DNA of 35,803 bases from assembly GCA_029261155.1 (NCBI GenBank), contig JAJDBW010000012.1:1-35803 (forward strand), written 5' to 3'. A program made the position numbers and the translations under genes. Of this stretch, positions 1 through 35,803 are shown in pieces (the stretch's first letter is position 1; the number at the start of each line of letters is the position of its first letter). This stretch comes from Nitrospirota bacterium (GTDB lineage: Bacteria; Nitrospirota; Nitrospiria; SBBL01; JAADHI01). Under the pieces are notes generated by a model that did not search any database, was not told where the DNA came from, and was given only the letters and a program-made list of their open reading frames with translations.

Positions 1-71
1 TACTTTACACACGCTTCTTCTGTCCCAAAACGGATTTGCCATTTTAAAAATACGGCCTCTTCTTTCTGCAT
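1..71 (-). CDS. IS1595-type transposase, N-terminal fragment (cut by window edge)
   Basis: An open frame on the minus strand starts with ATG at 71-69 and runs off the window at position 1, giving 23 complete codons. The peptide begins MQKEEAVFLKW and continues with QIRFGTEEAC. This matches the first helix of IS1595/ISXO2-type DDE transposases, which typically read F-Q-x-R-F-x-T-E-E-A-C just before their zinc-binding W-P-x-G-F-x-C-P-x-C segment; the zinc segment would lie outside the window. A purine-rich GGAGG ribosome site sits 5-10 bases upstream of the ATG, and a near-consensus promoter precedes it at 101-129. The gene diverges from ffh. Too little is visible to tell whether the element is intact. 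Family assignment rests on one short motif. Confidence 0.55.
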   Translation of the reverse strand, partial: MQKEEAVFLKWQIRFGTEEACVK

Positions 72-100
72 CTCGCCTCCTCTTTCCCTCAATTTTCACC

Positions 101-129
101 ATTATATCTCCTATGCTGTAAATTGTTAA
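101..129 (-). promoter_or_regulatory. Sigma-70 promoter for the transposase fragment
   Basis: On the minus strand, -35 TTAACA (129-124) and -10 TATAAT (106-101) are separated by 17 bases. That is five of six and six of six consensus bases. Transcription would begin near 94, about 23 bases before the ATG at 71. The -35 lies inside one arm of the 9-base inverted repeat at 121-153. Confidence 0.6.
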
Positions 130-153
130 GAGGCAAGATAAATATTAACAATT
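121..153. repeat. Perfect 9-bp inverted repeat between transposase and ffh
   Basis: AATTGTTAA at 121-129 and TTAACAATT at 145-153 are exact reverse complements separated by 15 bases. The left arm covers the -35 of the leftward transposase promoter. It could be an operator, part of an IS end, or an AT-rich coincidence; no T-run follows, so it is not a typical terminator. Confidence 0.5.
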
Positions 154-295
154 CAAAGCGGATGAAGGGTAGACGGTATCGCACGATAAACCTGAAAGCG
201 CATTCCTCCAATTTATTGGCATGATGGTTATTTGTTGGAGCGGATTTTTTAGGAATTAAAGATCTTCTTCGCCTACTGCATCAGCTTGAATGTCC

Positions 296-324
296 TTGAC
301 TTCATTAGGGAAGCCCACTATACT
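296..324 (+). promoter_or_regulatory. Sigma-70 promoter for ffh
   Basis: TTGACT (296-301) and TATACT (319-324) are separated by exactly 17 bases, each matching consensus at five of six positions. Transcription would start near 331, giving a leader of about 29 bases before the ffh ATG at 360. Confidence 0.7.
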
Positions 325-359
325 CTTTGATAATTTTTTGAATTGAAGCCTCTCCTATC

Positions 360-1691
360 ATGTTGGAAAATATAACGAAACGGCTTGAAGCCCTTTTTAA
401 GAAAATAAAGGGCCGGGGTCTATTAACGGAAGAAGACATCGATGCCGCACTCCGTGAAGTGCGGCTTGCGCTTTTGGAATCGGATGTTCATTACACCGTA
501 GCGAAGTCGTTTTGTGATGCCATTCGAACCAAGGCGGTTGGAAAAGCGGTCCTCGAAAGTATGACCCCTGGACAACAGGTGGTCAAAATTGTCAGGGAAG
601 AACTGACAGACCTATTGGGGGCCAAAGAAAAGGGCATCGCTTTAGCCGCGAAGCCACCCACCGTCGTGATGCTAGTGGGACTGCAGGGCGCGGGAAAAAC
701 GACCACGGCCGGAAAGCTCGCACGCCATTTTCAGCAGAAAGAAAAACGAGTGGTCTTGGTGGCCGCCGATCTTCAGCGGCCCGCCGCAGTCGAACAGCTA
801 GGTATTCTCGGGAAAGAAATCGGCGTTCCGCTTGTGCCCTCGAAGGGTGAAACGGATCCTGTTGCAGTGGTTCGCCAGGCCATCGATTATGGTCGCGAGC
901 AATGTTTCGATGTCGTTATTATCGATACAGCGGGTCGGATTGAGGTCGATCAAGATCTGATGGCGGAGTTGGTCCGAATGAAATCGGAAACCACTCCGGA
1001 CGAGATTTTATTGGTTGCGGACGCAATGACGGGACAGACCGCCGTGAATGTCGCTCAGACCTTTCACGAAAAGCTGGACCTCAGTGGCGTGATCTTAACG
1101 AAAACGGAGGGCGATGCCCGCGGCGGCGCGATTTTATCGATACGTGCGGTTACCGGCGCGCCCATTCGATTTATCGGCACGGGAGAAAAGCTTGATGCCC
1201 TGGAGTTGTTTTATCCGGACCGCATGGCATCGCGTATTCTCGGCATGGGTGATGTGCTTTCGCTTATCGATTTGGCGGAAGAAAATATTGCCAAGGAAGA
1301 AGCGCTTCAGCTTGAAAAGAAGTTACGCAAAGACAAATTTACGCTGGATGACTTTAGCGGCCAATTGAAACAACTCAAAAAAATGGGGGGAGCTGCTAAA
1401 GTGATGGCGATGATTCCGGGGGTGAGTCGGATGAAGGCCCTTCCAGATGACGCAAAGCTTGAAAAAGAAATCAAGTCGGTCGAAGCCATGATTTCATCAA
1501 TGACCCTCGTTGAGCGAAGAGAGCCGGGGATTATTAACGGGAATCGTCGAAAACGGATTTCAAAAGGAAGTGGGACATCCATTCAAGACCTTAATCGCCT
1601 TTTGAAACAATTTTCACAGGCGAAAAAAATGATGAAAAAGATGTCTTCAGGTAAGAAGGGCGGATTCAAGGGTATGCCAATTCCGTTTTAA
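360..1691 (+). CDS. ffh: Signal recognition particle GTPase Ffh (SRP54)
   Basis: Ffh binds 4.5S RNA and signal sequences of nascent membrane proteins and hands them to FtsY at the membrane. The 443 residues show the usual order. The N domain is about residues 1-95. The G domain has the P-loop GLQGAGKT at about 107-114, DTAGR in G3, and the SRP-specific GDARGG box. The C-terminal M domain (about 325-443) is rich in Met and basic residues (for example KKMMKKM) and binds RNA and signal peptides. Length is normal. The guanine-specificity motif reads TKTE rather than the usual TKxD. The ATG at 360 starts the expected N-domain helix although no strong Shine-Dalgarno precedes it. It heads a ribosome/tRNA gene cluster and has its own promoter at 296-324. 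Confidence 0.97.
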   Translation: MLENITKRLEALFKKIKGRGLLTEEDIDAALREVRLALLESDVHYTVAKSFCDAIRTKAVGKAVLESMTPGQQVVKIVREELTDLLGAKEKGIALAAKPPTVVMLVGLQGAGKTTTAGKLARHFQQKEKRVVLVAADLQRPAAVEQLGILGKEIGVPLVPSKGETDPVAVVRQAIDYGREQCFDVVIIDTAGRIEVDQDLMAELVRMKSETTPDEILLVADAMTGQTAVNVAQTFHEKLDLSGVILTKTEGDARGGAILSIRAVTGAPIRFIGTGEKLDALELFYPDRMASRILGMGDVLSLIDLAEENIAKEEALQLEKKLRKDKFTLDDFSGQLKQLKKMGGAAKVMAMIPGVSRMKALPDDAKLEKEIKSVEAMISSMTLVERREPGIINGNRRKRISKGSGTSIQDLNRLLKQFSQAKKMMKKMSSGKKGGFKGMPIPF

Positions 1692-1805
1692 AGCAGTGAC
1701 GCGCTGAGGTGAAAAAGAGGGCTACCAAGACGAGACGAGAGCCTGATATAATGAGCAAAATTATGCAGGCTCCGGGATATCGAATGGATGGTTTAGCATA
1801 ACACG

Positions 1806-1827
1806 GTTCGAACACGAAGATTCGAAC
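1806..1827. repeat. TTCGAAC paired repeat upstream of rpsP
   Basis: TTCGAAC occurs at 1807-1813 and again at 1821-1827, 14 bases apart. Because TTCGAA is self-complementary, the same bases also form a 7-base inverted repeat (1806-1812 with 1821-1827, 8-base loop). It lies in the 165-base gap between ffh and rpsP, 30 bases before the rpsP start. A TATAAT at 1747-1752 could be a -10, but no good -35 accompanies it. Confidence 0.4.
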
Positions 1828-1856
1828 GATATAAAAAGAACAGAGAGGAAGAGTCG

Positions 1857-2123
1857 ATGGCAGTAATTATTAGATTAACGCGTAAAGGTAGGCATAAGAG
1901 ACCGTTTTATCGTATGGTGGTTTCCGATGAGGCCTCACCCAGAGACGGAAAGTTTATCGAAATGATCGGAACCTACGATCCGCTCGGGGAAGAGAACAAG
2001 GTGTCGGTAAAAGAAGATCGGGCCATCTATTGGCTAAAACAAGGGGCAAAGGTTTCGGATACGGTTCGGTCTATTTTTAAAAAATCGGAGTTGTTTAAAC
2101 AGGCGTTAGGGCAGAAGGTGTGA
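1857..2123 (+). CDS. rpsP: 30S ribosomal protein S16
   Basis: This is a small primary-assembly protein of the 30S subunit. The 88-residue product begins [19 protein letters not shown], the diagnostic S16 N-terminus, followed by a GTYDPLG segment typical of the family. The ribosome site GAGAGGAAG lies just upstream of the ATG. It is followed after 64 bases by khpA and then the rimM-trmD-rplS genes, the widely conserved S16-RimM-TrmD-L19 order, so co-transcription is expected. Confidence 0.97.
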
Positions 2124-2187
2124 TGAGTGCTTAAAGTAGAGGCGAGAGTCCTCTCCACTCCAGGCGTACGATATGGAGGTAGCTTCG

Positions 2188-2418
2188 ATGAAAGAGTTGG
2201 TGGAGTATATTGCAAAGTCGCTTGTGGATAGGCCTGAAAATGTCACGGTTATCGAAACAGAAGGGGAGAAAACAACAATTATAGAGTTGCGTGTAGCCCA
2301 AGAAGATTTGGGCAAAGTCATCGGGAAGCAAGGTCGTACCGCACGTTCAATGCGGACCATCTTGAATGCCGCCGGCACGAAAATCGGAAAACGTTGTGTT
2401 CTCGAGATATTAGAATAG
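2188..2418 (+). CDS. khpA: KH-domain RNA-binding protein KhpA
   Basis: This 76-residue protein consists of a single KH domain. The RNA-contacting GxxG loop is IGKQGR, preceded by the hydrophobic strand ending LGKVIG. KhpA proteins (formerly YlqC) bind RNA broadly, often with KhpB/Jag, and sit between rpsP and rimM in many bacteria, as here. An in-frame ATG at 2173 would add five residues. I prefer 2188 because GGAGGT at 2175-2180 overlaps that upstream ATG and is ideally placed (7 bases) for the second one. It ends one base before the TTG start of rimM, implying translational coupling. Confidence 0.93.
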
Positions 2419-2419
2419 T

Positions 2420-2932
2420 TTGCGCGAATCGCTCGTTGCAATAGGGAAAATTTTAAAGCCGGTCGGCTTAAAAGGCGAACTTAAGGTTAAACTGCTGACC
2501 GATTTTCCGGAACGTTTCGAAGCTTTACCCGAAGTGAGCATAAAGACCCAGGAAGGCCAAACCGAACGATGTCAAATTTCAAGAATGCGCTACGGCCCTC
2601 CATTTATTTACTTAATGTTTGAGGGACTCTCTTCTCGAGAGGCCGTTGCCCATTTACAAGGGGGCGTCCTGCAAATTCCTCAGTCCGAACGGGTTTCGCT
2701 ACCAGAGGGGGGATATTTTCGGTCTGATTTTGTGGGTATGGCTGTTTTTTTGAAGAATGAAGATTGTATCGGAAAGATAGAAAGTATTATCGAAACGGGC
2801 AGTAATGATGTCTTTGTCGTAAAAGACGGCGAACGCGAAAATCTGATTCCAGCGCTCCGAACCATTATTATGAATATCGACTTTAAAAAAAAACGAATGA
2901 CGATTGATCCGCCGGAGGGTTTGTTGTCATGA
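2420..2932 (+). CDS. rimM: 16S rRNA processing protein RimM
   Basis: RimM helps maturation of the 30S head and binds S19. The 170-residue product has the N-terminal RimM barrel (VAIGKILKPVGLKGELKV, about residues 6-23) and a C-terminal PRC-like barrel from about residue 95 (region with GGYFRSDFVGM), ending in an acidic/proline tail. The start codon is TTG at 2420, one base after the khpA stop, with no upstream ATG available and no strong ribosome site, so it probably relies on coupling. The stop overlaps the trmD start in an ATGA arrangement. Confidence 0.95.
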   Translation: MRESLVAIGKILKPVGLKGELKVKLLTDFPERFEALPEVSIKTQEGQTERCQISRMRYGPPFIYLMFEGLSSREAVAHLQGGVLQIPQSERVSLPEGGYFRSDFVGMAVFLKNEDCIGKIESIIETGSNDVFVVKDGERENLIPALRTIIMNIDFKKKRMTIDPPEGLLS

Positions 2933-3699
2933 TGCTTCGTTGCGATGTTGTGACTTTATTCCCCGAAATGCTTAACCCTGTTTTCGGACAGAGCATCTTA
3001 AAGCGGGCTCAGGAAAATAGACTTTTGGATGTTCGGGTACATCAGTTAAGGGACTATGCCTTTGACAAGCATCGAGTGACGGACGACAGTCCTTATGGGG
3101 GAGGATGCGGGATGGTTTTAAAGCCCGAGCCGATATTTTATTCCCTTGATGCAATCAAGCTTGCAAGGGAGGAGATTCGAATTATTCTTCCCTCGCCCCA
3201 GGGGAAGCGTTTTGATCAAAGAATGGCGGAAGACTTTGCCAATGAAACAAAAAGTTTGGTTTTTATTTGTGGCCATTATGAGGGCATAGATGCCCGAGTG
3301 AATCGGGGACTCGATCTTGAGGAGGTCTCCGTCGGCGACTATATTTTAACTGGAGGCGAACTCCCGGCGGCCACCATGATTGATGCGGCGGCCCGACTTG
3401 TGCCAGGTGTATTGGGTGGGGCGCTTTCTGCAGAAGAAGAGTCCTTTTCATGCTCATTATTAGAATACCCCCATTACACACGGCCTTATGAATTTAGAGG
3501 CATGAAGGTGCCGGAGGTTCTTACCTCAGGGAATCATGCAGAAATAAAAAATTGGCGAAGGCGGCATGCTTTAGAAAATACACTGAAAAAGCGGCCAGAT
3601 TTACTGCAGGAAGCTGTTTTAACAAATGTAGAAAAAGAATGGCTTGAAAAATCGCAGGTTTCAGGGCTGAATACGGATGTTTCAAGCCACAGAAACTGA
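2929..3699 (+). CDS. trmD: tRNA (guanine-N1)-methyltransferase TrmD
   Basis: TrmD makes m1G37 in tRNAs that read CNN and CCN-type codons, using S-adenosylmethionine, and prevents +1 frameshifting. The 256-residue protein has the SPOUT trefoil-knot motifs in order: PYGGGCGMVLKPEP, LPSPQGKRFDQ, FICGHYEGIDAR and SVGDYILTGGELP. These form the SAM pocket and active site. Two ATG codons occur in tandem; the first (2929) overlaps the rimM stop. Length is near the family norm. rplS follows after 27 bases. Confidence 0.97.
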   Translation: MMLRCDVVTLFPEMLNPVFGQSILKRAQENRLLDVRVHQLRDYAFDKHRVTDDSPYGGGCGMVLKPEPIFYSLDAIKLAREEIRIILPSPQGKRFDQRMAEDFANETKSLVFICGHYEGIDARVNRGLDLEEVSVGDYILTGGELPAATMIDAAARLVPGVLGGALSAEEESFSCSLLEYPHYTRPYEFRGMKVPEVLTSGNHAEIKNWRRRHALENTLKKRPDLLQEAVLTNVEKEWLEKSQVSGLNTDVSSHRN

Positions 3700-3726
3700 G
3701 TTCACATTCAAGGGAGAAGGAAGCGT

Positions 3727-4176
3727 ATGAATCGATTAGAGCAAGTGGAACAAGGGTTACTTCAAAAGAATCCACCCGAGATGAAAATTGGCGACACCGT
3801 AAAAGTTCATGTTCGGATTAAAGAAGGGGACAAAGAACGTATTCAAATTTATGAAGGCGTTGTGATTCGGAAAAAAGGTGGGGCCAATCGTGAGACCTTT
3901 ACAGTGAGAAAAGTGTCTTATGGTGTGGGGGTCGAGCGAATCTTTCCTGTCCATTCTCCTTATATCGCCAAAGTCGAAACGGTGCGGGAAGGCAAGGTAA
4001 GGCGAGCCAAGTTATATTACATTCGAGAGAGAACCGGAAAAGCCGCGCGTATTACCGAAAAAGAGCGCGTATATACTTCAAAGAAGAAGGGCGGCCCTTC
4101 AACGGAAAAAGCCTTGACGGAAGAGACCTCTGCGGATGAAGCCTCGCCTTTAGATTCGGCCAATCCGACGGAATAG
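3727..4176 (+). CDS. rplS: 50S ribosomal protein L19
   Basis: L19 sits at the 30S-50S interface. The 149-residue product carries the family core: FKPGDTV-like GDTVKVHV at about 21-28, [15 protein letters not shown] and the GVGVERIFP segment, then [16 protein letters not shown] near the end of the core. About 35 extra residues at the C-terminus are Ser/Thr/Glu/Ala-rich and low in complexity, beyond the usual length of about 115. The ribosome site AGGGAGAAGGAAG lies just before the ATG. Confidence 0.96.
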
Positions 4177-4229
4177 TTCTCTCCGTCCTTACCCGCCAGA
4201 GGTCAGTTCAAATCGTCTCTTTAAAAAAG

Positions 4230-4820
4230 ATGACCTCCATCGAAAACAAGGCCTACGCTCGCGGCTATCGAAAAATCTGCGGATTAGACGAAGCCGGGCG
4301 TGGGCCTTTGGCGGGCCCTGTGATTGCCGCCGCCGTCATCCTTCCTCTCAATTGCCAAGTGCCAGGCCTCCGCGATTCTAAAAAGCTCACGCCGCGCCAA
4401 CGCGATCGTTTTTTCGATGTTATTACAGAACAGGCCTTGGCCATTGGTGTCGGGCGTGTCGAAAATGACACTATCGACGATATTAATATCCTTCAAGCGA
4501 CATTGCTTGCAATGGACAAAGCCTTGAATGCCCTAAAAACCAAACCGGATTATTTATTGATCGATGCTCTACGCCTTCCCAATGTCAGCATTCCTCAAGA
4601 AGGAATCATTCATGGCGATGATTTGTCGGTCAGTATTGCGGCAGCTTCCGTTATTGCAAAAGTGACACGAGATCGTTTGATGGTAGACTTTAACGAAGCG
4701 TTTCCTGAATATCGCTTTCATCGCCACAAGGGTTATGGTACTCGGGAACACCTCCAAAAAATTCGGGAGTATGGCCCTTGCCGTTTGCACCGAAAAACTT
4801 TTCGCGGCGTCCTCGTTTAA
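4230..4820 (+). CDS. rnhB: Ribonuclease HII
   Basis: RNase HII removes ribonucleotides and RNA from DNA duplexes. The 196-residue protein has the canonical GLDEAGRGPLAGPV segment (about residues 18-31) with catalytic Asp and Glu. A third acidic residue is in LLIDALRLP and a fourth in IAKVTRDRLM. The RFHRHKGYGTREH box typical of the C-terminal part is present. Length is standard. It lies 53 bases after rplS and its 3' end overlaps the start of yraN by 43 bases, a common rnhB-yraN arrangement. Confidence 0.96.
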   Translation: MTSIENKAYARGYRKICGLDEAGRGPLAGPVIAAAVILPLNCQVPGLRDSKKLTPRQRDRFFDVITEQALAIGVGRVENDTIDDINILQATLLAMDKALNALKTKPDYLLIDALRLPNVSIPQEGIIHGDDLSVSIAAASVIAKVTRDRLMVDFNEAFPEYRFHRHKGYGTREHLQKIREYGPCRLHRKTFRGVLV

Positions 4821-5173
4821 ACGGCGCCGAAGGCGAAAAACATGCCGCACTGTTTTTAGTGAAGCGTGGCTATCGTATTCTTGAGCAAAATTATCGGACG
4901 ACTTTCGGAGAGATCGATATTATTGCACACGATGGCGATGTGCTTGTTTTTATCGAAGTGAAAAGCCGCTCCGGAACGCAATTTGGTTTACCGCAATCGG
5001 CTGTCGATACGAGAAAACAAACGAAGATCAGTCAAGTGGCCCTGGCGTATTTAAAAGAAAAGAAGCTAAGCGATGTCGATTGTCGATTTGATGTCGTTGC
5101 TGTTCTGAAGGAAGGCGATGCTTTCGAGGTCGTTTTGTTTCAGAATGCTTTTGAAGGGATCGAACACACATGA
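4778..5173 (+). CDS. yraN: YraN/UPF0102 family endonuclease-like protein
   Basis: The 131-residue protein matches the UPF0102 fold. The N-terminal GAEGEKHAALFLVKRGYRIL helix leads into FGEIDIIAHDGDVLVFIEVKSR, which carries the E-D-ExK signature of restriction-endonuclease-like nucleases. The biological substrate in this family is not settled. The ATG at 4778 lies inside rnhB. The conserved region begins around residue 15, so a later start is possible, but no better codon with a ribosome site is evident before the rnhB stop. It overlaps the next gene by 4 bases. Confidence 0.88.
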   Translation: MPFAPKNFSRRPRLNGAEGEKHAALFLVKRGYRILEQNYRTTFGEIDIIAHDGDVLVFIEVKSRSGTQFGLPQSAVDTRKQTKISQVALAYLKEKKLSDVDCRFDVVAVLKEGDAFEVVLFQNAFEGIEHT

Positions 5174-5604
5174 CGATGTCCATTGGGATGAACACCAACA
5201 TCCAGCATCAAGGTAAGGTTTATCATGTGCAAACGGAAGACGGTGGTCAGGATCATCCCATCATCACAACCCTTTTGTTTAAGGACGGCGTCGTTTTTGC
5301 GTCAAAGCGGACCGACTATAAAGACCTTCTCAAAACGCCTTCATGCCGGGAAACCGTTACCGAGATGATGAAGGAGCAGCATAAAAACATTATTCGAGAC
5401 CTCATTGCCGGAAGGATTGCTGGTGTGCGTGCGGAGAATGAATCCGATGCCGATACCTCAGCTCCAGAACAGGGGGCGTCTTTATCAGGTCGGTCCCAAG
5501 AAGAGGTCCTCTCTCAACCCTCGTCCGAGAAGGAAGGCAAGCAAAAGACCTTGGATGACCTCATTCTTGACTATCTCGAAGAAAAGAAAAAAAACTCCGA
5601 TTGA
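5170..5604 (+). CDS. Conserved hypothetical protein downstream of yraN
   Basis: I cannot assign a function. The 144-residue product has a conserved-looking N-terminal domain of about 80 residues starting MTMSIGMNTNIQHQGKVYHV and including the phrase QTEDGGQDHP. A charged, Ser/Glu/Lys-rich C-terminal tail of about 55 residues looks disordered and ends in a lysine-rich segment. I recall similar N-termini in uncharacterised proteins of Deltaproteobacteria and Nitrospirota. No signal peptide or membrane segment is visible. The start overlaps the yraN stop by 4 bases, so it is likely translated from the rnhB-yraN transcript. A second possible Met (residue 3 or 7) cannot be excluded. Confidence 0.75.
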   Translation: MTMSIGMNTNIQHQGKVYHVQTEDGGQDHPIITTLLFKDGVVFASKRTDYKDLLKTPSCRETVTEMMKEQHKNIIRDLIAGRIAGVRAENESDADTSAPEQGASLSGRSQEEVLSQPSSEKEGKQKTLDDLILDYLEEKKKNSD

Positions 5605-5887
5605 TTTTCCATTGAATGAACTCGTATTCTTCTTTTATGTTCATTGAACGTACACCCTAACCTTCCACAATAAAAAATTGTTTACAATAATTTACCGGCA
5701 TGTGTCCTGAAGTCTTTTTCCGCACAAGATATGAGAACGATCAGAAAAAAAAGATGTGCTCTACTGTACCCGCACGACGAAAGTTCTTTGGGTGTTTCCA
5801 TGTGGGAATGCTGGCGTTTGTTGTTCTCTCCTCACGTGGTGTACTCTGTATTGAGCATATTTTATTTGCATAGGTCTGAGGGTTAGC
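5605..5887. other. Non-coding gap before ftsE
   Basis: These 283 bases contain no convincing gene. A weak AT-rich inverted repeat (AATGAAC with GTTCATT) follows the upstream gene, and ATTGT-TT-ACAAT at 5677-5688 is a short palindrome. No -35/-10 pair of good quality was found for ftsE, though this gap must contain its promoter if it is not co-transcribed with the yraN block. A GAGGG ribosome site lies just before the ftsE ATG. Confidence 0.4.
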
Positions 5888-6556
5888 ATGATCCAGCTTT
5901 TTCATGTCTATAAGTATTATCGAAAAGATTTCCTTGCCTTAAACGATCTGAATCTTAAGATCGAAAAAGGAGAGTTCGTCTTTGTGATCGGTTCCAGCGG
6001 TGCAGGAAAATCCACTCTTCTGAAACTCCTTTTTTGCCAAGAGAGGGCTGACGAAGGCCAAATCCTTATTGGTGGACAAAATGTTTCTCGAATTCAAGAA
6101 GCCCGTATTCCCTATATTCGCCGGAAAATTGGTTTTGTGTTCCAAGATTTTAAATTGATTCAACGCAAAACGGTCTTTGAAAATGTAGCGCTTCCTTTGG
6201 TGATTAGCGGCATTTCTCGGAGCGATATTAAAAAGCGGGTGAATGAAGTTCTTAAAATGGTTCGCATTGAACATAAACACGATCAAAGACCTTCTTTTTT
6301 GTCGGGGGGTGAACAGCAGCGGGTTGCGATCGCGCGGGCCCTTGTAAACCGCCCTGCAATTTTGTTGGCGGATGAGCCTACGGGAAATCTCGATGATGAA
6401 CTTTCCTTGGATATTGTAGAACTCTTACGAAATATCCATACCACGGGGACAACAGTGGTCGTGGCGACGCATGATCGTCATCTTTTCTCGAAGATTTTGC
6501 GGCGGACCTTGGTTTTGCAGCAGGGAAAAATAGTGTCCGATGGTCTTCCCGAATGA
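5888..6556 (+). CDS. ftsE: Cell-division ATP-binding protein FtsE
   Basis: FtsE is the cytoplasmic ATPase that works with FtsX to switch on septal peptidoglycan hydrolysis. The 222-residue ABC ATPase has Walker [10 protein letters not shown] (35-43), a Q-loop in VFQDFKLI, the signature LSGGEQQR (about 138-145), Walker [13 protein letters not shown] (158-169) and the switch His in VATHD. The opening [11 protein letters not shown] is typical for FtsE. Its stop overlaps the ftsX start by four bases, and a peptidase-like EnvC homologue follows, so the three form an operon. Confidence 0.97.
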
Positions 6557-7473
6557 AGCAGTCCTTTTATCATCTCAAATCGGCCATTGAAAATATTAAA
6601 TTGAACCAAACGATGGTCGTTTTTTCCTTAATCTCCTTAAGCCTGACCTTAATGTTGTTTGGTGTTTTTCTCCTTTTTTATTACAATGTAACTGGTTTTG
6701 TTCAGAGCATGCGCGAGAGCGTCCAATTTAGTATTTACTTAAAAGAGGGTGTTGATGCGCCGCTGGTAGAACGAATTGACCAGGCTTTGAAGAAAGACAC
6801 ACGCATCTCGTCCTTCGTCTATATTTCCAAAGATGAGGCCTTAAAAACCTTTAGCCGATCTTTTGAAGACCAGGGCTTGGTTGAACGACTGGGCGGAAAT
6901 CCGTTTCCCGCATCCTTTGAAGTTAAAGTTAAGACGAGCCATCAGGATTCAAAAGTTCTTGGTGAAATCATCGCTCAGTTTGAGGGCTTTTCCGGAGTAG
7001 AGGAAATACAATACGGTTCTGAATGGCTAAAAAATCTGCTCACATTTTTAAAACTACTCAGGGTGGTCGGCGTCGGAATCGGTGTTTTTTTGGCCGTGAC
7101 CGTGATGACCAATATTGCGAACACCATCCGTCTCCATTTTTATAATCGGCGGGAAGAAATCGAGATCATGAAACTTATTGGCGCGACCCATCGTTTTATT
7201 AAAGTCCCTTTTGTCATGGAAGGTGTGTTAATGGGCGGTATCAGCGGCATCTTTTCGGCATCGCTTCTTTTTGTCGTCTATTTTTATTCTAAAGATGGGC
7301 TGCTTTCTATTTTGGGCGGCATCGGCTCGATTCAAGCCTTTCAATTCCTTCCTGTTAATATCTTAGTCGGACTGGTTTGTGTCGGGAGCTTGCTTGGAGG
7401 TATTGGAAGTTTTATTTCTTTAAATCATCTTTTGCGTCTTCGGAATCCGGGTCATGAAACAAAGAAACGCTAA
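6553..7473 (+). CDS. ftsX: Cell-division protein FtsX
   Basis: FtsX is the membrane partner of FtsE and transmits ATP-driven movement to the periplasmic hydrolase activator. The 306 residues show a first membrane helix at about 22-44, a periplasmic domain of about 120 residues containing the FtsX-family phrase FPASFEV, then three further hydrophobic spans in the last 140 residues. MKLIGATHRFIKVPFVMEG is the conserved cytoplasmic coupling segment of the family. Length is close to E. coli-type and Gram-positive FtsX. Overlaps ftsE by 4 bases and the next gene by 20 bases. Confidence 0.96.
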   Translation: MKQSFYHLKSAIENIKLNQTMVVFSLISLSLTLMLFGVFLLFYYNVTGFVQSMRESVQFSIYLKEGVDAPLVERIDQALKKDTRISSFVYISKDEALKTFSRSFEDQGLVERLGGNPFPASFEVKVKTSHQDSKVLGEIIAQFEGFSGVEEIQYGSEWLKNLLTFLKLLRVVGVGIGVFLAVTVMTNIANTIRLHFYNRREEIEIMKLIGATHRFIKVPFVMEGVLMGGISGIFSASLLFVVYFYSKDGLLSILGGIGSIQAFQFLPVNILVGLVCVGSLLGGIGSFISLNHLLRLRNPGHETKKR

Positions 7474-8662
7474 TCACAAAAGAAGCCTGTATCTATGCGT
7501 ATGCTTCACGACCTTGTTCACTTTTTTTATGCATCCTGTCGGGGAGCTCCACGCACAAAATAAGCCCAATCTAAGTATACAGATCACAGAAGAGCAAAAA
7601 GAGTTAAAAAAACTGGAAGCCGAAATTGAAAAGAATAGAAAAAAGAATCTCGCTGCAAAAAAGCAAGAACGGTCAATCCTTTCAAATTTGGAAGTAATCG
7701 ACCGACGTTTTCGACTTTATCGAAAAGAAGTTGTTCTTCTGGAATCGAAGATCAAAGAAAAAGAACAGGAGGCTTTGTCCTTGTCCACTCAAATTAGGGC
7801 AATGGGTAAAGAAATAGAAAATAGCAGAGAGGAGATCTCAAAACGCCTTCGCACAATTTATAAAGAAAAGCAAAGTGGCGGACTAAAAATTATATTTGCT
7901 GCGCAAGATTATCCCGATTTGTTAAGAAGGCTCTATTACCTTAAAACCATTGCAAGGCGGGAGGAGCAAGTTCTTTCTACATTTAAGACCCGGCATCGCG
8001 ATTTGGAAGAAAAAAGAGAGAAGCTGGTTCTGGTAAAGAAGGCCTTAATCGCCGACCGTTCGTCACTCACCCAAAAACTGACTGAAAGCCGGACAGAAAA
8101 GCGTCAAAAAGACCGTTTGTTATCCCGGGTTCGCAAGGAGCGAGATTTGTACACGAAGACGATTTCGGAAATGACCGACTCTTCCGAGCAGATCCAAGCC
8201 TTAATTCGTCAATTGGAAAAAGAAAAAAAACGGTTGAAATCGAATCGGTCCGGACAATTTTCAAAGAAAAAAGGCAAATTGCAATGGCCGAACGATGGCC
8301 GGCTGGTCGGACGTTATGGACGTCAAAAACACCCAAAGTTTGACACAATGATTTATCGTAAAGGGATCGAAATCGCGCCTGGTGTGGGTGGAGAGGTCAG
8401 GAATGTGTTCGATGGAACCGTTGTTTATGCCGATTGGTTTAAGGGCTATGGCATGGTAATCATTGTCGACCATGGTGAAAATTATTATTCGCTCTATGCC
8501 CATTTAGAAAAACTCCTTGTGGATGTGGGTGATCAGGTCAAGATGGATCGCGTAATCGGAGAAATCGGCGGGACAGGCTTGGCCCACAACGCAAAGCTCT
8601 ATTTTGAAATTCGACATCAAGGAAAGCCTATAAATCCGATGGCGTGGCTTCAAAAGCGATAA
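7454..8662 (+). CDS. envC: EnvC-like murein hydrolase activator (degenerate LytM/M23 domain)
   Basis: The 402-residue product has an N-terminal signal peptide (hydrophobic stretch to about residue 34, with an A-Q cleavage region). A long coiled coil rich in Glu/Lys/Arg (about 40-265) follows, then a C-terminal LytM/peptidase M23 fold (about 280-402). The zinc-site positions look broken: where active enzymes have HxGxD the sequence reads YRKGIEI, and the final HxH-type position reads LYFEI. The middle SLYAH His is present. This is the pattern of EnvC, a non-enzymatic activator of amidases recruited by FtsEX. Direct overlap with ftsX supports that role. The symbol is by function; exact orthology is inferred. 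Confidence 0.85.
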   Translation: MKQRNANHKRSLYLCVCFTTLFTFFMHPVGELHAQNKPNLSIQITEEQKELKKLEAEIEKNRKKNLAAKKQERSILSNLEVIDRRFRLYRKEVVLLESKIKEKEQEALSLSTQIRAMGKEIENSREEISKRLRTIYKEKQSGGLKIIFAAQDYPDLLRRLYYLKTIARREEQVLSTFKTRHRDLEEKREKLVLVKKALIADRSSLTQKLTESRTEKRQKDRLLSRVRKERDLYTKTISEMTDSSEQIQALIRQLEKEKKRLKSNRSGQFSKKKGKLQWPNDGRLVGRYGRQKHPKFDTMIYRKGIEIAPGVGGEVRNVFDGTVVYADWFKGYGMVIIVDHGENYYSLYAHLEKLLVDVGDQVKMDRVIGEIGGTGLAHNAKLYFEIRHQGKPINPMAWLQKR

Positions 8663-8838
8663 GCATCGGTTATAATTAGAGGATGGAATTCTTCGCCTCG
8701 GATCGTTATAATGTTCAGAGTTCTGGAAGGGTGATGTTACGCATGTTGTTAGCTTTAGAATTCTAAGTGATTGATTTAAGGTCTTAAATTAAATGAAGGC
8801 TTAAAATGAGTGCTTCGGGGCTTTTGGAGGACAAGAAG
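8663..8838 (+). promoter_or_regulatory. Intergenic region with candidate -10 boxes before the S41 protease
   Basis: Two TATAAT hexamers occur at 8671-8676 and 8707-8712, each preceded by GGT or CGT, but neither has a recognisable -35. GGAGG at 8826-8830 is the ribosome site that sets the ATG at 8839 as the start of the following gene. Confidence 0.35.
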
Positions 8839-10221
8839 ATGAAATTGATAAAAAGGATGCGCATTACCTTTTTACTTATGGTCATTTTTGGGACGATAGG
8901 GATGACCCTCTTCGTCGGAAAGGGACTGGAATCGAAGGTTTCCGCAGAAACGGACCAATATAAAGATCTAAAAATCTTCTCCGAAGTCCTCTCCTCGCTC
9001 AAGACAAACTATGTTGAACCTCTGGATACCAAGGATCTGGTTTACGGTGCGATAAAAGGGATGCTAGGGGCGCTCGATGCGCATTCTGCGTTTATGCCTC
9101 CCGAAGTCTACAAAGAGATGCAAGTCGATACCCGAGGCGAGTTTGGAGGCTTGGGGCTTCAGATTGGTGTGAGAGACAAAAGATTGGTTGTGGTCGCCCC
9201 GATCGCGGGTACTCCGGCGGAAATTGCAGGGATTAAAGCCGGTGATATTATCCTCCGGGTTGATGAGCATGAAATGCTCGAAGGAACATCTTTAATGGAT
9301 GCGGTCCAAAAAATGAGGGGACCGAAGGGCACGGCTGTTACCTTGTCTGTATTGCGCGGCACGGATCAAAAAACCGACCCCGAAGAATTGGTTTTTACCC
9401 TTATTCGAGATACAATCCGGATTAAAAGTGTCAAATCGAAGGTGCTTGAACCGGGCATTGGCTATATTCAAATTACACAATTTCAGGAACATACCGCGCG
9501 GGATCTATCGAAGGCCATTTCTAATTTACTCAACGAAAACATCCATTCATTAGTCTTGGATCTGAGAAACAATCCAGGAGGTCTCCTTAATTCTGCGGTT
9601 AAAGTTTCGGACCAGTTCCTGGAAAGTGGAAAGCTGATTGTTTCAATCAAATCCCGAGATGGCGATCAGGACGAATATACGGCCAGCCAAGAGAGCCATT
9701 TGAAAGGGGTCCCCATCATTGTCTTGGTGAATGAAGGGAGCGCGAGCGCTTCCGAAATCGTGTCCGGTGCCTTACAAGATTGGAAGCGGGCGGTGGTGCT
9801 TGGCGTACAAACTTTTGGCAAAGGCTCTGTACAAACCATCTTACCCTTGTCCGATGGCTCAGCCTTACGGCTGACAACGGCAAAATACTATACCCCAAGC
9901 GGTCGTTCGATTCAGAACACAGGGATCGAACCAGACATAAAGGTCGTACAAGAACTGGTCAAGACAGCCAAAAGCGGTCCTATTGTTCGGGAAAAAGACC
10001 TTGCACGCCACTTGAGCAATGAATTTGAAGAAGAAATGGAAGGGTCGGATGATATGGAACTTAATTTCCCGCCTTCTGGGAGTCCTTTAAATGAAGAAGA
10101 ATCCGACATCTCGCAATCGGGTTCGGAGCAAGATACACAACTCAAAAAGGCCGTCGATCTATTGAAAGGCTGGAGAATATTCAAGGGGGTCGATCCCCTT
10201 CTTTCAGCAAAAAAAGAATGA
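8839..10221 (+). CDS. ctpA: S41 family C-terminal processing peptidase (CtpA/Prc type)
   Basis: This periplasmic serine protease trims or degrades proteins from their C-termini. The 460-residue product begins with a basic N-terminus and one hydrophobic segment (about 9-27; signal or anchor). A PDZ domain follows (about 95-175, with GGLGLQIG and GDIILRVDE), then the tail-protease domain. The Ser-Lys-Gln triad is visible as GSASASE (Ser303), TFGKGSVQ (Lys328) and Gln332. The last 90 residues are acidic and low in complexity. An in-frame ATG at 8806 would add 11 residues; GGAGG at 8826-8830 points to 8839. It is separate from the ftsEX operon by 176 bases but fits the envelope theme. Confidence 0.94.
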   Translation: MKLIKRMRITFLLMVIFGTIGMTLFVGKGLESKVSAETDQYKDLKIFSEVLSSLKTNYVEPLDTKDLVYGAIKGMLGALDAHSAFMPPEVYKEMQVDTRGEFGGLGLQIGVRDKRLVVVAPIAGTPAEIAGIKAGDIILRVDEHEMLEGTSLMDAVQKMRGPKGTAVTLSVLRGTDQKTDPEELVFTLIRDTIRIKSVKSKVLEPGIGYIQITQFQEHTARDLSKAISNLLNENIHSLVLDLRNNPGGLLNSAVKVSDQFLESGKLIVSIKSRDGDQDEYTASQESHLKGVPIIVLVNEGSASASEIVSGALQDWKRAVVLGVQTFGKGSVQTILPLSDGSALRLTTAKYYTPSGRSIQNTGIEPDIKVVQELVKTAKSGPIVREKDLARHLSNEFEEEMEGSDDMELNFPPSGSPLNEEESDISQSGSEQDTQLKKAVDLLKGWRIFKGVDPLLSAKKE

Positions 10222-10348
10222 GTTGAGGCGATTCCATTCTCAAAGGCGATGTTGATTTACTTAAAATTACATTATTATCAATAAGTTGCATGAGAATCAT
10301 TGCAATAGCCTTTTTAGTAAAATACCTGCCTAAAAAAATCCTCCCTAC

Positions 10349-10378
10349 TTGATTTTACAAAATCGAGTGTTATATAAA
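10349..10378 (+). promoter_or_regulatory. Promoter of groESL
   Basis: TTGATT at 10349-10354 is followed by overlapping -10 candidates TATATA (10371-10376, 16-base spacer) and TATAAA (10373-10378, 18-base spacer). The CIRCE operator begins 4-6 bases downstream, covering the expected transcription start, as in other HrcA-controlled groE operons. Confidence 0.65.
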
Positions 10379-10381
10379 CCA

Positions 10382-10408
10382 TTAGCACTCTCTACCAAGG
10401 AGTGCTAA
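10382..10408. promoter_or_regulatory. CIRCE operator (HrcA binding site)
   Basis: TTAGCACTC (10382-10390), nine bases, then GAGTGCTAA (10400-10408) is an exact match to the CIRCE consensus. HrcA dimers bind this element and repress groESL and dnaK operons until heat shock titrates GroEL away. It sits between the promoter and groES. Confidence 0.97.
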
Positions 10409-10515
10409 TGGTTTGTCACGCATGGTTCTCAAAGACGTCGTCGCCTTACTCGGCGGCGCGCATGTCGAAGACAATTATAGATTAGGTGGAATTGTGAATT
10501 TGAAGGAGGGGAAAC

Positions 10516-10800
10516 ATGGCTGTAGCCAGTGCGAAATCAGTAAAATTTAGACCTTTAAAAGAAAGGGTTTTTGTCAGCTATTCCGAAGAGCCTGAAAAAA
10601 CATCGAGTGGACTCTACATTCCCGATGCAGCAAAGGAAAAACCGCAAAAAGGGACGGTAAAGGCGATTGGGACTGAAGTCAAAGATGTGAAGGTGGGCGA
10701 AACCATCTTGTTTGACAAATATTCCGGGAGCAAAATTACTTTGGACAACGAAGAATTCCTGATTATTAAGGAAGAAGATATCCTAGGAATTGTTGAATAA
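10516..10800 (+). CDS. groES: Co-chaperonin GroES
   Basis: GroES is the heptameric lid of the GroEL folding chamber. The 94-residue protein shows FRPLKERVFV (about 11-20), the mobile loop around EKTSSGLYIPDAAKEKP (27-43) and the C-terminal EEDILGIVE. A few extra residues (AVASAKS) precede the usual start. A strong AAGGAGGGG ribosome site precedes the ATG. It is co-transcribed with groEL, 31 bases downstream, under the CIRCE site at 10382-10408. Confidence 0.97.
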   Translation: MAVASAKSVKFRPLKERVFVSYSEEPEKTSSGLYIPDAAKEKPQKGTVKAIGTEVKDVKVGETILFDKYSGSKITLDNEEFLIIKEEDILGIVE

Positions 10801-10831
10801 TCAAAAGATCAAATCATGTATGGAGGAATGA

Positions 10832-12487
<1,656 letters not shown>

Positions 12488-12514
12488 AGCCCCTACATTT
12501 CGACTGTCGTATTT

Positions 12515-12560
12515 AAATCGCCCTCCGTTCGAATGATTAGGACGGGGGGCGATTTTGTTT
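12515..12560 (+). terminator. Rho-independent terminator of groESL
   Basis: A 14-base stem (12515-12528 with 12542-12555) pairs perfectly except for one U-G wobble. The loop is 13 bases, the GC-rich core is CGCCCTCC/GGGGGGCG, and TTTTGTTT follows. Confidence 0.85.
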
Positions 12561-12568
12561 GTGATCCA

Positions 12569-12597
12569 TTGACTTAAAGGACAACCTTTCCTACAAT
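12569..12597 (+). promoter_or_regulatory. Promoter of trxA-recN
   Basis: TTGACT (12569-12574) and TACAAT (12592-12597) lie 17 bases apart, each five of six matches to consensus. The spacer contains the small palindrome AAAGG-ACAA-CCTTT (12576-12589). Transcription would start near 12604, about 43 bases before trxA. Confidence 0.75.
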
Positions 12598-12646
12598 GTC
12601 TATTGTTCTTTTTTGAAATAAGTCGCCTACAAAATAAGGAGAAGGA

Positions 12647-12979
12647 ATGGGAAATATTGTCGATGTTACCAGTACAAGTTGGGATGAAGAGGTCATGAAA
12701 TCAACCGATCCGGTCATGGTCGATTTTTGGGCCGAATGGTGTGGACCCTGTAAGATGATTGCGCCCACGATCGAAGAGCTGGCACAGGAGTATAGCGGTC
12801 AATTGAAAGTTTGCAAGCTCAATACAGACGATAACCCCGATATCTCCAGTCAATACCAAATTATGGGAATCCCTTCTCTCCTTTTTTTTAAAAATGGGGC
12901 GGTCATCGATAAAGTCGTCGGTGCGGCATCCAAAAAACAATTTAAAGATAAGATTGACGCCGTCCTTTCTCAGTCTTAG
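12647..12979 (+). CDS. trxA: Thioredoxin
   Basis: Thioredoxin is a cytoplasmic dithiol reductant. The 110-residue protein has the active site WCGPCK (about residues 31-36) preceded by VDFWAE, the buried Asp, and the cis-Pro loop GIPSLLFF. No signal peptide is visible, so the classic cytosolic TrxA role is likely. The AAGGAGAAGG ribosome site is good. recN starts 13 bases after its stop, so they probably share the promoter at 12569-12597. Confidence 0.97.
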   Translation: MGNIVDVTSTSWDEEVMKSTDPVMVDFWAEWCGPCKMIAPTIEELAQEYSGQLKVCKLNTDDNPDISSQYQIMGIPSLLFFKNGAVIDKVVGAASKKQFKDKIDAVLSQS

Positions 12980-12992
12980 GCGATAAAATCCC

Positions 12993-14624
12993 ATGCTTAG
13001 GGAACTTCATATCAAGAATTATGCAATTATTGATGAAGTTGCTCTTACTTTAGCGGATGGATTTAGTGTCATTACCGGTGAAACCGGCGCAGGAAAATCG
13101 ATTCTTGTAGATGCCCTCTCGCTCCTTCTCGGAGAGCGTTCTTCATTGGACGGACTTCGGGAAGGAGCAAAAGAAACCTTGCTGGAGGGGAGCTTCGACC
13201 CGCTTCCACTCGACTTATCCGAAACCGGGTCTGATCCGAATGACCTCATTCTAAAAAGAGTCCTTGTTAAATCGGGCAAGAATCGCGCATACATCAACGA
13301 CGCGATTAAGCCCCTTTCCTCTATAAAAAATATCGCTCAAAAACTGGTTGAGATTCACGGCCAGCAAGGACACATCCTACTCACGGACTTAGACATCCAA
13401 CTCGATTTGGTCGATGCCTTTTGTCATCTCATGCCGGATCGTCGCGACTACCAAGCCGTATACCGGCAATGGAAAGCATTGAAAGCAGACTTAGAAGACC
13501 TTGTTCGCAAATCGGCCGAAACCGATCGGCAAAAATCGATTATTGAATACCAACTCTCCGAAATCCGAGAAGCTGATCTTTCCATTAACGAAGAAGAAGA
13601 TTTGGAAAGAGAAGCGGAATTTATGAAAAATTGGGAATCAATTTCTACATACACGCAAGAGGCCTATGAACGACTTAACGATGATGACGGTATTTTAAGG
13701 ATGCTCAATGAGGTTGCGACGGCGGTGAAGGACTTAGATCGTATGAGCCAAGCCTATGCCTCTGAGCGTGACCTTTGTGAGCAATCGCAGATTCTTTTGA
13801 AAGAGCTTGCCGCTCAATTACGGGCGCGATTAAATGACGCAGACTTCCAACCCGAACGCTTAGAAGCTGTGTCTGCGCGGCTTTATCAAATTCAACGGAT
13901 TAAAAAGAAAATGCAGCGAAGCGTCGCAGAAATTATCGAGGAGCAGAAAGTCTTGGAAAAAGCTTTGGCCGATCTTTCGGATGAGGATGTCCATCGCCAA
14001 GAAATCGAAGATCAAATCGGCGCGATTGAAAAAGACTTATTGACGCAAGCTGCTGCCCTTGCAAAAAAACGCAGCAAGGGAATGTTACTTCTCAAGAAGA
14101 AGGTCAAGGAAACGCTTGATACTTTGGGTATGGAAAAGACGCAATTTGAAGTCGCGCATCGACAGACGGCACTATCGTTATATGGGACAGATCAGATCGA
14201 ATTTCTTATTGCTTTGCCGGGAGAGACACCTCAAAATTTGTCGAAAGTGGCCTCCGGTGGAGAATTGTCGCGAATCATGTTGGCATTGAAAGTCGTTCTT
14301 GCGGAAGTCGATCCAGTCCCAACCTTGGTTTTTGATGAAGTGGATGCAGGGATCGGTGGTGGTATTGCTGAACGGGTGGGGCGGCGCTTGTCGGCCTTAT
14401 CGAAGCAACATCAGGTTCTATGTATTACTCATCTTCCTCAAATTGCTTCTCTGGCCGATCATCATTACTTTGTCGAAAAAAAAATCACAGGTCAGCGGGT
14501 TGTGACTTCGATTCGGGCGCTTTCAAAAAAAGAGCGCGTCGATGAGTTGGCACGCATGCTGGGGGGGCTTAAAATTACCTCCATTACACGGCGGCATGCC
14601 GAAGAGATGATGGGATCAAAATAA
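12993..14624 (+). CDS. recN: DNA repair protein RecN
   Basis: RecN is an SMC-like ATPase that helps double-strand-break repair by recombination. The 543-residue product opens with MLRELHIKNYAIID, followed by Walker A TGETGAGKS (about 28-36). A long coiled-coil middle (about 150-370) is interrupted by the hinge-like region. The C-terminal half of the ATPase has the signature ASGGELSR, Walker B LVFDEVDAGIGG and an H-loop in CITHLPQIAS. It is slightly shorter than E. coli RecN (553). It lies in a trxA-recN unit; whether LexA regulates it is unknown, as no SOS box was recognised. Confidence 0.96.
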   Translation: MLRELHIKNYAIIDEVALTLADGFSVITGETGAGKSILVDALSLLLGERSSLDGLREGAKETLLEGSFDPLPLDLSETGSDPNDLILKRVLVKSGKNRAYINDAIKPLSSIKNIAQKLVEIHGQQGHILLTDLDIQLDLVDAFCHLMPDRRDYQAVYRQWKALKADLEDLVRKSAETDRQKSIIEYQLSEIREADLSINEEEDLEREAEFMKNWESISTYTQEAYERLNDDDGILRMLNEVATAVKDLDRMSQAYASERDLCEQSQILLKELAAQLRARLNDADFQPERLEAVSARLYQIQRIKKKMQRSVAEIIEEQKVLEKALADLSDEDVHRQEIEDQIGAIEKDLLTQAAALAKKRSKGMLLLKKKVKETLDTLGMEKTQFEVAHRQTALSLYGTDQIEFLIALPGETPQNLSKVASGGELSRIMLALKVVLAEVDPVPTLVFDEVDAGIGGGIAERVGRRLSALSKQHQVLCITHLPQIASLADHHYFVEKKITGQRVVTSIRALSKKERVDELARMLGGLKITSITRRHAEEMMGSK

Positions 14625-14680
14625 AGTCTAACAGAAGGCAAGTGACGATTTATTGAGTCAGGATTTTGCCGACATTCAAA

Positions 14681-15817
14681 TTAGCCCGGGTCAATCTCCT
14701 TGTCCCGGTTTGCGATACACACCCGGTTCTTCCCGCTTAACTTTGCCCTATACATTGCGGTATCGGCCTTGCGTATTAGAAGCTGACGGGTATCGTTTCT
14801 GGGTAGTTTATAACCGATGTGATCTCGAAGTGAAGCCACGCCAATACTGCAGGTCAGACGTCTCTGGAGGCGTTTTGGGGTCGAGGTCTTCGGAAAGTAG
14901 GGGCGGCTAGATATCTCGAATTTGTACACGGCGTTGCAAATGGCTTGCGCTACTTGCTGAACTTCGGCAAGGGGCATTTTCGAAAAAATGATAATAAATT
15001 CGTCTCCACCGTATCGAGCAATGGTGGTGCCTTCCGGAGGGGAGACCTTTTTAAGGATGTCGCCGATATCTCGGAGGACATGACTCCCGACCAAGTGCCC
15101 ATACTTATCGTTGACCTCTTTAAAATGATCCATGTCGATAAAGAGTAAGATAATATCTTGCTCAGGGCTTTTCTTTGCCATCCGAATATCTTGGTCCAGC
15201 TTATCGTAGAAATGCCGGTCATTATAAAGACCGGTTAAGCCGTCCTGTTTCGCGATTTTAATGTGGGTTCTTGCGTAGAGTACATTTTGTATGAGCGTTG
15301 AAGTATAGCCGGCGAAAATTTCCAGGAGTTTTAATTCTTCTTCAGAAAAATTCTTTTTCCCTTTTCGATTGATCAGTTCAATGACGCCACAAACGGATTT
15401 TTCAATAATAATGGGGGCGCAGATGATGGACCGTGTTCTAAAGCGGCTGAGTTGATCGCGTTTTGCGATGAACTTTTTATCGCTTAGGAGGTTTTTGTAT
15501 ATCGAGGATCTGCCGGAGAGATAGGTGACCCCGACGATGCCTGCATTCACTGGGAGTTGTAGGCCGGGAAGATTGGAAGAGCCTACGCCAAAGCAGGCGA
15601 CGAAGACGAGTTCTTGAAAGGCCGTCTTCCCTTTTTTCCTGAAGGGGTCATCCAGTAAAATAGATCCGGCTTCGGATGGGACGAATTGGTTTGCATTTCT
15701 TAGGACCTCTTTGAGCGTTTGATCGAGTGCTGGCGCGTCCTCATCGAGTTGCCGTCGTTGGCGTTCGCGACTCAGTAAGCGGTTTAGCTGGCGTGTTTCT
15801 AAGATATGTAAGCGCAT
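14681..15817 (-). CDS. GAF-GGDEF diguanylate cyclase
   Basis: The 378-residue protein should make cyclic di-GMP from GTP. A short N-terminal helical region is followed by a GAF sensor domain (about 30-180; core FRTRSIICAPIIIEKSVCGV and IELINR) and a GGDEF domain (about 200-370). The latter has DGLTGLYNDRHF, IDMDHFKEVND and the active loop RYGGDEF. The RxxD inhibitory site that normally precedes the loop is absent (the region reads PEGTTIARYGG), so product feedback may be weak. A basic insertion of about 14 residues precedes CSIGVAS. The gene is convergent with recN. Its promoter at 15826-15854 leaves almost no leader. Confidence 0.92.
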   Translation of the reverse strand: MRLHILETRQLNRLLSRERQRRQLDEDAPALDQTLKEVLRNANQFVPSEAGSILLDDPFRKKGKTAFQELVFVACFGVGSSNLPGLQLPVNAGIVGVTYLSGRSSIYKNLLSDKKFIAKRDQLSRFRTRSIICAPIIIEKSVCGVIELINRKGKKNFSEEELKLLEIFAGYTSTLIQNVLYARTHIKIAKQDGLTGLYNDRHFYDKLDQDIRMAKKSPEQDIILLFIDMDHFKEVNDKYGHLVGSHVLRDIGDILKKVSPPEGTTIARYGGDEFIIIFSKMPLAEVQQVAQAICNAVYKFEISSRPYFPKTSTPKRLQRRLTCSIGVASLRDHIGYKLPRNDTRQLLIRKADTAMYRAKLSGKNRVCIANRDKEIDPG

Positions 15818-15825
15818 AGGCGAAT

Positions 15826-15854
15826 AAGATACGGTTTTCTTTTGTGATATTCAA
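15826..15854 (-). promoter_or_regulatory. Promoter for the GAF-GGDEF gene (near-leaderless)
   Basis: On the minus strand TTGAAT (15854-15849) and TATCTT (15831-15826) are 17 bases apart. The predicted start point is about 15819-15818, one or two bases before the ATG at 15817, and no Shine-Dalgarno is present. Confidence 0.55.
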
Positions 15855-16043
15855 GCGTATGCATCTTGGGTTCTGGAATGCACAATGCGCTTGCATCCAC
15901 TCTACAAGAGATCTAAGGCTTATAAAGAGGCGATGTCTGAATTACTGAAGATATCTTTTGCTAGGTTCGGATAGCGAAAAATCCTTAACAGTCCTTCAAT
16001 CTCCTACGCTAGGGCCTTACTTGCAATGCGTGTTTACGCCAGT

Positions 16044-16083
16044 GCTAAAAAAAGGGGAGGAGTTTAAAAAACTCCTCCCCTTT
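16044..16083 (-). terminator. Rho-independent terminator of the cupredoxin-like gene
   Basis: A perfect 15-base stem (16051-16065 with 16069-16083) with a 3-base loop is followed, reading leftward, by a run of T (A-run 16047-16053 on the plus strand). It begins 30 bases after the stop of the minus-strand gene ending at 16113. Confidence 0.93.
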
Positions 16084-16112
16084 AGGATCATGGTAATGTC
16101 GGTGCTGTCGGC

Positions 16113-16952
16113 TTATCCGCCAAACTCAAAATCAGCTTTGGCTGTTCCGCCACCCGACACTTCGATATTCATTTTCTTAAAACCCAGTGCCTGATGGAAG
16201 GCCTTCAACACGTACTTGCCTGCTGGGACATCACCAATGGAGAAGGTGCCATCGTCATTAACCACGGCGTAGTATGGGTTAGTGACCGGCAGGGCCCAAA
16301 CATTCATGTAGTTATGTTGATCGCACTCAATCTTCATGAAGGAGTCGGCTTTTTTAAACCAGGTTTTTTTGACTTTCAAGGTAATTTCCTGATCCTTTTT
16401 AGGAACGGGCTTATTGAAGATCGTTTTGGTCATAACACCTTTCACATCGTAGCCATGCGGGTTATGCAACACGCCTTCTGCGGTTTTCGGATCGCTCGGG
16501 TCGGCATCGAGATTCTTGACTTTAATGATGCCTTCTTTTCCGGCCTTTTTCGTATTTAACACAACGGTTACCGCTCTGGATGGACCTTGTCCTTCGGCAA
16601 CTAAAAAACGGCATTGGTCGGCAACAATCATGGCTTCAGCGGGTTTAAAAGCTTTTCCCGACTCTATTTTTTCAATAAAGACCACCACATCGCCTAAGCC
16701 GCCGCCGTTAACGCGAACATCTTGGCGGAAACGCGTACCATCTTTGGTATCCACCTTCGAACAAAAGGCTTCTTGAGGGAATTTTCCGATGGGGAATTCT
16801 TTTGCCGCAGGCTGTGCGCCCTTAAAAGCAACTTTTCCCGAAATGGTTCCGCCGCCGCTAACGGCGCCTTCGGTATATTTTGCGAAGGCCAGCGGGGTCG
16901 ATAACAAACCGACCGCGAGGCTTAATCCAAGTATTCTATAAAGCTTGCTCAT
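16113..16952 (-). CDS. Secreted cupredoxin-like protein with carboxypeptidase-regulatory-type domain
   Basis: The 279-residue product starts with a clear signal peptide (MSKLYRILGLSLAVGLL, cleavage near AFA-K at about 24-25). Two parts follow. The first (about 35-200) is a beta-rich region with Gly-rich SGGGTISGKVAFKG. The second (about 205-279) has the phrase CDQHNYM followed by DDGTFSIGDVPAGKYVLKAFH, typical of carboxypeptidase-regulatory/methylamine-utilisation-like periplasmic proteins. C-x2-H-x2-M has the ligand spacing of amicyanin type-1 copper sites, and an upstream HNPHGYD could supply the other His. Copper binding is inferred. It has a ribosome site AAGGAG, its own strong promoter about 200 bases upstream and a perfect terminator. 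Confidence 0.8.
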   Translation of the reverse strand: MSKLYRILGLSLAVGLLSTPLAFAKYTEGAVSGGGTISGKVAFKGAQPAAKEFPIGKFPQEAFCSKVDTKDGTRFRQDVRVNGGGLGDVVVFIEKIESGKAFKPAEAMIVADQCRFLVAEGQGPSRAVTVVLNTKKAGKEGIIKVKNLDADPSDPKTAEGVLHNPHGYDVKGVMTKTIFNKPVPKKDQEITLKVKKTWFKKADSFMKIECDQHNYMNVWALPVTNPYYAVVNDDGTFSIGDVPAGKYVLKAFHQALGFKKMNIEVSGGGTAKADFEFGG

Positions 16953-17152
16953 AGATTTTCTCCTTCTATCTCATTGTTGAAGCCATGAATAAAAGGAAGA
17001 ATTGACAAAAATTTCTCCCTCCTACTGACTTATCCCAGATTCTACTTTGAAAAGGCCAATTGCCTTCTAAACCATCATTTACCCAAACGACTCAATCAAG
17101 GCAATGGACCATTAATGACAGACTTCCCTGAGCTTGAGTATGAGGCTGGGTT

Positions 17153-17181
17153 ATCATATTGCAAGCAATTTATTTTGTCAA
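17153..17181 (-). promoter_or_regulatory. Strong promoter with ~190-base leader for the cupredoxin-like gene
   Basis: TTGACA (17181-17176, perfect) and TATGAT (17158-17153, five of six) are separated by 17 bases on the minus strand. Transcription would start near 17146, leaving about 190 untranslated bases before the ATG at 16952. The leader contains a small hairpin (AAGGC/GCCTT) and two tiny ATG-initiated frames but no riboswitch I recognise. Confidence 0.75.
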
Positions 17182-17220
17182 GACGGTTTTTAAGCTTCGC
17201 AGTATAAAAAAAGATAGATC

Positions 17221-17258
17221 AAAAAAGGAGACTCTCCCTGCAATATCAAGGAGATCCT
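17221..17258 (-). terminator. Likely terminator of the 17246-17632 gene
   Basis: Reading leftward, AGGATCTCC pairs with GGAGA and TCCT (3-base bulge) around a 12-base loop and is followed by six T (A-run 17221-17226). The stem overlaps the stop codon of the minus-strand gene, separating it from the promoter of the next gene. Confidence 0.55.
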
Positions 17259-17632
17259 GTTTCGGTTTCGTTAGGAAATTTTGAGACAATTTGTGCATAA
17301 CGGGCATCGAAGGCTTCCTTGGGCGTTTGAGCAAGTTGTTCCCAGAGATATTCTTGTTTTAGGGCTGCAACGGCTCCGACAAGTTGTTTGCGTGTCGGGT
17401 ACTCAAACGGTGCGCCGAGTTTGGCGAAAATTTGGCTAGCCTTTTCTCGCATTTCAATGGCTTTGGCCTCTCGCCAATCCGCTTGTTCACGCTCGGTCGA
17501 GGTGGTCTTTTCATTTTCTTGAAGTGCAATGAGGAGGGCCGCCATCAACAGATCTCGAATTGTGTTTGGCGAGAGATTCTTCTTCGCCAGCTTTTGTTGG
17601 ATAAAACCTTCCGGATCCTGAATCTTAATCAC
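17246..17632 (-). CDS. Hypothetical helical protein
   Basis: I do not recognise the family. From the GTG at 17632 the product is 128 residues, begins VIKIQDPEGF (Met replacing Val), and is predicted from composition to be largely alpha-helical, with charged Glu/Arg/Lys-rich stretches and no signal peptide or membrane span. The frame remains open to a TTG at 17677. The -10 box of a good promoter (17657-17686) falls inside that extension, so the start must be downstream; GTG at 17632 is the first standard candidate. The ribosome site (AGAGAG) is poor. It is followed by a terminator and a separately promoted secreted protein, so no functional link is implied. Confidence 0.65.
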   Translation of the reverse strand: MIKIQDPEGFIQQKLAKKNLSPNTIRDLLMAALLIALQENEKTTSTEREQADWREAKAIEMREKASQIFAKLGAPFEYPTRKQLVGAVAALKQEYLWEQLAQTPKEAFDARYAQIVSKFPNETETGSP

Positions 17633-17656
17633 CTCTCTCTGATGTGGTTTTTTTTG

Positions 17657-17686
17657 ATTATAGCAAAGGGAAGCCAAGGGTCACAA
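17657..17686 (-). promoter_or_regulatory. Promoter of the 17246-17632 gene
   Basis: Minus-strand TTGTGA (17686-17681) and a perfect TATAAT (17662-17657) are 18 bases apart. The predicted transcript starts near 17650, about 18 bases before the GTG at 17632. Confidence 0.6.
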
Positions 17687-17783
17687 ATCTATTTAAGTGC
17701 TTGGGCAACGATGTATGCCATGCCTTAACTTGAATGACTGACTCGAATTGACAGCTGTGGGCCGTTCTGTCACCATACTCATC

Positions 17784-18773
17784 ATGTCGAAAAAATCCTT
17801 TTTTAAGCCATTTTTTTTCTTTCTTCTTGTTCTTTATTTTGCAGGCCCTCCTATTAATACTTTCGCAGAAACCACAGCCCCCCCCGTCCTTGAAGAGGAA
17901 GCGGTAAGTTTTTATTCCGATCGTTTTATCTTTAGGGGGAAAGATATCGACGATCTTATCATGGTTGTTTTTGTTTTTGAGCGCGGGCGGGAGGAGAGCC
18001 GATATTTCGGGCAATTTTTCGGCGCCGTTTTTGAGAAAAACCACTGGTCTCTTCTCGAAGGAAATGATCGATACCCTTATCGCCCCGAAGCCCTTGCCCT
18101 GATTCAACCTTCTTATTATGCAAATGCAAAAGGCACGCGCACATCGGGGTTTGTCCTCGGATATGACGGTGGAGATTTCACGATTAAAATGTCGAGCGGC
18201 GCGGTTGAAGCGTTCTATACGCCCAGTGACGGGGAAACAATTAAAAATGACATCGGTATTTCAGAGGCGGTGGTCACCCTGCATGGAAAAGACTACTGGG
18301 GTGACCTTATCCACGAGTCGCTGATTTGGAACAAGTTCAACAGTTTGACCCGGCATCGCCATCTCTACAAGTCGTATCAGGGCTTTTATCTAAAAAGCGA
18401 CAGTGGGATGCAGATCCATTTCCATCAAAACAAGGCAGACCGGGAGGCTTTTTTTAAGGAAACCCAGCTTACCGAAACCCTTCAATCCGAAGGCGGCGCC
18501 ATCCTTCTCAATAAAAAAATAATCTATACCTTTGATCCGCCCATCATGATTAGCGAACTGGATAAGAAAACGCCGCCTTTTTCGGTTTATAAAGTGCCCA
18601 GCCGCTGGCACGTTGAAACCACATCGGATATTGGAGAACTGCTTCTTTGGACTCGTGGCGAAACCGCAATGAATTGGTTAGTGGGTGGATATCACCTCAT
18701 GGCGATAGAAGGCCTGGCAAAAAATGGCGAAAAGGAAGAACGGGTTTGGGGTTTTGCAGAGTATTTCCCCTAA
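17784..18773 (+). CDS. Secreted hypothetical protein (possible lipocalin/AttH-like fold)
   Basis: The 329-residue product starts MSKKSFFKPFFFFLLVLYFAGP, a signal peptide with likely cleavage near TFA-E (about 28-29). The mature part is beta-rich with many aromatic residues (YWGDLIHESLIW, HRHLYKSYQGFY, MQIHFHQNK) and ends VWGFAEYFP. The overall style, with paired aromatic strands and a closing G-x-A-E-Y, faintly recalls AttH/CrtC-type lipocalin-like hydratases, but no catalytic residues can be assigned. The frame extends to a TTG at 17748; I chose ATG 17784 because it starts the signal peptide and because the TTG coincides with a perfect -35 TTGACA (17748-17753). Convergent with the AI-2E gene. 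Confidence 0.72.
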   Translation: MSKKSFFKPFFFFLLVLYFAGPPINTFAETTAPPVLEEEAVSFYSDRFIFRGKDIDDLIMVVFVFERGREESRYFGQFFGAVFEKNHWSLLEGNDRYPYRPEALALIQPSYYANAKGTRTSGFVLGYDGGDFTIKMSSGAVEAFYTPSDGETIKNDIGISEAVVTLHGKDYWGDLIHESLIWNKFNSLTRHRHLYKSYQGFYLKSDSGMQIHFHQNKADREAFFKETQLTETLQSEGGAILLNKKIIYTFDPPIMISELDKKTPPFSVYKVPSRWHVETTSDIGELLLWTRGETAMNWLVGGYHLMAIEGLAKNGEKEERVWGFAEYFP

Positions 18774-18819
18774 GGCGCTGGCCCAGGCATTTGGTCCACC
18801 GATGTCGGGGCGAACACCT

Positions 18820-19932
18820 TTATTCGGCAGGCCCTTTGTAGAGTATGGAATTTCGGTAAGACGCCGCCAGCGCTTTTAAAAGCACTACAACAATCGCCGC
18901 GCCCGGCACCGCAAGCAAAATACCCACAAATCCGAACAAGTCTCCTCCAATGTAAACGGCGAGTACAATCGATAGTGGGTGCAGGCCGACTTGCTTGCCC
19001 ATGACCATGGGTGCGATCAAGAGACCCTGAATCGCTTGGACAGCGCTAAAAAAAAGCAGGACGTAAAGTGGATGAATGAAATCTTGGAATTGCAGGGCGG
19101 CGATCGATAGAGAAAAAACCAAGCCGATCGCAAAACCGACATAGGGCACAATTTCTCCGACTGCGGCGACAATGCCGAGCAAGGGGGCAAAATCCACACC
19201 GATGAAGGCGAGCCCAAGGCCGTAGACCATCCCCAGTAATAGGATAATTAAAAGCTGTCCTCTTAAGAAGCCGCTCAGCATCCGATCAATGTCTTTCATG
19301 ATTGCATGAATGCGATTTCGGTGTCGGAAAGGCACATAGCCCATCAACTTCGTTTTCATGAGATCGAAATCGCGTAACAAATAATAAAATATAAAAGGGA
19401 TTACGATCAGGTTCGCAACGGCCGCCAGCATCCCCACCGTATTGGTGAAAAAGGTCATTGCAAAAGAGGTGACGGGCTTGAAGATGACCGGTGCTTCTTT
19501 TTTGAGGTGAGGCAGTACGGCATCGAGCGTTTGATCAAAGGTCTTCGGAAGCTGAACCCCGAATCTATTTTCGAGCGCGGGAAACACGTCTTTCTGTAAG
19601 CGCTCTAAATAGGCCGGGAATTTTTCGAAGGCTCGGGTGCTTTGGTCTTGGAGCATGGGAATGCCGAAAATCAAGACCAAGAGGAAGATCACCAATAGAA
19701 AGGAAAAGATCAGCCAAATGCTCGCATACCTCGGAAAGTTCTTTTTTTCAAGCAGATCAATGATGGGATCGAAGGCGTAGGCCAGAATGAGGGCAATGAG
19801 GATGGGAAGAAAGATGCTCTTCGATAAATAGAGCAAGCCTATTCCCAGGACGGAAAGACCGATCCAACCGAAAGGCATCATCCAGACCGGGGGCGCGATT
19901 TGCTTTTTGTTATCACTCAAGATAAACGCCAT
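18820..19932 (-). CDS. AI-2E/PerM family transporter
   Basis: The 370-residue membrane protein shows the family layout. Paired N-terminal helices (about 20-60) and a third at about 68-90 precede a hydrophilic region of about 60 residues (about 95-155). Further spans include the conserved cluster GIVAAVGEIVPYVG, and a long C-terminal helix pair ends the protein. IQGLLIAPMVMGKQVGLHP is the conserved PerM-type segment. Members export autoinducer-2 or act as Na+/H+ exchangers or permeases of unknown substrate; the sequence alone does not decide. No clear Shine-Dalgarno precedes the ATG. It is 46 bases from the convergent upstream gene. Confidence 0.92.
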   Translation of the reverse strand: MAFILSDNKKQIAPPVWMMPFGWIGLSVLGIGLLYLSKSIFLPILIALILAYAFDPIIDLLEKKNFPRYASIWLIFSFLLVIFLLVLIFGIPMLQDQSTRAFEKFPAYLERLQKDVFPALENRFGVQLPKTFDQTLDAVLPHLKKEAPVIFKPVTSFAMTFFTNTVGMLAAVANLIVIPFIFYYLLRDFDLMKTKLMGYVPFRHRNRIHAIMKDIDRMLSGFLRGQLLIILLLGMVYGLGLAFIGVDFAPLLGIVAAVGEIVPYVGFAIGLVFSLSIAALQFQDFIHPLYVLLFFSAVQAIQGLLIAPMVMGKQVGLHPLSIVLAVYIGGDLFGFVGILLAVPGAAIVVVLLKALAASYRNSILYKGPAE

Positions 19933-20097
19933 TTCAAATCGGATAAATGCGTTCTTCCGGCAGCAAGTATCGTAAATCGATTGGGGGTGAGAAAGGTTCG
20001 GTCAGAATACCTGTTTAACATGTGGCCGGTAAATAAGGCTTACAAGCACAACGGAGAGGAATGATTTTCTTGGCCGACCCAGAGCGCAGGAGGATGC

Positions 20098-20460
20098 TCA
20101 AGGCTTTGGAAGCGTTTTTTTGAATAGGGGTTTAAAGGTTTTCGGCCGGAGCATTTTTATGTTGACCGCGAGAAAGCCTCCCATTGCCCCGCCGGTTCCC
20201 GCACCCAGTAAGGCCGTATCCGTTCCTCCCAGGTAGGCCGCAAGGCCGCTTCCCAACAAAATGCCGATTACGATGTATAAAAAAAAATGCTGGCCGCCCA
20301 GCCTCCAAACGATATTGCCGATTAAGCATCCAATCATGGCCATCCCTAAAATCCAAAGGAATCCGCCCAGAAAGGAGCCCACAAAGCCTCCGGTAATTCC
20401 CGTCACCAGCATGCCTGGCAGCGTTGTTTTTAAGGAATTGATTTGCACCTCAGTCGACAT
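20098..20460 (-). CDS. Small glycine-rich membrane protein
   Basis: The 120-residue product has no recognised family. A short hydrophilic N-terminus (about 15 residues) is followed by three or four hydrophobic segments (about 17-38, 38-52, 58-76, 82-100) packed with glycine. GGFVGSFLGGFLW and GAGTGGAMGGF resemble the glycine-zipper membrane proteins of bacteria. It ends in a basic tail (PKTFKPLFKKTLPKP), which predicts a cytoplasmic C-terminus. Its promoter at 20467-20495 implies an essentially leaderless transcript. It lies between the AI-2E gene and nadA, both transcribed separately. Confidence 0.7.
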   Translation of the reverse strand: MSTEVQINSLKTTLPGMLVTGITGGFVGSFLGGFLWILGMAMIGCLIGNIVWRLGGQHFFLYIVIGILLGSGLAAYLGGTDTALLGAGTGGAMGGFLAVNIKMLRPKTFKPLFKKTLPKP

Positions 20461-20466
20461 GCTCGG

Positions 20467-20495
20467 AGACTACCAAATATCAATGAGCGAGTCAA
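20467..20495 (-). promoter_or_regulatory. Promoter for the glycine-rich membrane protein (leaderless)
   Basis: Minus-strand TTGACT (20495-20490) and TAGTCT (20472-20467) are 17 bases apart. The predicted start falls at about 20461-20460, on the ATG itself, and no ribosome site is visible. Confidence 0.5.
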
Positions 20496-20654
20496 TTTTA
20501 AATCCGCTGCTTTTTGACGGAAATTGAGTCGATTACGGGTCGATTTTCCGTGTCGGACCATCTGTTCGATTCCATTGGCTAAGCCACCCGGTTTTTCAAG
20601 GTATACGCACACAATGCGGATACCCTGAGTACGGGGAAGTCGAAGTTGAAAATC

Positions 20655-20683
20655 TTGATTGCACTTTTACGCTGTGCTAGACT
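20655..20683 (+). promoter_or_regulatory. Promoter of nadA
   Basis: TTGATT (20655-20660) and TAGACT (20678-20683) are 17 bases apart. The predicted start is near 20690, 20 bases before the nadA ATG. No NadR or NrtR operator was recognised. Confidence 0.6.
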
Positions 20684-20709
20684 AAACTATTCAAATTATT
20701 GGGCTTGAG

Positions 20710-21636
20710 ATGGCTATTGCTGCTAAAGAAGAACGCTTGATCTCGCGGATCGAAAGGCTGAAGAAAGAACGCCAAGCCATTATCCTCGCGCATAACTACC
20801 AAATTGGCGAAATCCAGGACGTGGCCGATTTTTTGGGCGATTCCCTTGAACTGGCACAAAAAGCCTCCCGAACCGACGCCAAGGTTATTGTTTTTTGCGG
20901 CGTTCACTTCATGGCCGAAACCGCCGCGATTCTTTGTCCGACACAAACGGTGTTGCTTCCCGATTTATCGGCGGGATGTGGGATGTCCGAAATGATATCG
21001 GGCGATGAACTTCGGAGTATGAAAGCGGCCCATCCCGATGCGCTTGTGGTCTGCTATGTCAATTCGAGTGCGGAGGTCAAAGCCGAGTCAGACATTTGCT
21101 GCACCTCTTCGAATGCGGCCAATGTCGTGCGTTCGATTCCGGAAGACCGAGAAATTATTTTCGTTCCCGATCAATATCTCGGCGCACACGTCATGCGGCA
21201 AACCGGAAGAAATCTAATTCTGTATAATGGCTACTGTCCCACCCATTTTCGAATTATGGTCTCGGAGTTAGAAGAGACCAAAGCGGCGCACCCAGATGCG
21301 CTTGTGCTGGCGCACCCGGAATGTACCTCCGAAGTCAGTGCGCAGGCGGATCAAGTCCTCTCGACGAGCGGGATCTGTCTCGAATCAAAGAAAACGGACA
21401 AAAAAGAAGTGATTGTGGCAACCGAGCTTGGGATTTTGCATCGACTAAAAAAAGAGAATCCTGAAAAAGAATTCATCCCAGCCTGCAAGTGGTGCGATTG
21501 CGCCCATATGAAAGTGAACAATCTCGAAAATCTGCTCTGGTCACTTGAGGAAATGCGTTATCCGGTTGTTGTTGATGAAGCCATTCGATTGCGGGCAAAA
21601 AAAGCGATCGATCGGATGTTGGAGATCGGAAAGTGA
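20710..21636 (+). CDS. nadA: Quinolinate synthase NadA
   Basis: NadA condenses iminoaspartate with dihydroxyacetone phosphate to quinolinate, the first committed precursor of NAD, using a [4Fe-4S] cluster. The 308 residues include AHNYQIGEIQDVADFLGDS near the N-terminus. Probable cluster cysteines are at 90 (AGCGMSEM), 176 (GYCPTHF) and in the C-terminal CKWCDC group (259-264), with YVNSSAEVKAESD in between. Length is typical of the shorter NadA class. nadB and nadC are not in the window. A DUF2905 protein starts 10 bases after its stop and could be co-transcribed. Confidence 0.97.
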   Translation: MAIAAKEERLISRIERLKKERQAIILAHNYQIGEIQDVADFLGDSLELAQKASRTDAKVIVFCGVHFMAETAAILCPTQTVLLPDLSAGCGMSEMISGDELRSMKAAHPDALVVCYVNSSAEVKAESDICCTSSNAANVVRSIPEDREIIFVPDQYLGAHVMRQTGRNLILYNGYCPTHFRIMVSELEETKAAHPDALVLAHPECTSEVSAQADQVLSTSGICLESKKTDKKEVIVATELGILHRLKKENPEKEFIPACKWCDCAHMKVNNLENLLWSLEEMRYPVVVDEAIRLRAKKAIDRMLEIGK

Positions 21637-21646
21637 GTTAATCGCC

Positions 21647-21862
21647 ATGTTTGACATCGGACGCACCCTCATGGTTATGGGGGCTATTCTCTTTGTTGTT
21701 GGCGTGATCGTGACCTTCCTGGCCAAAGTTCCCGGTATTGGGAAGTTGCCAGGGGATATTTTAATTGAAAGAAAGAACTTTACCTTTTACTTCCCAATTG
21801 CAACCTCCATTTTGATCAGTCTCGTGCTCTCTTTATTCCTATGGTTTTTCAACCGGAGATAA
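21647..21862 (+). CDS. DUF2905 family membrane protein
   Basis: The 71-residue protein has two hydrophobic spans (about 8-28 and 46-67) joined by the signature loop KVPGIGKLPGDILIERKNFTFYFP, which defines the DUF2905 family. Function is unknown in the family. The frame is open further upstream within nadA, but ATG at 21647 gives the standard family start (MFDIGRTLMVMG) just after the nadA stop. No strong ribosome site is visible, suggesting coupling to nadA. queA follows after 66 bases. Confidence 0.88.
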   Translation: MFDIGRTLMVMGAILFVVGVIVTFLAKVPGIGKLPGDILIERKNFTFYFPIATSILISLVLSLFLWFFNRR

Positions 21863-21928
21863 GTGTTTTGATTCCATTTCCACTCGGCCATTTTTTCGAT
21901 CAAATAGAAAAAGGATAGGTGGGTCACA

Positions 21929-23023
21929 TTGACGGATTTGCTCGAAATGAAACGCAGCCAGTTTAATTATGCCCTCGACCCGGCCCTAATCGCCACCCAA
22001 CCCTTGGCTGAGCGAGACCAGTCCCGTTTACTGGTGTATCATCGTAAACGCCAGCTGATCGAACACCGTACATTTAAAGATTTGCCCGATTACCTCAAGC
22101 CGGAAGATCTCTTGGTGTTTAACAATACGCGGGTCTTTTGGGCGCGCCTGCGCGGCAAAAAAGAAAACGGCGATTCCATTGAGTTGCTTCTGTTACGGCC
22201 CTGCTTAAAAGCCCATATCAAGGAGACCGAACCTAATCTGTCTTGGGAAGTTTTGGTCAAGGGAAAACGAAAGGTTAATCTGCGGCTTTATTTCGGAGGG
22301 AGTGTTTCGGGCATCATGTCCCGCGATCTGAATGATGGCTTAGCCGAATTGACCTTTGATCTTTCCGCCAGCCCTTACCCGGATGTTTTTCGTTTTCTCG
22401 AAGTCTGGGGCGAGGTGCCGCTTCCGCCCTACATCGTTAAGCGGCGAGAGGGGCGCATGCCGAAAGATCCCAGTGATAAAACGCGTTACCAAACCGTCTT
22501 TGCCGAACACTGGGGTTCTGCAGCTGCGCCGACGGCCGGGCTCCATTTTACCAAGCCCTTGATTGATTCGATCCGATCCAAAGGCGTTCAGACGGCGACA
22601 ACGACCTTGCATATTGGACTGGATACCTTTCAACCAATTCGCAGTGAAACACTTTCGGGCCATAAGATGCATCGCGAATGGTTTCAGGTGCCGTCATCGA
22701 CTGCAACGGCGATGGAGAACACGAGAAAAAAGGGCGGAAGCGTAGTTGCGGTGGGAACGACGGTGACGCGCGCCTTAGAGAGCGCCTGTGTGCAAACGGG
22801 TCGGATTCAGGCACAAGAAGGGGAGACCGAATTGTTCATTCGACCCGGCTACCGGTTTAAGGGTGTCGATGCCTTGATTACGAACTTCCATCAACCGCTA
22901 TCCACCCTATTGGTCTTGGTGGTTGCCTTTGCCTGCGAGAAGGCGGTGGAATCAATTTATCGGGCAGCCCAGGAAAAACGCTATCGTTTTTTTAGTTACG
23001 GCGATGCGATGTTGATTTTATAA
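21929..23023 (+). CDS. queA: S-adenosylmethionine:tRNA ribosyltransferase-isomerase QueA
   Basis: QueA transfers the ribosyl part of SAM to 7-aminomethyl-7-deazaguanine in tRNA to make epoxyqueuosine. The 364-residue product shows FDYELP-type FNYALDPALIATQPL, NNTRVFWARLRGKK, GSAAAPTAGLHFT, TTLHIGLDTFQPI and NFHQPLSTLLVLV, all conserved QueA blocks. The TTG at 21929 has a suitable ribosome site (AGGTGG at 21919-21924). An ATG at 21947 (MKRSQFNY) matches the usual family start equally well, so the true start is one of these two. tgt is not in the window. Confidence 0.95.
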   Translation: MTDLLEMKRSQFNYALDPALIATQPLAERDQSRLLVYHRKRQLIEHRTFKDLPDYLKPEDLLVFNNTRVFWARLRGKKENGDSIELLLLRPCLKAHIKETEPNLSWEVLVKGKRKVNLRLYFGGSVSGIMSRDLNDGLAELTFDLSASPYPDVFRFLEVWGEVPLPPYIVKRREGRMPKDPSDKTRYQTVFAEHWGSAAAPTAGLHFTKPLIDSIRSKGVQTATTTLHIGLDTFQPIRSETLSGHKMHREWFQVPSSTATAMENTRKKGGSVVAVGTTVTRALESACVQTGRIQAQEGETELFIRPGYRFKGVDALITNFHQPLSTLLVLVVAFACEKAVESIYRAAQEKRYRFFSYGDAMLIL

Positions 23024-23118
23024 TCATATCCATATTGTTAGGGAAAGAATTATAGATGGGGAACAGCGGTTTAGGCTTTTAAATCACAGGTGGTGTACTT
23101 TGTTAAGGAGGGATTAAG

Positions 23119-23943
23119 ATGCCGGATCAGGAAGACGAGGAATTGGGCGGATTAAGAGAAATCGAAAATGATGACGTAGAAGAGGATTTCGAGCCACCCC
23201 AAAAATCATCCAATACCTTGATGATCGTCCTGCTCAGTGTCGTGGTGTTTGCCGCCCTATTTTTGTTTTTTAGAGGTGGGAATGAGGAATCCGAAGATCA
23301 GGTTAATTTAGAGCCGGAAGCTTCTCTTGTCCAGCCCGCGCCCAAAAATGAAATCGGAGATTCGATCGTTCTGCCAAAGGAAGAGGCTTTTAAAAACATG
23401 GTTGTTGAAGAGCCCCCTCCCGGCGAAATTGTTATTCGATCAGAACCGAATGAAATTAAATCGATACCGCCTGTCGCGGACAAGCTTTTACCTAATCTGG
23501 AGGACGACAAGCGTTTTTCGAATCCGCCAGATATGGAACCTGTTTTTGGAACCTTGAAGCCCGAACCGGCAAGGCCGCCTCGGCCAGAAGCGCCGCCTAT
23601 AAAAATCGAAGCGCCGAAAAAGGTTGAGGCGCCCAAAAAACCTGCCCAGGCTAAGCAGGTGATTCCCGCCGCCCCACCCAAAAAAGAAAAATCGAAAACA
23701 AAAATAGAGGTTGCGGCGCTTGGGCCCTATACCCTTCAATTGGGGGCATTCAAAGCGCAAAGCGGTGCAAACCTTTTGGTGGCGCGCCTTAAGAAGGCAG
23801 GGTATAACGCCTACATCGACGAGAATGGGAATCGACTGTTTCGGGTTCGTATCGGGGCTTATAAAAGTCGTAGCGAAGCAGGTGAAGTGGGCGATCAGAT
23901 TCGAAAATCAGAAGGTCTCGATTCCATCGTGGTGACGCGCTAA
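23119..23943 (+). CDS. SPOR-domain membrane protein
   Basis: The 274-residue protein has an acidic cytoplasmic N-terminus (about 1-32), a single membrane span (LMIVLLSVVVFAALFLFF, about 34-52) and a long Pro/Ala/Lys/Glu-rich linker (about 55-195). The C-terminal SPOR domain (about 200-274) begins YTLQLGAFKAQSGANLL and includes LFRVRIGAYKSRSEA. SPOR domains bind denuded glycan strands at the septum, so this is a probable cell-division protein of the FtsN/DedD type; which one is not resolvable. The ribosome site AAGGAGGG is strong. It converges with the short minus-strand gene that begins 3 bases beyond its stop. Confidence 0.9.
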   Translation: MPDQEDEELGGLREIENDDVEEDFEPPQKSSNTLMIVLLSVVVFAALFLFFRGGNEESEDQVNLEPEASLVQPAPKNEIGDSIVLPKEEAFKNMVVEEPPPGEIVIRSEPNEIKSIPPVADKLLPNLEDDKRFSNPPDMEPVFGTLKPEPARPPRPEAPPIKIEAPKKVEAPKKPAQAKQVIPAAPPKKEKSKTKIEVAALGPYTLQLGAFKAQSGANLLVARLKKAGYNAYIDENGNRLFRVRIGAYKSRSEAGEVGDQIRKSEGLDSIVVTR

Positions 23944-23946
23944 GGC

Positions 23947-24231
23947 TTAAAAGAGCGGGACCTTTTTTACTTTTGCCGTGTGTTGTAAAATGGTCAAGGC
24001 CGTTTGAATCCGCTGAAGACGGATGTTTCGATTGCGGATGCCCTGTATGTCGTGGGATGGAAAAGGTTCTCCCCGAAGTTCCCTCTGAATTTTACCAAGC
24101 GCCTGGAAAATATCTTTGTAACTCTCTGTTGGGATTTTTTTTAGAACGAGTGGATTGATGACTTTAAAGCCTTCGGAAATTTCCCGGACAAAAGCCGTGA
24201 GCCCTTTTCCTTCGATTTGATTGTACGCCAT
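23947..24231 (-). CDS. Small conserved hypothetical protein, divergent from dinG
   Basis: The 94-residue product begins MAYNQIEGKGLTAFVREISEG and is predicted helical, with a charged middle (KIQRELRGEPFPSHDIQGIRNRN) and a basic end. I recall similar short proteins in Nitrospira-like genomes but know no function. No signal peptide or membrane span is seen. The ATG at 24231 lies only 8 bases from the oppositely oriented GTG of dinG, so each gene's promoter must lie inside the other, or one start is misplaced. An in-frame later Met is lacking, which supports this start. Confidence 0.6.
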   Translation of the reverse strand: MAYNQIEGKGLTAFVREISEGFKVINPLVLKKIPTESYKDIFQALGKIQRELRGEPFPSHDIQGIRNRNIRLQRIQTALTILQHTAKVKKVPLF

Positions 24232-24239
24232 GCCGAACC

Positions 24240-26204
24240 GTGCCTCAGAAACCTAAACTAAAAGATACAGAACCGGCATCCGCTTGTCAAAAGCTGTTCA
24301 TGCCCGGAGGCCAGCTTTCAAAAATCCTTCCACGCTACGAATATCGCCCGGTTCAACTCAAAATGTCACAAGTCGTAGAAGCCGCCTTGACCGACGATGA
24401 TACCTTATTGGTGGAAGCGGCGACCGGAACGGGAAAGACCTGGGCCTATCTCATACCCGCCATTCTTAGCCAAAAAAAAATCATCGTTTCGACGGGAACG
24501 AAGACCCTGCAAGATCAGCTCTTTTTTAAGGATTTGCCTTTTTTGGCCAAAACGCTTCCCGTGCCTTTTCGCTTTAGCATGATGAAAGGCAAGTCCAACT
24601 ACCTTTGTCTACACCGCTTTGGACAAATTTTTCAACAATCGTCCCTGAGTGGTGTCGGTGCAGGCACGGAGCTGGAAACCATTCGGACCTGGGCAAGCCA
24701 AACGCAGACGGGAGACCGGGCAGAAATCGTCGGTCTTCCGGAATCCTCTCCCGCTTGGCAGGAGGTTTCGGTAAAGGGCGATGCCTGTCTGGGCGGGCAA
24801 TGTCCTGAATATGAGCGCTGCTACCTCACGCGAACTCGGCAAGCAGCCGCTGCAGCGGATGTCGTCGTCGTAAACCATCATCTTTTTTTTGCCGATCTCG
24901 CGCTGAAAAAAGGGGGCTATGGTGAGATTCTTCCGCATTACCAAGCCATCGTCTTTGACGAGGCCCATCTTCTCGAAGAAGTTGCGACGCAATATTTCGG
25001 AACCTCCGTCAGTAGCTATCGTATGGAAGATTTTGTGCGAGATGCGGAAAGAGAAATTCAGTTCAACCCCGCAAAATCGCCTTCATGCCTAACGCAATGT
25101 CAGCAACTTTTAATGTATTCAAAGCAGTTTTTCGAACCTTTTAAAAACCAACAAGACCGTTACCGACTGAGTGATCGGCATTTCTCTAAAGCCGTACGCG
25201 ATGCCGGTTTAGCCCTTTTTAACGGTCTAAAGCATTTCGATCGTTCGATCGCTGGACTTCAGCTTAAGAGTGACGGCCTGGCTCACCTCTCCGAGCGCAT
25301 CGAAACACTCTTAAACGACTTGAATGTTTTTCTGGATAACAAGCGTGACGAGGCCCAATCAATTTTCTGGGCAGAGCAAGGTCGAAGCGGGGTTTTTTTA
25401 CATAGCTCACCGCTCGATGTTTCGGCAATTTTAAACGCACGCTTATTCAACACGGGGCGCGCCACGATCATGACTTCGGCCACGCTCTCAACGCAAGGTG
25501 GCTTCAATTACATTAAAGAACGATTGGGTATTGATCATGCAAAAGAATTGATACTCGATACTGTCTTCCAGTATGAAAATCAGGCCCTCATTTATTTGCC
25601 GGATCAGCTTCCTCTTCCTTCGTCGGACCGTTTTGCCGATGCGATTTCAGACGAGATTGTTCGAATTTTAAGGGAAAGCGCTGGGCGGGCCTTCCTCCTC
25701 TTTACGAGTTGGAAAAACTTAGAGGCGGTTTATCGGCGGGTTGCATCTGTGCTTCCCTATCCATTACTCAAACAAGGAGAACGCCCCAAGCAGGCCCTGA
25801 TCGAGGCCTTTCGAAAAGACATTTCCTCGGTGTTATTCGGAACCACGAGTTTCTGGCAGGGGGTGGATGTCGAAGGCGAGGCCCTTTCCTGTGTCATTAT
25901 CGATAAATTACCCTTCGCGTCTCCTAGCGATCCGCTTACCGAGGCCCGGATCGATGCCCTTGCGAAAGAAGATAAAGACCCATTTTCGAATTTCCAAATT
26001 CCCGTCGCCATCCTTTCCCTTCGCCAAGGAATCGGCCGCTTAATCCGAAGCACGCAAGACCGTGGCCTAATCGCCATATTAGACCCACGTATCACAACCA
26101 AGGGCTATGGAAAGCGTTTCTTAACGAGTTTGCCCCCCGCGCCAAGAACGCGTGATTTTAAAGATGTCGTTACATTTTTTAAAGAGGAAAAATTGAGGCC
26201 TTAG
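24240..26204 (+). CDS. dinG: DinG/XPD-type Fe-S ATP-dependent DNA helicase
   Basis: DinG is a superfamily 2 helicase (5'-to-3') that unwinds R-loops, forks and damaged DNA. The 654-residue protein has Walker A AATGTGKT (60-67), DEAH box FDEAHLLEE (240-243 core) and four cysteines at 123, 183, 188 and 194 spaced as in XPD/DinG iron-sulfur domains. The second RecA-like domain contains GTTSFWQGVDVEG and the arginine-finger motif RQGIGRLIRS. The start is GTG at 24240; an internal ATG at 24300 would cut the conserved LF-PGG-L segment, so the GTG is preferred. No LexA site was recognised. Confidence 0.94.
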   Translation: MPQKPKLKDTEPASACQKLFMPGGQLSKILPRYEYRPVQLKMSQVVEAALTDDDTLLVEAATGTGKTWAYLIPAILSQKKIIVSTGTKTLQDQLFFKDLPFLAKTLPVPFRFSMMKGKSNYLCLHRFGQIFQQSSLSGVGAGTELETIRTWASQTQTGDRAEIVGLPESSPAWQEVSVKGDACLGGQCPEYERCYLTRTRQAAAAADVVVVNHHLFFADLALKKGGYGEILPHYQAIVFDEAHLLEEVATQYFGTSVSSYRMEDFVRDAEREIQFNPAKSPSCLTQCQQLLMYSKQFFEPFKNQQDRYRLSDRHFSKAVRDAGLALFNGLKHFDRSIAGLQLKSDGLAHLSERIETLLNDLNVFLDNKRDEAQSIFWAEQGRSGVFLHSSPLDVSAILNARLFNTGRATIMTSATLSTQGGFNYIKERLGIDHAKELILDTVFQYENQALIYLPDQLPLPSSDRFADAISDEIVRILRESAGRAFLLFTSWKNLEAVYRRVASVLPYPLLKQGERPKQALIEAFRKDISSVLFGTTSFWQGVDVEGEALSCVIIDKLPFASPSDPLTEARIDALAKEDKDPFSNFQIPVAILSLRQGIGRLIRSTQDRGLIAILDPRITTKGYGKRFLTSLPPAPRTRDFKDVVTFFKEEKLRP

Positions 26205-26238
26205 AAACCGAACACTTTCCTTATTCAAGGGTTTTGAA

Positions 26239-26244
26239 TATAAT
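26239..26244 (+). promoter_or_regulatory. Candidate -10 box for the lipoprotein/cytochrome gene
   Basis: A perfect TATAAT preceded by TTGAA lies 41 bases before the ATG at 26286. The -35 region 17 bases upstream (TTTCCT) is weak. Confidence 0.4.
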
Positions 26245-26285
26245 TAGAGATCGAAAAATACTATTCAAAGAGAGGTCTGGCAAAA

Positions 26286-26423
26286 ATGAAGACGGCCAAT
26301 AATATTTTAAAAAAATCGGCCCCACTTTTTTTCATGTTGCTGTGTTTTTCGATGCTGACCGGTTGTAAGCGCTTCACAAGTCCGCACCTCAAACCTTCGC
26401 CAACGGTTGAAAAAAAAGCTTAA
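26286..26423 (+). CDS. Short lipoprotein; probable detached N-terminus of the following cytochrome c
   Basis: A 45-codon frame encodes MKTANNILKKSAPLFF, a hydrophobic core and the lipobox LTGC (Cys27 would be the lipidated residue), then KRFTSPHLKPSPTVEKKA and stop. AGAGAGGT lies about 8-13 bases before the ATG. The frame ends just after an eight-A run (26410-26417). Shifting back one base there (or restoring a ninth A) joins it directly to the open frame of the cytochrome gene, which has no signal peptide of its own. I read it as the export and anchoring signal of that cytochrome, although it could be an independent small lipoprotein. Confidence 0.7.
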   Translation: MKTANNILKKSAPLFFMLLCFSMLTGCKRFTSPHLKPSPTVEKKA

Positions 26424-26488
26424 ACCAAATATCCCTCCCTATTTCTCTCGGAGGTGCCTTTCCGAATCCACTTCCTGTTGAACTTTCC

Positions 26489-27538
26489 ATGAAAGATCTT
26501 GTGGCAGCGGGGAAGATTATCATCTTCGGAACCGATGATCCTCAAGGTGTGCTTTCCAGAGGAAAAGCACCCATAGGAAAAGGGCAGTGTCCGCTTTGCC
26601 ATAAATTTTTTCCTGAGCAAAGGAGTAGGGGACCCATTCTGTTTGCGGGTTCGACCACAGACCAGACTAGGCTTAATAGTGCGCTTATTGATGTGCCCGA
26701 TCCGGCACTCTCTTTTTCAGTCGAAGAACGGTCTCACCTTAGAATTAGAGAGGAACGCTATAAAATAGCCCTGAATAGACATGACATGGGCGAACCGAAT
26801 AGTGGGATAATCCCTCATGCGAAATCAGGGGGCGAGTACTTGATTGAATCTCTATACTGTCCCAATTGTTACGTCGCCTTGGGTTGGGGACTCAAAGGAA
26901 CAGATGACGCAGTGAGCCCCATGCCCAGAATTCACCGTAATCCGACCTCATTGACCGACTTAGAAATCGTAGCAGTTGTGGCGTATTTGCAATCGAAGGA
27001 GACGCCTGGGGATTATTCAAAGGTGACTGTCCTGAAAGATTGGGAAAACTATTTTAGGACAAAGCTGACGATTCCATCCACTCTTAATCTTACAAGCCGG
27101 AATACGAAATCGGAGGGAATAGATCGCATCGGGCAAGCCAAAGACAAGGATGAAGAAAAGATTAAAAAAATGGTCTGTTTTGCCTGCCATAAAATCCCGG
27201 GGATATTCATTGCTAAAACCGGCATGATCGGCCCTTTACTCATTATGAAGACCAACGCAAAAAATAGACTAGAATCGGCGGAGTATCAAAAGGCCGTCAA
27301 GCAAGGAAGGGCGCATGCCACGACCCCAAAAGAATATGTCGTTGAATCGATCCTCGATCCGGGTGCCTTCATTGTCCCTGGTTTTGCGGACGGTATGGTA
27401 AAGGACTACGGCCATAAAATGACGGTGAAGGGTTTGGAGAAGTTGGCTGATTTCCTCTTGAAACAAGGAGAGGATGAAGCCAGGAGGGAAGGCTTAGATC
27501 GTCTTGCAAACGAAAAAGAGGGAAGTCTATACAATTAA
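26489..27538 (+). CDS. Tandem-domain di-haem cytochrome c (probably lipoprotein, start lost to frameshift)
   Basis: The 349-residue product has two cytochrome c domains. Domain 1 contains CPLCH (about residue 31), an internal CPNCY, the possible axial Met in SPMP and a closing helix LEIVAVVAYLQ. Domain 2 contains CFACH (about residue 230), ILDPGAFIVPGF, DYGHKM as probable axial-Met region and LEKLADFLL. Haem attachment requires export, yet the ATG at 26489 has no signal peptide or ribosome site. The frame is open upstream to 26411 with plausible coding sequence, and the lipoprotein leader at 26286-26423 would supply the signal after a one-base shift in an A8 run, giving about 417 residues. 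It would serve periplasmic electron transfer; partner unknown. Confidence 0.85.
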   Translation: MKDLVAAGKIIIFGTDDPQGVLSRGKAPIGKGQCPLCHKFFPEQRSRGPILFAGSTTDQTRLNSALIDVPDPALSFSVEERSHLRIREERYKIALNRHDMGEPNSGIIPHAKSGGEYLIESLYCPNCYVALGWGLKGTDDAVSPMPRIHRNPTSLTDLEIVAVVAYLQSKETPGDYSKVTVLKDWENYFRTKLTIPSTLNLTSRNTKSEGIDRIGQAKDKDEEKIKKMVCFACHKIPGIFIAKTGMIGPLLIMKTNAKNRLESAEYQKAVKQGRAHATTPKEYVVESILDPGAFIVPGFADGMVKDYGHKMTVKGLEKLADFLLKQGEDEARREGLDRLANEKEGSLYN

Positions 27539-27567
27539 ATTGCTATACAATAAGCTCAGTTTCTTGA

Positions 27568-28275
27568 TTATACCCCGGCTTTTTTTGGCATGGCCAGGTA
27601 GATCTTGGCTTCGTCGCCTCTGGGGTTGATCTTTTGGACTTCTTCCCATTCGGCGAAGGCGAGCTCGGTTGACCCTTGAATGTAGTATGTGATGCCGAGA
27701 TGAATCCCGGCGCGGGTGTAGCGGGGGTTGATTCTTTTTGCTTTTAGAAAAAGTTCGATTGCCTCGTCGAAAGCCTTTTTCCCTCTCAGGATAATGCCCA
27801 AGCGTGTGAGCACATCGACAAAATCGGGCCGCATGGAAAGCACTTTCCGATATTGCGCTTCGGCCTCATCAAGTTGGCTGGCTTCGAAATAGGTATTTCC
27901 GAGTTTAGCATGTTCGTTGGCCAGCTTTCCTTGTATATAAGGGTCGATGCTGTCGGGTTCTTTTTGGATCACGCCGGCTGCTTGCGAGAAAGCGCCGTCC
28001 GCTTCTTCGTACTTCCCAATTTCGTTATAGGCGATGGTCAGGTTTAGCGAGGCTTCTGTGTAGTTGGGATTGATTTCGATGGCTTTTTTGAAGAGGTTGA
28101 TGGCTTCATTCATCTCTCCCGTTTGGAAGGCGATTAAACCCAGTTTATTATGGATATCGGCGTTGCCGTCGGGATGGCTTTCGAGGACTTGGTTATAAAG
28201 ACCACGGGCCTCGTTGAACTTTCCGGCGTCGTAGGCCAGCCGCGCTTCTTTAATGGTCATCTCGAATTCGCTCAT
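27568..28275 (-). CDS. TPR repeat protein
   Basis: This 235-residue protein consists almost entirely of tetratricopeptide repeats, about six. Examples are LAYDAGKFNEARGLYNQVLESHPD, then units ending INPNYTEASLN, MRPDFVDVLT and INPRYTRAGIH, with the canonical A at position 8/20 and P at 32. There is no signal peptide, so a cytoplasmic scaffold role is likely. The frame is open to a GTG at 28281, but GGAGGG at 28281-28286 with a 5-base spacing fixes ATG 28275. It is divergent from the AAA+ gene and has its own promoter. Confidence 0.9.
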   Translation of the reverse strand: MSEFEMTIKEARLAYDAGKFNEARGLYNQVLESHPDGNADIHNKLGLIAFQTGEMNEAINLFKKAIEINPNYTEASLNLTIAYNEIGKYEEADGAFSQAAGVIQKEPDSIDPYIQGKLANEHAKLGNTYFEASQLDEAEAQYRKVLSMRPDFVDVLTRLGIILRGKKAFDEAIELFLKAKRINPRYTRAGIHLGITYYIQGSTELAFAEWEEVQKINPRGDEAKIYLAMPKKAGV

Positions 28276-28302
28276 CAACACCCTCCTTCTTCGATTAATA
28301 CT

Positions 28303-28331
28303 ACTTTAATTGAAAGCTGTGCAAGTGTCAA
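28303..28331 (-). promoter_or_regulatory. Promoter of the TPR gene
   Basis: A perfect TTGACA (28331-28326) and TAAAGT (28308-28303) are 17 bases apart on the minus strand. The start near 28296 gives a leader of about 20 bases containing GGAGGG. Confidence 0.65.
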
Positions 28332-28341
28332 AGTCGCGAGT

Positions 28342-28372
28342 CCCTAAAGAGCTCGCATTTGATTGTTTAGGG
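28342..28372. repeat. Inverted repeat in the TPR / norQ-like divergent gap
   Basis: CCCTAAA (28342-28348) and TTTAGGG (28366-28372) are exact reverse complements with a 17-base loop. An alternative overlapping stem GCGAG/CTCGC uses the left arm's flank. It lies between the two divergent promoters and could be an operator, though 7-base arms may be chance. Confidence 0.3.
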
Positions 28373-28448
28373 TCTGGTCATTCATCATCGCCTCACAACT
28401 TGCTTCAGGTTTGATTTAACCAATCTAAGACGATAAACCGGCAGGGAA

Positions 28449-28478
28449 TTGTTTTTGCCCCGGCGGAGGATGTATAAT
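28449..28478 (+). promoter_or_regulatory. Promoter of the norQ/norD-like pair
   Basis: TTGTTT (28449-28454) and a perfect TATAAT (28473-28478) are 18 bases apart. The start near 28485 leaves about 23 bases including AGGAGG before the ATG. Confidence 0.55.
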
Positions 28479-28507
28479 CACGCCCCCATTATATTAAAGG
28501 AGGATGG

Positions 28508-29320
28508 ATGGATTCGGAATCGACGATGGAATCGTTTTACCTGAAAAAAGAACCTTTTTATCAAGCGGTTGGAGAAGAGGTCGGGCTTTTTAACGCGGCC
28601 TGCGAAGCCAAACGGCCGGTGCTTTTGAAGGGGCCAACAGGCTGCGGAAAGAGCCGCTTTGTGGCCTACATGGCCTATCACCTAAAACGGCCGCTCATCA
28701 CCGTCGCCTGTCATGAAGACTTGACGGCCTCCGATCTTGTCGGGCGTTACTTGCTTAAGGGCGATGAAACCGTCTGGTCCGACGGTCCCTTGGCCCTTGC
28801 CGTAAAACATGGGGCGATTTGCTATCTCGACGAAATCGTCGAGGCGCGCAACGATACCACCGTCGTCATCCATCCGCTCACTGACGACCGGCGGATTCTT
28901 CCCATCGAAAAAAAAAGCGAGGTCATCGAAGCTGCTGATAATTTTATGATCGTGATTTCCTACAATCCGGGTTACCAATCCCTCTTGAAAAACTTAAAGC
29001 AGAGCACGCGCCAACGTTTTGTCGCCTTGGATTTTCAATATCCATCGCGCGTGGATGAAATCGCCATCGTTTCACATGAAGCCGGGGTTTCGCAAGATCT
29101 TGCCGAGCGGCTCGTATCCATTGGTACGAAGGTGCGCAATCTTAAAAACCACGGCCTTGAGGAAGGCGTGAGCACGCGCCTCTTGATTTACGCCGGCCAA
29201 CTGATCTCGAAGGGTGTTTCACCTCAACTCGCTTGCAAAGCGGCCATCGCCGACGCCATGACCGACGACCCGGACATGCGCCAAAGTCTCATTGAAATTA
29301 TCCAGAGCTTCTTCGAATGA
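28508..29320 (+). CDS. NorQ/CbbQ-type MoxR AAA+ ATPase
   Basis: The 270-residue protein is a MoxR-class AAA+ ATPase. Walker A GPTGCGKS is at 42-49, Walker B AICYLDEI at about 103-110, sensor-1 region [12 protein letters not shown], arginine finger region STRQRFV, and a C-terminal helical CbbQ_C-like lid (about 200-270). NorQ, NirQ and CbbQ work with a VWA partner to activate NO reductase or RuBisCO, probably by inserting metal or freeing inhibited sites. The partner gene starts inside its last codons (4-base overlap). Neither norCB nor RuBisCO genes lie nearby, so no specific symbol is given. GGAGG at 28499-28503 supports this start; Met7 is an alternative. Confidence 0.92.
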
Positions 29321-32313
29321 GTTCAGCCGATCCACTCACAACTTTTCAAGCGCTCTTCGGAGAAATGCGCGATGAAGACGAAATCGCAGACCTTGTGGCC
29401 CTTTTCCAAAGTATCGCGACCGAGGCCCAAGGCCCGGCGCTGAACATCGGCCTAATCCTCTCCGACTTTTCAAAAAAGGCCGCCGCCGCATATTTCGAAA
29501 TATTGCCGGAGGTGGTGAAGTCCATCACACCCGACGAGTTGAGCGGCTGGGTCGGCATGGGCATCAAGGTGGCGCAAAAGTCCGCTGCCTCCGGCATCCG
29601 TTTCTTCAAGCAAGGCCCGAAGGTCTTTTCTCGCATCCCTGAACAAAATCTCCGCACGCTTTTTGTTCAAGAAGGCATCCGCTTGGCCGACGGCGACGTG
29701 AATCTCGCTGTTGAATATTATCTTAGCGCCCCGGCCTTGCTTTCCGAAAACCTGCTGGACGAAAACGGCTTTTTAAAATGGATCGCCGAGGGCCGGGCTT
29801 TGGGTGAGGTCGACTACACCCTGGCTGTCGAATATTTTCGGGTGACGCCCACGCTCTTGCCGCATCTCCCTATCGCTACGCTACCGCTTTGGGTCGCCGT
29901 CGGCCGAAAGCTCTCGACGGACAAGCTTTTTCCCACCCTGCTCTTCATTCGGAACAGCCCGGAGATTTTTTCGAAGATTCCGAGCGATGCCACTAAAACG
30001 CAATTGTTGGAACTCACGTCCGAGGTTGCAGAGTCGGTGGCCAGCCTGGCGGAGCAACTTTTTACGGAATCGACTTCCATTCTCCCCCTCTTTCGGTCGC
30101 TGGCTTTGGAAGATGTACTATTACAAAAGGCGACCGAGATCGCGCGTTTCGACGGCGCCTTGGCGAGCACCTTTTTTCTTAGTGGCCCAAAAATCCTCAA
30201 TGCCTTGGGCAAGATTGCAGACCGTTTCCCGGAGTGGGTGGAGCAAGGCATGGCCCTTTTGAAAAGCGGACCGGAAACCGCGAAGGCCTTCTTTTCCCTG
30301 GAAGGCAAGATCGGCCAAATTGCCATCGATCGGCTTCGGGGCGGAGTGTCGCTTTCGACCGTTTCCCGGACGCTTAAACTGTTTGCCGAGGCCCTCAGCG
30401 GCCGCCGCGTGTCGATCAAGCCGACGACGGATTTAAAAGTCGCCTCAGCCGAATCGTCATCGGATGGTTTGTCGGACCTTCCCATGACCGATGGCGAAAC
30501 CATTTACCTTCCGCCGCACATCGGTTATTTTCCCGGCGATGCCCTTAATTTCGAATGGTACAAAGTGGCCACGGCCTATCAGGCGGGTTATCTTGAATTT
30601 GGAACCTTCTATCCCAAGATGGCCGAAACGGCGGACTTGATCGAAGGGCTCCAACAAAAATACGGTCGTCGTGGTGGTTTTTCGAGCTTGAGTTCTTTTT
30701 TCGGACTTTTTCCCGAACCTTTTTTCATCCAGCAATTATTCGAATTGGCCGAGGGCGCACGCGTGGAATACTTCCTTCGCCGTGAATATCCAGGACTGCG
30801 CAAGGCCATGATCCGTATGCGCGAGGCCGACCTGGAGCGGCGTCCGCCGCTCATGGACCTCAGCCCGCGTGGCGTGGTGCTTGAACTTCTGTTTCAAATT
30901 TCTCTCGCAGGAAAATCCAAGGAGCCCATACCGAATACCTTGCAATCCATCGTCTTCGAGGCCTGCCGAATTCTCGGCGCGGTGCAAGATTCGAAGGCGA
31001 GCGTGGCCTTGTCGATGAAAGCGGCCGCGACGGCCTACCAGTTTTTGGAAACGGATGAAGACCGATCCGAGATACCGGATACGCCCATGGAAGCCTTCGA
31101 ATCGGAGGCGGGTGAGCGCGTTAAAGGCAAGGGCGAACAAAGCGGCGAACTCCAGCCTTCGGCGCGAGGTGGAATTGATCCCAAGCGTTTTGAAGAGGCG
31201 CAAAAGCTCAAGCAGACCTATACAGACGATCTCATCGAAAAACTCAAGAATGCGGGGATGGATGTGTCGAATGAGGCCGTTTCTACGGCCATTTCGCAAT
31301 CGGTGGAACGGGGAGAGATCCGGCTCGAAACGGATAAAAAAGACGAACCGAATCCCATGCTCGATCGCCTTGAAGCCCAACTCCGCGCGGAACAAAAAGG
31401 GAGTGCGGGAACTGAGGGGACGCAGGGATTTTTCTACGACGAATGGAACTGCGAGCAAGGCGATTACCAAGCGGCCTGGTCGCAAGTGCTTGAGAAGCGC
31501 TTTTCCAACGAAACCGCTTCAGAGGCCGAATCCATTTTAGAAGAATATCGCGGGATGACACAGTCTATTGTTTCCGCCTTCCAATTGCTCCGACCGGAAG
31601 GTCTAAAGCGGATCAAAGGAGAACGGGAAGGCGATACCTTCGATCTGGATGCCCTCTTGGATTCGCGCGTCGAAATTAAATCGGGCCGCAACCCTTCCGA
31701 TCGGATTTATATCAGTCATCAGAAAAAAGAGCGAAGTGTGGCCGCGGCCTTCCTCGTCGATTTAAGCGGCTCGACCCAACAGCAACTTCCCAATCAAGAC
31801 CGCTCGATTTTGCAAACAGAAAAAGAAGCCCTGCTTTTGCTCGCGAAAGCGGTGGATGCCATCGGTGATACCTTCGCCCTCTATGGTTTTTCCGGAAAGG
31901 GAAAAGACGCGGTCGATTTTTACATTATGAAAGATTTTGACGAGCCCTATAGCGCTGCCATCGATCATCGTATTGCGCGTATTGAAGCCGCCATTCAAAA
32001 CCGTGACGGCGCGGCCATTCGCCATGCGGCCTACAAGCTTTCCGCACAGGCGGCCAAGATCAAAACCCTGGTGCTTATTAGTGACGGCAAGCCATTGGAT
32101 GACGGTTACCACGGTTCCTACGCCACGGCGGATACGAAGATGGCGCTGCGTGAAGCCAAGCGAAAAGGGATTCATCCCTATTGCATTACCGTCGATCGGG
32201 AAGGCGCGGAATATCTCAAAGGGATGTACGGCGATGTGGCCTACATGGTGATCGATCAGGTCAAAAAGCTGCCGATGAAACTCCCGCAGATATACAAGCG
32301 CTTGACGACTTAA
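29317..32313 (+). CDS. NorD/CbbO-type VWA protein with extended helical-repeat N-terminus
   Basis: At 998 residues this is longer than usual NorD (about 600-650) or CbbO (about 780). Residues about 44-336 form roughly eight degenerate units of 34-40 residues of the form W-x3-G-x-x-L...A-x-x-Y/F-F-x3-P-x-x-L (for example [26 protein letters not shown]). A NorD-like middle follows ([46 protein letters not shown]), then a low-complexity Glu/Lys linker. The C-terminal VWA domain has MIDAS DLSGST (Asp815, Ser817, Ser819) and SDGKPLDDG (Asp923). [12 protein letters not shown] precedes it. It overlaps the AAA+ gene, with which it should form one complex. Confidence 0.9.
29446..30324 (+). repeat. Internal ~37-residue helical repeat within the VWA protein
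   Basis: About eight in-tandem protein repeats, residues 44-336, mostly with Gly after the first helix, Ala-x-x-(Tyr/Phe)-Phe in the second and a Pro two to four residues later. Divergence between copies is high at the DNA level, so this is an old repeat rather than a recent tandem expansion. Confidence 0.6.
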
Positions 32314-32348
32314 GCAGATGAATGTTTTTGATTTTACCCCACTTAGAA

Positions 32349-32421
32349 AAAGGGGGGCAAGGGGGGATTTAAAAAGGATCAAAATTTAGAACAAAGGCAA
32401 ATCCCCCTCGATCCCCCTTTG
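32349..32421. repeat. REP-like G-run/C-run inverted repeat
   Basis: The left arm (32349-32370) contains two GGGGGG blocks ending in GGGATTT. The right arm (32399-32421) contains AAATCCCCC and CCCCCTTTG. The arms are imperfect reverse complements around a 28-base AT-rich loop. A further AAAGGGGGAAGG follows at 32424-32434. The block fills the 171-base gap between the VWA gene and the next gene. Such G6/C6 palindromes occur as dispersed intergenic repeats in many Nitrospirota and Deltaproteobacteria genomes; it may also act as a terminator or mRNA-end stabiliser. Confidence 0.6.
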
Positions 32422-32484
32422 TTAAAGGGGGAAGGTCTATAGGCAAATCGCTCTATAGGGGTTTAGGGCAAGGAAAGGGAAAAA

Positions 32485-32913
32485 ATGAATGAAGAAGTTC
32501 CAATGAAGGGTTGGCTTTGGTCGATGTTTAAAGAATACGTCCGGAAGATCCGCCGCACGGCCTCCACAGGCGCGCCTGCCTTAAAGGTGATGCAGGCGAA
32601 GTATCAAAGCATCTATCCGGAGGCTTCAATTAAAATCCTGGTGGAAGAAAAGGTCGGGATGATCGTTGTCTTTAACGATCTCGAAAGCCGCACGACCGCG
32701 GAGCTTGATGGTCTTATGGAAAATGAGCAACTCATGGCTTACTTGGCGAAGACCTATGGCCGCGGGAAATACAAGATCAATCTCTATCACGGCATGACCT
32801 TTGTCGCGACCCAGAATTTCAGGGTCGAGGACGAATCGCTTACGGAATTGTGGCGGCCCATGGTCGAAAAAAACAAGGCCGCCGAAGCCTCAACCAAAGG
32901 ACGGTGGGGATAA
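32485..32913 (+). CDS. Hypothetical protein upstream of der
   Basis: I do not recognise this 142-residue protein. It begins with a basic amphipathic segment (MKGWLWSMFKEYVRKIRRTAS) and continues as a mixed alpha/beta domain with the phrases YPEASIKILVEEKVGMIVVF and KYKINLYHGMTFVATQNF. The tail is charged. No signal peptide or clear membrane span is seen. AAGGAAAGGG precedes the ATG at 32485. Its stop overlaps the der start (TAATG), so it is translated together with der, which hints at, but does not show, a ribosome or GTPase-related role. Confidence 0.7.
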   Translation: MNEEVPMKGWLWSMFKEYVRKIRRTASTGAPALKVMQAKYQSIYPEASIKILVEEKVGMIVVFNDLESRTTAELDGLMENEQLMAYLAKTYGRGKYKINLYHGMTFVATQNFRVEDESLTELWRPMVEKNKAAEASTKGRWG

Positions 32914-34232
32914 TGAAGCCAGCAGTTTTTGCGATAGTCGGTCGACCGAATGTGGGTAAATCGACCCTTTTTAACAAGTTTTGCGGTAAGCGCAAGGCCA
33001 TCGTTCAAGATTTGCCGGGCATTACGCGGGATCGAAACGACGCCCTCTGCCATTATCGTGACCGGGAATTTAACTTGGTCGATACAGGCGGACTCGATCT
33101 GAAATCCGGTGAGAAACTTACCGATATGGTTTGCGGCCAATCGGAAAGCGCCATCGCCCAATCGGATGCCATCCTCTTTTTAATGGATGCACGGGACGGC
33201 CTGACGCCGGTCGATGAAGAAGTCCATGATCTGCTTCGAAAGAGCCACAAGCCTGTGTATTATGTCATCAACAAAACAGAAGGCAAGGCGGAAAAACGGG
33301 TGGAGGAGTTTTACGCCCTCGGCGTGGAAACGCTCTATCCCATTTCTTCTGAACACAACCTCGGCTTATCCGACCTCCTCGATGCCCTTTATCCCCGAAT
33401 GTCTCCAGAGCAAGAAACGGAAGAAGAAGTCGTGCCGAAGATCATCGTCATGGGCAGGCCCAATGCAGGCAAATCCACCCTAGTGAATACGGTTTTAAAA
33501 GAGGAGCGCTTGGTCACCAGCGATGTGCCCGGCACCACACGAGACACCATCGACACGAATGTCACCCGGAATAAAAAGCATTATCTCTTTATCGATACCG
33601 CGGGCATTCGAAAGCGTGGCAAGGTGGAATGGGGTGTCGAGCAATACAGTGTGTCGCGGGCGGAGGCGGCGCTCAAACGCGCGAACATCGCCTTGTTGCT
33701 GGTCGACGGCGTTGAAGGCATTACCGAGCAGGATACGAAGATTGCAGGGATGATTGTCGAAGCCGGTCGCGGATTAATCGTGCTCGTGAACAAGTCGGAT
33801 CTCTTGGCCAAAATTGAGGAAGGGCGGGAGCGGGTCGCACGCCAAATCGAATTCCGCTTTCCCTTTTTTGCCGATCTTCAAGTGCTCTATATTTCCGCGA
33901 TTAATGCGAAAGGCATGAGCCGTCTCTTTCAAAAAATCGATGCCGTCTACGAAGGCTACAACACACGCATCCCCACCAGCGACCTCAACCGTTTTTTTGA
34001 AAAGATCAGCCAAAAACATACGCCCGCTCTTTACAAAAACAAGACCATTCGCATTTACTACATCACGCAAGCCGCGACCGCCCCGCCGACCTTTGTGCTC
34101 TTCAGCAATATTCCGGCAGGCGTCACCGAAAACTACAAGCGCTACATTCAAAACCAACTCTGCGAAACCTTCGGCTTTCGCGGCGTACCTATCCGAATTA
34201 AAGTCCGCGCGCGAAAGCGGGTGGTCTTGTGA
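32913..34232 (+). CDS. der: Ribosome-assembly GTPase Der (EngA)
   Basis: Der is a tandem GTPase essential for 50S maturation. The 439-residue protein has two G domains: GRPNVGKST (about 9-17) with DTGGL and NKTEGK, and GRPNAGKST (about 184-192) with DTAGIRKRGK and NKSDLL. A C-terminal KH-like domain follows (ending GVPIRIKVRARKR). The frame is open for 21 codons upstream, but ATG 32913 gives the canonical start (MKPAVFAIVGRPN) and has GGTGGGG immediately upstream. The first domain's G4 reads NKTE. The following gene overlaps its stop (GTGA). Confidence 0.96.
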   Translation: MKPAVFAIVGRPNVGKSTLFNKFCGKRKAIVQDLPGITRDRNDALCHYRDREFNLVDTGGLDLKSGEKLTDMVCGQSESAIAQSDAILFLMDARDGLTPVDEEVHDLLRKSHKPVYYVINKTEGKAEKRVEEFYALGVETLYPISSEHNLGLSDLLDALYPRMSPEQETEEEVVPKIIVMGRPNAGKSTLVNTVLKEERLVTSDVPGTTRDTIDTNVTRNKKHYLFIDTAGIRKRGKVEWGVEQYSVSRAEAALKRANIALLLVDGVEGITEQDTKIAGMIVEAGRGLIVLVNKSDLLAKIEEGRERVARQIEFRFPFFADLQVLYISAINAKGMSRLFQKIDAVYEGYNTRIPTSDLNRFFEKISQKHTPALYKNKTIRIYYITQAATAPPTFVLFSNIPAGVTENYKRYIQNQLCETFGFRGVPIRIKVRARKRVVL

Positions 34233-34720
34233 TCCTTTTCAAATCGATAGGCAGTCGGCGATCAAAGACCTTCTTCTTCAGTCTTATACTGATGACCGTT
34301 ATTTTTCTCCCTCGTCCTGCCACAGCCAATGAGGATGCAGAGCATTTCTTTCAAAAATTTATTACACTCGCCGAAAACTTTGACCCTGCCATCGTGAATC
34401 TCTATTCAGAGAAGGCCAAAATTCGCAGCGTGCGCGCGAATCCCCATGGGCAAGTAGAAGAAATGGAACTCAGCGGTGCGGAATGGAAAGCCTTGGTGCC
34501 TCGGGTCATGCCCATGGCCAAGTCGCAGAACGATAAGAGCACCTTTTCGAATGTGAAGATTTCAAAACAGGGGAATAAATTCAAAATAAAAGCAGACCGC
34601 TACTCCGAACGAAAATGCTACACCGACCACGGCTACTATCTGATAATAGAACCCAAGGCCTCCGGCGAGCTCCAAATTATAGAAGAATACCTCGAAACCC
34701 AGCCTCAATCGAATTGCTGA
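34229..34720 (+). CDS. Secreted hypothetical protein (NTF2-like size)
   Basis: The 163-residue product starts with GTG overlapping the der stop. It has a basic N-terminus and hydrophobic segment (KTFFFSLILMTVIFLP) and a probable cleavage at ATA-N (about residue 33), so it is exported. The mature 130 residues open AEHFFQKFITLAENFDPAIVNLYSEKAKIRS, the style of NTF2-like (DUF4440-type) small domains, and contain two cysteines (SERKCYTDH and the last residue). Function is unknown. It ends the der transcript; no terminator hairpin was found in the 93 bases that follow. Confidence 0.65.
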   Translation: MILFKSIGSRRSKTFFFSLILMTVIFLPRPATANEDAEHFFQKFITLAENFDPAIVNLYSEKAKIRSVRANPHGQVEEMELSGAEWKALVPRVMPMAKSQNDKSTFSNVKISKQGNKFKIKADRYSERKCYTDHGYYLIIEPKASGELQIIEEYLETQPQSNC

Positions 34721-34769
34721 ATCCTTCCCGCTATACGTAACAAAAGTGATTGATTCCTAGGATTTGTGA

Positions 34770-34781
34770 GGATCATGATCC
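34770..34781. repeat. 12-bp perfect palindrome GGATCATGATCC
   Basis: It lies 33 bases before the recombinase start and encloses an in-frame ATG (34775) that could give a 13-residue longer recombinase. No direct repeats or tRNA-like attachment site were found beside it. Confidence 0.35.
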
Positions 34782-34813
34782 ATCCTGCTTTTTTCGAAGA
34801 AAAAGGAGGAGAA

Positions 34814-35803
34814 ATGATCCAAGCAAACTTAATCGTCAACACCCCACCGAGCAATCAAAAAGAAACAGATCCCCCTCAAAACATCCCCTCTCTACTCGAT
34901 CAGCGCCTTTTGAAGTTGTCTCAAATGGAGATTCCTGCGAAGGCGTATTTTACACACTACATCCGTTGGAAGGGGCGGATGAACCACAAACCCATGAGCA
35001 TTTCAGGTTGCTTCAAATCGTTAGAACTCTTTTTGACTTTTTATTCAAGTCTAGGAAAAAGTCGCCTTGAAGAGATTGCGCGGGAAGACCTGGAAGCCTT
35101 TGTAGAACATGAGCAGGACCGGGGGACAAAGATCACATCGACCCAAACCAGGGTGAAACACATCCTTGCCTTTCTGAGGTTCCTGGTGGAAGAGAGCGGC
35201 CTGACTGAGCGTATTCTCGTCTGGAAGATCAAGCTGAAGCTCCCCGACTTCCTGCCTCGGGCAATCAATCCGGACGATGTGAGACAACTGCTTTCTGTGA
35301 TTAAGAAGCCCCGCGATCGGGCCCTCATCCTGGTGCTTTTGAGGACAGGAATGAGAATCGGTGAGCTTCTGAATACGCGGGTCGTGGATCTGGATCTTCG
35401 GGACAAAAAGATCCTCATTTATGAAGGAGAGAAGAATAGCCTTGGACGTGTGGTTTATCTAAGCGATGACGCTCTATTTGCAGTCAGGCTCTGGCTCTCT
35501 AAAAGAGATCGGGCAAAGACCTTTCTCTTTTATGGCTGGGGAGACAAACTCGGGTATAGCGCCGCCCGCTTAATCTTCGTTAAATACCTCAGGGAAGCAG
35601 GGCTTGAGAACAAAGGATATACGGTACACTGCCTTCGGCACACCTTCGCGACCGAATTACTTAATGCCGGCATGCGACTGGAGTGCCTGCAGCAGCTTCT
35701 CGGTCACTACCACATCGAGATGACCCGCCGCTATGCCCGCTTAACGGACAAGACCCGTGAAGAAGAGTACTTCCGGGCCATGGCGCGCATTGAGCAAGGA
35801 GGG
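34814..35803 (+). CDS. Tyrosine recombinase/integrase (3' end outside window)
   Basis: An uninterrupted frame of 330 codons runs to the last base without a stop. Residues about 30-130 form the SAM-like core-binding domain (phrases FTHYIRWKGRM, LELFLTFYSSLG, RVKHILAFLRFLVEE). Residues about 140-320 form the catalytic domain with all expected residues: RTGMRIGEL (Arg181), a hairpin Lys in GEKNS, HCLRH (His272, Arg275), LLGHYH (His298) and the nucleophile in RRYARL (Tyr307). The enzyme therefore appears intact and near its end. AGGAGG at 34804-34809 marks ATG 34814; an in-frame ATG at 34775 is possible. It is close to XerC/D-like and transposon-type integrases, with no att site seen. Confidence 0.93.
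   Translation, partial: MIQANLIVNTPPSNQKETDPPQNIPSLLDQRLLKLSQMEIPAKAYFTHYIRWKGRMNHKPMSISGCFKSLELFLTFYSSLGKSRLEEIAREDLEAFVEHEQDRGTKITSTQTRVKHILAFLRFLVEESGLTERILVWKIKLKLPDFLPRAINPDDVRQLLSVIKKPRDRALILVLLRTGMRIGELLNTRVVDLDLRDKKILIYEGEKNSLGRVVYLSDDALFAVRLWLSKRDRAKTFLFYGWGDKLGYSAARLIFVKYLREAGLENKGYTVHCLRHTFATELLNAGMRLECLQQLLGHYHIEMTRRYARLTDKTREEEYFRAMARIEQGG

Follow-up and report, generated by a model that had tools for sequence, protein, structure and literature searches.

Two reading frames at one locus

The window analysed here, 35,803 bases, is an entire contig (C4) of a Nitrospirota genome assembly (G000; 3.56 Mb, 90 contigs), to all appearances a metagenome bin. On its forward strand, a leader ORF of 45 codons at 26286–26423 (MKTANNILKKSAPLFFMLLCFSMLTGCKRF...VEKKA*) encodes a putative lipoprotein-type signal peptide and the start of a linker. 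By inspection, its lipobox, LTGC, is preceded by a hydrophobic stretch. A Shine-Dalgarno-like GAGAGG, read from the sequence, lies at 26270–26275, 10 nt upstream of the leader ATG at 26286. The leader closes with TAA at 26421–26423, right after a run of eight A residues (26410–26417) that includes A_AAA_AAA at 26411–26417, in the X_XXY_YYZ phase of a slippery heptamer in the leader frame. One base off this frame, a second forward-strand frame at 26411–27538 (375 codons and a TAA stop) carries the remainder of the linker and the dihaem cytochrome c domains. A TGA at 26408–26410 closes the cytochrome frame upstream and confines the junction to the A run. The two frames overlap from 26411 to the leader stop, about 10 nt that consist mostly of the run. 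By our own estimate, a frame overlap of this size would land on such an A run by chance in about 0.3% of cases, and the A8 run is therefore very probably the cause of the frame change.

The cytochrome frame contains two haem c motifs, CPLCH (26588–26602) and CFACH (27176–27190), and between them a non-haem CPxC motif, CPNCY (26858–26872), all on the forward strand and all invariant in the alignment of homologues. Its first ATG, at 26489–26491, has no start codon upstream of it in frame, no Shine-Dalgarno-like sequence 5' of it, and no export signal downstream. This ATG is residue 27 of the 375-residue frame and coincides with the start of the first helix in a structure model, so that a product begun there would lack any export signal. 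Read-through across the A run would give a protein of 417 residues with its first CXXCH at residue 102. A preliminary description of this DNA had placed the leader, the A8 run, the cytochrome frame and its first ATG at these coordinates, had put A_AAA_AAA in the correct slippery phase, had seen no ribosome site at 26489, and had expected a read-through product of about 417 residues; the sequence bears out each of these points.

The cytochrome gene stands alone, with a helicase-like ORF upstream, which from reading its sequence we take to be DinG-like, and a convergent TPR gene downstream. Just beyond the cytochrome and TPR genes, at 28508–32313, a CbbQ/NirQ/NorQ-type AAA ATPase adjoins a 998-residue VWA-domain protein, forming a MoxR/VWA chaperone-like pair.

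A single cytochrome gene and its family

Pfam and NCBIfam return only below-threshold cytochrome c matches for this protein. Relatives of the cytochrome were found in 56 of the 58 genomes searched, and a profile scan for further relatives recovered the known family only. We read 29 full-length Nitrospiria homologues individually; each is a single open frame of 380–444 residues with an N-terminal transmembrane anchor or signal peptide. By itself, the leader has no homologue in the order, which includes lineages named Candidatus Troglogloeales and Manganitrophaceae; its best other match has an E value of 0.03, and an independent lipoprotein encoded by the leader was set aside because no match to it was found. 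We looked for homologues that pair a separate small lipoprotein gene with a cytochrome having a start and signal of its own, and found none. Searches by peptide patterns in GTDB and viral collections returned no strain-level relatives.

The nearest relatives to the window gene are a paralogue in the same genome (L031; 58–63% identity depending on method) and a gene of another genome (L002 of G013; 55–58%). Both are intact and have ordinary-looking signal peptides of their own, of which the window's lipobox leader is the counterpart. The paralogue encodes 418 residues with the first CXXCH at residue 95, against 417 residues for the joined frames. A tree groups the window gene with L031 (support 89/85) and L002 (84/65), a modest level of support. 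Judged from sequence, the leader and the cytochrome frame are one gene, because the homologues are single-frame with an anchor or signal, the leader lacks a homologue of its own, and the joined length fits. The central proposal of the preliminary description, a single gene for an exported cytochrome that is broken at the A8 run, stands.

Membership in the family is supported by the presence of both CXXCH motifs and by the retention of 41 of the 43 residues that are invariant in the other 23 retained sequences. The N-terminal anchor or signal is also present in the window gene but, in the assembly, shifted by one base from the haem-domain frame; this is the lesion itself and does not point to a different family. 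A second broken homologue, in G013, was considered and rejected, the TGA reported inside that copy being its natural stop.

Shorter members also occur. Open frames of 204–276 residues carry only the first-haem half (G014:C3:305436-305957, G014:C4:345516-346043, G011:C7:264936-265229 and G005:C164:11207-11824), some of which could be truncated or lie at contig ends. Short C-terminal-half relatives of 160–230 residues are found in other genomes of the class.

The cytochrome frame runs for 375 codons without a stop and retains both haem motifs. Divergence from L031 gives a pN of 0.26 and a pS of 0.72 (near saturation), and the terminal branch of the window gene, 0.54, lies between those of its neighbours (0.49 and 0.63). 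Neither the invariant residues, nor pN/pS, nor branch length gives a sign of relaxed constraint in this frame, and the frame change is therefore very recent, technical, or rescued.

Origin of the frame change

We propose that the locus holds one gene for an exported dihaem c-type cytochrome, probably lipid-anchored as judged from the lipobox seen by inspection, in which a one-base length change sits in the poly-A of the linker that joins the membrane anchor to the first haem domain. That this change is non-programmed we consider very likely. Overall, a real indel, recent or segregating in the population, has about an even chance of being the origin, and a sequencing or assembly error is a credible but less probable one. 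The preliminary description had left the cause open among these possibilities and programmed frameshifting; we infer an indel, real or technical, and regard programmed frameshifting as disfavoured.

Haem c attachment takes place outside the cytoplasm. A ribosome starting at 26286 would reach a stop after 45 residues, and one starting at 26489 would yield an unexported protein unable to receive haem c, and so the allele as assembled is, to judge from its frames, off or nearly off. If the indel is real, low-level rescue by chance slippage is possible, and some full-length product could arise at the A8 run, whose slippery heptamer is in phase.

Poly-A runs of this length are a regular feature of the genome. 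The window contains 20 A8 octamer matches on both strands against 16 expected. Our genome sample (contigs C4, C18 and C58 of G000; 410 kb with 328 ORFs of at least 120 codons) contains 77 A/T8 and 17 A/T9 runs, 73 of them within long, intact ORFs. An A8 is therefore unremarkable here. Relative to synonymous-codon shuffles of the ORFs in these 410 kb, A7 was observed 123 times against 81 and A8 38 times against 30.1. Runs of at least nine were rarer than expected (A, 10 against 19.3; T, 4 against 8.9). In coding regions of a large share of genomes, selection against poly-A is visible at a length of nine (PMC1088944). More generally, A and T runs of 7–8 in ORFs of the sample exceed the synonymous shuffle, and no run reached ten.

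The linker that follows the anchor is often lysine-rich in this cytochrome family, and intact members carry runs there as well: A9 in a paralogue of the same genome (L034), A8 in L015, and A6 in L017, L037 and L038. The linker is a natural indel hotspot. The L034 paralogue (L034:4713-5882, G000:C18) has its A9 at codon 35, just past the anchor, and a further A8 at codon 264, both in frame.

Two scans of the 410 kb (328 ORFs) revealed no further convincing frameshifts. The first, a coding-frame model for frame switches, is weak on short leaders and missed the A8 break; a homopolymer-junction scan, yielding 72 candidates, was added for that reason. Where a candidate had a plausible start close to the upstream stop, it was counted as an ordinary gene overlap, and the possibly coding remainder were read. 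An assembly full of homopolymer errors was rejected as an explanation, the candidates being overlapping genes such as rnhB/yraN (window 4818) and lepA/lepB (C58:168392), a normal radC start, or shadow ORFs. Since no second convincing frameshift appeared in 410 kb, the assembly is not riddled with homopolymer errors; a single such error in it is possible. The rnhB-like and yraN-like genes at window 4230–5173 share sequence in different frames, which the coding model calls a frameshift; both proteins look complete, the yraN-like one probably from a TTG start.

Recoding, in which RNA polymerase or the ribosome would slip on the A8 (A_AAA_AAA) to yield a useful full-length cytochrome, whether programmed or as a chance rescue, is an improbable explanation. 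The heptamer is correctly phased, the cytochrome frame is constrained and its absence of decay would also suit a rescued gene, and some IS elements are inferred to slip productively on eight A residues (PMC1088944). Against this, the split is shared by no homologue, the full-length ones being single open frames, and L015 is a plain open frame even though its linker also contains an A8, identically phased. In-phase A_AAA_AAA occurs 84 times in the ORFs of the 410 kb and is not depleted relative to the other two phases (79 and 66), and ribosomes normally cross two consecutive AAA codons without sliding (PMC4363877). The stimulators that the preliminary description proposed to look for did not materialize: RNA surrounding the run and 3' of it is only about 1 SD more stable than shuffles (z about −1), by which we rejected a downstream stimulatory structure, and the sequence 5' of the run contains no Shine-Dalgarno-like element.

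A broader functional reading would take the A8 as real and let slippage or length variation in the linker set the amount of an exported respiratory cytochrome, or the cells that make it, in a lineage whose cytochromes of the same family often have linker poly-A. We hold this to be quite unlikely. Slightly less plausible still is phase variation, a special form of the real-indel reading with which it overlaps, in which the A tract would act as a contingency locus, with changes in its length turning the exported cytochrome on or off within the population and the assembly having captured the off state. In its favour, the gene is directed to the surface or periplasm and bears the tract at its 5' end, A/T runs of at least eight are enriched early in genes (25 of 73 within the first fifth), and a regulatory role of homopolymer tracts in prokaryotes has been discussed (PMC2831843). 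An A8 is short and common, however, with 73 A/T8–9 runs in intact ORFs, and the nearest relatives of the window gene lack the tract. The idea of two genes, a small independent lipoprotein and a cytochrome separately translated from 26489, follows from mechanical ORF calls and is highly unlikely, given a leader without homologues in the order, an ATG without ribosome site or export signal, and homologues whose anchor or signal is in frame with the haem domains.

The favoured reading, a non-programmed length change, matters mainly for annotation, as a gene caller would list a spurious lipoprotein of 45 residues next to a 349-residue cytochrome that lacks an export signal. Were the A8 confirmed and the full-length protein detected, the locus would be a case, in an uncultured Nitrospirota bacterium, of a respiratory cytochrome whose control lies in slippage or length switching at a poly-A tract; nothing found here requires such control.

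Relation to known systems

In the same genome, a family member (L032, G000:C2) has as neighbours a cytochrome bd-like oxidase subunit and more cytochromes. Dihaem cytochromes c of this type, from bd-like oxidase clusters of Nitrospiria, share 52–55% identity with the window protein and conserve both CXXCH motifs and the CPxC motif. They differ in having a transmembrane anchor and residing in an oxidase gene cluster, whereas the window gene is a solitary, frameshifted one with a lipobox leader. The L032 cluster resembles the terminal-oxidase (TO) clusters of Ca. Manganitrophaceae and, by analogy, may correspond to their TO complexes (PMC9040806).

We found one relative with a solved structure, the dihaem cytochrome c Kustd1711 of Kuenenia stuttgartiensis (PDB 7zs0; PMC11791136), detected by sequence profile with an E value of 5e-17. 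It is the top Foldseek match to the window protein, with a probability of 1.00 but a low TM-score of 0.26–0.34, and is about 21–23% identical in the structural alignment. Kustd1711 lacks the CPxC cysteine pair. In the window protein (26858–26872) and in every aligned homologue, this invariant CPxC[YF] pair occurs without a haem histidine (ESxYCPNCYV); Kustd1711 has DPEKYV at that position. As guesses, the pair might form a disulfide or serve as a cofactor site.

Programmed −1 frameshifting is known on A_AAA_AAx. Genes with transcriptional slippage on A9, such as Thermus dnaX (PMC1088944), are like the window gene in changing frame on poly-A with an in-phase heptamer. The window gene departs from both kinds of slippage gene in that its split is unconserved, no stimulators were found, its run is shorter than nine, and the heptamer is not avoided in the 410-kb sample of the genome. 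In a large GeneTack survey, singleton frame transitions validated by homology are expected to be sequencing errors or indels (PMC3711429). With nothing notable to tell them apart, the window gene resembles the singleton homopolymer frameshifts of that survey, homology-validated frame changes without a conserved site or recoding signals.
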